Shown here piece by piece: positions 1 through 64,000 of a DNA stretch of 64,000 nt (the stretch's first letter is position 1; every line of letters starts with the position of its first letter). The stretch covers positions 1-64,000 of the forward strand of contig CACKPV010000002.1 of assembly GCA_902602185.1 (NCBI GenBank), read 5' to 3'. A program made the position numbers and the translations under genes. Source of the stretch: an uncultured SAR86 cluster bacterium. GTDB taxonomy: Bacteria; Pseudomonadota; Gammaproteobacteria; Magnimaribacterales; D2472. The notes beneath the pieces were generated by a model. The model did not search any database, had not been told where the DNA came from, and saw only the letters and a program-made list of their open reading frames with translations.

Positions 1-480
1 ATTCAATGTGGCTTTGGAGAGCTTTTTGGAGAAGGGAATGGCAAACTTCCAACAGATCAAATGTTAATGTTTGATAGGATTTCTGAAATTAATGATTCTG
101 GAGGAAAATATTCTGAAGGTAAAATTAGTGCAGAACTTGATATCAACCCTGAACTTTGGTTCTTCGATTGCCATTTTAAAGGTGATCCCGTAATGCCAGG
201 CTGCCTTGGTCTAGACGCAATGTGGCAATTATTGGGATTTTTCCTATGCTGGAAAGGTTTGCCTGGCAGAGGACGAGCTCTGGGTGCAGAGAAAGTAAAA
301 TTTTTTGGTCAAGTGCTCCCAACAGCAAGCAAAATAAATTATGAATTAGACATAAAAAGAGTGATAAATAGAGGTGCTGTTGTTGGTTTTGCAGATTCAG
401 ATATGTTTGTGGATCAACGGCATGTTTATTCTGCAAAAAATTTGCGAGTAGGACTATTTAAAGATACCTCAGAATTTTAA
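1..480 (+). CDS. fabA: 3-hydroxydecanoyl-ACP dehydratase/isomerase, 5' end cut by window
   Basis: Makes and isomerises trans-2-decenoyl-ACP, the branch point to unsaturated fatty acids, in the cytoplasm. The reading frame is open from base 1: the codons before the internal ATG at 61 encode FGELFG and DQMLMFDR, which match the FabA N-terminus, so the true start lies upstream of the window. The active-site His in [12 protein letters not shown] and Asp in GCLGLDAMW (residues 58 and 72 of the visible part) are present, and the C-terminus GLFKDTSEF is typical. The stop directly abuts the fabB ATG, so the two are almost certainly co-transcribed. Identity is very secure; only the start is unknown. 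Confidence 0.97.
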
Positions 481-1689
481 ATGCGAGAAGTAGTAGTTTC
501 AGGGGTTGGTTTAGTTTCATGTATTGGTAATGATATAGATACTGTTGTTACTAACTTAAGAAATGGTAATTCAGGTATTTCTCGCAATGAAGTTTATGAA
601 CAGATGGGGTTCAGAAGCTGTGTTTCTGGTTCCATTGATTTAAATCTAAGAGAACTTATAGACCGAAAAAAACTTCGTTTTATGGGGAATGCTGCGGCTT
701 ATGGTTTTCTGGCATCAGAAATGGCAATAGCTGATGCAGGTTTAACACCAGAAAAAATTTCTTCTCCTAAGGTTGGGCTGATTGCTGGTTCTGGAGGAGC
801 ATCCTCAGCAGAACAAGTTATTGCTGCTGATATTGCAAGGAATAAAGGAGTGAAAAGAATTGGTCCTTATGCAGTTCCAAAAGTTATGGGGAGTACTGTC
901 TCTGCAGTTTTGAGTACTTTGTTGAAAATTAAAGGAGTAAGTTATTCTATCTCATCTGCTTGCTCAACTAGCGCTCACTGCATTGGTCATGCATCACAAA
1001 TTATTTCATCAGGGCAACAGGATATTATTATTGCAGGTGGTGCTGAAGACGAACATTGGTCATCTTCATCACTTTTTGATGCTATGGGAGCATTAAGCTC
1101 TAAATTTAATACAGAACCCAAGAAAGCATCTAGACCATTTGATTCGAGCAGAGATGGTTTTGTAATCTCGGGTGGTGCAGGAATTGTTATTCTTGAAGAA
1201 AAAGAGCATGCAATCAAAAGAGGAGCAAAAATTTACGGCACATTAAAATCATTTCATGCCAATTCGGATGGTTATGACATGGTTGCTCCATCAGGCCATG
1301 GAGCAGAAGAATGCATGAGAAATGCCTTGGAATCTTTTGAAGGTAAAGTTGACTATATAAATGCTCACGGGACGAGCACAACTGTTGGTGATGTTGCAGA
1401 AATAAATGCAATTCAAAAAGTCTTTACAGATAATAATATAAAGATATCTTCTACCAAATCTTTAACGGGTCATTCACTTGGTGCAACAGGAGCACAAGAA
1501 ATCATTTTTTCTCTTCTCATGATGAATAATAATTTCATTTCTCCCTCTATTAATATAAAAAATGTAATAAAGGAAGCAGATGGATTAAATATTATTACAG
1601 ATCAAAATGATATTTCTTTTAACTCATTTATGAGTAATTCATTTGGATTTGGAGGAACTAATTCCTGCCTGATCTTTGAAAAAGATTAA
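481..1689 (+). CDS. fabB: 3-oxoacyl-ACP synthase I
   Basis: Condensing enzyme that elongates cis-unsaturated acyl-ACP with malonyl-ACP. At 402 aa it has normal KAS I length. The Cys-His-His triad with its lysine is intact: Cys161 in SACSTSAHC, His296 in NAHGTST, Lys326 and His331 in [12 protein letters not shown]. The C-terminal SFGFGGTN motif is also present. It starts on the base after the fabA stop. Its 3' end overlaps the stop of the opposing ssb gene by 4 bases, leaving no room for a terminator between them. Confidence 0.98.
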
Positions 1690-2171
1690 AAAGGTAGTTT
1701 ACTTGGAGCAAATGGGTTTCCATCAGGTTCATTGTCCTGATTCATATTTTCCTGAGCAGAATCTTGATTTATATCCTCTTCTGCACCTACTGATGAGGAA
1801 TTTGAATTTGAAGCTGTAGGTGAATTTTCATTATTTTTTGAACTACCGAGCATGGTCATTTCATTAGCTCTTATTTCCGTGGTCCAGCGATCAATACCAT
1901 CTTTGTCTTGCCATTTTCTTGTTTGCAACTCACCTTCTAAATAAATTTGAGAGCCACTGTCTAACCATCTGACAGCTACATCAGCTAACCCTCCGAACAA
2001 AACTACCCGATGCCATTCTGTTTTAGACTGAAGCTTGCCCTCTTTGTCTTTCCACTCCTTATTGGTTGCAAGGTCTAAACGAGTATATGATGTCCCATCT
2101 TGAAAATTTTTTATTTCAGGTTTAGCCTTAACTCCCCCTACTAAAATTACTTTATTTACTCCTCTTGCCAT
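1686..2171 (-). CDS. ssb: Single-stranded DNA-binding protein
   Basis: Tetrameric ssDNA-binding protein for replication, repair and recombination. The N-terminal OB fold (about residues 1-110) carries family motifs such as [17 protein letters not shown] and [17 protein letters not shown] low-complexity Asn/Ser/Asp linker follows. The C-terminal partner-docking tip reads SKLPF: the final Pro-Phe is kept, but the usual acidic DDDIPF context is replaced by Ser-Lys-Leu, with acidic residues only further upstream. It is divergent from uvrA, as in E. coli. I see no LexA-type CTGT-N8-ACAG operator in the 55-base gap. Identity is firm; the tail is atypical. Confidence 0.97.
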
Positions 2172-2226
2172 AATTACCTTTTATAATATCTATTTTAACC
2201 TAAAAAAAACTGTCTAACATATTTAA

Positions 2227-5049
2227 ATGAAAAGCATTTCAATCAAGGGTGCCAGAACCCACAATTTAAAGGAAGTCGATGTTGATATTCCTAGAAATAA
2301 ATTGGTGATCATTACCGGTCTATCTGGTTCAGGAAAATCTTCATTAGCTTTTGATACCTTATATGCCGAAGGACAAAGGAGGTATGTAGAATCTTTATCA
2401 GCATATGCGAGACAATTTTTGTCAATGATGGATAAGCCTGATGTTGATCAGATTGAAGGTTTATCTCCAGCAATTTCTATTGAACAAAAATCAGCTTCAC
2501 ACAACCCAAGATCTACTGTTGGAACAGTCACAGAAATTTATGACTACCTAAGACTTTTATATGCGAGAGTTGGGATTCCCAAATGTCCTGATCATGGGGA
2601 AGAACTCAAGGCAAAAACTATTTCTGAAATTGCTGATGTAATTGAATTAATGAATGAAAACGAAAAAATAATGATCTTAAGTCCGATTATAAGAGGAAAG
2701 AAGGGGGAGCACCTTGGAATCTTTGAGCAATTACAAATAGAAGGTTTTGTCAGGGTCAAAATCAATAATACTGTCTATCAACTGGACGATACACCAAAAT
2801 TAGATAAGAACAAAAAACATGATATTGCTGCAGTAATAGATCGTCTTGCTGTAAAAAAAACAGATGAATTTAGATCTCGTCTAACAGAATCACTTGAAAC
2901 AGCAGCTAGTCTTTCTGAGGGAATAATTGAAATCAACACAATTGGAAAAGAAACTGAATCGCAATTATTTTCTACCAATTTTTCGTGTCCTAAATGTGGT
3001 TACTCTATTAGTGAACTGGAGCCCAGAATTTTTTCATTTAATAGTCCTTTTGGAGCCTGCAAGAAATGCGATGGGATTGGTGTCATACAATTTATAGACC
3101 CCAGTAAAATAATTCCTGATGACTCTGTATCAATAAGTAATGGGGCCATAAAAGGTTGGACTCGTAGAAATAGATTTTATTTTTATCAGTTAAAATGTTT
3201 AGCTAAACATTTTGATTTTAGTCTGACAATGAAATGGAAAGATTTAGATCAAGAAGTACAAGACATCATTCTCTATGGTTCTGATGAAGTTATTGACTTC
3301 TCTCATAGGTTCAGAAGTGGAAGTAGAATTGTTCGCAAACATAAATTTGAGGGTGTTCTGATAAATACTGATAGACGCTTTAGAGATACAGACTCTGAAT
3401 ATATGAGAACAGAATTATCTAAGCTGTTATCTGAAAAGAATTGTGATTCATGCAATGGATCTAGGTTAAAAAAGGAGTCACGAAATGTATTTATAAATGA
3501 TTCTCCAATTAATGTAATAACTGAGATGCGAATTAATACTAGCTTAAATTTTATAAAAAAAATTAGTCTAAAAGGTAATCGAATAAAGATAGCTGAAAAA
3601 ATTCTAAAGGAAATTCAAGATCGATTAACTTTTTTAAACAATGTGGGTTTAGGATATTTGTCACTCGATAGAAGTGCTGAATCACTATCTGGAGGTGAAG
3701 CACAGAGAATAAGATTGGCAAGTCAAATTGGTTCCGGTCTTGTAGGTGTTACATATATTTTGGATGAGCCCAGCATCGGTCTGCATCAACGTGATAATAA
3801 TAAGTTAATAGAGACACTTAAAAATCTCAGAGATCTTGGGAATACTGTAATTGTGGTGGAGCATGACGAAGATGCTATGCGACAATCTGATCATATAATT
3901 GATATGGGTCCTGGAGCAGGAGTACATGGTGGAAAAGTTTGTGCTCAAGGAAATTTAAAAGATATTCTTAAAAATAAAAATTCAATAACAGCAGAATATC
4001 TTTCCAAGAAGAAAGAAATAAAAGCACCTTACAAAAGATCAAAACATAATAATAATTTCATAAAAATTCGATCAGCATTTGAAAATAATCTAAAAAAAAT
4101 AAATGTTGATATCCCGGTAGGATTATTTACTGCTGTCACTGGTGTATCTGGTTCAGGTAAATCAACACTAATAAATCAGACATTGCTTCCAATGAGTACA
4201 TTTCTCTTAAATAGATCGACTTTGAAGAAAGAAATCAAATGTGAACGAATTGAGGGCCTAGAAGACCTAGACAAAGTAATAAATATTGATCAATCACCGA
4301 TTGGAAGAACACCTCGTTCAAATCCAGCAACTTACATTGGTCTCTTCTCAAACATACGAGACCTCTTTGCTCAAACTATAGATTCAAGAGCAAAAGGCTA
4401 CAAACCTGGGAGATTTAGCTTTAACGTAAAAGGTGGTCGTTGCGAAGCATGTCAAGGTGATGGGCTTATTAAAGTTGAAATGCATTTTCTTGCAGATGTT
4501 TATGTTACCTGCGATATTTGCAAAGGATCAAGATATAATGAGCAGACTCTTGAAATCAAGTATAAAAATAAAAGTATCAGTGATGTTTTAGAAATGACAG
4601 TTGAGGATGCTTTAGATTTTTTTGACTCTATCCCCTCAATTAAGAAAAAATTATCAACATTATCAAGTGTAGGACTTAACTACATCAAACTTGGTCAATC
4701 AGCTACTACATTGTCTGGAGGAGAAGCTCAAAGAATAAAATTATCAAAAGAGCTTTCAAAAAGAAGCACTGGAAAAACACTGTTTATTTTGGATGAGCCG
4801 ACAACAGGACTCCACTTTGCTGATATACAAATGTTATTAAATGTATTATTCGAATTAAAAAAACAAGGGAACACGATTGTGGTCATTGAACATAACTTAG
4901 ATGTGATTAAGACTGCAGATTGGATTATTGATTTAGGTCCTGAAGGTGGTATTGATGGTGGTGAGTTAGTAGTTGCCGGAACACCAGAGGATGTTTCAAA
5001 ACACAAAGGTTCTTTTACTGGAGAATTTTTAAAACCGATGTTGAAATAA
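2227..5049 (+). CDS. uvrA: Excinuclease ABC subunit A
   Basis: Damage-recognition ATPase of nucleotide excision repair. The 940-aa chain has the family's two ABC modules: Walker [10 protein letters not shown] near residue 31 and GVSGSGKST in the second half, with signatures [14 protein letters not shown] and [14 protein letters not shown], each followed by a DEP Walker B. Zinc-binding Cys pairs appear as CPKCGY/CKKCDG in the first half and [14 protein letters not shown] in the second. It is divergent from ssb and convergent with rplQ, with only 4 bases between the stops. No SOS box is visible upstream, so damage induction may be absent or handled differently (inference). Confidence 0.98.
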
Positions 5050-5053
5050 AATT

Positions 5054-5458
5054 TTAAGTTTCTAAAAGTTCAGGTTCACTATCACTTTCACTATCGGATG
5101 CATCTCTATCAACCCACTCTATAAAAGCAATATCTGCTTTATCACCTGGTCTAAAACCAGCCTTTATTACACGAAGGTATCCACCAGGTCGATCAATAGA
5201 ACTAGGTCCAATTACACTAAATAATTTACCAACAGAATCTTTACAACGTAATTTATCAAATGCTCTCCTTCGATTTGCAACAGAATCTTGTTTAGAAATT
5301 GTAATAATAGGTTCTAAAAACTTTTTTAATTCTTTTGCCTTGGGAACGGTTGTTTTAATAATTTCCTTATCAACCAATGCAATAGCAAGATTCTTTAAAA
5401 GTGCCTTTCTATGCGATGCATTTCTATTTAATTTTCTACCAGATTTTCTATGTCTCAT
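5054..5458 (-). CDS. rplQ: 50S ribosomal protein L17
   Basis: Large-subunit protein near the exit tunnel and last gene of the fused ribosomal block. The N-terminus [22 protein letters not shown] is the classic L17 signature (quoted in part: [16 protein letters not shown]). The 134-aa chain ends in an acidic Asp/Ser/Glu tail. It lies 3 bases downstream of rpoA, as in the standard alpha operon. The opposing uvrA ends 4 bases away and no hairpin-plus-U terminator is visible, so transcription may run into antisense uvrA. Confidence 0.97.
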
Positions 5459-5461
5459 AAT

Positions 5462-6427
5462 TTATCCAACTGGTGGCCAATTCTCAAGAACCATTCCTAG
5501 GGATAAATTCCTTGATGCAAGGACATCTTTGATCTCATTAAGAGATTTTTTTCCTAAGTTTGGTGTTTTTAATAAATCAAACTCTGATCTTTGAATAAGA
5601 TCTCCTATCAAGAAAATACCTTCGGCTCTTAGGCAATTTGTTGATCTCACAGTTAATTCAAGTTCATCTATAGATCTCAACAAAATCGGGTCGAAATCAT
5701 TCTGTTCTTTCTTGGCTTCCTGTTCTGCAATTGCATCTAGATTCACAAATGCAGCAAGTTGTTGCTGCATAATTGTTGCTGAGTGCTCAATGGCAGTTTC
5801 AGCATCAATAGTTCCATCCGTTTCGAGTTCTATGACAAGTTTATCCAAATCTGTTCTTTTTTCAAAACGAGCATTCTCAACAGAGTAGGAGACTCTTTTA
5901 ACAGGGCTAAATGAGGCATCAACTTTTAATGCACCAACAATTGCATCATCATTGCTTCTTACATCAACAGGCTCATATCCTCTTCCTGACTTTATAAAAA
6001 TTGACATGGACAAACTTATTTTATCGACTAACGAAACAATATGATGCTCAGGATTGGTAAGTTCTACATTTCCAGGAACTTCGAATGAGCTGGAAGTCAC
6101 TTCACATGGACCATCAGCAGAAAGTTTAATTTCTGCATCATTTCCTTCAATAAGTTTAACTGGCATATCTTTTAAATTTAAAAGAATATCAATCACATCT
6201 TCACGAACTCCCTCAATTGTACTGTATTCATGAGAAATTCCATCTATGAGTACATCTGTAACTGCAGCACCTGGCATTGAAGAAAGCAAAATTCTTCTTA
6301 ATGCATTTCCTAAAGTGTGTCCAAAGCCCCTCTCAAGAGGCTCTAAAGTTACTTTAGAAACTGTTTCTGAGATATTTTCAACCTCAATTTCTGTTGGTAC
6401 TAATAAATCTACTACTGATACTTGCAT
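5462..6427 (-). CDS. rpoA: RNA polymerase alpha subunit
   Basis: Scaffold for RNA polymerase assembly and, through its C-terminal domain, contact with UP elements and activators. The N-terminal domain shows [19 protein letters not shown] and the 321-aa length is typical. The C-terminal DNA-binding helix region is intact ([14 protein letters not shown], with the Arg equivalent to E. coli R265), followed by [17 protein letters not shown]. Its presence fits the A/T-rich UP-like tract seen upstream of the rRNA promoter at 59144-59174. It is flanked by rpsD and rplQ in the alpha-operon order. Confidence 0.98.
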
Positions 6428-6445
6428 AACTGCCCCTTTATCTTC

Positions 6446-7066
6446 TTATTTTGAATATAACTCAACAATAAGATTTTCATTAATTTCAGCACTTAAATCT
6501 GACCTGTCGGGAACAGACTTAAATACTCCTTTAAAATTTTTTTCATCAACTTCAAGCCAATCACAAGATTCTCTTTGTGAAGATAACTCCATTGCATTTT
6601 GAATACGTAATTGATTCTGTTTATTTTCTTTTATTTTAATTTCATCACCAGGTTGTACTTGAAAAGATGGGACATTTACCGACTTATTATTAACTAAAAT
6701 TGCTTTGTGTGACACCATCTGCCTTGCTTCAGCTCTAGTAGACCCAAAACCCATTCTATAAACTACATTATCCAATCTTTTTTCTAGATATGACAAAAGG
6801 TTTTCACCAGTATTACCCTTTGATTTTGAAGCTTTCAAGTAATAATTCCTAAATTGTTTCTCAAGAACTCCGTACATTCTTCTGACTTTCTGTTTTTCTC
6901 TTAATTGTAGCCCGTAATCTGAAAGTCTGCCTCTTCGCATACCATGCATTCCAGGAGCAGTATCCATATTACATTTACTTTCAATTGCTCTTTTTCCACT
7001 TTTTAAATATAAATCAGTCCCTTCTCTTCTTGAAAGGCGTAATGATGGTCCTCTGTATCTTGCCAT
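6446..7066 (-). CDS. rpsD: 30S ribosomal protein S4
   Basis: Primary 16S rRNA-binding protein that nucleates small-subunit assembly; in E. coli it is also the alpha-operon repressor. The 206 aa begin [16 protein letters not shown] and include the S4 domain [19 protein letters not shown] and VSHKAILVN. The N-terminus lacks a CxxC zinc motif, as in the E. coli-type protein. It lies 9 bases downstream of rpsK. The spacer to rpoA is only 18 bases. Confidence 0.97.
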
Positions 7067-7075
7067 AATTATCTC

Positions 7076-7453
7076 CTAGACTCTTCTCTTCTTGGGTGGT
7101 CTACAACCATTATGCGGTAATGGTGTAACATCAGTAATACTTTTAATTTTTAACCCGCAAGCATTTAATGATCTCACTGCAGATTCTCTCCCTGCACCTG
7201 GTCCTCTAACCTTTACATCTAAACTAATCATTCCAAATTCTTCCATGGCTTTGGTTCCAACTTTTTCAGCAGCAATCTGTGCGGCAAATGGAGTGCTCTT
7301 TCGAGACCCACGAAAGCCTGAACCACCAGAAGTAGCCCAGCATATTGCATTACCTTTTTTATCCGTGATGGTGATAATAGTATTATTAAAAGATGAATGA
7401 ATGTGAGCAATACCCTCATTAATAACTTTTTTTGATTTCTTACTTTTAGCCAT
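7076..7453 (-). CDS. rpsK: 30S ribosomal protein S11
   Basis: Platform protein of the small subunit. The 125-aa chain has [17 protein letters not shown] near the N-terminus, [16 protein letters not shown] in the middle, and the strongly conserved C-terminus [16 protein letters not shown]. It starts one base after the rpsM stop, so translation is likely coupled. The order rpsM-rpsK-rpsD-rpoA-rplQ is the classical alpha operon. Confidence 0.97.
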
Positions 7454-7454
7454 A

Positions 7455-7811
7455 TTATCCCCTCATGGGCTTCTTTGGCCCTTTTCTAGTTCTTGCATTA
7501 GTTTTGGTTCTTTGACCACGTGTTGGTAATTTTCTTCTATGTCTAATCCCTCTATTAGTTCCTAAATCCATTAATCTTTTTATATTGACACTAATTTCTC
7601 TCCTTAGATCACCCTCCAGAGTGTATTTCGCAACCTCACTTCTTACCTGTTCAATTTCGGACTCAGTTAGATCAGATATTTTTTTTGAGTATTCAATTGA
7701 TATTGCATCACAGATAACTCTTGCTCTTGCTCTACCAATACCAAAGATATGAGTGAGAGCAATCTCAATGTGTTTGTTTTCTGGAATGTTTACACCTGCT
7801 ATTCTTGCCAT
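7455..7811 (-). CDS. rpsM: 30S ribosomal protein S13
   Basis: Head protein of the 30S subunit that contacts the P-site tRNA and the 50S bridge. It has the N-terminal [14 protein letters not shown] signature, the helix-two-turns-helix region with GIGRARAR, and the basic C-terminus [20 protein letters not shown]. Its 118 aa match the family. It follows the small rpmJ gene by 6 bases, as in E. coli. Confidence 0.97.
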
Positions 7812-7817
7812 TTGATA

Positions 7818-7934
7818 TTATCCTTGCTTTTGTTTATGTTTTGGGTCAGTTTTACAAATTACAAATAAGACTCCCCGTCTTCTGACTAATTTACAATCCC
7901 TACAAATCTTTTTTACTGATGCTCGTACTTTCAT
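7818..7934 (-). CDS. rpmJ: 50S ribosomal protein L36
   Basis: A 38-codon gene found by reading the gap between secY and rpsM. The product starts [19 protein letters not shown] and ends KHKQKQG. It keeps the zinc ribbon ligands (Cys11, Cys14, Cys27, His32), so it is the zinc-binding C+ form of L36. Its place between secY and rpsM is the standard end of the spc operon. An ATG at 7932-7934 and a TAA at 7818-7820 define it. Confidence 0.95.
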
Positions 7935-7944
7935 GATTTATCTT

Positions 7945-9228
7945 CTATATGTATTTAAATTTGCTTTTTTTTAGCAGGTTAGAATATTGACTTGACATCA
8001 GATATGACTGCACTTGTGCCATAAAGTCCATTAGAACGACAACAATAATTAAAATGGATGTTCCACCCAGATAAAAAGATACACCAGCAAAGTTAATTAG
8101 AGCAAGAGGTAATAAACATATTAATGTTAAATAAATACTTCCAAAAACGGTAAGTCTCGCTAAAACCGAATCAATATATTGAGAGGTTTGTTGTCCTGGG
8201 CGTATACCAGGAATGTAGGCTCCTGATCTTTTTAAATTATCTGCTACTTCCCTTGTATTAAAGGTGAGTGCCAACCAAATAAAGCAAAATGAGATAATTA
8301 AAGTAGAAAAAACTAGTATGTAAAGTGGTTGTCCTGGATTTAAAGCTAGTGTCAGGGATTGCAAAAATCCGGACCCATCACCAAACCATTGTGTAAGAGA
8401 TTGTGGAAATAATAAAAAAGTACTTGCAAAAATTGCGGGAATCACACCGGCCATGTTCACTTTAAAAGGAAGATGGCTTGCCTGTGCTTGCATTAACTTT
8501 CTACCTTGTTGTCTTTGCGCATAATTAACAGTTATTCTTCTTTGACCCCTTTCTATAAATACTACAATAGCAATTACTGCCATAGCCAAAACTCCAATTG
8601 CAATCAATAAAAGAATATTTAAATCACCAACCCTTGCTTGCTCAAGTGCTTGCCCAATTGCACCAGGCATACCTGACAAAATACTTATTGCAATTATGAT
8701 TGAAATACCATTTCCAATACCTCTTTCAGATACTTGCTCTCCTAGCCACATCAAAAAAACGGTTCCTGCCACTACAGATGCCACCGAAGAAATATAAAAA
8801 GCAGAAAAAGGTATATCTATATATTTAAGACCAGAAGCATTTAATGTAAAAGCTAGTGCTGAAGATTGGATGATAGCAAGGAAAACTGTTCCATATCGAG
8901 TGTACTGAGTAATTAAATTTCTTCCTGCTTGTCCATCTTTCTTCAACTCTTGCAAATAAGGAATAGAATTTGAAAATAATTGCATAATAATTGCTGAGGA
9001 AATGTAAGGAATAACATTTAGAGCAAAGATGCTCATTCTTTCAAGCGCTCCTCCTGAAAAAAGATTAAACATTTCTAAAATCGTACCCTGATTTTGTAAG
9101 AAAAGTTCCTCTAATCTTTGAGGGTCTATCCCAGGAATTGGTATATGTGTGCCGATCCTATAGATAACAATTGCAAGAATCACGAACCTGATTCTTCTCC
9201 AAAGATCTGACATACTTGAATCTGACAT
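7945..9228 (-). CDS. secY: Preprotein translocase channel subunit SecY
   Basis: Ten-helix core of the SecYEG protein-conducting channel in the inner membrane. The 427-aa hydrophobic protein has GTHIPIPGID in the first periplasmic region, FSGGALERMSIFALNVIPYI around the plug/TM2 region, and cytoplasmic loops such as ERGIGNGISIII and RRITVNYAQRQQGRK. The start MSDSSMSDLWRR could alternatively be the second Met (residue 6). It lies 1 base after rplO. SecA and SecE, its functional partners, are elsewhere in this window. Confidence 0.97.
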   Translation of the reverse strand: MSDSSMSDLWRRIRFVILAIVIYRIGTHIPIPGIDPQRLEELFLQNQGTILEMFNLFSGGALERMSIFALNVIPYISSAIIMQLFSNSIPYLQELKKDGQAGRNLITQYTRYGTVFLAIIQSSALAFTLNASGLKYIDIPFSAFYISSVASVVAGTVFLMWLGEQVSERGIGNGISIIIAISILSGMPGAIGQALEQARVGDLNILLLIAIGVLAMAVIAIVVFIERGQRRITVNYAQRQQGRKLMQAQASHLPFKVNMAGVIPAIFASTFLLFPQSLTQWFGDGSGFLQSLTLALNPGQPLYILVFSTLIISFCFIWLALTFNTREVADNLKRSGAYIPGIRPGQQTSQYIDSVLARLTVFGSIYLTLICLLPLALINFAGVSFYLGGTSILIIVVVLMDFMAQVQSYLMSSQYSNLLKKSKFKYI

Positions 9229-9229
9229 A

Positions 9230-9679
9230 TTAGTTCTCTACTACCCCACCTGCATCAATAACTGATTTCTCTGCTCCTTTTGATAAAGATATCCCAGAAA
9301 TTTTTATTGGTTTAGAAAGTTTATGATTGCCATAAATTTTAACCTTCTTTATTTTTTTATTTATCAATTTATTATCTTTGAGTATTTGTAAATCAACTTC
9401 TTTTAGGCCATCAATAGCTTTTAAATTTAAATCTGTTGAAAAATTGTTCACTCTTGAAGAAAAACCAAATTTTGGAAGTCTTTGCTGAAGTGGCATTTGT
9501 CCACCTTCAAACCATCTAGGAATTGATCCTCCAGATCTTGATTTTTGTCCTTTATGGCCTCTTCCTGCCGTTTTACCAGTACCTGATCCAATACCACGAC
9601 CTACTCTTTTCCTGTTTTGCTTTGAACCACTATTCGATAATGAATTCAAAGAAAGGCTTTTGTCTTTTGCTTTTATCAT
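9230..9679 (-). CDS. rplO: 50S ribosomal protein L15
   Basis: Late-assembly 23S rRNA-binding protein. The Gly/Arg/Lys-rich N-terminal extension contains [23 protein letters not shown], the family hallmark (in part: [19 protein letters not shown]), followed by [17 protein letters not shown]. Length is 149 aa. The stop of rpmD immediately precedes its ATG. Confidence 0.96.
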
Positions 9680-9865
9680 TTAAGTAATAACCTCAATCAT
9701 GTCAGATATTTTATTGATCATTCCTTTGTTGCTTTGCGTATCTTGGATTTCTACTATTTGATTAAGTTTTTTAAATCCTAAACCTTTCACACAAAGTTTA
9801 TGATTGGAATTTCTTCCAATTGGACTTTTAACAAGTTTAATTTTTATCATTGTTTTTTTATTCAT
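9680..9865 (-). CDS. rpmD: 50S ribosomal protein L30
   Basis: Small 23S rRNA-binding protein present in the full gammaproteobacterial spc operon. The 61-aa product has [26 protein letters not shown], the L30 signature (key part: SPIGRN and LGFKKLNQ), and ends in [13 protein letters not shown]. Its ATG overlaps the rpsE stop by 4 bases. A shorter start at the second Met (residue 6) would also fit the family. Confidence 0.93.
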
Positions 9866-10371
9866 AAGATTTCTTCAACACTTTTACCACGTCTTTTAGC
9901 AACCCTCTCAGGAGATTCAATTGCTTTTAATCCATTGATTGTTGCCATGACGACGTTTACCGGATTTGTAGATCCATAACATTTTGCTAAAACATTTTGA
10001 ACCCCTACGAGCTCAAGTACTGCCCGCATCGCACCACCTGCAATAATACCTGTACCTTCAGATGCAGGTTGCATGTAAACTTTTGCTGAGCCATGTTTAG
10101 CTTTGACTGGATACCAAATTGTAGATCCATTGAGATCAACATCAACCATATTTCTTCTGGCATTTTCCATAGCTTTTTGAATGGCTATAGGTACTTCTTT
10201 TGCTTTACCTCTTCCAAAACCAACTCTTCCTTTACCATCACCCACAACAGTTAAAGCAGTGAAACCGAAAACTCGCCCTCCTTTAACAACTTTTGCAACG
10301 CGGTTTACTTGAACTAACTTTTCTTCTAGTAGGTCCGCTTGTTGCGAGTTTGTGTTTAAATCTTTTGCCAT
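9862..10371 (-). CDS. rpsE: 30S ribosomal protein S5
   Basis: Fidelity-related 30S protein at the mRNA entry site. The S5 N-terminal double-stranded RNA-binding fold is visible as [30 protein letters not shown] (read in parts), then [20 protein letters not shown]. The C-terminal domain has [15 protein letters not shown]. Length is 169 aa. It sits between rplR and rpmD in spc-operon order. Confidence 0.97.
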
Positions 10372-10373
10372 AC

Positions 10374-10718
10374 TTAGATCTCCAATCCTGATGAACGAGC
10401 TGATTCTGCAATCATTTTAATTTTCCCATGATAAAGATAGCCAGATCTATCAAATACAACTTTTTTAATACCATTTTCTAAAGCTCTTTCTGCAATCAAT
10501 TGTCCTATTTTTTCTGCAGTTTTAAGATTGCTTGTCTTTTCTGAAATTGATTTATCATGTGATGATGCAGAGGTTATAACTTTATTGCCATCTGGCTCAA
10601 TAACTTGAGCATAAAGATGCTTAGATGACTTAAACACAGTCAATCTTGGAAGGGGTTGAAATTTAAAATTCATTCTAGTTCTTTTTGCTCTTCGCAATCT
10701 TGATTGATTTTTATTCAT
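10374..10718 (-). CDS. rplR: 50S ribosomal protein L18
   Basis: 5S rRNA-binding protein of the central protuberance. The 114-aa chain has the basic N-terminus [30 protein letters not shown], and the C-terminal [22 protein letters not shown]. It starts at the base before the rplF stop (10719) and precedes rpsE by 2 bases. Its rRNA partner, 5S, is encoded at 54246-54364. Confidence 0.96.
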
Positions 10719-11261
10719 TTATGCTCCCCCAGCAGCCTTTTTAGCTTCTTTTCTCTTAATTCTTTCATCCGAATACCTCACACCTTTTCCTTTATATGGT
10801 TCAGGAGGTCTAAAAGCTCTAATTTCTGCAGCAGTTTGTCCGAGTGCTTGTTTATCAAAACTTTTCAACACAATTTCGGTCTGAGATGGAGTTTCAACAC
10901 TTACTGATTCAGGTAATTCATATTTAATGGGATGTGAAAAACCCAGTGTAAGATCAAGAGTTTTTCCTGATGCTTTTGCTCTGTATCCAACACCAACTAA
11001 TTCCAGCTTTTTTTCATACCCTTTTGACAGACCAATAATCATATTGTTAATGATTGATCGAGTTGTGCCAGCCATTGCAATTGATTCTTGATTATCTGAT
11101 GACATAACAGAAATCTCATTTGCATCAATCTTTAGAGAAACTTCCTTTGTTAAAACAAAATTTAAAGTTCCTTTAGCACTATTAACACTTACATCATTAC
11201 CTGTTAGAGAAACATTTACTCCTTCTGGTATATTTATTATTTTTTTTGCAACCCTAGACAT
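10719..11261 (-). CDS. rplF: 50S ribosomal protein L6
   Basis: 23S rRNA-binding protein near the factor-binding site. I take the start at 11261 (MSRVAKKIINIPEGV, 180 aa), which aligns with the family N-terminus. A further-upstream in-frame ATG at 11294 would overlap rpsH by 32 bases and add 11 unrelated residues. The C-terminal signature PEPYKGKGVRYSDE is present. It follows rpsH by 1 base. Confidence 0.96.
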   Translation of the reverse strand: MSRVAKKIINIPEGVNVSLTGNDVSVNSAKGTLNFVLTKEVSLKIDANEISVMSSDNQESIAMAGTTRSIINNMIIGLSKGYEKKLELVGVGYRAKASGKTLDLTLGFSHPIKYELPESVSVETPSQTEIVLKSFDKQALGQTAAEIRAFRPPEPYKGKGVRYSDERIKRKEAKKAAGGA

Positions 11262-11262
11262 C

Positions 11263-11658
11263 TTAAAAAATCCTAACCAACACTTCGCCACCAATATTTT
11301 GAGATCTTGCTTTTTTGTCAGTCATCAAACCTTGATTAGTTGTAAGAATATATATGCCCAATCCAGCATTAACTTCTTTTAAATCTTTAACACCCTCATA
11401 CTTGCGTAATCCTGGTCTTGAAATTCTTTCAAGATTTTTAATGACTGGTTGGCCATCGAAATACTTCAAACCAACACTTACAAAAATTTTGCTATCCACA
11501 GAAACCTTTTCAGCAGATAATAAATATCCCTCATCAACAAGGACATTAACTAAATCATGTTTCAATTTTGAATAAGGAAACAATACTTCATCTTTATGAC
11601 GCATTAATCCGTTCCTTATTATGTTCAAACAATCTGAAATAGGGTCTTGCATACTCAT
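11263..11658 (-). CDS. rpsH: 30S ribosomal protein S8
   Basis: Primary 16S rRNA-binding protein; in E. coli it is the translational repressor of the spc operon, acting at rplE. The 131-aa chain begins MSMQDPISDCLNIIRNG, close to the canonical MSMQDPIAD start, and ends with LTTNQGLMTDKKARSQNIGGEVLVRIF (signature part: GLMTDKKAR, GGEVL). It lies 4 bases downstream of rpsN. Confidence 0.97.
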   Translation of the reverse strand: MSMQDPISDCLNIIRNGLMRHKDEVLFPYSKLKHDLVNVLVDEGYLLSAEKVSVDSKIFVSVGLKYFDGQPVIKNLERISRPGLRKYEGVKDLKEVNAGLGIYILTTNQGLMTDKKARSQNIGGEVLVRIF

Positions 11659-11662
11659 ATTC

Positions 11663-11968
11663 TTACCAACTTGACTTTACCAATCCAGGAACATCTCCAC
11701 GCATTGCGGCTTCCCTTAATTTAATTCTACTTAAACCGAACTTCCTATAAACCGCATGGGGTCTTCCTGTCAATTTACATCTTCTAGTTACCCGAGAAGG
11801 ACTTGAATTCCTTGGCAATTTTTGAAGTTTTTCATAAGCAGCAAACCTCACCTCATCAGAGTTATTTACATTTAAGAACTCAGCCTTCAACGCGGCTCTT
11901 TTTTTCGCATATTTAGCTACGGTTTTAATCTTTTTATTCTCTCGAGCTATTATTGATTTTCTAGTCAT
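11663..11968 (-). CDS. rpsN: 30S ribosomal protein S14
   Basis: 30S head protein. The 101-aa, zinc-free (C-) form is seen: the C-terminal half has [29 protein letters not shown] (parts quoted), with a single Cys rather than the CxxC pairs of the short zinc form. This contrasts with L36 (rpmJ) in the same operon, which keeps its zinc ligands. It lies 5 bases after rplE. Confidence 0.97.
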
Positions 11969-11973
11969 ATTAT

Positions 11974-12513
11974 TTATTGTTTAAATGGAAACTTAAGTTC
12001 TTCTAGTAAAACCTTTGCTTCATCTTTAGTTTTAGCAGAAATATTTATACAAATATCCATGCCACGAATTTGATCGATATTATCGTAGTTAATCTCCGGA
12101 AAAATGATTTGTTCTCTAATACCAAAACTATAATTTCCCTGATTATCAAAAGATTTGGGGTTTAAACCTCTAAAGTCTCTTTCACGAGGAATCGCAATAT
12201 TAATAAGCCTATCAACAAACTCATACATTCTATTTCCCCGGAGAGTTACTTTACAACCTAATGGCCATCCCTCTCTAATTTTAAAACTGGCAACCGATTT
12301 CCTAGCATTTGTTATTATGGGTTTTTGTCCTGAAATAGCCTCTAAATCACTCACAGCAGAAGTGAGATGTTTTTTATCATTTATTGCCTCTCCAACACCC
12401 ATGTTAATGACTATCTTCTTTAGTTTGGGAAGAGCCATGACATTATCGGTTCCCAATCTTTCTTTTAGACTTGGAATAATCTCTTTATGATATTTATCTC
12501 TCAACATTGACAT
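11974..12513 (-). CDS. rplE: 50S ribosomal protein L5
   Basis: 5S rRNA-binding protein at the central protuberance that also contacts P-site tRNA. The 179-aa protein has [33 protein letters not shown], and [15 protein letters not shown]. Start [12 protein letters not shown] could be Met1 or Met3. It follows rplX by 3 bases. In E. coli the S8 target site lies around this start; I did not fold the RNA to test for it. Confidence 0.97.
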
Positions 12514-12516
12514 TTT

Positions 12517-12855
12517 TTAATCTACCTTCTTTCCCGTACTTTGAAATATCCTTGTTTTTTTTCCAGATTTTTCATCAAGTTTATAAATGATTTTTTCTTT
12601 GATTTTCTTCTTAGAATCCCAAAAAGATAGATTCGATAAATCTATAGGTGATTCTTTTTCTTCTATTCCACCTGTCACACCCAACTGAGGATTTGGTTTA
12701 GTATGCTTTTTGACCATATTTATCCCAGAAACAAGTGCTTTATTCTTCCCTGCAATCTTAAGAATATTTCCTGTCTTACCAACATCTCTCCCAGCAAGAA
12801 CAATCACTTCATCTCCCTCTCGAAGTTTAGTTTTAATTTTACTTTTTAATGTCAT
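12517..12855 (-). CDS. rplX: 50S ribosomal protein L24
   Basis: Assembly-initiating 23S rRNA-binding protein with a KOW domain. KOW is visible as LREGDEVIVLAGRDVGKTGNILKI (parts). The mid region has GINMVKKHTKPNPQ. The 112-aa chain has a Lys-rich C-terminus. Its first base overlaps the last base of rplN, indicating translational coupling. Confidence 0.96.
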   Translation of the reverse strand: MTLKSKIKTKLREGDEVIVLAGRDVGKTGNILKIAGKNKALVSGINMVKKHTKPNPQLGVTGGIEEKESPIDLSNLSFWDSKKKIKEKIIYKLDEKSGKKTRIFQSTGKKVD

Positions 12856-13223
12856 TAGAGAACCTCCGGAGCAAGGGATAGAATCTTCATGAAACTACCA
12901 GATCGTAATTCTCTTGTTACAGGGCCAAAAACTCTGGTGCCGATCGGAGCATTCTGTTGATTAAGTAATACAGCTGCATTCTCATCAAACTTAATTAAAG
13001 AGCCATCTTTCCGTCTGACTCCATTCTTTGTTCTCACAATTAGTGCATTAACCACTTGCCCTTTTTTAACTTTCCCAGTTGGTATTGCCTCTTTTACTGC
13101 AACTTTAATGATATCTCCAATATTTGCATAACGTCTTTTAGACCCACCAAGTACCTTGATACACATTACTGACCTAGCTCCACTATTATCAGCAATATTG
13201 AGTGTTGATTGCATTTGAATCAT
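12855..13223 (-). CDS. rplN: 50S ribosomal protein L14
   Basis: Intersubunit bridge protein. The 122-aa chain has [41 protein letters not shown] and the C-terminus [11 protein letters not shown], all highly conserved. The ATG overlaps the rpsQ stop by 4 bases (ATGA). It opens the spc part of the fused operon; no separate promoter is evident in front of it. Confidence 0.97.
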
Positions 13224-13480
13224 GATTCACTCTCCGTGGTTGATGATTCATCAAGCACCCATGTTTTCTTTTTTGAGAAAGGTTTACATTCACGAACTGA
13301 GACAATGTCACCTACATTTGCAATGTTAGATTCGTCATGTGCATGAACTTTTGATGAGCGTCTCATTATCTTTCCGTACAAAGGATGCTTCACTTTTCTC
13401 TCAACTTTGACAACAATAGTTTTGTTGCCTTTATTACTTACAACTTCTCCAGTGAGGACTCTTGGGTTTTTAGTTTTCAT
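13220..13480 (-). CDS. rpsQ: 30S ribosomal protein S17
   Basis: OB-fold 16S rRNA-binding protein. I choose the ATG at 13480 ([20 protein letters not shown], 86 aa): a GGAG sequence lies 9 bases before it, and the length fits the family. The alternative ATG at 13507 would add nine residues and lengthen the overlap with rpmC. Family motifs [19 protein letters not shown] and [16 protein letters not shown] are present. It overlaps the rpmC end by 11 bases. Confidence 0.95.
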
Positions 13481-13685
13481 TTGAAGACACTCCTGAATCT
13501 CTCTCATTTAAAATTGTTTTAATTCTTGCAATTGATTTTCTGTGTAGTTTTATTTTATTAGATTGGTCCAATTGTCCTGTTTTAAGTTTTATCATGTCCT
13601 GAAACTGCTCTGAATAGTGATCTTCCAACGTCTTCTTAAGTTGATCATCAGATAGTTTCCTAAGTTTTTCTAATTCTTTATTCAT
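13470..13685 (-). CDS. rpmC: 50S ribosomal protein L29
   Basis: Small helical protein at the peptide exit tunnel; docking site for trigger factor and SRP. The 71-aa sequence has [18 protein letters not shown] and [14 protein letters not shown], typical of L29. It lies 2 bases downstream of rplP. Its last codons overlap the beginning of rpsQ in another frame. Confidence 0.94.
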
Positions 13686-13687
13686 AA

Positions 13688-14098
13688 TCAGTTTTCTTTT
13701 TCCCTAAATACGGTTTTGACAGGTAATTTTGCTCCAGCAAGTCTAAATGCTTCTCTTGCAACTTCTTCACTAACTCCTGACATTTCATATAAAACCTTTC
13801 CTGGTTGAACGAGTGCTACCCAATACTCAACATTTCCTTTACCTTTACCCATTCTTGTCTCAAGAGGTTTTTTGGTAATAGGTTTGTCAGGAAATATTCT
13901 TATCCAAATATTTCCTCCTCTTTTAACGTACCTTGTCATAGCTCTTCTTGCGGACTCAATTTGTCTTGATGTAATCCTGCCTCGAGTTTGTGCAACCAGT
14001 CCGAACCTTCCAAAATCAATAGTATTACCATTTTGAGCAAGGCCTCTATTTCGTCCTTTGTGCATTTTTCTATATTTTGTTTGCTTTGGTTGTAACAT
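13688..14098 (-). CDS. rplP: 50S ribosomal protein L16
   Basis: 23S rRNA-binding protein near the A-site. The 136-aa product starts [19 protein letters not shown], and has [21 protein letters not shown] and [19 protein letters not shown] (parts). It ends 2 bases before rpmC and starts 1 base after rpsC, in standard S10-operon order. Confidence 0.97.
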
Positions 14099-14099
14099 C

Positions 14100-14756
14100 T
14101 TAACTATTTGCCTTATCTTTTATTGGGTCTCCAATGATTTCACCTTTATAGACCCATACTTTTACACCAATTATTCCGTAGGTAGTAAGTGCTTCTGCAG
14201 TTCCATAGTCAACATCACCCCTAAGAGTATGAAGTGGTACTCTTCCCTCTCTATACCACTCAGTCCTGGCAATTTCCGCACCATTAAGTCGTCCAGAAAC
14301 CTCAATTCGAACTCCTTTAGCACTTTGTCTTAATGCTCCTTGAACTGCTCTTTTCATAGCCCTTCTAAATTGCACTCTTCTTTCCAGTTGTTGTGCAACT
14401 GATTCAGCTAAAATTTTTGCATCCAAGTCAGGTTTTCTTACTTCTTTGATATTGATCTGAGTTGGAAGATTGACGATAGTTTTAATATGCTTTTTTAAGT
14501 TTTCAATTTCTTCACCCTTCTTACCAATAATAATCCCAGGTCTTGAGGTATGAATGTTTACCACAAAGTCTTGGGCATTTCTATTTAGCTCAACTCTACT
14601 AATTGAAGAGAATTTCAACCTAGTGTCAAGAAACTCTCTTACCTTTAAATCCTCGATTAAGAATTTAGAATAGTCTTTACCTTTTGCATACCAATTTGAA
14701 TTATGACTTTTAATAATGCCAAGTCTCATTCCAATTGGATGAACTTTCTGTCCCAT
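14100..14756 (-). CDS. rpsC: 30S ribosomal protein S3
   Basis: mRNA-entry-tunnel protein with helicase activity as part of the 30S head. The 218-aa chain has [14 protein letters not shown], a KH domain with [20 protein letters not shown], and the C-terminal domain [25 protein letters not shown] (parts). It shares one base with the rplV stop, so it is translationally coupled to L22. Confidence 0.97.
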
Positions 14757-15094
14757 TATGTTTCTCCATCCGTGAGAATAATCTCAATGTGGCAAGTAGG
14801 TTTTGTGATCCTATCAGCTCTTCCTCTTGCTCTAGGCTTGATTCTTTTGAGTCTCATACCCTGATTAACAATAATTGATTTGATTAATAACTTATCGATA
14901 TCAGCATTATTATTATTCTCAGCATTTGCAATTGCTGATTCAAGAAGTTTTCTTATAACCATTGAAGCCTTCTTTTTGCTAAATTCCAAGAAACTCATTG
15001 CTTCGTCGACATTTTTTCCACGAATCACATCTGCTACCAGACCGGCTTTCTGTGGTGATAATCTGGTTCCTTTTAAATATGCTCTTGTTTCCAT
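14756..15094 (-). CDS. rplV: 50S ribosomal protein L22
   Basis: Lines the exit tunnel constriction with its beta-hairpin. The 112-aa protein has [31 protein letters not shown] and [17 protein letters not shown], the hairpin region. It shares one base with rpsS and one with rpsC. Confidence 0.96.
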
Positions 15095-15366
15095 TACTTT
15101 GCCTTTCTATCTCCGGAATGCATTTTAAAGGTTCTTGTTAAAACAAACTCACCTAGTTTATGCCCAACCATATCCTCGTTAATAAATACAGGAACATGAG
15201 CTCTGCCATTATGAACACTTATTGTAAGACCAACCATTTGTGGTGAAATCATCGATCTTCTTGACCATGTTTTAATAGGTTTCTTATCTTTATTTTTTAT
15301 AGCAGCATCAACTTTTTTCTGAAGAGATAAGTCTATAAAGGGTCCTTTTTTTAGAGATCTAGGCAT
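15094..15366 (-). CDS. rpsS: 30S ribosomal protein S19
   Basis: 30S head protein contacting the 23S rRNA bridge. The 90-aa protein begins [18 protein letters not shown] and has [30 protein letters not shown] and [14 protein letters not shown], essentially a consensus S19. It lies 2 bases downstream of rplB. Confidence 0.97.
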
Positions 15367-15368
15367 AA

Positions 15369-16202
15369 TTACTTCCTTTTCCCTCTTCTTCTAACAATAA
15401 GATCATCTGATCTTGAATTCTTCCTAGTTTTATATCCCTTAGTTGGAACCCCCCATGGTGTTGACGGATGACGACCTCCCGAAGTTCGTCCTTCACCACC
15501 ACCGTGTGGATGATCAATGGGATTCATAGCTACTCCTCGAACAGTTGGTCTTTTTCCTCTCCATCTGTTGGCACCTGCTTTTCCAATTGATTTCAAATTA
15601 TTTTCTTGATTTGAAACAACACCTAATGTTGCTCTGCAATCTGAAAGAATTTTTCTCATTTCACCAGACTGCAACCGCAAAGTTGAATAAATTCCCTCTT
15701 TAGCAACAAGTCGAGCAGATGTTCCTGCACTTCGAGCAATTTGAGCTCCTTTTCCAGGTTTCATTTCAACACAATGAACATTCGATCCAAGTGGAATATT
15801 TTTAAGGATCATTGAGTTTCCATTTTTAATGTCAACTTCATTCTGAGACGAGATTACTCGAGATCCTACAGATAATTTATTTGGGCAAATGATATATCTC
15901 CTCTCACCATCATCATATTTCAGCAAAGCAATGTGAGCTGACCTGTTAGGATCGTATTCAATTCTTTCAACCGTTGCAGATATGTCAAACTTATTTCTTT
16001 TAAAATCAATAATTCTATAGTTCTGTTTGTGTCCTCCACCCTGATGTCTTACTGTAATTCTTCCATTGTTATTTCTACCACCCTTTTTGGTCTTTTTTTC
16101 TGTTAACTTTTTTAGAGGTCTTCCTTTGTAAAGATGATTTTTTTCAAGTGAAATAACAAATCTTCTCCCTGGGCTTGTTGGGTTTGCTTTTCTTACTCCC
16201 AT
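15369..16202 (-). CDS. rplB: 50S ribosomal protein L2
   Basis: Core 23S rRNA-binding protein needed for subunit association and peptidyl transfer. The 277-aa chain has [19 protein letters not shown] and the catalytic-loop region with the conserved His in [19 protein letters not shown]. The C-terminus has [15 protein letters not shown]. It shares its first base with the rplW stop. Confidence 0.97.
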
Positions 16203-16495
16203 TATCCTACCCCCTCAAATTGAATATCTGAATCTTTAGATAAAGTGACATAAGCCTTTTTAAAATTGGATTTTTTATATTTACCAAATCGATTCCTTTT
16301 AGTTTTGCCTTTTTGCAGTGATGTTGTAACTTTCTCAACTTTAACTTCAAAAAGTGACTCCACTGCATTCTTTATCTCTCTCTTGCAGGCACGTGGATCA
16401 ACTTTAAAAACTATTTGTTTTAACTCTTGATTAAGTATGGATGACTGCTCAGTAATATGCGGACCCTTAATTACTTTGTAAATATTCATAGTCAT
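16202..16495 (-). CDS. rplW: 50S ribosomal protein L23
   Basis: Exit-site protein and main docking site for trigger factor. The 97-aa protein has [32 protein letters not shown] and a basic loop. It starts MTMNIYKV, and Met3 is an alternative. It overlaps the rplD stop by 4 bases. Confidence 0.95.
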
Positions 16496-17103
16496 ATTAA
16501 ATTCTCCAATACTTTAAAAGCAGCTGGTGTTACAGCAACATTTTTTGCTTTTAAAAGAATTAATGGATTAATTTGAGATGGCATTACAACATCTACATTG
16601 GGAATATTTCTCGATGATAAATAAAGATTCTTGTCTAACTCGTCAACTATCAAAAGAACACTATCAAGTGAGATTTTTTTCAAAAAATTTATCATTTCTT
16701 TGGTTTTAGGTTTTGATATTTTTGGATGTTCAACTGCAATTAATTTTTTTTGACGCAATAATTCTGAAAAAATTGATCTAAGTGCAGCTTTATACATTTT
16801 CTTGTTTATTTTCTTTGAATAATCTCGTGGTCTGGCAGCAAAGGTGACACCCCCTCCTCTCCAGATAGGGCTGGTGTTAGTTCCAGCTCTTGCTCGTCCT
16901 GTCCCTTTTTGTCTGTAGGGCTTTCTTCCACCACCTCTAACTTCAGATCTATTCTTTTGCTTATGAGAACCTTGACGCATGCCAGCTAGGTAGGTGGTAA
17001 CTGCCTGATGAATTAAAGTTTCGTTATAATCTTTTAAAAATGAGTCAGAAAGAACTAAGTCTTTTTGTTTAGATTTGGAAGTTGTGACTACACTTATTTT
17101 CAT
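16492..17103 (-). CDS. rplD: 50S ribosomal protein L4
   Basis: Tunnel-lining 23S rRNA-binding protein, which in E. coli also represses the S10 operon through its long leader. The extended loop is clear: GSHKQKNRSEVRGGGRKPYRQKGTGRARAG (parts quoted), followed by WRGGGVTFAARPRDY. Length is 203 aa. The S10 leader here looks too short for E. coli-type L4 attenuation (see the promoter at 18148-18176), so autogenous control may differ. It overlaps rplC by 4 bases. Confidence 0.96.
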   Translation of the reverse strand: MKISVVTTSKSKQKDLVLSDSFLKDYNETLIHQAVTTYLAGMRQGSHKQKNRSEVRGGGRKPYRQKGTGRARAGTNTSPIWRGGGVTFAARPRDYSKKINKKMYKAALRSIFSELLRQKKLIAVEHPKISKPKTKEMINFLKKISLDSVLLIVDELDKNLYLSSRNIPNVDVVMPSQINPLILLKAKNVAVTPAAFKVLENLI

Positions 17104-17729
17104 TTCTTGACCGAAGGCTTAATTCTTATTTCTGATCCATTGGCACCTGGTACCGATCCCTTTAGCACTAGCAAATTATTTTGATTGTCAATATCAATGA
17201 TTTCTAAATTTTGAACAGTTTTTTGCACATTCCCCATCTGTCCTGACATCTTTTTTCCTTTCCAAACTCTTCCAGGTGTTTGACATTGACCAATTGAACC
17301 ATGCGCACGGTGAGAGAGAGAATTGCCGTGAGTTGCATCTTGCATTCGAAAATTATGTCTTTTAATTACACCTGCATAACCCTTACCTTTAGATGTTCCA
17401 GTCACATCAACAAATTGGCCTTTTTCAAAAATACTTGCTGATAACTGGTCACCAATTTTTACGTCTGCAACATTCTGAGTTCTGAATTCAGATAAAGAGC
17501 CAGGTTTTAGGTTGGTTTTTTTAAAGAATTCTTTATGAGATTTTTTTAAATATCTCTTATTGTTTGATTGCTTTAAAACGACAACAGACGAATACCCATC
17601 TCTATCCTCAGTTTTTATATCTGCAATATAATTACCAAAAACAGATATTAATGTAACAGGTATCGAATCACCATCTTCCTGAAAAAGACGAGACATTCCA
17701 GATTTTTTACCAATTAAGCCTAAACTCAA
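17100..17729 (-). CDS. rplC: 50S ribosomal protein L3 (TTG start)
   Basis: Early-assembly 23S rRNA-binding protein reaching the peptidyl transferase centre. The 209-aa chain reads SLGLIGKKSGMSRLFQEDG after the initiator. The only start compatible with the family is the TTG at 17727-17729, preceded by an AAGGAG Shine-Dalgarno 7 bases upstream. GTSKGKGYAGVIKRHNF and GSIGQCQTPGRVWKGKKM are typical. The 60-base gap to rpsJ is the longest gap inside the S10 block. Confidence 0.96.
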   Translation of the reverse strand: MSLGLIGKKSGMSRLFQEDGDSIPVTLISVFGNYIADIKTEDRDGYSSVVVLKQSNNKRYLKKSHKEFFKKTNLKPGSLSEFRTQNVADVKIGDQLSASIFEKGQFVDVTGTSKGKGYAGVIKRHNFRMQDATHGNSLSHRAHGSIGQCQTPGRVWKGKKMSGQMGNVQKTVQNLEIIDIDNQNNLLVLKGSVPGANGSEIRIKPSVKK

Positions 17730-17789
17730 TTTTTTTCTCCTTATTACGGGGCTTTTAACCCTCTATGGCCGCAAAAAGCGTTTTAACTT

Positions 17790-18101
17790 CTAACTATATT
17801 TGATTTGGACATCTACACCTGCAGAAAGATCCAACTTCATTAGAGCATCAACGGTTTTATCTGTTGGCTCAATTATGTCAAGAAGCCTTTTATAAGTTCT
17901 AATTTCGTATTGATCACGTGCATCTTTATCCTTATGCGGTGATATCAACACGGTGGTCCTCTCTTTTTTTACTGGCAATGGAATCGGACCCCTGACCAAA
18001 GCACCAGTTTTTTTTGCAGTTTCAACAATTTGTTTAGTGGAGGCATCTATAAGTCTATAATCAAAAGCTTTTAACTTTATTCTTAAGGATTGATTTTTCA
18101 T
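17790..18101 (-). CDS. rpsJ: 30S ribosomal protein S10
   Basis: 30S head protein; also NusE, the boxA-binding partner of NusB in antitermination, which is relevant to the boxA in the rRNA leader at 59108-59119. The 103-aa chain has [14 protein letters not shown]-like sequence ([15 protein letters not shown]), [15 protein letters not shown] and [10 protein letters not shown]. It is the first gene of the S10-spc-alpha fusion, about 40 bases downstream of the predicted transcription start. Confidence 0.97.
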
Positions 18102-18147
18102 TAAGTAATTCCTCTAAACACCTAGCTTTATAAGCAAAATGTGCCGT

Positions 18148-18176
18148 ATTTTGGTCTCTTTTAATAACAATGTCAA
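18148..18176 (-). promoter_or_regulatory. Sigma-70-type promoter for the S10-spc-alpha block
   Basis: On the minus strand the fusA-rpsJ gap holds a perfect -35 TTGACA (18171-18176), a 17-base spacer and a -10 CAAAAT (18148-18153, 4 of 6 matches). The expected start is about 40 bases before the rpsJ ATG. It is the clearest promoter inside the long ribosomal block. The short leader leaves no room for an E. coli-style L4-responsive attenuator (inference). Confidence 0.7.
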
Positions 18177-18207
18177 CCAAAATATAAAATTAGTTTTGGA
18201 CTTTAAA

Positions 18208-20301
18208 TCAAGCAGTTTTTAGTTGCTCTGCAATATTATTTGGAACATCAGAATATTTTAAGAATTCCATTGAAAAACTTGCTCTTCCTTGTGTTTGTGA
18301 TCTTAAATCTGTTGCGTATCCAAACATCTCAGCAAGAGGCACTTCAGCTTGAACAGTTTTTCCAGATGGTATCTCATCCATCCCCAAAATGATTCCTCTT
18401 CTTCTATTAAGATCACCTACAACATCACCCATATGTTCTTCCGGTGTAACCACTTCAACTTTCATGACTGGTTCAAGAAGAACGGGGTTAGCTTTGTTTG
18501 CTCCTTCTTTCAATGCCATTGATCCAGCAATCTTAAATGCCATTTCACTTGAGTCAACATCATGGAATGAACCATCAAATAGAGTTGCTTTTAGGGCAAG
18601 TAAAGGATATCCCGCAATTACACCATTTTGCATTTGTTCTTGAACACCTTTGTCAACGGCAGGAATATACTCTTTTGGGATTACTCCTCCGACAATTTTA
18701 TCAACAAATTCGTATTCATCATCTAATCCTAGAGGTTCCAACTTTAACCAAACATGCCCATACTGACCTCTTCCCCCACTTTGACGAACAAATTTGCCTT
18801 CTATTTCAATGGTATCTTTGATTGTCTCTCTATAGGCAACTTGCGGTTTACCAATATTTGCTTCTACAGAAAATTCTCTTTTCATTCTATCTACCAGAAC
18901 ATCTAAATGAAGTTCACCCATTCCTGAAATAATAGTTTGTCCTGACTCTTCATCAGTGTGTACCCTAAATGAGGGATCTTCCTGAGCTAATTTACCAAGT
19001 GCGAGTGACATTTTTTCTTGATCAGGCTTTGATTTAGGTTCAACTGCAACAGATATCACGGGTTCAGGAAAGTCCATCCTTTCAAGTACTATCTGATTTT
19101 TAAGATCACATATAGTATCTCCTGTTGTAATATCTTTTAAACCTATGCAGGCAGCAATGTCTCCTGCTCTTACTTCTTTAATTTCGTTTCTGCTATTTGA
19201 ATGCATCTGAACCATTCTGCCCACTCTTTCTTTTTTACTTTTTGTGGAATTTACAACACCATCTCCAACTGAAAGCACTCCAGAGTAGACCCGGATGAAA
19301 GTAAGTGTACCTACAAATGGGTCTGTTGCAATTTTAAATGCAAGTGCAGAGAAAGGTTCATCATCTGATGAAGATCTTGAATCTTCTTTTTCTAAATCAT
19401 CAGGGGAGACACCTCTAATTGCTTTAACCTCATCAGGAGCAGGCAGAAAATCGATAACAGCATCTAGAACTGCTTGCACACCTTTATTTTTAAATGCTGA
19501 ACCACACATTGCTAGAACAATTTCATTACTTAAACTCCTTATTCTTAATCCTTCTTTAATTTGAAGTTCAGTAAGCTCACCTGATTCAAGATATGCTTCC
19601 ATTAACTCTTCAGATGCTTCAGCTGCAGTTTCAAGCATTTTTTCTCTCAAATCATTAGATTTATCTAGAAGTTCAGCAGGTATATCAGCAAGATCAAAAG
19701 TTAAGCCTTGATCATCTTCATTCCAATATATTGCTTTCATTCTTATTAAATCGATTACACCTTTGAAATTTTCCTCAGTACCTATGTTCAATTGGATCGG
19801 AACAATGTTTGCTCCGAGTCTTTCCTTTATTTGATCAACAACTCTCTCAAAATCAGCCCCTGCTCTATCCATTTTATTAACAAAGACAATTCTTGGAACT
19901 TCATACCTATTTGCCTGTCTCCAAACTGTTTCAGACTGAGGTTCTACTCCAGAAGTGCCACAAAATACTACAACTGCTCCGTCTAAAACCCTTAGTGATC
20001 TTTCAACTTCAATAGTGAAATCGACGTGACCAGGTGTGTCGATAATGTTAATTCTATGTTTTGGAAACTGCTGCTCCATACCACTCCAAAAGCAAGTCGT
20101 TGCAGCAGATGTAATTGTAATTCCCCTTTCTTGCTCTTGCTCCATCCAATCCATAGTGGCAGCACCATCATGTACTTCTCCAATTTTATGAGAAAGTCCT
20201 GTATAAAATAGAACTCGTTCAGTTGTTGTTGTCTTACCAGCATCAACATGAGCACAAATACCAATGTTTCTATATTTATTTAATTCTGTTTCTCTGGGCA
20301 T
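18208..20301 (-). CDS. fusA: Elongation factor G
   Basis: Translocase GTPase that moves tRNA-mRNA through the ribosome and recycles ribosomes with RRF. The 697-aa chain carries G1 [10 protein letters not shown], switch [13 protein letters not shown]3 DTPGHVDFT and G4 NKMDRAGA, then the domain IV motif [11 protein letters not shown] and C-terminal RGIILGMDE. It is 2 bases downstream of rpsG in str-operon order. No tuf follows it, unlike E. coli; the only tuf in this window is at 32789-33979. Confidence 0.98.
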
Positions 20302-20303
20302 CT

Positions 20304-21148
<845 letters not shown>

Positions 21149-21185
21149 AAATTATTAACCTTTTAAGTTCGCTGATTCTATAGTC

Positions 21186-24100
21186 TCATTCAGGATTGTC
21201 AACTGGTTTGTCCTCATCATTAATTGTTTCCTCTGTTTCTTGGACTTCTTGTGTAAGTGCAGCCATCATTTCCTCAGATGTAAGTGTATACTCATCATCA
21301 CCCGGAGACTTAGATTTGAGTTTGTCATGAAAGTCCATACCTGTCCCAGCAGGTATCAACCTTCCAACAACAACATTTTCTTTCAATCCTCTAAGTTGGT
21401 CTTGCTTTCCTGTTACAGCAGCCTCAGTCAGTACTCTTGTAGTTTCCTGAAATGATGCTGCAGAGATGAAGGAGTTAGTTGCAAGAGATGCTTTTGTAAT
21501 GCCCAGAAGAACTCTTTCATAGGTAGCAGGAGACTTACCTTCTGCTTCAGCATTTTTGTTTTCTTCAATTAGATCAAAGTACTCAACTTGATCACCTTGG
21601 ATGAAACTAGTGTCACCACCATCAATAATGAGAGCTTTTCTTAACATTTGTCTTAATATAGTTTCGATATGCTTATCATTTATTGAAACACCTTGCAGTC
21701 TATAAACTTGTTGTATTTCATTAACAATAAAGTTCGTAAGTTCAGGAATTCCTTTGAGTCTTAGGATATCATGAGGATTAAAAGGCCCATCACTAACGAT
21801 GTCTCCTTTTTCTACTCTTTCTCCTTCAAAAACAGTAAGTGTTCTATGTTTAGGAATCAACATTTCAACATTTTGGGTCTTTTTTGTTGCTCCATCAGGA
21901 GTAATCACAAGCCTAACTTTTCCTTTTGTTTCTTTTCCAAAAGATACTATTCCTGATTCCTCAGCAAGTACTGCTGCATCTTTTGGTGTTCTTGCTTCAA
22001 ATAAATCTGCAACTCTGGGCAATCCACCGGTGATATCTTTAGTTTTTGATCCTTCGACAGGTATCTTTGCCAGAACCTGACCTGCAAAAATCTTTTGACC
22101 ATCTTCTAGATCAATTGATGCTTGAGGTGGGAGGCGATATTCCATTGGTTGATTATTTTCAGGATACGTTAAAGGTTTTCCTCTACCATCAGTTATACAA
22201 ATTGTTGGATTTAAATCTTTACCAGCAGAAGGTCTAACAGAAGCATCAATGACTTCGATAACAGTTTGGCCTGTGAGATCTTCAGTTGAAAATCTAACTG
22301 AGATATCCTCTTCCATATCCAAAAATTTTACTTTTCCACTAGCTTCAGAAATTATTGGTCTTGTGTAAGGATCCCAAGTAGCAATTGTTTCTCCAAGTTT
22401 TACCTTCGAATTATTCTCAACTAATAAAGTTGTTCCATATTTCAACTCATGTTGCTCAGCAATCTTTCCATTTTCATCTAATATTGAAAGTTGTGAGTTT
22501 CTTGAAATAACCACATCTTGTTTATCTTTATTTCTAACACTTTTGAGATCGTCAGAGATTATCACTGAACCATTATTCCTACTTATAATAGAATCAGCTT
22601 CGGATGAACTTGAGGCAGCACCACCGATATGAAAAGTTCTCATAGTAAGCTGTGTTCCTGGCTCTCCAATGGATTGAGCAGCAACTACACCAACAGCTTC
22701 TCCTCTATGAACTAAGTGTCCTCTTGCAAGATCTCTTCCGTAACACATTGAGCAAACTCCATAACTTGCTTCACATGTCATTGGAGATCTCACTCTTAAT
22801 TGTGAGAGATTTAGTTGCTCAATTTTAGAAATTGCATCCTCATCAATAAGTGTGCCTTGTTCGAAAACTATATTCTTTTCTGAATCAAAAACCGGTTCAG
22901 CAATAACCCTACCAAGAATTCTGTCAGTGAGATTTTGAATTATTTCTCCACCATCAATTATTGGTTGCATATTTATTGAATTTTCTGTTCCACAATCTTC
23001 CATAACAACAACAGAATCCATCGAAACATCACATAGTCTTCTAGTGAGGTATCCTGAATTAGCTGTTTTGAGGGCAGTATCAGCTAATCCTTTTCGAGCA
23101 CCATGTGTTGAAATAAAGTACTGAAGGACTGACAAACCCTCTCTGAAATTTGCTGTAATAGGTGTTTCGATTATTGAACCATCAGGTTTGGACATTAACC
23201 CTCTCATTCCAGATAACTGCCTTATTTGAGCTGGTGATCCTCTGGCACCGGAATCAGCATATATATAGACTGAATTAAATGAGGGAAGTTGAACTTCTTT
23301 GCCATCTGCATCTTTTACTATTTCATTGCTAATCTTGTCCATCATTGCATCTGCAACGTTTTCGTTTGCTCTTGACCAAATGTCAACTACTTTATTGTAT
23401 CTTTCACCTCTAGTGACTAGACCAGAAGAAAATTGAGATTCTATTTCTTTAACTTCATTTTCAGCTCTCTCGACAATTTCATATTTTTCTTCCGGGATAA
23501 CGAAATCGTCAACTCCAATAGATGAACCTGATCTTGTTGAAAAATCAAATCCTAAATACATAAGTTTATCTGCAAAAATTACGGTCTTCTTAAGCCCAGC
23601 CTTCCTGTAAGATAAATCGATCAATTGAGAAACAGCTTTCTTTGTCAGGGTCTTATTAACAGAATCAAAACCAACTTCAATTGGGGTAATTCTCCAAATT
23701 AAAGTTCTGCCAGTAGTTGTTTCCTCAAGAAATACACCTTTATCTGCATTTTCAATTCTGACCTTGATTTTGGCATGCAAATCTAATTGCTCCGATTCAA
23801 AAGCTCTTTGCACTTCATCTGGATTGGAAAATACTCTTCCTTCTCCAAGAACATTTACTTTTTCACGGGTCATATAATAAAGGCCAAGAACAACATCCTG
23901 AGTTGGATTAATGATTGGAGCTCCATCAGCAGGAGATAAAATGTTATTTGTTGACATCATTAATGCTCTTGCTTCTAGTTGAGCCTCAATTGTAAGTGGT
24001 ACATGGACTGCCATCTGATCACCATCAAAGTCTGCATTATAAGCAACACAAACAAGCGGGTGTAACTGTATAGCTTTTCCTTCGATTAGTTGGGGTTCAA

Positions 24101-25403
24101 ATGCTTGAATCCCAAGTCTGTGAAGGGTTGGAGCACGATTTAATAAAACTGGATGTTCACGAATAACCTCTTCGAGTGCTTCCCAAACTTCAGGAGTTTC
24201 TCTCTCAACGAGTCTTTTAGCAGCTTTTATAGTTGTAGCTAACTCTTTGTGCTCAAGTCTTCCATAGACAAATGGTTTAAAAAGTTCCAATGCCATTTTC
24301 TTAGGTAATCCACACTGATGTAATTTTAAATTTGGACCAGAAACGATTACTGATCTACCTGAATAATCAACTCTTTTTCCAAGAAGGTTTTGTCGGAATC
24401 TTCCACCTTTTCCTTTGATCATATCCGCAAGTGATTTCAAAGGTCGTTTATTAGTGCCAGTAATTACTCTGCCACGTCTTCCATTATCTAGAAGAGCATC
24501 AACTGATTCTTGAAGCATCCTTTTTTCATTTCTAACTATAATATCTGGAGCATTTAGCTCTAAAAGTCTTTTTAACCTATTATTTCTATTGATCACTCTT
24601 CTATATAAATCATTTAAATCGGAGGTAGCAAATCTGCCACCTTCGAGAGGAACCAGTGGTCTCAGATCAGGTGGCAAGACTGGAAGAGCATCCATAATCA
24701 TCCACTCAGGTTTATTACCAGATTTATGGAATGCCTCTAAAAGCTTAAGTCTTTTTGAAAGTTTCTTGAGTTTTGTTTCAGAATTAGTCTGAGGAATTTC
24801 TTCTCTGAGAATTCTTATCTCGTCTTCAATATCTAACTCCTCAAGAAGCTTCTTTACAGCCTCCGCTCCCATTTCTGCAGCAAATTCGTCTCCATATTGC
24901 TCATATTCTTCTACAAATTCTTCTTCAGTTAGAATGTCACCTTTCTCTAAAGGAGTCATTCCAGGCTCAGTTACAATAAAACTTTCAAAATATAATACTC
25001 TTTCGATTTCTCTTAAAGTAACATCAAGAAGCAACCCAATTCTTGAAGGTAATGATTTTAAAAACCAAATATGTGCAACTGGTGCAGCCAACTCAATGTG
25101 ACCCATTCTATCTCTTCTGACCTTAGCAAGAGTTACCTCGACTCCACATTTCTCGCACATAACTCCTCTGTGCTTCATTCTTTTATATTTTCCGCATACA
25201 CATTCATAATCTTTTATAGGACCAAAAATTTTGGCACAGAAAAGACCATCTCTTTCTGGTTTGAAGGTTCTATAGTTGATAGTCTCAGGTTTCTTTACTT
25301 CACCAAATGACCAAGATCGGATCATTTGAGGAGAAGCTAGGCCTGCTGAGATTGATGAAAAATCATCTTGATTAGATTTAAGTTTGTTTAGTAATTCTTT
25401 CAA
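21186..25403 (-). CDS. rpoC: RNA polymerase beta' subunit (TTG start)
   Basis: Catalytic clamp subunit. The active-site Asp triad is in [17 protein letters not shown]. Two zinc sites are visible: [19 protein letters not shown] near the N-terminus and [15 protein letters not shown] in the second half. The chain is 1405 aa. The start is TTG at 25401-25403 ([14 protein letters not shown] after the initiator), where E. coli uses GTG; no ATG fits the family N-terminus. It follows rpoB by 9 bases. Confidence 0.98.
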
Positions 25404-25412
25404 AATTTACTC

Positions 25413-28400
25413 CTACTCTTCTTTGTCTAGATCTATATTGATTCCCAATGAGCGAATCTCTTTAGTTAAAACATTAAATGATTCAGGGACGTTTGCATCC
25501 ATCTCAAGGGAACCATCTACAATTTTTTTATACATTTTCGTTCTTCCTGAAACATCATCTGATTTCACGGTTAGCATTTCTTGAAGAGTGTAAGCAGCAC
25601 CATATGCTTCAAGAGCCCAAACTTCCATCTCACCAAATCGTTGTCCACCAAATTGAGCTTTTCCACCCAATGGTTGTTGAGTAACAAGACTATATGATCC
25701 TGTAGACCGGGCATGCATTTTATCACTCACTAAATGATTAAGTTTAATCATATACATATAGCCGACAGTAATTGGTCTATCAAACTTTCTTCCGGTCCGC
25801 CCGTCAAATAATGTGAACTGTCCTGAACTTGGTAACTTGGCATTAGCTAGCATTTGCTTGACTTCTTCTTCTGATGCCCCGTCGAACACGGGAGATGCAA
25901 TGGGTACTCCATCTCTTAGGTTTTCGGCAAGTTCTTGGATCTCAGAATTATTTAGTGAATTAATATCCTCTTTGTTATGTGCTTTTTGGTTGTATAAATC
26001 TTCAAGAAACTTCTTCAATTCCGAAGCATTTTTTTGCTCTTTAATCATTTTATCGATCAAATCACCAATACCTTTTGCAGCACAACCCATGTGCGTTTCA
26101 AGAACTTGTCCAACATTCATTCTTGATGGTACACCAAGTGGATTAAGAACTATGTCAACAGGATTTCCTTGTTCATCATATGGCATATCTTCAATGGGCA
26201 TAATCTCTGAAATGACTCCCTTATTACCATGTCTACCAGCCATTTTGTCACCGGGTTGTATTCTCCTTTTTATAGCCATATAAACTTTGACTATTTTTAT
26301 GACTCCAGGAGCAAGATCGTGACCCCTTCTAATTTTCTTTACTTTTTCATCGAAGTTTTTCTTGATAGATGATTTTGCTTTTTTAAGTTCTTGGAGTAAT
26401 TCATCGATCTTATCATTGGCATCTGAGTCTTTTACTCTTATTGATAAAATTTCATCGATTGAAAGATCGGATAAGTTTGTGTTATCTAGTTTTGAGCCTC
26501 TTTTAATTTTGTTATCTTTGATTTTAGTGAGAACTTTTCCATTCAAAAAACTGATAGCTCTAATTTTTGAAGCCTTTTCCCGTATCTTTTCATCATCATC
26601 TGCATCTTTCTTTGCTTCAGCAACATGATCATCCTCAATGGAGATTGTTCTGACATCTTTTTCCAAACCATCTCTAGTGAATACTTCTACACCGATAACT
26701 GTTCCTTTAGTACTCGTGGGGACTCGTAAGGATGTATCTTTAACATCAGATGCTTTTTCACCAAAAATTGCTCTCAGAAGTTTCTCTTCAGGAGATAGTT
26801 GATTTTCACCTTTGGGAGTTATTTTTCCTACTAAAATATCTCCAGGGTTTACTTCAGCTCCAACATAAACTATTCCACATTCATCTAATTTAGATAGAGA
26901 TCCCTCTCCAACATTTGGGATATCACCTGTGATTTCCTCCGAGCCAAGTTTAGTATCTCTTGCAACACAAGTTAATTCTTGAATATGAATTGAAGTAAAC
27001 CTGTCTTCTCTTGCAACTCTCTCCGAAACAAGAATTGAGTCTTCAAAGTTATAACCATTCCATGGCATGAATGCAATTCTAATGTTCTGCCCCAGAGACA
27101 ACTCGCCATTGTCAACTGACGGACCATCAGCAAGAATATCTCCTGCCATAACTTTATCTCCCTTTTTAACAATTGGTCTTTGATTGATACAAGTGTTCTG
27201 ATTTGATCTTGTATATTTCACTAGGTTATAAATATCAACTTCGGCAGTTTTATTCTTCGCATCAGTTACTCTGACAACTATTCTGCCAGCATCTACACTT
27301 TCAACAATACCCTTATTTTTTGCAACCACACAAACTCCAGAATCTCTAGCAACTGCTGTCTCGAGACCGGTTCCAACCAAAGGTTTTTCTGGTCGCAGTA
27401 CAGGAACAGCTTGACGCTGCATATTTGAGCCCATCAAAGCTCTGTTCGCATCATCGTGCTCTAAAAACGGTATAAGCGAAGCTGCAACCGAGACGACTTG
27501 CTGAGGAGATATGTCCATGTGAGTTACCTTATCCGGTGACATTAATTCAAATTCATTATTGTGTCTTACGGGAACAAGGTCTTCGGTAAACTTATTTTTT
27601 TTATCAAGAGGAGCATTTGCTTGAGCAATAACTTTTTCTTCTTCATCGATTGCTGAAATATACTCAATTTCATTAGAGACTACTCGATTATTGACTTTCC
27701 TATATGGAGTTTCAATGAAACCAAAATCATTTGTTTGAGCATATGAAGCAAAGGAGTTGATTAAACCAATATTAGGACCTTCTGGTGTCTCAATTGGGCA
27801 AACTCTTCCGTAATGCGTTGGATGAACATCTCTTACTTCGAAACCAGCTCTCTCTCTTGTAAGACCACCTGGCCCTAAAGCAGAAACTCTTCTTTTATGA
27901 GTGATTTCAGATAAAGGATTATTTTGATCCATAAATTGAGAAAGTTGACTTGAACCAAAGAATTCTTTTATGGCAGCAGTGACTGGTTTTGCATTGATTA
28001 AATCTTGAGGCCCTAGTTCATCAGCTTCAGCCATACTTAATCTTTCTCTGACTGCTCTTTCAACTCTTATTAAACCAACTCTGAATTGGTTTGCGGTCAT
28101 TTCTCCAACTGACCTTACTCTTCTGTTACCCAGATGGTCAATGTCATCCACCGAATCATGTCCATCTCTTATAGACAGAATCCCTTTCATAACTGCAATG
28201 ATGTCCTCTAAATCAAGAATCTTTGGATTTTCTTTTTCTGAGTTCTCTTCGTTAATATGCCTTTTTAACCTTCTATTAAACTTCATCCTTCCCACATCAG
28301 ATAAATCATATCTCTCTGGATTAAAAAATAGATTCTTAAAAAGGGTTTCTGCTGAATCCTTTGTAGGTGGCTCACCAGGTCTCATCATTCTATAAATTTC

Positions 28401-29510
28401 AACAAGTGCTTCGAGTCTATTTGTGGAAGGATCAACATTCAAAGTATTTGAAATATAGGGTCCTTTTATCAACTCATTTATATAAAGGCACTCTAAGGTT
28501 GAAATTTTAGTCTCTGCCAATAAAGCAATAGTTTCTTCATCAATTGTATGATTAGAGTCGAGTATAATTTCACCTGTTTCCTCATTTAGAACTTTTTTTG
28601 CAACCACCTTATCAATCAAATGTTCAATGGGAAAAGTAACTTTAGACTCACCAGAATCTTTCAGGATCTTTACATGTCTTGCTGTTACACGTCTTCCAGC
28701 ATTCACAATTACCTTATTTTTAATTTTTATATCATGTTTTAAAGTTACCCCTCTCAATCTTTCTGGAGCTAATTCTGTTGTTACTTGATTGCCATGAACT
28801 GAAAAAGATTCCATCTCAAAAAATTCATCTAAAATTTCATCGTTAGACATTTCAAGTGCCTTTAACAAAATAGTTGCTGGGATTTTTCTTTTCCTATCGA
28901 TTCTACAAAATAAACTATCCTTAGGATCAAATTCAAAATCTAACCATGAACCTCTATAGGGAATAATCCTAGCTGAATAGAGTACTTTTCCAGATGAATG
29001 TGTCTTTCCTTTATCATGATCAAAAAATACTCCCGGAGACCTGTGAAGTTGAGAGACAACAACTCTTTCGACTCCATTAATGATGAATGAACCTGTTGAA
29101 GTCATTAAGGGAACCTCCCCCATAAAGACCTCTCCTTCTTTAACATCTTTAATTTCAGCAAAATTAGTTTCTTTATCATAAATTACAAGCCTAACCTTTA
29201 TTCTTAAAGGTGCTGAATAACTCAGTCCTTGTATAAGGCACTCCTGAACATCAAAACTAGGATCTCCAAGTTCATAAGAAACATACTCTAGGGCAGCATT
29301 GCCAGAAACACTAGTTATAGGAAAGAGGTCTTGAAAAACATCCTCAAGCGAATGTGGATTTGGTTTTCTTTTGTCAGGATCAACATCAGCCTGAAGAAAC
29401 TTGGCATAAGACTCAAGTTGTGTTTTTGTTAAATTAGGAAGATCCATTATTTTTGGAAACTTTCCAAAAGTTTTTCTGATTCTTTTCTTTTCGGTGTAAC
29501 TATATGTCAT
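25413..29510 (-). CDS. rpoB: RNA polymerase beta subunit
   Basis: Forms the second half of the RNA polymerase active site. The 1365-aa chain starts [19 protein letters not shown]. The rifampicin pocket reads [20 protein letters not shown] followed by [10 protein letters not shown], matching the sensitive consensus. [17 protein letters not shown] and the C-terminal switch region [20 protein letters not shown] (parts) are intact. It follows rplL by 24 bases. Confidence 0.98.
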
Positions 29511-29534
29511 AAATATTGCCCTAGATTTTAAGTG

Positions 29535-29918
29535 TTACTTAAGTTCTGCAGTTGCCCCAGCATCAGTGAGTTGCTTTAGCATTTCTTCAGCTTCTTCTTT
29601 TTTCACAGCCTCTTTCAAAGTATTAGGTGCACCATCAACCAAATCCTTTGCTTCTTTCAAACCAAGACCAGTAATTGACCGCACTGCTTTGATGACTTGA
29701 ACTTTTTGATCACCTGCTGCTGATAACACAACATCAAACTCATCTTTCTCTTCAGCTGCTGCTTCACTGGATGAATCTGCTGCTGCAGGAGCTGCTGCCA
29801 CTGCAGCTGCTGCAGTAACACCGAACTTCTCTTCAATAGCAGAAATTAGTTCCACTAATTCCATCACTGACATGTCTTCAATTGCCTTGAGGATGTCTTC
29901 TGTTTTTATTGTTGCCAT
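29535..29918 (-). CDS. rplL: 50S ribosomal protein L7/L12
   Basis: Stalk protein that recruits translation factors. The 127-aa chain has an N-terminal dimerisation domain ([22 protein letters not shown]), an Ala-rich hinge, and a C-terminal domain with [23 protein letters not shown] (parts). It follows rplJ by 12 bases and is the last ribosomal protein gene before rpoB. Confidence 0.97.
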
Positions 29919-29930
29919 AATGTTCTCCTT

Positions 29931-30464
29931 TTAATTGGCGTTTGCCATTTTATTGTCATGAACTGCTTTTAGCACTCTTGCTAATTTGCTAGGAACTTCA
30001 TTGAGAAGCGTAGCAAATTTGCCAATTGGTGCTTGAAGGACAGATGCAATTAAAGTAATTGCTTCATCTCTTGACGGTAGTTTTGCCAAAATATCAATCT
30101 GACTTCCATCTAGAAGTTGTCCCTCAACAGCTAAAGCTTTTATTTCTAATGCTTCAAAATTTTTAGCATAAGTTTTTAAAAGTTTTGCTGCTGCTCCAGG
30201 TTCACCAAAGGAAAAAGCAAATAAAGAAGGCCCTGTTAAGATTTCTTGGGTACAGTCAAAATCAGATCCTTTAAAAGCTAACTTTGCTAGGGAATTCTTA
30301 ATCACTTGAATATGAACACCCTTATCGTTTGCCTCTTTTCTGATTTGAGATAACTCAGAAACTTTTAGACCTCTCGCATCTGAAACAACAAGAGTTGATG
30401 CTGTTGCAACAACCTGTTTTACTTCGTCAACAATTCTTTCTTTTTCATGTTTGGCTAATGCCAT
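29931..30464 (-). CDS. rplJ: 50S ribosomal protein L10
   Basis: Base of the L7/L12 stalk and, in E. coli as the L10(L12)4 complex, the translational repressor of its own operon. The 177-aa sequence has STLVVSDARGLKVSELSQIR, LTGPSLFAFSFGEPGAAAK and the C-terminal helix that binds L12 dimers. It is preceded by a 156-base structured leader (30465-30620), which fits autogenous control. Confidence 0.96.
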   Translation of the reverse strand: MALAKHEKERIVDEVKQVVATASTLVVSDARGLKVSELSQIRKEANDKGVHIQVIKNSLAKLAFKGSDFDCTQEILTGPSLFAFSFGEPGAAAKLLKTYAKNFEALEIKALAVEGQLLDGSQIDILAKLPSRDEAITLIASVLQAPIGKFATLLNEVPSKLARVLKAVHDNKMANAN

Positions 30465-30620
30465 TACAGTTCTCCTATTAAGACCTTTCGGTCATTTCGG
30501 TAACAATCTGCTTGCGCAAAAAAGTCACCACCTGCGTAGGAAATTAAGTTTTTTCAAACACCTACGGTCTTCGACGGCTGCGAAAATCGCAACAATCCAG
30601 GGTTTTACAAACCCTAAAAC
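30465..30620 (-). promoter_or_regulatory. Putative L10 leader (autogenous control region of rplJL-rpoBC)
   Basis: This 156-base gap between rplA and rplJ is the longest untranslated stretch in the rpl-rpo block. On the minus strand it contains several short inverted repeats: AGGGTTT/AAACCCT near the rplA end, a CGTAGG/CCTACG pair further on, and GACC-GAAA-GGTC just before the Shine-Dalgarno AGGAG of rplJ. Position and hairpin content match the known L10 leader of gammaproteobacteria. I have not folded it, and no clear promoter stands out. Confidence 0.6.
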
Positions 30621-31310
30621 TTATATTAAATCTCCAAAATTAACTTTTAATCCTGGACCCATTGTGCTATTTAATGATACATCCTTAAAGTAAATGCCCT
30701 TAGCACTTGCTGGTTTTAATTTTTTTAACTCATCAAGCAAAGATGAAAGATTGTCAGTAATTTGTTTTTCATCAAACGAAACTTTACCGATGCATCCATG
30801 AATAATTCCATTCTTATCATTTCTGAATCTTACTTGTCCTGATTTAGCGTTCTTAACTGCATCCTCAATATTATCGGTGACTGTTCCAGTTTTTGGATTT
30901 GGCATTAAACCTCTTGGTCCTAATATTTGACCAAGTTTGCCAACTACTTTCATTGCTGATTGAGAGGCAATAACTACATCAACGTTAATCTCATTTTTTT
31001 GAAATTTTTCTGCTAATTTATCAAGTCCGACAAATTCAGCACCTGCTTTGTTGGCAAGATCAGCAAGGTCTCCATCAGCAAATACTGCAACGATAACCTG
31101 CTTTCCTAGAGAATTTGGTAAAGTTACTGCACCTCTTACATTTTGATCTGATTTTTCTCCACTTATTCCTAGTCTTATGGCAACATCAACTGACTCATCA
31201 AAGTTTTTAGATTTTACTTCTTTTAGAATACTCAAAGCATCAGCTATGGTGTAAGTTGTCTCAGGCACTATGCGGTCAGCAACTGCTTTTCTTCTTTTGG
31301 AACCAATCAT
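30621..31310 (-). CDS. rplA: 50S ribosomal protein L1
   Basis: L1-stalk protein involved in E-site tRNA release; in E. coli it represses rplKA translation. The 229-aa chain has FDESVDVAIRLGISGEKSDQ, RGAVTLPNSLGKQVIVAVFA and LGPRGLMPNPKTGTVT (parts). It begins on the last base of the rplK stop, so it is tightly coupled to L11. Confidence 0.97.
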   Translation of the reverse strand: MIGSKRRKAVADRIVPETTYTIADALSILKEVKSKNFDESVDVAIRLGISGEKSDQNVRGAVTLPNSLGKQVIVAVFADGDLADLANKAGAEFVGLDKLAEKFQKNEINVDVVIASQSAMKVVGKLGQILGPRGLMPNPKTGTVTDNIEDAVKNAKSGQVRFRNDKNGIIHGCIGKVSFDEKQITDNLSSLLDELKKLKPASAKGIYFKDVSLNSTMGPGLKVNFGDLI

Positions 31311-31744
31311 TATAAATCTACCTCAACACCCATGCTCTGAGCAGTGCCAGCAATAATTTTGACAGCATTATCAAGATCATTCGCATTTAAATCTGGTTCT
31401 TTTGCTTTAGCAATTTCTTCAAGTTGCTTTCTTGATATTCGACCAACCTTATCTCTATTAGGTTCACCACTGCCTTTATCGATCTTTAGGGCTTTTTTTA
31501 TCAGTACTGCAGCAGGTGGAGTTTTAATTACAAAATCAAAAGACTTATCTTCATAAACATTTATGACAACAGGAAGTGGGACACCTTTTTCTGCATCTTT
31601 GGTCTCGTTATTAAATGCATTACAAAAATCCATTATATTTAATCCTGCCTGACCAAGAGCTGGTCCCACTGGTGGGCTTGGATTAGCCGATCCTGCGGGA
31701 ATCTGAAGTTTTAAAATATTTGCTATTTTTTTTGTCTTTGCCAT
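31310..31744 (-). CDS. rplK: 50S ribosomal protein L11
   Basis: GTPase-centre protein needed for release-factor and RelA function. The 144-aa sequence has [22 protein letters not shown] and [16 protein letters not shown], with the C-terminal RNA-binding domain ending [12 protein letters not shown]. The nusG stop lies 1 base upstream, leaving almost no separate leader for L1 binding, unlike in E. coli where a leader is present. Confidence 0.97.
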
Positions 31745-31745
31745 C

Positions 31746-32273
31746 TTAAGTTTTCTCTATCTGCACGAAATTAAGCTCTACTGAAGTTGATCTACCGAGT
31801 ATTTGTACCGATACCCTTACAGAATTTCTTTCATAATCAACTTCTTCAACAACACCATTAAAATCATTAAATGGTCCATCACAGACTCTAACCATTTCTC
31901 CAGGTTCAAACATTGTTTTGGGTCTTGGAGCTTCTTCACCAATCTCAATTCTGTTTATGATGCTATTAACTTCTTCATCAGAAATGGGCTTAGGTTTGGC
32001 TCTAGTCCCTCCAACAAAACCTGAAACTCTTGGTGTTTGCTTAACTAATTGCCAAGTATCATCATTTAAATCCATCTGAACAAGAATGTAGCCTGGAAAG
32101 AATTTTCTTTCCGTTTTCTTTTGTTCACCACTTTTTAACTCAACAACTTGCTCCGTTGGAACCAGTATCTCACCAAAAGAATTGGCTAAATTTGCCAGAT
32201 TTATTCTTTCTTCCATTGCAGATTTAACCTTCTGCTCGTAACCTGAATATGCTTGAACTACAAACCATTCCAT
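31746..32273 (-). CDS. nusG: Transcription elongation/antitermination factor NusG
   Basis: Binds the RNA polymerase clamp and couples it to Rho and ribosomes. The NGN domain begins [16 protein letters not shown] and includes [14 protein letters not shown]. The C-terminal KOW domain is [21 protein letters not shown]. Length is 175 aa. It follows secE by 4 bases in the canonical pair. Confidence 0.97.
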
Positions 32274-32277
32274 ATCT

Positions 32278-32634
32278 CTAACCTAAAATTAACTTAGTTA
32301 TCCAACTCAACAATGATTCAAGACCCCAAAGAAGAAGGGCTAAAACAATTATTGCAACAAAAACAACTAAAAAAGTCTGTGTGGTTTCCATTCTTGTGGG
32401 CCACACCACTCTTCTTAGTTCCAATCTAGACTCTGACATAAGCTTCAAGGTATTTACTCCAAATTGAGTAAATGCAAGCACAACAACGCCTAAGCCTATC
32501 AAACCTACAACCGCAAGCACTCTGTACAAAAATGCTATTTCAGTGAAATAACTATTAAAAAATATTGCGTATCCAAATATGCTAAGGGCAACTAACCATT
32601 TCAATCTATCCATCCAATTTACTTGTGATTTCAT
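32278..32634 (-). CDS. secE: Preprotein translocase subunit SecE
   Basis: Clamps the SecY channel. The 118-aa form has three predicted membrane helices (two N-terminal ones around residues 12-55 and a C-terminal one around 90-115), like E. coli SecE. The conserved amphipathic segment [16 protein letters not shown] comes before the last helix. It lies downstream of tRNA-Trp and upstream of nusG. Confidence 0.96.
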
Positions 32635-32656
32635 CCGTTATCCTCAAATGGCCTTA

Positions 32657-32732
32657 TGGCAGGCCAGGAGGGAATTGAACCCCCAACCCCCGGTTTTGGA
32701 GACCGGTGCTCTACCAATTGAGCTACTGGCCT
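32657..32732 (-). tRNA. tRNA-Trp (anticodon CCA)
   Basis: The minus-strand sequence folds as a standard 76-base tRNA with acceptor stem AGGCCAG/CTGGCCT, D-stem GCTC/GAGC, anticodon loop TCCAAAA giving CCA, T-loop TTCAATT and an encoded 3' CCA. It lies between tuf and secE, so it is probably cut from the tuf-secE transcript. Confidence 0.95.
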
Positions 32733-32788
32733 AAACTGGAATATATTACTTAACATCAAAAAAAGATCAGACAAGAACTTAAATTTTA

Positions 32789-33979
32789 TTATTTAATGAT
32801 CTTGGCTACGACACCAGCACCGACTGTTCGTCCACCTTCTCTGATAGCAAACTTCAAACCTTCATCCATTGCAATTGGTGCAATTAGAGTAACTGTCATT
32901 TTGACATTATCACCTGGCATCACCATTTCTACACCATCTGGCAACTCACAAGCACCAGTAACATCAGTGGTTCTGAAATAAAATTGAGGTCTATATCCTT
33001 TGAAGAAAGGAGTATGTCTACCACCTTCATCTTTACTTAGAACATATATCTCAGCTTCAAACTCAGTATGTGGAGTAATTGATTTAGGTGCGGAAAGAAC
33101 TTGACCTCTTTCAACAGCATCTCTGTCAACACCTCTTAAGAGAACACCACAGTTCTCACCAGCTCTTCCTTCATCAAGTGATTTCCTAAACATTTCAACA
33201 CCCGTACAGGTTGTCTCAGTGGTATCATTAATTCCAACAATCTCAAGAGCATCACCGGTCTTGACTATACCCCTTTCGATTCTGCCAGTAACAACAGTTC
33301 CCCTACCAGAGATTGTAAATACATCTTCGATAGGCATTAAAAATGGTTTATCAATGTCTCTAGCTGGCTCCTCAATAGAAACATCTAGTGTTTCAACTAA
33401 TTTTTGTACGGCAGGAACCCCAATATCAGAAGTATCCCCTTCAAGTGCCTTGAGCGCACTTCCTACAATAATTGGGGTATCTTCACCTGGAAATTCATAT
33501 TCTGTAAGAAGATCTCTGATTTCCATTTCCACCAACTCTTGAAGTTCAGCATCATCAACTTGGTCAGCTTTATTCAGGAATACAACAATTTTAGGAACAC
33601 CAACTTGTCTTGCAAGTAGAATATGCTCTCTTGTTTGAGGCATCGGTCCATCAGCAGCACTCACAACTAAGATAGCACCATCCATCTGTGCAGCACCTGT
33701 GATCATGTTTTTTACATAATCTGCGTGTCCAGGACAATCAACATGAGCATAGTGTCTGTTGGTAGATACATATTCAACATGAGATGTTGCAATAGTTATT
33801 CCTCTTTCTCTTTCTTCTGGTGCGTTATCAATACCATCGAAAGCAACAGCTTCACCGCCATAGACTTCAGCACAAACTTTGGTTAATGCTGCAGTAAGTG
33901 TTGTTTTACCATGGTCTACGTGACCAATAGTACCCACATTAATGTGAGGTAGATTTCTTTCAAACTTCTCTCTTGCCAT
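32789..33979 (-). CDS. tuf: Elongation factor Tu
   Basis: Delivers aminoacyl-tRNA to the ribosome. The 396-aa chain has G1 [23 protein letters not shown]3 DCPGHADYV and G4 NKADQVDD. The C-terminus [12 protein letters not shown] is typical. It lies 28 bases downstream of tRNA-Thr. It is the only tuf here, and the second site usual in gammaproteobacteria (after fusA) is empty. Confidence 0.98.
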
Positions 33980-34007
33980 GTTTTTGCCTCTCTGTATTTT
34001 AGTAAAA

Positions 34008-34082
<75 letters not shown>

Positions 34083-34188
34083 CCGATTATTAGTTCCTAA
34101 TTTTAAGGTGCCGTATTATCCCCCTAAAATACAAGAAACTCAACCTTTTTTTGGTAAAAAAATTAACCAGAAAAATAAGTCTTTAAAG

Positions 34189-34273
<85 letters not shown>

Positions 34274-34274
34274 G

Positions 34275-34303
34275 TTTAAAGGAGTGTATTTTTGATCTAG
34301 AAT
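34275..34303 (+). promoter_or_regulatory. birA: Possible birA promoter
   Basis: Plus strand: TTTAAA (34275-34280), 17-base spacer, TAGAAT (34298-34303, 5 of 6), followed by a roughly 25-base leader to the birA ATG. It is interleaved with the divergent tRNA-Tyr promoter. The -35 is weak, so this is tentative. Confidence 0.35.
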
Positions 34304-34316
34304 AGCATTAAGTCAA
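34288..34316 (-). promoter_or_regulatory. Promoter for tRNA-Tyr/tuf/secE transcript
   Basis: Minus strand: -35 TTGACT (34311-34316, 5 of 6), 17-base spacer, -10 AAAAAT (34288-34293, 4 of 6), placed about 15 bases upstream of the tRNA-Tyr 5' end. Its layout closely resembles the S10 promoter at 18148-18176. It overlaps a possible divergent birA promoter. Confidence 0.55.
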
Positions 34317-34332
34317 CTAATTTTTAATTTTC

Positions 34333-35076
34333 ATGCAATTTATTGAAGAAATTATTCTAAAGGATCTAGATTTAGGGGTTTTTGAGTTAAAAACTTACGA
34401 AACTATTGATTCGACTAATGATGAATGTAAGAGAATATCGTCTGCTAAAGATGTACTTGTTATTACTGCTGATAAACAAACCAAAGGCAAGGGAAGAAAA
34501 GGTAAGACTTGGCAAAGCCCGAAAGGTAATATCTCCCTTTCGGTTGCCTTTGCAGATAGAGAATTTGGGGTCCCAGTGAGTATTGCGACGGGGATTTTAG
34601 TAACGAAGTCACTTTCTCAAGTATTAAATAGTGATTCTGTAGGATTGAAATGGCCCAATGATTTGATTTTTAAGGGTAAAAAAATTGGTGGGATACTAGT
34701 TGAAAAAGAAGTTTATGCAAAATTTACAAAAACCATTGTAGGCATTGGCATCAATCTTGAGTTAGAGCATAAAGAGTCTTGGTGGGGTGATTTACAGGAT
34801 TTCCAACAAGAAAATCTTCGCGATCATTTAATTAATAAAATTCTTTTAAATTTTGAACAATTCTTAAAAAATGGTCTGCCTGATTGGCAAAATCTTTGGG
34901 ATCAATATTGTATCCATAATCAAAAAAAGATTTCAGTGGTTAAAAATCAATTAACTTTTGAAGGTAAATATTTTGGAATTAATCATGATGGTGCTTTGCT
35001 ACTGGAAAATCAACATAAAGAAATTATCCCCTTTTCATCAGGTGAAGTCTCCATTAAAGGTATCTATAATAGTTGA
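34333..35076 (+). CDS. birA: Biotin-[acetyl-CoA-carboxylase] ligase, catalytic-only form
   Basis: Attaches biotin to the carboxyl-carrier protein of acetyl-CoA carboxylase. The 247-aa protein starts directly in the catalytic domain: TIDSTNDECKR, the biotinyl-AMP loop KGKGRKGKTWQSPKGN, and LKWPNDLIFKGKKIGGILVE (parts). The small C-terminal SH3-like domain follows. The N-terminal winged helix of E. coli BirA is missing, so it cannot act as the biotin operon repressor in the E. coli way. msrA starts one base after its stop. Confidence 0.95.
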   Translation: MQFIEEIILKDLDLGVFELKTYETIDSTNDECKRISSAKDVLVITADKQTKGKGRKGKTWQSPKGNISLSVAFADREFGVPVSIATGILVTKSLSQVLNSDSVGLKWPNDLIFKGKKIGGILVEKEVYAKFTKTIVGIGINLELEHKESWWGDLQDFQQENLRDHLINKILLNFEQFLKNGLPDWQNLWDQYCIHNQKKISVVKNQLTFEGKYFGINHDGALLLENQHKEIIPFSSGEVSIKGIYNS

Positions 35077-35077
35077 T

Positions 35078-35635
35078 ATGCAACATTTTTTGTCAGGTTT
35101 AGATCTCCAAAGTGATTGCCCTCAAGGTTGTGAATCCATTGTATTTGGAGCCGGTTGTTTTTGGGGTGTGGAAAAGAAATTTTGGTCACTGGATGGTGTT
35201 TGGTTAACTTCTGTAGGGTATTCAGGTGGGACTCTAGAAAATCCCTCTTACCAAGAAGTTTGCTCCGGTACAACTGATCATGTTGAGGTAGTAAAAGTAA
35301 TCTTTGACCCCGATATTATGCCAGTATTGGAGCTGCTCAAAGTATTCTGGGAGTGTCATGACCCAACACAAGGTATGAGACAAGGTAATGATGTTGGTAG
35401 TCAGTATCGATCTGTCATTTTTGTAAGCTCTAAGAGGCATGAAGATGCAGCATTATCAAGTTTGCAAATTTATCAAGCGGAACTAAAGTTGAGGGGTTTT
35501 GGTCCCATTACCACCGAAATATCTGCTGGAAAAAATTACTATCTTGCAGAGGAATACCATCAACAATATCTTGCAAAGAATCCTAATGGCTATTGTGGAC
35601 TGGGGGGTACCGGTTGCTCTTTCCCAAAAAATTAA
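35078..35635 (+). CDS. msrA: Peptide-methionine (S)-S-oxide reductase
   Basis: Repairs oxidised methionine. I take the ATG at 35078 (MQHFLSGLDLQ, 185 aa). A longer in-frame reading from 34958 would overlap birA by 119 bases and add 40 residues without family resemblance. The catalytic Cys27 lies in FGAGCFWGVEKKFW. ECHDPTQGMRQGNDVGSQYRS (parts) and the C-terminal Cys residues in YCGLGGTGCSF, likely resolving cysteines, are present. No signal peptide, so it is cytoplasmic. Confidence 0.95.
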   Translation: MQHFLSGLDLQSDCPQGCESIVFGAGCFWGVEKKFWSLDGVWLTSVGYSGGTLENPSYQEVCSGTTDHVEVVKVIFDPDIMPVLELLKVFWECHDPTQGMRQGNDVGSQYRSVIFVSSKRHEDAALSSLQIYQAELKLRGFGPITTEISAGKNYYLAEEYHQQYLAKNPNGYCGLGGTGCSFPKN

Positions 35636-35641
35636 TTTGTA

Positions 35642-35647
35642 TATAAT
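35642..35647 (+). promoter_or_regulatory. -10 box for tRNA-Thr(TGT)
   Basis: A perfect TATAAT lies 10 bases before the tRNA 5' end, in the 22-base gap after msrA. No good -35 is seen at 16-18 bases (TTTCCC at best), so the tRNA may depend on readthrough from birA-msrA or an extended -10 type promoter. Confidence 0.4.
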
Positions 35648-35657
35648 AGCAATCTTT

Positions 35658-35734
<77 letters not shown>

Positions 35735-35738
35735 TTCT

Positions 35739-36131
35739 TTAAAAAAAAATCCAAAAAAGATTTATTAATAAAACGGAAATTGTTGACACAACACTCAGTG
35801 TATGAAGTTGACTGAATCTTTTTTGATTGCCACTATCTCTAGCTCTATTTGTTGCAGGAACAATGAAATAGCATAACAGCATTAACCAAGCTGAGATCAT
35901 AAAAATCAGTGTGAGTTTGAGGTTATCTTGCATAAAAGCAATGGTAAGACCGATAGCAGATAAAAATGCAATCATAACAAATAGTTTTGGGAAGATAGCT
36001 CTTAAAAAAGGGCTAGCATTATCAGCATCAAGTGTTTTAAAAACCGATGGAGCAATAATTGATGTTTGAAAAACTATAGCTCCACAAATCAAACCTGATA
36101 ATAAGATTAAAAGATCAGAAAGAACTGACAT
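35739..36131 (-). CDS. DUF4149 (TMEM205-like) membrane protein
   Basis: Unknown function. The 130-aa protein has four predicted membrane helices (about residues 6-26, 48-66, 73-93 and 110-130). The N-terminal segment ICGAIVFQTSIIAPSVFKTL and FLRAIFPKLFV resemble the DUF4149/TMEM205 family, which recurs as a small inner-membrane protein in proteobacteria. It lies 5 bases downstream of the NfeD-like gene and may belong to the same transcript. Family assignment is by eye. Confidence 0.7.
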   Translation of the reverse strand: MSVLSDLLILLSGLICGAIVFQTSIIAPSVFKTLDADNASPFLRAIFPKLFVMIAFLSAIGLTIAFMQDNLKLTLIFMISAWLMLLCYFIVPATNRARDSGNQKRFSQLHTLSVVSTISVLLINLFWIFF

Positions 36132-36136
36132 AAGAT

Positions 36137-36442
36137 TTATTTATACAAATCATTGGGATATTTGTTGATATCCTCTGATGTCTCCCTCTGTTTGACAACA
36201 TAATTTAATAGCAGTGAAAGAGCAAGTGAGACAAAGCCCCAAAAAGTAAGGGTGATTGCCCAATTTTCAAGCAGAACAGGCAAGGTTTGATTCTCCTGCA
36301 AACGCAATAATAATCCTGTAAGTAAGCCACTTAGGCCAGTTGGTAGAAAGAAAATTAAGGTGCCATTTGTTAGTTCAGCAATGGCAAGAACTAGACCGAT
36401 TATTAACCACACATTGCCCGAATATAAAAGTGTTTCAATCAT
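36137..36442 (-). CDS. Short NfeD-like membrane protein without OB domain
   Basis: Membrane partner of the SPFH protein upstream. I take the ATG at 36442 (MIETLLYSGNVWLIIG, 101 aa), which overlaps the qmcA stop by 8 bases; a longer frame from 36568 would run deep into qmcA. Three hydrophobic segments are visible. The family's usual soluble C-terminal OB fold is missing: after the last helix only about 20 residues remain. The pairing with an SPFH gene is what supports the NfeD call; sequence alone would be weak. Confidence 0.7.
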   Translation of the reverse strand: MIETLLYSGNVWLIIGLVLAIAELTNGTLIFFLPTGLSGLLTGLLLRLQENQTLPVLLENWAITLTFWGFVSLALSLLLNYVVKQRETSEDINKYPNDLYK

Positions 36443-37355
36443 TGTTGCTATCTTTTTTTGAAAAGGATTCAAGGAGGGTCTCAATGGATCCCAAAGTTTT
36501 GGTGATATCTGTTGGTATAACAACGGTTTTACTTTGATTTGATCCTGCCAAATCTGAGATGCCCTCAACTTGGCGCTTCATAATCTCAAAATTAATTGCC
36601 GGTTGGCCATCATTGTTAATTGCTTCAGCCACTAAACGAGTTTGTTCAGCATCTGCTTCTGCTTTAATTTTTACAGCATATGCTTCAGCATCTGCAGTCA
36701 CCCTTACAGCCTCTGCTTGTTTTTCGGCTTCGTACAACTCAGCATCTGCTTTCAGCTCAATACTTCTTCTTTCACCTTCTGCAGTTGCAATGGCTGCTCT
36801 TCTTTCTCTATCAGCATTTAATTGGAGTCGTTGAGAAGTTTTAGTTGCTTCATCTACAAGTACATCCAAAATTTCAGTCCTTGTAACCTCAACCCCCCAG
36901 ACTTCTGCAGCTTTAGTGAGTCTGGATGCAATCTCTTGATTCATGGCTTCCCGACTTGATTGCAAAGCATCTAAATCTAATTTACCTGCTGCTGAACGAA
37001 TAATTGAAATCGCAGTATTTTGAATTGCAGAATCAATGTTCTTAATTCTATAAACAGATTTTGCAGCATCGATTACTCGAAAAAAAACAGTTGATGACAA
37101 ACCGACCTCAACATTATCTTCAGTAATCACAGAAATCGTAAATGCTGGTAATTGTCGCTCTAAAATATCTACCCTGTGAGCAACATTATCAACAAATGGG
37201 ACAATTATGGATAAACCTGAATCCAAAATTCTTGTAAATTTTCCAAACCTTTCGATAACAAAAACTTTTGACTGGGGAACGATTTTGATCCCAAGGTAGA
37301 TCACATAAATGATCAAAACAACTAAAATGACCAGAACAAAGTTACCCACTGACAT
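36435..37355 (-). CDS. qmcA: SPFH/band-7 membrane protein, QmcA-like
   Basis: Stomatin/prohibitin-type inner-membrane scaffold thought to organise microdomains and protease access. I choose the ATG at 37355 (MSVGNFVLVILVVLIIYVIY, 306 aa), which has an AGGAG 4 bases upstream; the frame extends to 37412 but those residues are not membrane-like. One N-terminal helix is followed by the SPFH domain (VPQSKVFVIERFGKF, LDSGLSIIVPFVDNVAHRVD in parts) and an Ala/Glu-rich coiled coil. E. coli QmcA has nearly the same length. Confidence 0.9.
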   Translation of the reverse strand: MSVGNFVLVILVVLIIYVIYLGIKIVPQSKVFVIERFGKFTRILDSGLSIIVPFVDNVAHRVDILERQLPAFTISVITEDNVEVGLSSTVFFRVIDAAKSVYRIKNIDSAIQNTAISIIRSAAGKLDLDALQSSREAMNQEIASRLTKAAEVWGVEVTRTEILDVLVDEATKTSQRLQLNADRERRAAIATAEGERRSIELKADAELYEAEKQAEAVRVTADAEAYAVKIKAEADAEQTRLVAEAINNDGQPAINFEIMKRQVEGISDLAGSNQSKTVVIPTDITKTLGSIETLLESFSKKDSNND

Positions 37356-37383
37356 AAAACTCCTATTTTTAAAATGTGTATCA

Positions 37384-37412
37384 AGAATAAAACAAAATGG
37401 GTTAAATCTCAA
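37384..37412 (-). promoter_or_regulatory. Promoter for the qmcA-nfeD pair
   Basis: Minus strand: -35 TTGAGA (37407-37412, 5 of 6), 17-base spacer, -10 TATTCT (37384-37389, 4 of 6). It lies about 30 bases before the chosen qmcA ATG, which also argues against the longer qmcA reading starting at 37412. Confidence 0.5.
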
Positions 37413-37454
37413 TTAAAACAATATAAGTAGGGTCATTTATTGAAATTTAATTTT

Positions 37455-38717
37455 TTATTTCTTGTAAGTATTTGGTTTGTCTGACGGATTTGTATAGCGT
37501 TTTGTTAGAGAAGTTGCTCTTGAGCTTAGATCCATGTTTTCACCATTGATAAACACGTTAAGAGGCATAATAGACGGCTCTAGTGGATCACCCTCCCAAA
37601 TTACAATATCAGCGTTATTTCCTTCTTGAATAGTACCTCTTCCGCTGATACCAAAACTTGATGCAACATTTGATGTTAATCCTTTAATGGCTCCAAGATA
37701 AGACATGCCGTTAGCCACAGCATTACCTGCATTTTGACGAATTAAATGGTAATTGTGACTTCTTGATTCACTAAACATAATTGTCACTCCTGCACTTTCA
37801 AGAGTAGCTGCCAGGTTTATATTAGAAGCAAGTTCATCGAAGGAGTCAGGGATATTGTCAACTGGATTAATGATGACTGCTATATTATTTTCTGCCAAAT
37901 CTGTAGCAACTAAATTTGCTTCCTGCGCATCCATGATAATTAAATTTATATTAAATTTTTTCTTAATTTCAATTAATTTCAGAATATCAGATGCTCTATT
38001 TACTCGCATCAATAAAGGTAAATTTTCTCTAAAAACCCTGTAAAGAGCTCTGGTATCTCTAGGAGTTAGATCTAACTCAGAAGCAATTTTATTATCCTCT
38101 GCTAGATCACCTAATTCCTCATCGGATAAAGCATCCTCATCAGAAATAGACATGCCAAAATTTAGTAAATCCTCCAATAGAGCAAGACTTTCTGCACGTG
38201 ATCCTCCAGTTGACCCTCCTATCTCGCCAATGATAGCTAAATCCTTTATACCATTGACCTGGAGTTTGCTATCCAGTAAAAAAAAGGAAGCTAGTCCACT
38301 TAAGGGATCATAATCTAGATCTGGCAAACTGATTGCAGAGGTCACTCCGTTGGAGCGATTCCATGGTACTAATGTTGAATTAGGATTGAAGGCATCATAA
38401 ATGCTAAAGCCAATGGTATAGATATCGCTGCTAGTATCCTTGGTTGCGCTGATAGCACCAATTTCAATAATGCCTATTTGAGTTTGCGGGGCCATTATTC
38501 CCGGAGTAATTATTCGATCGGAAGCGTCAATTATCTCATTAGCTCGCGCGGAAATATTTGAAGAAATTTTTGCAACCTTTCCATCCTCTATGAGGATATC
38601 TGCAATAAATGCTTCATTTTTACCATCAAAAATAGTGCCGCCCTTAATCAAAATTTGTTCCGCAGAAAGTTGCGCAGCAACTAAAGACAATAAAAATAAT
38701 TTGGAATATTTATTCAA
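37455..38717 (-). CDS. Exported amidohydrolase-fold protein, metal ligands lost (TTG start)
   Basis: Amidohydrolase superfamily by fold, but probably not catalytic. The 420-aa protein has a signal peptide (about residues 1-19, LFLLSLVAAQLSA), the typical N-terminal ILIKGGTIFDGKNE and C-terminal GTIQEGNNADIVIWEGDPLE. At the strand that carries the HxH metal motif it reads ITPGIMAPQTQIG: Gln78 and Gln80 replace the histidines seen in its neighbour. Later ligand positions are also non-histidine (LMRVNRASD, IIMDAQEAN). The TTG start at 38717 overlaps the upstream gene by 8 bases and has a GGAG 6 bases ahead. Likely a partner subunit of the upstream enzyme (inference). Confidence 0.85.
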   Translation of the reverse strand: MNKYSKLFLLSLVAAQLSAEQILIKGGTIFDGKNEAFIADILIEDGKVAKISSNISARANEIIDASDRIITPGIMAPQTQIGIIEIGAISATKDTSSDIYTIGFSIYDAFNPNSTLVPWNRSNGVTSAISLPDLDYDPLSGLASFFLLDSKLQVNGIKDLAIIGEIGGSTGGSRAESLALLEDLLNFGMSISDEDALSDEELGDLAEDNKIASELDLTPRDTRALYRVFRENLPLLMRVNRASDILKLIEIKKKFNINLIIMDAQEANLVATDLAENNIAVIINPVDNIPDSFDELASNINLAATLESAGVTIMFSESRSHNYHLIRQNAGNAVANGMSYLGAIKGLTSNVASSFGISGRGTIQEGNNADIVIWEGDPLEPSIMPLNVFINGENMDLSSRATSLTKRYTNPSDKPNTYKK

Positions 38718-40098
38718 CTCTCACTCCAGAGGGTTTGATAATGCCCAAATCAAAATCTGATACCGGATAAAAACCAGCCTCACGATCAAAAGCCAAGCCT
38801 CCATCTATATAAACTTTTTCGGCCAGCGCATACACACTAAAAGGATTTTTTGACCACAGCACTAAATCGGCATCTTTGCCTGCAACTATTGATCCAGTCC
38901 TATCATAAATACCTGCTGCTTTTGCAGGATTAGAAGTAATCCAATTAATTGCCCGTGCTTTGGAAATATTGTAACCAGCTCTGTTACCTGCCGACCAAGC
39001 TTTCGCAGCTTCTTGGTTTAGTCTTTGTATGCCTCTTTCATCATCAGAATGCACAATGGCGCAGCCAGTTCCGTTTCTTGCTTGATCAACAATTGCAATA
39101 TTAGCTTGTACCATGTCATAGGCTTCGTGTTTAAAGCCCCACCAGTCGGCCCATAAAGCACCACAAATGCCGTTATCTGCCAGGAGATCAGCAATTTTAT
39201 ATGCCTCAACTCCATGATGGAAAGCTGTAATTTTATAATTAAATTCTTTGGCAACATCGATCATTACTGCCATTTCTTCAGCTCGATAACAATGAATATG
39301 AACAAGAATTTCGTCTTTAAGTACTCCTGCTAGGGTTTCCATTTCAAGATTTCTTCTAGGAGCATACTCTAATTCTTTAGCGTTATCTGATTTGGATTCA
39401 TATTCTTGCAATTGCTTTAAATAGTTTTCTGCCTGAATCCAAGCTTTTCTGTAACCAGCAAAATTTCCCATTCTAGTTGATGGAGCTTGCCCCCTATTTC
39501 CATAAACCCGCTTAGGATTCTCACCGCATGCCATCTTAAGGGAATGAGGTGCATCTGGATACTTCATAGATTGGATAGTATTTCTTTGCAAATTCTTAAC
39601 GGTTACCCCTCTTCCCCCAATTAAATTGGCCGATCCTGGTAAAATGTGAAATGTAGTGACTCCACCTTTAAGTGCCAAAGCGTATTGAGGATCTTGAACC
39701 CATATAGAATGTTCAGCCCAGACATCAGCAGTTACAGGACTTGTAGACTCATTACCGTCACTGCTAGTGCGCACTCCTGGTGCAGGATAAACTCCCATGT
39801 GTGAGTGGATATCAATAATACCAGGGGTAATCCATTTGCCTGTTGCATCAACAATTAAAAGTTGCTCATCCTCGATAGCTATTTCATCTCCAATAGCTTG
39901 AATAACCCCATCTTTAATAAGTAAGTCTGAGTTTTGCAATTCATTGCCTTCACCGTCGTAAATATTTGCATTCTTAAATAGAATATATTGGGTAGGTAAA
40001 GGTTTATATGTTGAATCAAAAGGTTCTCTTTCCGACAATGACGGTAGTGCAAATAAAATCAGCAAATAGATTAATTTTGGCGACTTTCGAAACAACAT
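38710..40098 (-). CDS. Exported amidohydrolase, catalytically complete
   Basis: Metal-dependent hydrolase of unknown substrate, related to the imidazolonepropionase/dipeptidase-like branch. The 462-aa protein has an N-terminal signal segment (about residues 8-22). Metal ligands are visible: His98 and His100 in DIHSHMG, then LVHIHCYRAEE, AFHHGVEAYKIAD, and the Asp in IVHSDDERG. The C-terminal ASIVAGKDADLVLWS-type segment (GSIVAGKDADLVLWS) closes the fold. It overlaps the degenerate paralogue downstream by 8 bases, suggesting equimolar synthesis and a hetero-oligomer in the periplasm (inference). Confidence 0.88.
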   Translation of the reverse strand: MLFRKSPKLIYLLILFALPSLSEREPFDSTYKPLPTQYILFKNANIYDGEGNELQNSDLLIKDGVIQAIGDEIAIEDEQLLIVDATGKWITPGIIDIHSHMGVYPAPGVRTSSDGNESTSPVTADVWAEHSIWVQDPQYALALKGGVTTFHILPGSANLIGGRGVTVKNLQRNTIQSMKYPDAPHSLKMACGENPKRVYGNRGQAPSTRMGNFAGYRKAWIQAENYLKQLQEYESKSDNAKELEYAPRRNLEMETLAGVLKDEILVHIHCYRAEEMAVMIDVAKEFNYKITAFHHGVEAYKIADLLADNGICGALWADWWGFKHEAYDMVQANIAIVDQARNGTGCAIVHSDDERGIQRLNQEAAKAWSAGNRAGYNISKARAINWITSNPAKAAGIYDRTGSIVAGKDADLVLWSKNPFSVYALAEKVYIDGGLAFDREAGFYPVSDFDLGIIKPSGVRVE

Positions 40099-40099
40099 A

Positions 40100-40136
40100 T
40101 TTTCATCATAATTTATTAAATGTATAAAATAAACAT
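40100..40136 (+). promoter_or_regulatory. Candidate promoter with Zur-like palindrome
   Basis: Plus strand: TTTTCA (40100-40105), 17-base spacer, TATAAA (40123-40128). Over the -10 lies ATGT-N9-ACAT (40120-40136), which has the same 17-base span and outer arms as the gammaproteobacterial Zur core ATGTTATANTATAACAT, though the inner bases match poorly. The genes downstream look zinc-related, which makes a Zur operator plausible. In such AT-rich DNA it could be chance. Confidence 0.3.
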
Positions 40137-40171
40137 GGAATTTAAAACTTTCTTTAAGTTAAAATAATGTC

Positions 40172-40417
40172 ATGAGCAAAATCATAGAGGATCTTAAGTC
40201 AGGGGAAGTTCTCATAAAATTTAAATCGTTAAGAAGCGGGAGAATAATTACTGAAAAATGCTCTTTAAATTCTGACCTAGTCCCAAAACAGTACTCTTTT
40301 AAACAGAATAATGAATCTGATAGTCTGCTTTGCTACCTTACTGAAAAGGAGCGATGGGAAGACATTCAAAAGGATTCCATTATTGAGTATAAAATTATTT
40401 CAGAGGAGAAATTATGA
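40172..40417 (+). CDS. Small WYL_2/DUF2693-like SH3-fold protein
   Basis: Function unknown. The 81-aa product has the layout of the Sm/SH3-like WYL_2 (DUF2693) domain: GEVLIKFKSLRSGRIITEKCSLNSD (parts), a charged middle, then a LLCYLTEKERWEDIQKDSI-like end resembling the family's WDLEK.xWRSF.xDSI pattern. No signal peptide or membrane segment. Its stop overlaps the ATG of the alcohol dehydrogenase by 4 bases, so they are coupled. The assignment is by pattern recognition only. Confidence 0.6.
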   Translation: MSKIIEDLKSGEVLIKFKSLRSGRIITEKCSLNSDLVPKQYSFKQNNESDSLLCYLTEKERWEDIQKDSIIEYKIISEEKL

Positions 40418-41469
40418 AAGCGTTTCAAATTAAAAAAAACGGAGAGCCACTTGAGCAAGTTGAACTTGAGAAGCCGACTGCAGTTGGTAACGAAATACTA
40501 GTAAAAACTATTGCATGTGGAGTGTGTCACTCCGATGTCCATATTCATGATGGTTATTTTGATTTGGGAGGTGGTGCTCAATTACCAACTCCCGCAGCAG
40601 ACCTTTCCATGGGTCATGAGATTTACGGAGAAGTTGTGGCAATAGGTGATACTGCTTCAGATGTATCAATTGGTGAAAAATTTGTAGTTTATCCTTGGAT
40701 TGGGTGTGGTGAGTGTGAAGATTGTTTATCGGGTAATGAACATTATTGTGGCCCAACGACTAACAAAAATTTAGGCATTACTGAAAATGGGGGATATGGT
40801 GAATTTGTATTGGTTCCTGATAAAAAATATCTCTTTAGTGCTGGTGATACACCAGATGAATTAGCTGGAAGTTATGCTTGTAGAGGACTTACCGCATACA
40901 GTGCAATTCAAAAAGCAAATATAAAAGAAGGTCAAAATTCAGTTGTAATTGTTGGTGCCGGTGGTATGGGTTTACTAGCAGTAAAAATCATCCAGGCGGT
41001 ATACTCCATCAATCCGATTGTTGTGGATATAGATGATGCAAAGTTAGAGATTGCAAAGTCCCTCGGAGCTTCTCATGTTGTTAATTCCTCCTCTCCCGAA
41101 GAGGCAATGATGAAAATTTTTGAAATCACTGGAGGCGCAACAAGTGTTATTGATTTTGTAGGGGCAGCACCTGCTTTTGAATTTGCTTATAATCTCTTTG
41201 GTCTGCGCCGAGGAGGTACCTATGTTTTGGTTGGGCTTCTAGGAGGGCAAACGACTATTCAATTACCCATGGTCACACTAACAGCAAGATCAATCTTAGG
41301 CAGCTATGTTGGCAGTCTTTCTGAAATGGGAGAATTAATGGAATTGGTAAGTTCTGGAAAAATTGATCCTACACCCGTTGAAGTTAGAAATATTTCTGAA
41401 TCTAATGAAGTTTTAGAAGGAATGCGTTGTGGAAAAGTCAATGGTATTGTATGCTTCACGCATGACTGA
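40414..41469 (+). CDS. Zinc-dependent alcohol dehydrogenase (MDR superfamily)
   Basis: NAD(P)-dependent oxidation of an alcohol, substrate unknown. The 351-aa chain has the catalytic zinc ligands Cys38 (CGVCHSD) and His68-Glu69 (SMGHEIYGE), and the structural zinc lobe Cys98, Cys101, Cys104 and Cys112 (GCGECEDC...YC). The Rossmann fold has VIVGAGGMGLLAV and ends in VVDIDDAKLE, with Asp suggesting NAD preference. The first strand of the MDR fold begins at the ATG. It overlaps the next small gene by 8 bases. The enzyme binds two zincs, which fits its place in a zinc-related operon. Confidence 0.93.
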   Translation: MKAFQIKKNGEPLEQVELEKPTAVGNEILVKTIACGVCHSDVHIHDGYFDLGGGAQLPTPAADLSMGHEIYGEVVAIGDTASDVSIGEKFVVYPWIGCGECEDCLSGNEHYCGPTTNKNLGITENGGYGEFVLVPDKKYLFSAGDTPDELAGSYACRGLTAYSAIQKANIKEGQNSVVIVGAGGMGLLAVKIIQAVYSINPIVVDIDDAKLEIAKSLGASHVVNSSSPEEAMMKIFEITGGATSVIDFVGAAPAFEFAYNLFGLRRGGTYVLVGLLGGQTTIQLPMVTLTARSILGSYVGSLSEMGELMELVSSGKIDPTPVEVRNISESNEVLEGMRCGKVNGIVCFTHD

Positions 41470-41749
41470 TTCTCGGACAAGCAATAAATATATTCTTCTT
41501 GGTATATTTTTTCTTCTGTCACTTTCTATTCATGAATTTACTCATGTTTTCGAAAAAGATGATGCACATCATCAAGAAGTTATTGGTCTTGAGTGTGACG
41601 TTTGTGAATATAATGAAACAGATTTTGCGGACAACTCTCATTCACTAATCAAAAAAAGTTTTGATGAGAATCTTTTTTTAAAGAAGTTAAGACTCTTTTC
41701 AAAATCATTTAATCTTTACCTTCAAAGAGCTCCACCGCAGAAAAATTAA
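41462..41749 (+). CDS. Small membrane/periplasmic His-Cys protein upstream of TonB receptor
   Basis: A 95-aa protein of unknown function. One N-terminal hydrophobic segment (about residues 9-23) could be a signal or anchor. It is followed by possible metal ligands: His24 and His28 (HEFTH), His36-His37, and a Cys45-x-x-Cys48 pair, then a C-terminal RAPP motif. I recall similar small proteins (signal, CxxC, RAPP end) next to metal-uptake TonB receptors, but cannot verify this here. The start at 41462 overlaps the dehydrogenase stop by 8 bases; the frame extends to 41429, but those residues precede the hydrophobic segment and seem spurious. Confidence 0.7.
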   Translation: MTDSRTSNKYILLGIFFLLSLSIHEFTHVFEKDDAHHQEVIGLECDVCEYNETDFADNSHSLIKKSFDENLFLKKLRLFSKSFNLYLQRAPPQKN

Positions 41750-41786
41750 TTAAGATTTTTAATTATTTTTTTTAATAGGAGTAAAC

Positions 41787-44012
41787 ATGCAAAAAAAATT
41801 ATTTACACTTTTAATATTAAGTGCTTTTTCTGCTAACTATATCCATTCGGAAGTAGTAGAAGAAGTAGTAGTGCAAGCCTCGTTGCTTGGACAAACTGAA
41901 GATGGGATAAGCGATCCTCTTCATATTCTTGATGGTGCTGAAATTGCTGATATGGCAACTACAAGTTTAGGTGAGACACTTGATTCTTTGGCAGGGGTTA
42001 CAACTGCAGATTACGGTTCTGCTGTTGGACAGCCTATCATTAGAGGATTGAGTGGATTGAGGGTTAAAGTTTTAACCAACGGTCTTGTAAACAGAGATGT
42101 AGCGGGCATTGGTGCAGATCACAAAAATGAAGTTGATCTTTTTGATATTCAACAAGTTGAAGTTGTGCGAGGACCATCATCACTACTTTACGCAAATGGT
42201 GCTACAGGTGGAATCGTAAATATTGTTGACAATGCAATAGCCACTTCTGATGTTGAAGATATGAGTATTAAGTTAGGTTTTGAAACCCAATCAGTAAACT
42301 CTGGTGATAGTCAAAACTTTGCATACAGTGATAATGTTGGGGGTTTAAATCTTTATTTCTCATATTCTGATTCTGCATTTGGCAATTATGATATTCCAAA
42401 TGGTGCCGTTCTTCATGAAGAAGAGCATCATGATGAGGATCATGATGAGGAAGAGCATGATGAGCATGATGAAGATATGGGTTACCTTGAAAATTCAGAT
42501 TCAGCTCAAGAAGCAACTAGATTTGGAGTCTCCAAAGTTGGTGATTGGGGATATGTCGGTATGTCTCTAAGCAACTCAGAAAGTGTTTTTGGTGTTCCAT
42601 ACCATGGTGAAGGTCATAGTGATGAACATGGAGACGAAGAGGACGGTCATGATGAACATGAAGGAGAAAGAATCTTCTCCGTAACTGATTCGGATAAATT
42701 TAATATCAAAGGGTCAATAGCTCTTGATAGAAATTTAGTAAATAGCGTGGATTTTTTCTTCCAAGATTCTGAGTATGCTCATACTGAACAACATGCTGAA
42801 GAAGAGCATGGTGATGAAGAAGAGCATGGTGATGAAGATGATCACGGACATGGTGAAGAAGGTCCGACAACCTTTAGTAATGATTCTTCTGAATATGGTC
42901 TTATATTCGATCTTTCAAACGACGCAATGACTCAAAAAGTATCATTAAATATTTCAGATGAAACCATTAAAATTTTTGGTGATGAAGCTTTTATGAATCC
43001 AGCTGAAAGAGAAGAACTTACCTTAGGATATTTTGCCAATAGGGAAATTGGATTATTTGATGTAAGTTTTGGCATAAGATATGACCAAATCGACACCAAT
43101 GGTTCGATTACTGAGCATCATGAGGAAGAGCATCACGATGAGGAAGAAGAACACGAAGAAGAAGAGGAAGAGACAACAAATTATAACTTTGATACAAATA
43201 ATTTGAGTTTTTCTATTGACCTTCGCAGATCCCTCAATGAAAACTGGGATGTTAATTTTGGTTATTCCAGCCTTGAGCGAGCTCCTTCAGTGGTTGAGCT
43301 GTTTATGAATGGCCCGCATTTAGCAACAGGACGATTTGAAGTAGGTAATACTAATCTTGCCACTGAAACCTCTAATAACATCGACCTTGGAGTAAGTTAT
43401 GCAAATGATAATTTCTTTGCATCATTATCATTCTTTATAAATGATGTTGATAATTATGTGTATCTTATGGATATGCATGAGGAAGAGCACCATGATGAGG
43501 ATGAAGATCATGATGAGGAAGAACACGAAGAAGGTCACGATGACCATGGTGGTCTCATTCTTGCAAATTACCTTCAAGAAGATGCTGAACTGGATGGATA
43601 TGAACTTGAAATTGGCAGAGTATTCAATCTAGCAAGTGGAGATCTAGAAGTATCTTTTTCAAGAGATGTTGTCAATGGAAGCTTATCAAGCGGAATGAAT
43701 ATTCCCAGAATGAGTCCTGCAAGAAATATTTATTCAGTAGGATATTCTGTAAATGATTATTTGTTTGATTTGAGTTTCAAGGATGTAGACTCTCAAACAG
43801 ATACTGCTGAAGAGGAATCCGCAACCAGTGGTTACCAGATGCTTGATGCCAAACTCGTTAGGACTTTCGACCTGAATGGGAATTCTTTAAGAGTATCTGT
43901 ATTTGCAAATAACCTTCTTGATGAGGTTGCAAGAAACCATGCTTCTTTTGTAAAGAATCAAGTTCCTTTACCAGGTAAAAATTTTGGTTTACGTTTTAAC
44001 CTAAGTTTTTAA
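41787..44012 (+). CDS. TonB-dependent receptor, ZnuD-like, with five His-rich loops
   Basis: Outer-membrane active transporter, most likely for zinc. The 741-aa protein has a signal peptide (about residues 1-21), a TonB-box-like VEEVVVQAS, the plug (LDSLAGVTTADYGSAVGQPI in parts, PIIRGLSGLRVKVLTNG, VEVVRGPSSLLYANGATGGIVNIVD) and a beta-barrel ending in Phe741. Five acidic His-rich blocks (residues 210-230, 273-293, 332-358, 443-462, 564-588) fall where extracellular loops are expected. ZnuD of Neisseria, and copper/zinc receptors of other bacteria, use similar loops. A strong terminator follows. Copper is the main alternative metal. Confidence 0.9.
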   Translation: MQKKLFTLLILSAFSANYIHSEVVEEVVVQASLLGQTEDGISDPLHILDGAEIADMATTSLGETLDSLAGVTTADYGSAVGQPIIRGLSGLRVKVLTNGLVNRDVAGIGADHKNEVDLFDIQQVEVVRGPSSLLYANGATGGIVNIVDNAIATSDVEDMSIKLGFETQSVNSGDSQNFAYSDNVGGLNLYFSYSDSAFGNYDIPNGAVLHEEEHHDEDHDEEEHDEHDEDMGYLENSDSAQEATRFGVSKVGDWGYVGMSLSNSESVFGVPYHGEGHSDEHGDEEDGHDEHEGERIFSVTDSDKFNIKGSIALDRNLVNSVDFFFQDSEYAHTEQHAEEEHGDEEEHGDEDDHGHGEEGPTTFSNDSSEYGLIFDLSNDAMTQKVSLNISDETIKIFGDEAFMNPAEREELTLGYFANREIGLFDVSFGIRYDQIDTNGSITEHHEEEHHDEEEEHEEEEEETTNYNFDTNNLSFSIDLRRSLNENWDVNFGYSSLERAPSVVELFMNGPHLATGRFEVGNTNLATETSNNIDLGVSYANDNFFASLSFFINDVDNYVYLMDMHEEEHHDEDEDHDEEEHEEGHDDHGGLILANYLQEDAELDGYELEIGRVFNLASGDLEVSFSRDVVNGSLSSGMNIPRMSPARNIYSVGYSVNDYLFDLSFKDVDSQTDTAEEESATSGYQMLDAKLVRTFDLNGNSLRVSVFANNLLDEVARNHASFVKNQVPLPGKNFGLRFNLSF
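42414..43550 (+). repeat. Five dispersed His/Asp/Glu-coding blocks in the TonB receptor
   Basis: Codon-level repeats of GAT/GAG/CAT/GAA encode acidic His-rich loops at 42414-42476, 42603-42665, 42780-42860, 43113-43172 and 43476-43550. Runs such as EEHHDEDHDEEEHDEH recur with changes, suggesting expansion of short repeats. They account for spurious open frames on both strands in this stretch. Confidence 0.85.
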
Positions 44013-44023
44013 TCTCACTATAT

Positions 44024-44056
44024 AAAAACGAGTCTAGCAATAGACTCGTTTTTTTT
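44024..44056 (+). terminator. Rho-independent terminator after the zinc-type operon
   Basis: A perfect 13-base-pair stem, AAAAACGAGTCTA / TAGACTCGTTTTT, closes a GCAA tetraloop (44037-44040), and the run of T continues to 44056. The GNRA-type loop makes it very stable. It is the best intrinsic terminator in the window, and because the stem starts with A residues it could also work for the opposite strand. Confidence 0.92.
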
Positions 44057-44107
44057 ATCTTTCAAATCGTCTCCAATCTTGTAAAATTATCGGGTAACAA
44101 TATTTGT

Positions 44108-46678
44108 ATGCTGAAAAAACATATCTTTCTAGGACTTTTAATTTTTCAAGTGCTCTTAGTTGCTGACGTTGAAGAATTGGTTGTCACTGGAAGTTTGATT
44201 AATAATCTTGAAAATGATTCATCACCTATAGAAGTTATTAATAAAGAAGATTTAGAAAACTTAAACATTACTCAACTAGCTGAAATTAGTAAATATCTAA
44301 ACATAAGTTCTGGTTCCAGATTCCAAACTAATGCTCTCGAGGGTACCGATCAAGGCATGACATCCATCACACTCAGAGGATTGGATCATGCATCAACCTT
44401 GTTATTGATTAATTCAAATCGTCATACATTTGCAGGTACTACTTCCGATGATGGCGAGGCTTACATCGATGCAAACATTGTTCCAGAAATTGCAATTGAA
44501 AGAATTGAAATTCTCAAAGAAGGTGCTACCTCACTCTATGGTTCTGATGCTATTGCCGGAGTCATTAACTTCATAACTATTAGAGAATTTGAGGGTATGC
44601 GATTTAAAGTTGGATCACAAAAAGCTTCTAACTACAATCACAACGATAAAAGTTTGGGAATTCTTTTTGGTAAAAATATAAATCGCAGCAATATTGTTGC
44701 TGGGATCAACATTCTTGAAAGAAGTCCACTTTCAGCTAGAGAAATTCCTGGTATTGCTGAGTTAGGACTAAGTACTTTTGGGAAAACATTCAAACTGCTT
44801 GCTCCGGATGAAGTAACCTTTGGAGATTATGCAGGGGTTTATCCGAATGAGACAACATTTGTCCCTGACCCAAAATGTGAGGCCAATGGAGGTGTACTGG
44901 ACGGATCTTTTTGCCGGTTTTTGTACGGTGAAAGATTTAACATTGTAAATGATGAAAGTCATAAAAAAGCCTATCTAAACTTTTCAAGAGTTTCCAATAA
45001 AGCAAATATCAATATTTCTCTGCTGGCATCAAATGTTAAAGTCAACGATAATCCGCAATCGCCCTCTTATCCCGCTCTACCCTTTCTATCACGGAATATC
45101 TTACCTGGAGAAGGTGGCAGCCCGTTCAATGTACCACTAAAATGGTACGGTAGACCCTTAGGATCAGAATACGACTCACCCCATTCTCCAAAAGATATCT
45201 TCCAACATCATTTAACTGCAAATATTGGTTTTAAAGTGAATGTAGCAACTTCTGCAGAATTAACATTGTCATCAAGTCGACACCAAAATGATCATTTTCG
45301 TCCTGATATTATTGATTCTAGATTCCTCGATGCCATTCAAGGAAAAGGTGGCCCAAACGGAGATGAAATGTGGAATATATTTGATTCTAGTCAAAACTCA
45401 CAAGAGCTGATTGATTATGTCTCTGGTGCAGAAGTCTCAAAAAAGACTGCTCATCTAGACAGCTTAAATTTAACATTCACCTCTGCATGGAACCAGCTGC
45501 GGTATGCGTATGGAATTCAATATAACCAGGAATCTCTAGATGTAATATTCGACGAAATTAGTCGTGCAGATTTTGATAATGATGGAAAGTTATTAAAGAT
45601 TGCAGATTTATTTTTTTTGGGTGGGGGTACTAACGTTGACAGTCAACGAACCTCGAAAGCTCTCTTCACTGAAATGGACACCAATTTAACAGAAAAAGTA
45701 AATCTAAGACTGGCAGCAAGATATGAGTCTATGAATAATGAAAATTCATTAGATCCTAAACTATCTCTGAAATATAATTTTAGTGATTCTCTTAGCTTTA
45801 GATTCTCCCAGAGTACTGGATTTTCAATGCCTTCCATGGCTCAAATGTATTCTAGTTTTATAAAATTAGGCAGTGTTAGAGATGTCACGAGTTCTGTCTT
45901 TGTAAGGCAGGCTGTAATTGGTAATCCAGATCTCAAACCTGCTACTTCCAAAAATAAAAACTTAGGCCTAATTTATGAAATTTCTTCTCTCAAACTTTCC
46001 ACTGATTTTTGGGAAGTAAAATACAAAAATAGAGTCGAAGCTGAAAATGCTCAAGCGCTATTAACAGCAGATCCCAATGGGCCAAGTATTACTCGTAATG
46101 AATTAGGTGATCTAGTCGGTGTTACTACCTCATATTTTAATGAAGAAAGCACCCTGGTAAGAGGTTATGACATCCAGATGTCTTACACTGCAGATATAGA
46201 TTTTATTGAAGATTTAACATTTGTTTTAAAAGGAACAAAAATAAGTAAATTTATGACTCCTCAGGAAATTGATGGAGGTTCAGTCTTGGTCAATCGAGTG
46301 GGCAAGTTTAATTATGATGCGCATACTCATTCCTTGCCTGCAAAGAGAATTAACGGATTTATAACTTGGAAATCCAATGATTATTTCTCAGGACTTACGG
46401 TTAGATATATAGACGGATACAAGAATAAAAGACCAATCAGTAGTCTAGGTCTTACCTATGGTTATACTAATACTATAAAATCATCTTTATTATTTGATTT
46501 TTCAATAGGTCGTCATTTTGCTCTTAGCACTGGTGCTTTAACCTCAAAACTTGCGATTATAAATTTGTTTGATAAAAAAGCTCCGAGATTATTTGATGCA
46601 CCAGATTTTAGCTTTGATACCAGAGTTCATGATCCGCGAGGACGACTATTACATTTAATTATTGAATATAATTTCTAG
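44108..46678 (+). CDS. TonB-dependent receptor, substrate unknown
   Basis: An 856-aa outer-membrane transporter. It has a signal peptide (about 1-19), a TonB-box-like VEELVVTGS, and the plug with SSPIEVINKEDLENLN, TSITLRGLDHASTLLLIN, and EIAIERIEILKEGATSLYGS (parts). The barrel contains a Cys pair in an extracellular loop (DPKCEANGG...SFCRF), common among Caulobacter/marine-type receptors that import oligosaccharides or other organic substrates. It lacks the His-rich loops of its upstream neighbour, so it is not an obvious duplicate. It ends in Phe, and the shortened rnr begins 22 bases later. Confidence 0.88.
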   Translation: MLKKHIFLGLLIFQVLLVADVEELVVTGSLINNLENDSSPIEVINKEDLENLNITQLAEISKYLNISSGSRFQTNALEGTDQGMTSITLRGLDHASTLLLINSNRHTFAGTTSDDGEAYIDANIVPEIAIERIEILKEGATSLYGSDAIAGVINFITIREFEGMRFKVGSQKASNYNHNDKSLGILFGKNINRSNIVAGINILERSPLSAREIPGIAELGLSTFGKTFKLLAPDEVTFGDYAGVYPNETTFVPDPKCEANGGVLDGSFCRFLYGERFNIVNDESHKKAYLNFSRVSNKANINISLLASNVKVNDNPQSPSYPALPFLSRNILPGEGGSPFNVPLKWYGRPLGSEYDSPHSPKDIFQHHLTANIGFKVNVATSAELTLSSSRHQNDHFRPDIIDSRFLDAIQGKGGPNGDEMWNIFDSSQNSQELIDYVSGAEVSKKTAHLDSLNLTFTSAWNQLRYAYGIQYNQESLDVIFDEISRADFDNDGKLLKIADLFFLGGGTNVDSQRTSKALFTEMDTNLTEKVNLRLAARYESMNNENSLDPKLSLKYNFSDSLSFRFSQSTGFSMPSMAQMYSSFIKLGSVRDVTSSVFVRQAVIGNPDLKPATSKNKNLGLIYEISSLKLSTDFWEVKYKNRVEAENAQALLTADPNGPSITRNELGDLVGVTTSYFNEESTLVRGYDIQMSYTADIDFIEDLTFVLKGTKISKFMTPQEIDGGSVLVNRVGKFNYDAHTHSLPAKRINGFITWKSNDYFSGLTVRYIDGYKNKRPISSLGLTYGYTNTIKSSLLFDFSIGRHFALSTGALTSKLAIINLFDKKAPRLFDAPDFSFDTRVHDPRGRLLHLIIEYNF

Positions 46679-46700
46679 TTGATAAGTTGTATTTATAATT

Positions 46701-48173
46701 ATGAACAAACTTGAAACTGCAATAAACCAAGCTATAGAAGAGCTTGAGTTACCAAGTGCTTGGCCAAGTGCAGTTTCTCAAGAACTGCCATCAGAATCTA
46801 ACTTTCCTTATCAAGGCAACTACAAAGATTTTACCGATATGCATTTTGTCACTATTGATGGAGAAGATGCAAAAGATTTTGATGATGCGGTTTTATGCGA
46901 ACGAACAAGTCAAGGTTTTACTTTGCGTGTAGCTATAGCTGATGTGAGTGGTGCAGTAATACCAAACACTGCTATGGACAAAGAGGCAAGGAAGAGAGGA
47001 ACTTCAATATATTTTCCCGGATTAGTAATCCCAATGTTACCGGAAGCTATCAGCAATAATATTTGCTCTCTGGTTCCCCAACAAAATCGTAACACTGTTG
47101 TGTGTCAGATGATGTTTGATGATGATGGTGACATTAACAAATTTGATTTTGTACTTGCCACCATAGAATCAAAACATCGATTAACTTATTCTGAAGTTGA
47201 GAGTTTTGTAACTGATAGGCAAGCCCTGAGTTTGCCGGAAGTTGAAAGCTCAATATCCCATCTCAAAACTCTTACTAATATCTTATTAGATAAAAAAATG
47301 CAAAGAAATGCTCTGGACTTTGAGAGTAATGAGCCACAAGTCGAATGTGATAACAGTGGGGCAGTAAAATCAATAGTAAAACCCAGTCGATTATTTGCCC
47401 ATCAAATGATCGAAGAATCTATGATTGCAGCCAATACTTGTGCTGTTTTATTTATTAAGTCGAAAATATCATTTGCAATAAATAGATACCACCCTCCTCC
47501 AAGTGAAGAGAAACTAAAACCACTTATTGACAAAATTAATACCTTAAAACAACAAGATCTTTCTGACCCACTGATCATATTAAAAAAAGCTATAAGTATT
47601 TCAAAAAAAGAAAAAGGGTTTGAAATTTTGCAAAATCTCATTTTACAAAATTTACCAAGAGCCGTGTACTCGGTTAATGAAAGTGGTCATTTTGGCCTTC
47701 AACTCAAGGAATATACACATTTCACTTCACCAATTCGACGGTACCCTGATCTGGTCATACATCGCATACTCAAGTCAATTTTATTAAACACAGAGGTGGT
47801 CTACACACAGAATCTTCTTGAAGATCAGTGTGCTGAACTTTCAGAATTAGAGAAAAGAGCAGAGCAGGCTTCTCGGCAAGTCACTCAACAATTGATTTGC
47901 TATCATTTAGAAAATGAAATTGGGAAAACATTTAATTCAAAAATAGTTAGTGTCACGAGTTTTGGCCTCTTTTGTGAAATTAAAGATTTTTTTATTTCAG
48001 GCTTACTTCATGTTTCAGATTTACCTTCTGACTACTATCTTTATAATGAACATCAAAATTATTTAAAAGGTCGAAAAAGAGGGATGGCATTTAAAGTCGG
48101 TGATCCAATCACTATCAGAATAGACAATGTGTTGCCGAGTGAACGTAAAATAGTCTTAGGTTATGAATACTGA
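46701..48173 (+). CDS. rnr: Minimal RNase R/II-type exoribonuclease (no cold-shock domains)
   Basis: 3'-5' exoribonuclease. The 490-aa protein begins about 45 residues before the RNB catalytic domain, whose metal motif DGEDAKDFDDAV supplies Asp53, Asp59, Asp61 and Asp62. RGTSIYFPGLVIPMLPE and the C-terminal tract HFTSPIRRYPDLVIHR are typical; an S1 domain (about residues 405-488) ends it. E. coli RNase R is about 800 aa, with an N-terminal helix-turn-helix and two cold-shock domains, all absent here. An in-frame TAA at 46683-46685 rules out an upstream extension. The rnr-rlmB order supports RNase R rather than RNase II. It overlaps rlmB by 11 bases. Confidence 0.9.
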   Translation: MNKLETAINQAIEELELPSAWPSAVSQELPSESNFPYQGNYKDFTDMHFVTIDGEDAKDFDDAVLCERTSQGFTLRVAIADVSGAVIPNTAMDKEARKRGTSIYFPGLVIPMLPEAISNNICSLVPQQNRNTVVCQMMFDDDGDINKFDFVLATIESKHRLTYSEVESFVTDRQALSLPEVESSISHLKTLTNILLDKKMQRNALDFESNEPQVECDNSGAVKSIVKPSRLFAHQMIEESMIAANTCAVLFIKSKISFAINRYHPPPSEEKLKPLIDKINTLKQQDLSDPLIILKKAISISKKEKGFEILQNLILQNLPRAVYSVNESGHFGLQLKEYTHFTSPIRRYPDLVIHRILKSILLNTEVVYTQNLLEDQCAELSELEKRAEQASRQVTQQLICYHLENEIGKTFNSKIVSVTSFGLFCEIKDFFISGLLHVSDLPSDYYLYNEHQNYLKGRKRGMAFKVGDPITIRIDNVLPSERKIVLGYEY

Positions 48174-48894
48174 TAATAAAAATAATCTGCGAGAAGGTTT
48201 TCACCACGTTGAAATCTTGATAGATAACAAGCCAGAGAGCATTAAGAAAATCTACCTCCCCTTGGAAAGATCTGATGACAGGATAGAAAAACTTAAAGAA
48301 AAGTGTGGAGATATTGGATTGAAAGTTGAATTTTCGAAAAAAGTAAAGAAAAGTCCTGTAGTTGAAGTCATTGAGTCCGCTAAACAAAATTTAAAGGATT
48401 TAAAAAAAACTCTCGACTTAAATTCATCAACTAACCAAACATTTATTGTCTTAGATAATATTATTGACCCAAGAAATCTTGGGGCTATTTTAAGGACTGC
48501 AGCAGTATTAAATATTGATGGAATAATCATTAATAAAGATCACTGTGCACCAACGACTGATACCGTTCACAGAGTTTCTTGTGGAGGCTCAGATCTTTTG
48601 AATATATTTTATGTTTCTAATTTATTAAATTGCATTAAAACATTAAAAGAGTTTAATTTTGAGATCATTGGCTTTACTGAGCATGCTAAAGACGGTTTGC
48701 AACAAATTAGAGATGGCAATTCTGCTCTGGTGTTTGGCTCAGAGGAAAAAGGTATTCGAGCAAAGACTCTCGAGGCCTGTGATATACATGTAAATCTTAT
48801 AAAAAATGATAAAATCAATAGCTTGAATGTCTCTGTAGCAATGGGAATTGCAGCTAATGAAGTCATCGGCGTAAAAAAAAGTTTTTCAAATTAA
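48163..48894 (+). CDS. rlmB: 23S rRNA 2'-O-methyltransferase (RlmB-like, SpoU family)
   Basis: Methylates the ribose of a 23S rRNA guanosine (G2251 in E. coli). The 243-aa protein has a divergent N-terminal substrate domain, then the SPOUT knot motifs: VLDNIIDPRNLGAILRTA with the catalytic Asn/Arg, ALVFGSEEKGI, and NSLNVSVAMGIAA. Its start overlaps the rnr stop by 11 bases, and its stop directly abuts lpxC. The N-terminal 75 residues are less conserved than usual. Another TrmH-family target is possible, but the rnr neighbourhood favours RlmB. Confidence 0.88.
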   Translation: MNTDNKNNLREGFHHVEILIDNKPESIKKIYLPLERSDDRIEKLKEKCGDIGLKVEFSKKVKKSPVVEVIESAKQNLKDLKKTLDLNSSTNQTFIVLDNIIDPRNLGAILRTAAVLNIDGIIINKDHCAPTTDTVHRVSCGGSDLLNIFYVSNLLNCIKTLKEFNFEIIGFTEHAKDGLQQIRDGNSALVFGSEEKGIRAKTLEACDIHVNLIKNDKINSLNVSVAMGIAANEVIGVKKSFSN

Positions 48895-49809
48895 ATGTTA
48901 AAGCAAAGAACACTAAGAAATTCAATCAAAGCTTCTGGCATTGGTCTGCATAGTGGTAAACAAGTTAACATTCAATTAATGCCATCTGAACCTGATACAG
49001 GCATTAGATTTTTAAGAACAGACCTCCAAGAAGATTTAGAAATTCCAGCAACGGCTCGAGAAGTTGGATTTACTACTTTATCAACTACTCTGGGTTCAGG
49101 AACAAATCAAATCTCAACCATTGAACATTTACTTTCAGCAATTGCAGGCTTGGGTATTGATAACTGCTTAATTAAGGTTGATGGTCCAGAAATGCCAATT
49201 ATGGATGGTAGCGCAGGACCTTTTGTTTTCTTACTTCAAGCTGCTGGTATTGCTGAACAAGATGTTAAAAAGAAATTTATTAAAGTACTCAAAGAAGTAA
49301 AAGTAACTAGAGATGATGCTTATGCCTACATCAAGCCATTTGATGGTTTTAAAGTTTCTTTTTCAATTGAATTTAATCATCCGGTTCAAAATAGATATCC
49401 TGCAGAGTCAACCATTGATTTTTCATCGACATCATTTGTCAGAGAGGTATGCCGTGCCCGAACTTTCGGTTTTAATAAGGATATTGAATCCCTTAGGAAA
49501 CAGAATCTAGCTTTGGGGGCAAATATGACAAATGCCATCAATATTGGAGAGGATGAAATTCTCAATGAGGAAGGGCTTCGTTTTGATGATGAATTTGTTA
49601 AACATAAAATTCTCGATGCGATTGGAGATTTATACCTGCTTGGCCATAATTTAATCGGTGAATTTGTAGGTTATAAATCAGGTCATGCTCTCAATAATGA
49701 GTTACTTAGAAAAATCAGTGAAACCTCAGATGCTTTTGAGATCGTCGAATTTGAAGATCTTGATGATGCTCCCATTTCTTATGCACGACCTCCTTTTGAG
49801 GACGCTTAG
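48895..49809 (+). CDS. lpxC: UDP-3-O-acyl-N-acetylglucosamine deacetylase
   Basis: Committed step of lipid A synthesis; zinc enzyme. The 304-aa protein starts [21 protein letters not shown]. Zinc ligands His78 (STIEHLLSA), His237 and Asp241 ([16 protein letters not shown]) and the catalytic His264 (SGHALNN) are all present. It begins immediately after the rlmB stop. In E. coli lpxC follows ftsZ and precedes secM-secA; here the cell-division genes are absent and no secM-like gene separates it from secA (16-base gap). Confidence 0.97.
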
Positions 49810-49825
49810 TTGAAATCAAAGATTT

Positions 49826-52531
49826 ATGTTTAATTTCCTCGGAAAAATTTTCGGTACCAGCAACGATAGAAAATTAAAAAAAATGCAAAAATCTGTTGAT
49901 CAGATTTCGCAATTAGAAGCTGAATTTTCTGATCAAGATGCTCTATTCTTTCAATCCTATAAAGAATCTTTATTTGAAAAATATTCTGACAATGAAGATA
50001 TTTTTTCAATTTTACCCGAAGCTTTTGCAGCAGTAAGAGAAGCCGGAAAACGAACTATCAAATTACGCCATTTTGATTCTCAATTACTAGGTGGTATTGC
50101 ATTAGCAGAAGGTAATATTGCTGAAATGAAAACTGGTGAAGGAAAAACCTTGGTTGCAACACTCCCGGCTTACCTTAATGCTGCCATTGGCAATAAAGTG
50201 GTGTTGGTGACCGTAAATGATTATCTTGCCAAAAGAGATGCGGAATGGATGCGACCTATCTATGAATATTTAGGCTTAACTGTTGGTGTAATTTATTCAG
50301 GACAAGAAATTGAAGAAAAAAAATCTGCATATGAATGTGACGTTATTTATGCCACTAATAATGAATTAGGTTTTGATTATTTAAGAAATAATATGGCTCT
50401 TAGAAAAGAGGATCGAGTCCAATGTTCACTTGATTTTGCAATTGTCGATGAAGTTGATTCCATTTTAATTGATGAAGCAAGAACACCCTTAATAATCTCT
50501 GGACCAACGAATGAAAGTTCTGAAATGTATGGACAAATCAAGTCCATAATCCCTCAACTGGTAAGACAGATGCGAGAAGATACCGAAGAGGAACCACTGG
50601 CTGAGAGTGAAAAAGGTCACTTCATAATTGATGAAAAGAATCGAACGATTGATCTTACGGATGACGGTTATATGCTAGTTGAATCGATGCTTGAGGATAT
50701 GAAATTATTATCACAATCTGAAAACCTATACTCGGTTTCTAACATCAAAATCATGCGGTTTGTACAAGCTACATTGCGAGCTACCTTTTTATATGAAAAA
50801 AATGTGCACTATTTAGTTCGAAACAATGAAGTGGTTCTGATTGATGAACATACCGGTCGGACTATGCCTGGAAGGAGGATTAGTGAAGGTGTGCATCAGG
50901 CTCTTGAAAGTAAAGAAAATGTTCCCATTCAACGGGAATCTCAAACTTTGGCATCTACCACATTTCAGAATTTTTTCCGATTATTTAAAACACTTTCTGG
51001 AATGACTGGTACTGCTGATACGGAGGCATTGGAGTTCAATCAAATTTATGGTTTAAATGTTGTCATTATTCCGACTAACAAACCCATGGTAAGAAAAGAT
51101 CTTGATGATCTAGTTTTTCTTTCCAAAGAATCTAAATTTAAAGCTATCATTGAAAAAATTTCTGAATTACGCACTCAACAAGTTCCAACTCTAGTGGGAA
51201 CTGTTTCTGTCGAATCTTCAGAATATTTATCCTCACTCCTCAAAAAGCAAAATATCCCTCATCAAGTCCTAAATGCTAAACAGCATGCGCAAGAGGCAGA
51301 AGTTATTGCAAATGCTGGAAAACCTGGAGTAGTAACCATTGCCACTAATATGGCAGGGCGAGGAACAGATATCGTACTGGGAGGAAAAAAAGATTCTAAT
51401 TATAGTTGGGATGCAGATCATCACACTGTCATCGATAATGGAGGTTTATTTATTCTAGGTACAGAAAGACATGAATCTAGACGCATTGATAATCAACTTC
51501 GCGGACGTTCTGGCAGACAAGGTGATCCGGGCTGCTCTCAGTTCTTTCTCTCCCTTGAAGATGATTTATTGAGATTATTTATCACAGATTCCCGTCGTGC
51601 TCTTTTTGAGAGAATTGGCATGGGAGATGAGCATATCGAACATCGGATGCTATCAAGAGGTATTGAGAATGCTCAAAAAAGGATTGAAAATCGTAACTTT
51701 GACATCCGCAAAAACCTTCTGGAATATGATGATGTTGCTAATGATCAAAGATCAGCAATTTATGCTCTTAGAAATGATTTGCTAGATGCAGAGGATATTG
51801 AAGAGTCTATTAATGGTCTAATTATTGATCAGTTCAATAACATAGTAGCTTCGTTTATCCCCCCAGATTCTGTTGATTCTCAGTGGCAGTTAAATGAAAT
51901 GGATGCATATCTGAAAGAAAACTTTAACTTTACTAAAACCTTTGCCTCCACTATTCAAGAGGATAAAACTTTACAGTACGAATCAATTTGTGAGCTGATT
52001 AACAGTCAGGCTCAAGCAATGTACCAACTAAAATATGCACCCATTGGTGAAAATAGAAAGAATCTTGAAAAACAAATCATGCTCCAAATCCTTGATGTTC
52101 ACTGGAAAGAACATTTAGCAGAAATGGATCATCTTAGACAAAGTATTGGACTTCGAGCTTATGCACAGAAAAATCCAAAGAATGAATACAAACGAGAGGC
52201 TTATTCAATGTTTGAAAATATGTTGGATGAAATCAATTCAGAAACTATAAGAATTTTGTTTAATCTCACGATTGCCTCCAAAGAAGAACTAGAAAAATTA
52301 GAACAGGCTAATATAAAAAAAACCGAAGAGGACATTGAATTAAAAAGAGAAGAAAATTTTCAAACTAGTGTTCCTCAAGGCAGTCATCCTGAAAAACCTC
52401 AACCTGTGATTTCGTCAGAAAAAATTGGTAGAAATGAACTTGTAAAAATTACCAATGGTCAGGAGACAAAAGAGATGAAATATAAAAAAGCAAAAAGATT
52501 GATTGAGACAGGAGAATGGCATATACAATAA
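49826..52531 (+). CDS. secA: Preprotein translocase ATPase SecA, zinc tail replaced
   Basis: Motor that pushes preproteins through SecYEG. The 901-aa chain has Walker A MKTGEGKTL (about residue 101), a DEVDSILIDEARTPL Walker B region, ATNMAGRGTDIVLGG and QLRGRSGRQGDPG. The scaffold helix and the C-domain are conserved. The tail differs: instead of the usual three-Cys SecB-binding zinc motif (GRNDPCPCGSG type) it reads GRNELVKITNGQETKEMKYK followed by [14 protein letters not shown], with no Cys. This cysteine-free ending resembles the tail I recall for Bacteroidetes SecA. It overlaps the next gene by 16 bases. Confidence 0.97.
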   Translation: MFNFLGKIFGTSNDRKLKKMQKSVDQISQLEAEFSDQDALFFQSYKESLFEKYSDNEDIFSILPEAFAAVREAGKRTIKLRHFDSQLLGGIALAEGNIAEMKTGEGKTLVATLPAYLNAAIGNKVVLVTVNDYLAKRDAEWMRPIYEYLGLTVGVIYSGQEIEEKKSAYECDVIYATNNELGFDYLRNNMALRKEDRVQCSLDFAIVDEVDSILIDEARTPLIISGPTNESSEMYGQIKSIIPQLVRQMREDTEEEPLAESEKGHFIIDEKNRTIDLTDDGYMLVESMLEDMKLLSQSENLYSVSNIKIMRFVQATLRATFLYEKNVHYLVRNNEVVLIDEHTGRTMPGRRISEGVHQALESKENVPIQRESQTLASTTFQNFFRLFKTLSGMTGTADTEALEFNQIYGLNVVIIPTNKPMVRKDLDDLVFLSKESKFKAIIEKISELRTQQVPTLVGTVSVESSEYLSSLLKKQNIPHQVLNAKQHAQEAEVIANAGKPGVVTIATNMAGRGTDIVLGGKKDSNYSWDADHHTVIDNGGLFILGTERHESRRIDNQLRGRSGRQGDPGCSQFFLSLEDDLLRLFITDSRRALFERIGMGDEHIEHRMLSRGIENAQKRIENRNFDIRKNLLEYDDVANDQRSAIYALRNDLLDAEDIEESINGLIIDQFNNIVASFIPPDSVDSQWQLNEMDAYLKENFNFTKTFASTIQEDKTLQYESICELINSQAQAMYQLKYAPIGENRKNLEKQIMLQILDVHWKEHLAEMDHLRQSIGLRAYAQKNPKNEYKREAYSMFENMLDEINSETIRILFNLTIASKEELEKLEQANIKKTEEDIELKREENFQTSVPQGSHPEKPQPVISSEKIGRNELVKITNGQETKEMKYKKAKRLIETGEWHIQ

Positions 52532-53373
52532 AGCAAGGTTTCATTGCAATCACTCCTGATCTTCCTTTCTATGATTATCACTTTGATAATGCTTTTAAAA
52601 ATCATATAACTAATGCAGATATAGATAAAGCAATTAGGTCTACCGATCGCATGGAATCATATTTAGAAAAACTCTTTAAAAAATTAGTGCAAAAAAAATC
52701 ATGGGTTAGTCATATCGTGATGAGAAATAAATCATTGAGCAGTAAAGAGTATTCTTACTTCATAAAAAAGTTTTATGGAGAATATGAATTTGCATGTTCT
52801 GATACATTATTGGGTATGCCTAGTCATTTTCTATTTTCGGTAATTGATTCAGTTTGTAAAGGGACATTAATAAGTGATGATGATTTGCCAAAATTGATTA
52901 CACATTGCAACAACGAAAAAGATATGAGGCCAATTAGATTTAAAGGTGAGTTTTATGATAATTTGGAAAAAGCGTTGAGAAAAGGTTGCTCTTCCAAAGA
53001 TTACGTCCCAAAAGATCGTTTTGATGGACAGCATTTTACAAGTTCATTCTTAAAAGAAATATTCAAAAGTAAAAGGTTGCAAGAGAAATTAAAAGTTCAC
53101 ACTTATAGAGGTATCAAAGGTATTATTGGTGCTTCTTGTCACAATGAAGAAGATTTATATATGGCGCAAGAGATAGGAGCTGACTACTGCTTTTTAAGTC
53201 CTTTAAAAAGCAGTAATAAGGGACATCTAAATTTAAGTTGGTCTCGTTTTTCAAAAATGGCATCTAATGTCAATATGCCTGTTTATGCCCTTGGGGGGCT
53301 AGATTTTGATGACTTAGAATCTGCTAAAAAAAATAGTGCTGCTGGTATTGCTGGTATTAGTATGTTTACCTAA
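52516..53373 (+). CDS. ThiE/TenI-like protein in the mutT slot, N-half unrecognised
   Basis: The 285-aa protein has a C-terminal half (about residues 160-285) that resembles the thiamine-phosphate-synthase-like domain of gammaproteobacterial MutT-ThiE fusions: [33 protein letters not shown], and [13 protein letters not shown]. It lies exactly where mutT belongs, between secA and yacG. However, no Nudix box (GX5EX7REUXEEXGU) is seen in the N-half, which carries segments such as [15 protein letters not shown] that recall a second, worn ThiE-like unit. The start overlaps secA by 16 bases. Enzymatic activity is uncertain. Confidence 0.7.
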
Positions 53374-53534
53374 TCCTCGTAAAAATCTTCTGATTGAATG
53401 GGTCTTGATATCTTATTTGTTTCGTTTGCCCATTCTCCAAGATCAATTAATTTACATCGCTTGCTGCAAAAAGGTCGGTATTTATTGTGTTTATCCAATT
53501 TAGTTGATGTTTTGCAACGAGGACAAGTATTCAT
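53370..53534 (-). CDS. yacG: Zinc-ribbon protein YacG (DNA gyrase inhibitor)
   Basis: A 54-aa gene read from the gap after coaE. It has the YacG fold: [13 protein letters not shown] supplies one Cys pair, and [16 protein letters not shown] the second, including the conserved LIDLGxW. The C-terminus is SEDFYED. Start and stop overlap neighbours: 4 bases with coaE (ATGA) and 4 with the opposing ThiE-like gene. Known YacG binds GyrB; in this locus its position beside coaE matches E. coli. Confidence 0.92.
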
Positions 53535-54121
53535 TTTATTAATTTTAGGTAATGTTTATGTAGTTCTTTGACCTGTGTTTGTAAATCTTCCAAGGTTCCA
53601 GAATTCTCAATAATATCATCAGCAATGCTATTACGCTTTTCTCTTTTTGCTTGTTTATTCACAATTTTGCGGATGTCATCAATCTCGACTGCATCTCTTT
53701 GCGCAGCCCGAGATAATTGTTTAGCAACCTCACAATCAATCACAAGAATGCGATCATAAAAATCCGCAGATGATGTTTCAGTTATTAAAGGCACAATTAC
53801 TATTTGATAAGGGCTTTTGGCAGACTGAATAAAAGCACCGATCTCTTGTGAGACTAAGGGGTGGATAATTGACTCTAAAGCAGCTTTGGCATCTTTGTCT
53901 TCAAATATTAACTTTCGCAATTTTTTGCGATCTATTTTATTTTCATGATCTAGATACTTAATACCGAATGTTTGAATAAATTCTTGATAAGCCTTACCTT
54001 CAGGTTCCATGACAGCCTTTGCAATATCATCAGCATCTATGACATCGACTCCAAGGTCCTGAAAATATTTCCCAGCAATTGTTTTGCCTGATCCAATACC
54101 TCCTGTAAGTCCAATAATCAT
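53531..54121 (-). CDS. coaE: Dephospho-CoA kinase
   Basis: Last step of coenzyme A synthesis (phosphorylation of the ribose 3'-OH). The 196-aa protein has a P-loop at its N-terminus, [14 protein letters not shown], then [15 protein letters not shown] and [22 protein letters not shown] forms part of the lid region. It is followed by yacG with a 4-base overlap. The intervening zapD/yacF gene of E. coli is missing. Confidence 0.95.
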
Positions 54122-54182
54122 AATTCTCTTTATTTATAAACGCATTATCATTGATTTCAGCAAGAAATCTAGAGATATAAAT

Positions 54183-54217
54183 AAAAAAACCCCGTGGTTC
54201 TGATGGCACACGGGGTT
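54183..54217 (-). terminator. Rho-independent terminator of the rRNA operon
   Basis: Minus strand: stem CCCCGTG/CACGGGG with a 12-base loop, flanked by AA/TT and followed by seven T residues (54183-54189 on the minus strand). It begins about 30 bases after the 5S gene, between the rRNA operon and coaE. Confidence 0.88.
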
Positions 54218-54245
54218 CAAACCCACTTAAGGGTTTTAAATAAAA

Positions 54246-54364
54246 AGCCTGACGATGTCCTACTCTCACACAGGGAAGCCCTGCACTACCATTGGCGCAA
54301 ATTCGTTTCACTTCTGAGTTCGAAATGGGATCAGGTGGTACCAAATTGCTATTGTCATCAGGCA
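54246..54364 (-). rRNA. rrf: 5S ribosomal RNA
   Basis: About 119 bases. The ends pair as GCCTGATGAC/GTCATCAGGC-like strands (minus 5' TGCCTGATGAC, 3' CATCGTCAGGC). The conserved loop CCATTTCGAACTCAGAAGTGAAACG is recognisable (CCCATTTCGAACTCAGAAG in part). Ends are estimated by analogy to E. coli. It lies 57 bases after the 23S gene without a tRNA after it. Confidence 0.95.
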
Positions 54365-54421
54365 AACTGGTTATGTAATTAATCACTTTAAGTAAGTTAC
54401 TCATTACATGTAAGCCTTCTT

Positions 54422-57320
<2,899 letters not shown>

Positions 57321-57489
57321 TTAAAAAGGTTATCTCTTTGAGAGTAACTTAATAAAATATATTAATTACTTTTAATTACTTGCAGTGATCTTTGTATATT
57401 AAATATACAAGAAAATTACAAACCAAAAATTTTACAGAACAGTTCTTTAAATTTGGTTACTCGTGTGGGCATCAAATACAAAATTAAGT
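57321..57489 (-). other. 16S-23S spacer without tRNA genes
   Basis: 169 bases of AT-rich spacer. I found no tRNA fold in it, although tRNA-Ile/Ala or tRNA-Glu is usual here in gammaproteobacteria. It contains a perfect palindrome, TTGTATATTAAATATACAA (57392-57410), which may be a processing or antitermination hairpin, and the 3' strand of the 16S processing stem (57452-57469). Confidence 0.9.
57452..57469 (-). repeat. 16S processing stem, 3' strand
   Basis: Plus-strand TTTGGTTACTCGTGTGGG is the exact reverse complement of 59088-59105 on the other side of the 16S gene. The 18-base perfect stem would bring both 16S ends together for RNase III cleavage. Beyond it, a weaker match (TTAAAGAAC with GTTCTTTAA) extends the pairing into boxA. 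Confidence 0.85.
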
Positions 57490-59025
<1,536 letters not shown>

Positions 59026-59087
59026 TGATCAATTATGTTGTTTTAAAGACAACAAAACTTTATTAAATTATTCTCGTATTTTGAACA

Positions 59088-59105
59088 CCCACACGAGTAA
59101 CCAAA
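59088..59105 (-). repeat. 16S processing stem, 5' strand
   Basis: Plus-strand CCCACACGAGTAACCAAA, the exact complement of the spacer copy at 57452-57469. It lies between boxA and the 16S 5' end, the normal position of the RNase III stem. Confidence 0.85.
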
Positions 59106-59107
59106 TG

Positions 59108-59119
59108 TTGTTAAAGAAC
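59108..59119 (-). promoter_or_regulatory. boxA antitermination element of the rRNA leader
   Basis: Minus strand GTTCTTTAACAA closely matches the rRNA boxA consensus TGCTCTTTAACA. It is recognised by NusB and S10 (NusE, encoded at 17790-18101). It follows the boxB-like hairpin by 2 bases, as in E. coli rrn leaders. Confidence 0.8.
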
Positions 59120-59121
59120 TA

Positions 59122-59136
59122 CCGGCTCATGGCCGG
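59122..59136 (-). promoter_or_regulatory. boxB-like hairpin of the rRNA leader
   Basis: Minus strand CCGGC-CATGA-GCCGG, a 5-bp GC stem with a 5-base loop in otherwise AT-rich DNA, directly upstream of boxA. Position and size fit the boxB element of rRNA leaders. Confidence 0.65.
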
Positions 59137-59143
59137 AAGGTGA

Positions 59144-59174
59144 ATTCTACACTAAATTTGCCTAAAAGATACAA
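59144..59174 (-). promoter_or_regulatory. rRNA operon promoter
   Basis: Minus strand: -10 TAGAAT (59144-59149, 5 of 6), 19-base spacer, -35 TTGTAT (59169-59174, 4 of 6). An A/T-rich tract that could serve as an UP element lies just upstream at about 59175-59195 and runs into the end of ilvC. No GC-rich discriminator follows the -10 (ATTCACC), unlike E. coli P1. The spacer is long, so the assignment is moderate. It is the only candidate between ilvC and 16S. Confidence 0.5.
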
Positions 59175-59184
59175 CTTTTTTCAG

Positions 59185-60537
<1,353 letters not shown>

Positions 60538-60541
<4 letters not shown>

Positions 60542-62268
60542 GTCTTTAAATCTTTATCTAACCACATATCTTTCATGCTACCCTCTGGAGCAACAAGCAT
60601 GGGATAAACGTGTTCGTCTGGATCTACATAAATATCAACAAAAACTAATTTATCCTTGTAAGATAGTGCTTCTTCAATGCCATCTTGTAGTTGAGAATTT
60701 TTGGTAATCTTTATACCTACATGCCCAAAAGACTCTGCAAGTTTCACGAAGTCAGGGAGAGAATCTTCATAACTTATTGATGAATGACGTCCATCATAAT
60801 TCATATCTTGCCATTGCTTAACCATACCCAAAGCAAGATTATTAATATTAAAAATTTTAATTGGTAACTTATATTGAGCACAAGTAGATAATTCTTGGAT
60901 ACACATTTGGATGCTTCCCTCTCCTGTGATGCAAATAACTTCCTCTTCGGGAAATGCCAATTTTGCACCCATAGCAGAGGGTAAACCGAAACCCATTGTG
61001 CCCAAGCCACCTGAATTTATCCATTTTCTAGGTTCATCAAAATGATAGTACTGAGCAGCAAACATTTGATGTTGACCAACATCTGATGTTACAAAAGCTT
61101 TACCCTCAGAGGCTTGATATATGTGTTGAACAGCTGCTTGAGGTAAAATGGGATGCTCATCATCTTTATTCTTGAAAAGGTTATGATTCAGCCCATGCTT
61201 GCTTCTCCATTCTTGAATTTGTTCATGCCATGCTGACAAATCTTGGCATTGGGACTCGGATGCCTCTAAAAGTTTATTAATCGCACTCAAAGATTCTTTT
61301 ACTTGACCAAAAACTGCAACATCAGCTTCTATGATTTTTGAAACCGATGAGTGGTCAACGTCTAGATGAATAATCTTTGCTTTTGGAGCAAATTTTTCTG
61401 GAGTATTAGTAATTCTGTCATCAAAACGAGCGCCCACAGCAATAATAAGATCAGCGTTGTGCATAGCCATATTTGCTTGGTAAGTTCCATGCATGCCTAG
61501 CATACCCATAAAGTTCTTATTTGTGGCTGGAAAAACACCAAGACCCATTAAAGTATTTGTAACTGGAGCATTGGTTAGTTTTTGAAATTTAATCAGCTCA
61601 TTAGATGCATTGCTTGAGATGGTACCTCCTCCTGCATAAATAACAGGTTGTTTTGCCTCTAAGATTGCTTCGACAGCTCTCTTTACTTGGTCCTCAAGAG
61701 GTAAAATTGGTGGATTATAAGATCTAATTTTGGCTTCTTTTGGATACTCAAAATCAAATTTAAAATCGGGATGAGTTAAATCCTTTGGAACATCAATTAC
61801 AACCGGCCCGGGTCGACCCGAAGTGGCAATGTAAAAAGCTTCCTTTAAAATCCTTGGGATACTTTCCTGAGACTCAACAGTAAAACTATGCTTTACAATA
61901 GGTCGGGAAATGCCAATCATATCTGTTTCTTGAAAAGCATCTGTCCCAATCAAATGACTTTGTACCTGCCCAGAAATAACAATCATTGGAATTGAGTCCA
62001 TGAATGCAGTAGCAATCCCTGTAATAGCATTGGTAGCTCCAGGACCTGATGTCACTAAAACAACACCAACTTTTCCAGTTGCTCTTGTATATCCATCTGC
62101 AGCATGGGTTGCAGCTTGCTCATGTCTGACAAGAATATGCTGAATTTCAGATTGATTAAAAATAGCATCATAAATATGGAGAGCTGCCCCTCCAGGATAT
62201 CCAAAAATAAATTCAACACCCTCATTGATGAGTGATTGAATTAACATATCGTTACCAGCTAGTTTCAT
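60538..62268 (-). CDS. ilvB: Acetolactate synthase large subunit
   Basis: Thiamine-diphosphate enzyme that condenses two pyruvates (or pyruvate with 2-oxobutyrate). The 576-aa chain has GYPGGAALHIYDAIF, the catalytic Glu50 in VRHEQAATHAADGY, GPGATNAITGIATA and the ThDP/Mg region. That region reads ITGEGSIQMCIQELSTC followed by NINNLALGMVKQWQDM: Glu450 takes the place of the Asp of the usual GDG motif. All other catalytic features look normal, so the enzyme is probably active (inference). It is the first gene of ilvBHC. Confidence 0.96.
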
Positions 62269-62318
62269 AAAATTTCTTATTTGAGGGTTTTATACCCTAA
62301 AAATGCTTTTAAAAACAG

Positions 62319-63257
62319 TCATTTAAGGAATGTTTCTTGCAATTTGACCTGTAAAGATCGAAGGTCCTCGGGGAGATCAGATTGAAAAGAGTATGTTTTA
62401 CCCACACTATCAACAAACTCTATGTCATGAGAGTGCAAGGCTTGTCTGGGAAAGTTTTTTATATAGTCGATAATATCGACTGGAGTATCTTTGGCACAAT
62501 TTTTTCCTCGATTATAAGTTTTATCCCCAATTAATGGCATTTTCTTTGATGCCAGGTGTACTCTGATTTGATGGGTTCTTCCAGTTTCAATTCTGATCCT
62601 TAAAACCGAATAACCGCCTAAATTTTCAACTAAGCCTAGATGAGTGATTGCATCTTTACCGTCATCTCGACAGTCCATTTTAGTTCTATTTCTTTTATCC
62701 CTACCGATGGGGCTATCAATAGTTGAATTAATGCGTAAATTTCCAATGCAAAAACCTAAATACTCTTTTTTAACTGCTCTTACCTGGAGTTGGTGAATGA
62801 AATGTAATCTAAAATTTTCTTTCTTGGCAACAATCAGTACTCCTGAGGTATCCTTATCCAAGCGATGAACAATGCCTGCTCTTACCATGTTCTCTAACTC
62901 TGGAAATTTGAATAAAAGACCATTTGCCAAAGTTCCATTTTGGACCCCAGCCCCGGGATGGATCACGAGATTTGCGGGTTTATTAACGACAACAAAATCT
63001 TCTGTTTCTTCAATTATCTCAAATGCAATTTTCTCAGGTTGCCACGCGGTTTCTATTTGTCTAGTATAAAAAATCTCAATTTCATCACCTGTTTCAACTT
63101 TTTGTTTTGGAGGAGTAACTTCCCCATTCAACAAAACTTTGCCAAGCAAAATTAACTGTTTGATTTTTGATCTTGATAAATCTGGTGTCAATTCGGCCAC
63201 GACTTTATCAAATCTTTGGTTGGATAATTCTGCAGGCACACTTACTGAAGAAAACAT
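62319..63257 (-). CDS. rluD: 23S rRNA pseudouridine synthase D
   Basis: Makes pseudouridines in helix 69 of 23S rRNA (1911, 1915, 1917 in E. coli). The 312-aa protein has an S4 domain (about residues 12-70; RFDKVVAELTPDLSRSKIKQ) and the catalytic Asp134 in VHRLDKDTSGVLIVAKK. RIETGRTHQIRVHLA is typical of the RluA/RluD family. It is divergent from bamD, the E. coli arrangement, which supports RluD over RluA/RluC. A 50-base gap with a small AGGGT/ACCCT hairpin separates it from ilvB upstream of it... on the far side of its stop. Confidence 0.95.
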   Translation of the reverse strand: MFSSVSVPAELSNQRFDKVVAELTPDLSRSKIKQLILLGKVLLNGEVTPPKQKVETGDEIEIFYTRQIETAWQPEKIAFEIIEETEDFVVVNKPANLVIHPGAGVQNGTLANGLLFKFPELENMVRAGIVHRLDKDTSGVLIVAKKENFRLHFIHQLQVRAVKKEYLGFCIGNLRINSTIDSPIGRDKRNRTKMDCRDDGKDAITHLGLVENLGGYSVLRIRIETGRTHQIRVHLASKKMPLIGDKTYNRGKNCAKDTPVDIIDYIKNFPRQALHSHDIEFVDSVGKTYSFQSDLPEDLRSLQVKLQETFLK

Positions 63258-63311
63258 AATGAACTTTTTTTAAATTTTTTAATCAAATATTAGAGTAGAA
63301 TAGCAACATAT

Positions 63312-64000
63312 ATGTTTAATAATAAGCTTTTTCAATTAACCCTGATCCTTGCACTTAGTTTTTTTAATTCGTCTTGTAGCAAAGATGAAGTTGAGATTGA
63401 GAGACCTGAGAAAGTTTATTATGACCAAGCTCAAAGGAGGATTAAGGTAAATAATTACTATGGTGCCATCGAGTCCCTTCAAAAAATAGAGACACAATAT
63501 CCGTTTGGTAAATACGCAGAACAAGCTCAAGTGGAGTTAATTTATTGCCAATACATGAATGGAGATGACATTGCAGCACACGCTGCCTCTGAACGCTTTA
63601 TTAGACTTCATCCAAGACATCCAAACATTGATTATGCTTACTTTATGAAAGGTATGTCGAGTTATACCAGAGATTCTGGAACTCTAGCCAGAGTGATTAA
63701 TACCGATCTTTCTACCAGAGACATTTCTGGTGCAAAGTTGGCATTTTCTGAATTTACAGAATTTTTAACAAGATTTCCTGACAGTCAATATGCCCCCTAT
63801 GCAAAAAAAAGGTTGGTTTATATTCGCAATCTTGTTGCAAAGAATGAGTTAGCTGCTGCGGATTACTACATAAAAAGAAAAGCATATGTTGCGGCAATTA
63901 GACGTGCAAATTATGTAATTGAAAATATACCAAATTCTTCTCAAAATCACCGTGCCCTTCAAATTCTCAAAGTGTCCTATCAAGAGCTAGGTTACGACGA
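63312..64000 (+). CDS. bamD: Outer-membrane assembly lipoprotein BamD, 3' end cut by window
   Basis: Essential part of the BAM complex. The visible 229 codons begin with a lipoprotein signal (MFNNKLFQLTLILALSFFNSSC, lipidated Cys22 in part: FFNSSC), followed by TPR-like repeats: YYDQAQRRIKVNNYYGAIES, YCQYMNGDDIAAHAASERF, and RRANYVIENIPNSSQNHRAL (parts). The stretch RVINTDLSTRDISGAKLAFSEF (parts) matches the conserved BamD loop. The divergent rluD neighbour agrees. It runs open to the last base. Confidence 0.93.
   Translation, partial: MFNNKLFQLTLILALSFFNSSCSKDEVEIERPEKVYYDQAQRRIKVNNYYGAIESLQKIETQYPFGKYAEQAQVELIYCQYMNGDDIAAHAASERFIRLHPRHPNIDYAYFMKGMSSYTRDSGTLARVINTDLSTRDISGAKLAFSEFTEFLTRFPDSQYAPYAKKRLVYIRNLVAKNELAAADYYIKRKAYVAAIRRANYVIENIPNSSQNHRALQILKVSYQELGYD

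What the first reader, a model, noticed from the sequence alone, without database searches (positions are those of the whole stretch)
40100..44056. Compact zinc-type operon: SH3-fold protein, zinc alcohol dehydrogenase, His/Cys small protein, His-rich TonB receptor
Seen: four plus-strand genes overlap by 4 and 8 bases or lie 37 bases apart, start from one promoter and end at one strong terminator. The last is ZnuD-like, the third has HxxxH/HH/CxxC ligands and a RAPP end, and the second binds two zincs. Known: ZnuD receptors and Zur-controlled loci import zinc. Inferred: a coordinated zinc scavenging unit that includes a zinc enzyme and an uncharacterised SH3-fold protein. I do not recognise this exact combination as described.
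Basis: partly seen in the sequence, partly recalled or inferred. Interest (0 to 1): 0.72.

Follow-up and report, generated by a model that had tools for sequence, protein, structure and literature searches.

The report
Zinc-type arrest-peptide switch before zinc receptor
In an ocean bacterium of the SAR86 kind, a tiny gene in front of a probable zinc-import receptor looks like a sensor that works while it is being made, stalling its ribosome to unlock the receptor's start signal, much as a known copper switch is thought to do.

Summary
The four genes, overlaps and terminator are as described; the promoter claim is not supported. The genome is SAR86-like. The conserved unit is the small third gene plus the receptor (58 of 61 loci), not all four. 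The dehydrogenase is a passenger: an iron-type enzyme takes its place in 12 loci, and 30 of the 65 genomes with a homologue are in genera that do not keep it beside the receptor. Gene 1 is a phage-type SH3-fold protein in 12 of 107 genomes. The receptor is ZnuD-like; three of ZnuD's four zinc ligands are invariant in a 9-sequence alignment. [quoted passage not shown] Its Ala-Pro codons pair with the receptor's Shine-Dalgarno in a hairpin; modelling a ribosome on RAPP lowers the cost of opening the SD from 7.4 to 2.4 kcal/mol. ORF3 relatives also head ZnuA/ZnuB operons, and a related genus has Zur boxes there. Best reading: a zinc-type CruR-like arrest peptide controlling a zinc receptor, in a genus where no Zur was found. 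Stalling, zinc response and direction are inferred, not shown. New variant of a known kind.

The parts
40172..40417 (+). ORF1, 81 aa, WYL_2-like SH3/Sm-fold protein of phage type; passenger
   Evidence: AF2 model pLDDT 90.9; Foldseek best hits phage 'WYL domain' proteins, E 1.1e-5; viral homologues at 36-43% identity; 12 of 107 genomes
40414..41469 (+). zinc-type medium-chain alcohol dehydrogenase; passenger
   Evidence: PF08240 7.3e-24, PF00107 1.5e-23; 27 of 61 receptor loci; homologues in 65 of 107 genomes
41462..41749 (+). ORF3, 95 aa, candidate zinc-responsive RAPP arrest-peptide uORF (CruR-like)
   Evidence: directly upstream of the receptor in 58 of 61 loci; xAPP C-terminus 61 of 61, CxxC 60 of 61, spacing 40-41
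41594..41605 (+). CxxC codons of ORF3 (putative metal sensor)
   Evidence: C45 invariant and C48 at least 90% in 37 sequences
41726..41737 (+). RAPP codons AGA GCT CCA CCG: arrest motif; the Ala-Pro codons also act as anti-Shine-Dalgarno in the predicted fold
41729..41782 (+). hairpin: GCUCC 41729-41733 pairs with GGAGU 41778-41782 (receptor SD); inner stem joins tail codons and stop to the arm before the SD
   Evidence: fold and z -4.11; cost of opening the SD 5.4 -> 1.1 kcal/mol with a ribosome on RAPP
41777..41782 (+). strong Shine-Dalgarno AGGAGT of the receptor
   Evidence: SD with at least 5 of 6 AGGAGG bases in 58 of 60 receptor genes against 23 of 504 other gene starts of these loci (other starts are longest-ORF starts, which undercounts)
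41787..44012 (+). ZnuD-like TonB-dependent receptor, 741 aa
   Evidence: NF038289 ZnuD 206 bits, cut-off 950; best solved structure ZnuD 4rdr, E 1.4e-59
42117..42122 (+). Asp111-His112, aligned with ZnuD Asp99-His100 (zinc ligands)
   Evidence: invariant in the 9-sequence alignment A3; aligned to ZnuD (numbering counted by hand); ligands named in PMC4557270
43317..43319 (+). His511, aligned with ZnuD His499 (zinc ligand)
44024..44053 (+). intrinsic terminator

Best explanation
ORF3 is a regulatory upstream open reading frame that controls translation of the zinc receptor behind it. Inferred: when zinc is scarce, the ribosome making ORF3 stalls at its C-terminal Arg-Ala-Pro-Pro. The stalled ribosome covers the RAPP codons and the stop region. 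Computed: those bases otherwise form a hairpin that buries the receptor's strong Shine-Dalgarno, so a ribosome there makes it cheaper to open. Inferred: when zinc is plentiful, the emerging ORF3 chain binds zinc through CxxC and nearby histidines, the arrest is relieved, ORF3 is finished, the hairpin closes and receptor synthesis stops. ORF1 and the dehydrogenase lie upstream of this switch and so are not governed by it.
For: Conservation: orf3 directly before the receptor in 58 of 61 loci, gap 35-48 nt in all but one (743 nt, receptor broken); the pair also occurs in two other families of the order and in more distant genomes. Features of CruR: xAPP 1-4 residues from the C-terminus in 61 of 61 (51 RAPP, 10 QAPP), CxxC in 60 of 61, spacing 40-41; RAPP in 0 of 761 other ORFs of these loci. 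Linker length sd 1.0 against 5.0 for the N-terminal part in 20 sequences. CruR itself: CXXC senses copper, RAPP needed, spacing 45 conserved within 1-2, heads TonB-receptor operons (PMC9426467); its RAPP arrest was shown in vitro (PMC12992588, passage). RNA: RAPP-to-ATG region z mean -3.82, below -2 in 55 of 57; eleven other gene types of these loci average -1.0 to +0.5, MerC -4.1; cost of opening the SD 7.4 -> 2.4 kcal/mol with a ribosome on RAPP, drop over 1 in 56 of 57, mean unchanged with it 51 nt upstream; inner stem stronger with its own partner than with other genera's, 0 of 5000 genus permutations. Zinc: receptor closest to ZnuD with three zinc ligands invariant in A3; five ORF3 relatives head operons of a probable outer-membrane protein, ZnuA and ZnuB, and one more lies beside znuACB; Zur box in 7 of 7 loci of genus g6, 5 of whose 7 genomes have a second FUR-family gene, two of them tested and Zur-like.
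Against: Nothing here measures stalling or zinc response. Genus g4 has QAPP, not RAPP, in all its 10 loci, and an Arg-Ala double mutant of CruR lost function. One family member lost the second Cys (L096), and three of ten distant ones lack CxxC; those three (L166, L167, L168) are among the six ZnuA-linked relatives, so CxxC is not needed throughout the zinc-linked set. In the pairing model the SD's mean unpaired probability rises only from 0.15 to 0.34, by more than 0.2 in 23 of 57 (25 C). RNAalifold on the MAFFT alignment found no consensus structure. RAPP codon choice is only slightly biased towards SD pairing (above the simulated mean in 41 of 57, mean P 0.45), and own RAPP-SD pairing beats genus permutations weakly (209 of 5000 as good). 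SD burial is as strong with a shuffled linker (0.153 vs 0.152). One genome (G048) has the receptor and a Zur box but no uORF. CruR acts by Rho termination in a 162-nt gap, not by SD release. Copper is not excluded: DUF2946 proteins mostly sit with copper genes.
Confidence: 0.64

Rival explanations
1. ORF3 is a true copper-sensing CruR and the receptor imports copper or another metal.
For: Characterised members (CruR, CutF) sense copper; the L125 relative is nearest to DUF2946; CxxC suits Cu(I) and is missing in three of the six ZnuA-linked relatives.
Against: Receptor scores far higher with ZnuD than with the copper-receptor model TIGR01778 (206 vs 40 bits); zinc ligands kept; relatives head ZnuA/ZnuB operons; Zur boxes in g6.
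Confidence: 0.16
2. ORF3 is a periplasmic or membrane-anchored zinc carrier that hands zinc on; RAPP and the hairpin are by-products.
For: Hydrophobic N-terminus, His/Cys-bearing, next to the receptor.
Against: Only the Cys pair, one Phe and APP are invariant or nearly so in 37 sequences; fixed CxxC-RAPP spacing with variable sequence; hairpin z -3.8.
Confidence: 0.09
3. All four genes form one zinc-starvation regulon including the dehydrogenase and ORF1.
For: Overlapping genes and shared terminator; overlaps or short gaps recur in relatives.
Against: Dehydrogenase homologues away from the receptor in g4, g5, g6, iron-type enzyme in its place; ORF1 in 12 of 107 genomes; no Zur found in this genus and no box here.
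Confidence: 0.08
4. The hairpin is only a weak terminator or a chance AU-rich fold, and ORF3 affects the receptor by plain translational coupling.
For: AU-rich inner stem and U-run in the window; RNAalifold found no consensus.
Against: z below -2 in 55 of 57 loci, near 0 at most neighbour gene starts; arms co-evolve; SD unpaired under 0.2 in nine of ten distant loci, z below -2 in six.
Confidence: 0.1

Closest known systems
CruR (bp2923, DUF2946) of Bordetella pertussis
   Same: small protein heading a TonB-receptor gene; CxxC and near-C-terminal RAPP at conserved spacing (PMC9426467: outline, passages, sections 9 and 10)
   Different: senses copper; spacing 45 not 40-41; 162-nt gap with Rho-dependent termination instead of a 35-48-nt gap with an SD-burying hairpin; Pfam DUF2946 not reached by the window protein
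CutF of Rhodobacter capsulatus
   Same: nascent exported metal sensor with a stem-loop shielding the next gene's SD (PMC9973294: passages and section 11)
   Different: copper, CxxxC, proline-rich end, turns a copper oxidase on
SecM / ApdA / ApdP arrest peptides
   Same: C-terminal RAGP or RAPP arrest in cis before a regulated gene (abstract starts; passages)
   Different: linked to protein localisation, not metals
ZnuD zinc receptor of Neisseria
   Same: TonB receptor with His/Asp-rich loops; Asp99, His100, His499 equivalents kept
   Different: 206 bits, below the ZnuD model's cut-off 950; Zur-controlled in Neisseria; Glu340 equivalent not established

Membership tests
CruR / DUF2946 RAPP uORF | C-terminal RAPP | tested here: met
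   window RAPP; 51 RAPP + 10 QAPP of 61
CruR / DUF2946 RAPP uORF | CxxC at conserved spacing to RAPP | tested here: met
   60 of 61; spacing 40 or 41 in 57; the other 3 (value 96) I put down to over-long ORF starts; CruR has 45
CruR / DUF2946 RAPP uORF | N-terminal export signal | tested here: inconclusive
   hydrophobic N-terminal stretch, KD15 above 1.6 in 50 of 61; no signal-peptide predictor run
CruR / DUF2946 RAPP uORF | Pfam PF11162 match | tested here: not met
   window protein 0 families; only the distant relative L125 reaches 21.7 bits, cut-off 23.7
CruR / DUF2946 RAPP uORF | translation arrest and metal-relieved control | not testable with these tools
   needs toeprinting and reporters
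ZnuD receptor | curated model NF038289 score | tested here: not met
   206 bits, cut-off 950; still the best model
ZnuD receptor | high-affinity site Asp99, His100, Glu340, His499 | tested here: inconclusive
   three of four aligned and invariant in nine receptors; Glu340 region not aligned
Zur regulon | Zur gene in the genome | tested here: not met
   own genome no FUR-family hit (82% complete, so not final); in genus g1, 4 of 10 genomes have one FUR-family match each, the three tested are iron Fur, G002's fragment not tested
Zur regulon | Zur box before the operon | tested here: not met
   best match 6 of 14 mismatched (consensus from memory); met in 7 of 7 loci of genus g6
WYL_2 (PF10902), ORF1 | Pfam score and fold | tested here: inconclusive
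   2 of 11 members match weakly, best 0.085; viral homologue 0.011; fold matches phage WYL proteins
zinc-dependent MDR alcohol dehydrogenase | ADH_N and ADH_zinc_N domains | tested here: met

The most novel reading that the evidence does not exclude
A zinc-type class of RAPP arrest peptides exists across Gammaproteobacteria and heads both ZnuD-like receptors and ZnuA/ZnuB operons. In this SAR86 family, where a second, Zur-type FUR gene was seen in 8, ZnuA in 4 and ZIP in 0 of 107 genomes, this nascent-peptide switch is the main zinc control, and the arrest motif's codons double as the anti-Shine-Dalgarno, so one stretch of bases encodes both the brake and the lock.
Probability: 0.48. Interest if true: 0.86.

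Novelty: new variant of a known kind. Interest (0 to 1): 0.72.

Why it matters
In the papers I saw, transition-metal control by a DUF2946/RAPP-type uORF is shown for copper (CruR, called the first such uORF for a transition metal in PMC9426467; CutF). A zinc version would extend the principle to a second metal, explain how a streamlined ocean lineage with little sign of Zur could tune zinc import, and replace a default 'zinc carrier' reading of such small genes. The hairpin and the RAPP/CxxC spacing make it testable with a reporter in E. coli.

Tried and rejected
Rejected: four-gene zinc regulon; Zur control in this genus; ORF3 as carrier; dehydrogenase as a conserved partner. Negative or weak: the search for related loci with the ORF3 alignment found no usable stretch; RNAalifold on A6 gave 0 pairs; synonymous-codon test weak; two Zur and two Fur box patterns over all 60 upstream regions were at most slightly above shuffles (the 17-base Zur pattern 10.55 against 10.34, sd 0.12; the others not above), the clear Zur signal being confined to genus g6; three-mismatch Zur-like sites just before MerC in G045, G046, G047, G049 but not in G050, G051; Pfam and NCBIfam found no family for window ORF1 and ORF3; PHROGs only weak. 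Of the 12 ORF3 matches outside the family, one (G154, a multihaem-like protein) was dropped as false; of the six outside matches, G107 and G154 were dropped. Four of the matches (G137, G282, G248, G335) were already in the profile A5; they had been found first with the family-only profile A1.

Paper searches made. Zinc with arrest peptide and TonB-dependent: 0 papers; zinc uptake with ribosome stalling and leader peptide: 0. The word zinc does not occur in the main text of PMC9426467, PMC12992588, PMC10987492 or PMC9973294. Only open-licence PMC papers are held, so print elsewhere is not excluded. Also looked at, passages only: PMC10563805 and PMC4176598.

Full report
Setting. Of the eight named records closest by receptor protein (72-73% identity) seven are uncultured SAR86 cluster bacteria and one is titled Pseudomonadota bacterium, so the genome is SAR86-like. 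Group codes g1-g10 are the tool's genera within one family of 107 genomes; the window's genus is g1.

Observation. All coordinates, overlaps and the terminator hold. Promoter-like sites are not above chance (21 found, 25.8 expected). Window ORF1 and ORF3 match no Pfam or NCBIfam family; the dehydrogenase is a zinc-type MDR enzyme; the receptor's best NCBIfam model is ZnuD at 206 bits, well under its cut-off of 950.

What is conserved. A strong receptor match (best E below 1e-90) is present in 85 of 107 family genomes, my count; all 107 have some TonB-receptor match. I fetched flanks for 60 of the 84 others, later 3 more. In the first 60 loci plus the window, orf3 sits directly before the receptor in 58 of 61. 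The gap is 35-48 nt, except 743 nt in L103, whose receptor is broken. The zinc dehydrogenase is present in 27 loci, ORF1 in 10. In 12 loci an iron-type dehydrogenase (PF00465) sits in the dehydrogenase's place; g4, g5 and g6 loci have neither.

The passengers. Zinc-type dehydrogenase homologues (E up to 1e-60) occur in 65 of 107 genomes and the iron-type in 20 of 107, with no genome in both lists (lists compared by eye; about 12 expected if independent). Thirty of the 65 are in g4, g5, g6 and g10, where the match lies away from the receptor wherever a strong receptor match was found. Sixteen of the 20 iron-type genes lie beside the receptor, by coordinates. On a receptor tree the zinc/iron state changes at least 6 times (quick method, receptor only, so recombination could inflate it). 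The iron enzyme's best NCBIfam model is 4-hydroxybutyrate dehydrogenase (466.9 bits, cut-off 500). ORF1 occurs in 12 of 107 genomes, is predicted as an SH3/Sm-like barrel (pLDDT 90.9), and its best structural matches are phage WYL-domain proteins and WYL regulators in the PDB (none below 0.001). Homologues at 36-43% lie in 11 viral contigs. It looks like a phage-type gene in the operon; its role is unknown.

Zinc. With the receptor profile the best solved structure is ZnuD (4rdr, E 1.4e-59; the next hit is a colicin receptor at 1e-16). ZnuD's buried zinc is held by Asp99, His100, Glu340 and His499 (PMC4557270, passages). Asp111-His112 and His511 of the window receptor align with three of them (my counting) and are invariant in nine diverse receptors. 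The Glu340 region did not align. An ORF3 profile from the family (A1) run over 369 class genomes hit six genomes outside the family, four of them real; with these added (A5) it gave 14 places in 13 genomes. Twelve lie outside the family: six before a TonB receptor (G137, G282, G248 twice, G191, G225), five before a probable outer-membrane protein (weak or no Pfam match), ZnuA and ZnuB (G335, G218, G465, G250, G164), one false. G225's pair is also divergent from znuA-znuC-znuB. ZnuA was confirmed by Pfam in five of these six zinc loci (G218, G465, G250, G164, G225) and ABC-3 in three (G335, G218, G225); the rest are read by eye. The G335 relative touches DUF2946 (0.00035, below the cut-off). 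Upstream of the 28 receptor matches an open frame ending in a [RQ][AG]PP motif was found in 23; I did not check in each that it is the gene directly before the receptor.

Regulation by Zur. Across the family ZnuA is found in 4 of 107 genomes, ZIP in 0 of 107, the FUR family in 86 of 107. A clear second FUR-family gene (E below 1e-13) is seen in 8 genomes: G015, five of the seven g6 genomes and both g10 genomes. Seven first-copy FUR proteins tested, three from this genus, best match iron Fur, six over its cut-off. Three second copies tested (two g6, one g10) best match Zur (106-123 bits, cut-off 167). In all seven g6 loci a Zur box with at most 2 of 14 mismatches lies at orf3, or before the receptor where orf3 is missing; 0 of 56 other loci have this at their first gene, and 1 of 4000 random 190-nt segments of the same loci does. 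The window's best match has 6 mismatches. So Zur control seems to apply to a related genus, not to this one as far as an 82% complete genome can tell.

ORF3 as an arrest peptide. The literature gave the key: CruR, a DUF2946 protein, is a uORF whose CxxC senses copper and whose RAPP is needed for expression of the TonB receptor behind it (PMC9426467, outline, passages, sections 9 and 10). CutF shields its target's SD with a stem-loop (PMC9973294, passages and section 11). RAPP arrest of CruR was later shown in vitro (PMC12992588, passages and section 13), and RAPP/RGPP uORFs before TonB receptors were noted there as a class. In 61 family members ORF3 ends in xAPP 1-4 residues before the stop (51 R, 10 Q, the Q all in g4); 60 have CxxC; the spacing is 40 or 41 in 57, and I put the other three values down to over-long ORF starts; none of 761 other ORFs in these loci has RAPP. 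The linker's length hardly varies (sd 1.0) although its sequence does; the N-terminal part varies more (sd 5.0, 20 sequences). Of ten distant relatives all end in RAPP, seven have CxxC (spacing 40-44); the three without it (L166, L167, L168) are all ZnuA-linked. G191 was not in that count; by eye it has both motifs.

The hairpin. In the window GCUCC (41729-41733, the Ala-Pro codons) pairs with GGAGU (41778-41782, the receptor's SD), and the tail codons and stop pair with the bases before the SD. Over 57 loci the fold from RAPP to ATG has mean z -3.82, below -2 in 55. Eleven other gene types of the same loci average -1.0 (TBDR2, 12 of 47 below -2) to +0.5; MerC, in 12 loci, averages -4.1. Receptor genes have a strong SD in 58 of 60 against 23 of 504 other starts, 14 of these msrA (the other starts are longest-ORF calls, so this is a lower bound). 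The cost of opening the SD falls from 7.4 to 2.4 kcal/mol with a ribosome footprint on RAPP, over 1 kcal/mol in 56 of 57, and stays at 7.4 on average with the footprint 51 nt upstream. The inner stem is far stronger with its own partner than with another genus's (-6.15 vs -2.38; 0 of 5000 genus permutations), the RAPP-SD helix modestly so (209 of 5000). Ala codon GCT is used in 18 of 19 loci with SD GGAGT and 14 of 38 with GGAGG (Fisher 3.6e-5, not corrected for relatedness). Against: RNAalifold found no consensus, the synonymous test is weak, unpaired probability rises only 0.15 to 0.34, and SD burial does not depend on the linker. Of ten distant loci nine have the SD unpaired under 0.2 and six have z below -2; L122 and L163 have z near 0, L167 -1.8, and L166 has no such hairpin (their start codons are ORF calls and several of their SDs are weak).

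Verdict. A CruR-like, zinc-type arrest-peptide switch in front of a ZnuD-like receptor. Arrest, relief by zinc and the direction of control are inferred from CruR; architecture, conservation and the RNA lock are computed. I found no report of a zinc version in the ten paper searches named in Tried and rejected.

Noticed in passing
L065:9203-10333 and 11 other loci; Zinc-type and iron-type dehydrogenases were never found in the same genome (65 and 20 of 107), and the state at the receptor locus changes at least 6 times on a receptor tree; a possible zinc-sparing exchange.
   Followed up: partly
L140:8123-8524 (own genome C2:229164-229499); L086:9002-9424: MerC-family membrane proteins match in 92 of 107 genomes where ZnuA (4) and ZIP (0) are nearly absent; directly after the receptor in 12 of 61 loci: candidate inner-membrane zinc importer.
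   Followed up: partly
L186:3303-3686 with box at 3687-3701: In G048, which has no ORF3 before its receptor, a MerC-like gene (sub-threshold Pfam match) starts right next to a perfect match to the Zur box pattern.
   Followed up: partly
61 nt before MerC, 12 loci: Strong folding (mean z -4.1, all 12 below -2) before MerC; could be the receptor's terminator or another switch.
   Followed up: no
L206, L215: RGPP instead of RAPP small frames upstream of a receptor match in a SAR92 record and of a more distant one in a Flavobacteriaceae record.
   Followed up: no
window:44108-46678: A second TonB receptor follows after the terminator; its cluster has 47 members in the 61 loci.
   Followed up: no
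L103 (G100): The receptor is split into two frames in this genome, with ORF1, dehydrogenase and ORF3 still called.
   Followed up: no
window:54247-59025: Complete rRNA operon (16S, 23S, 5S) on the minus strand.
   Followed up: no
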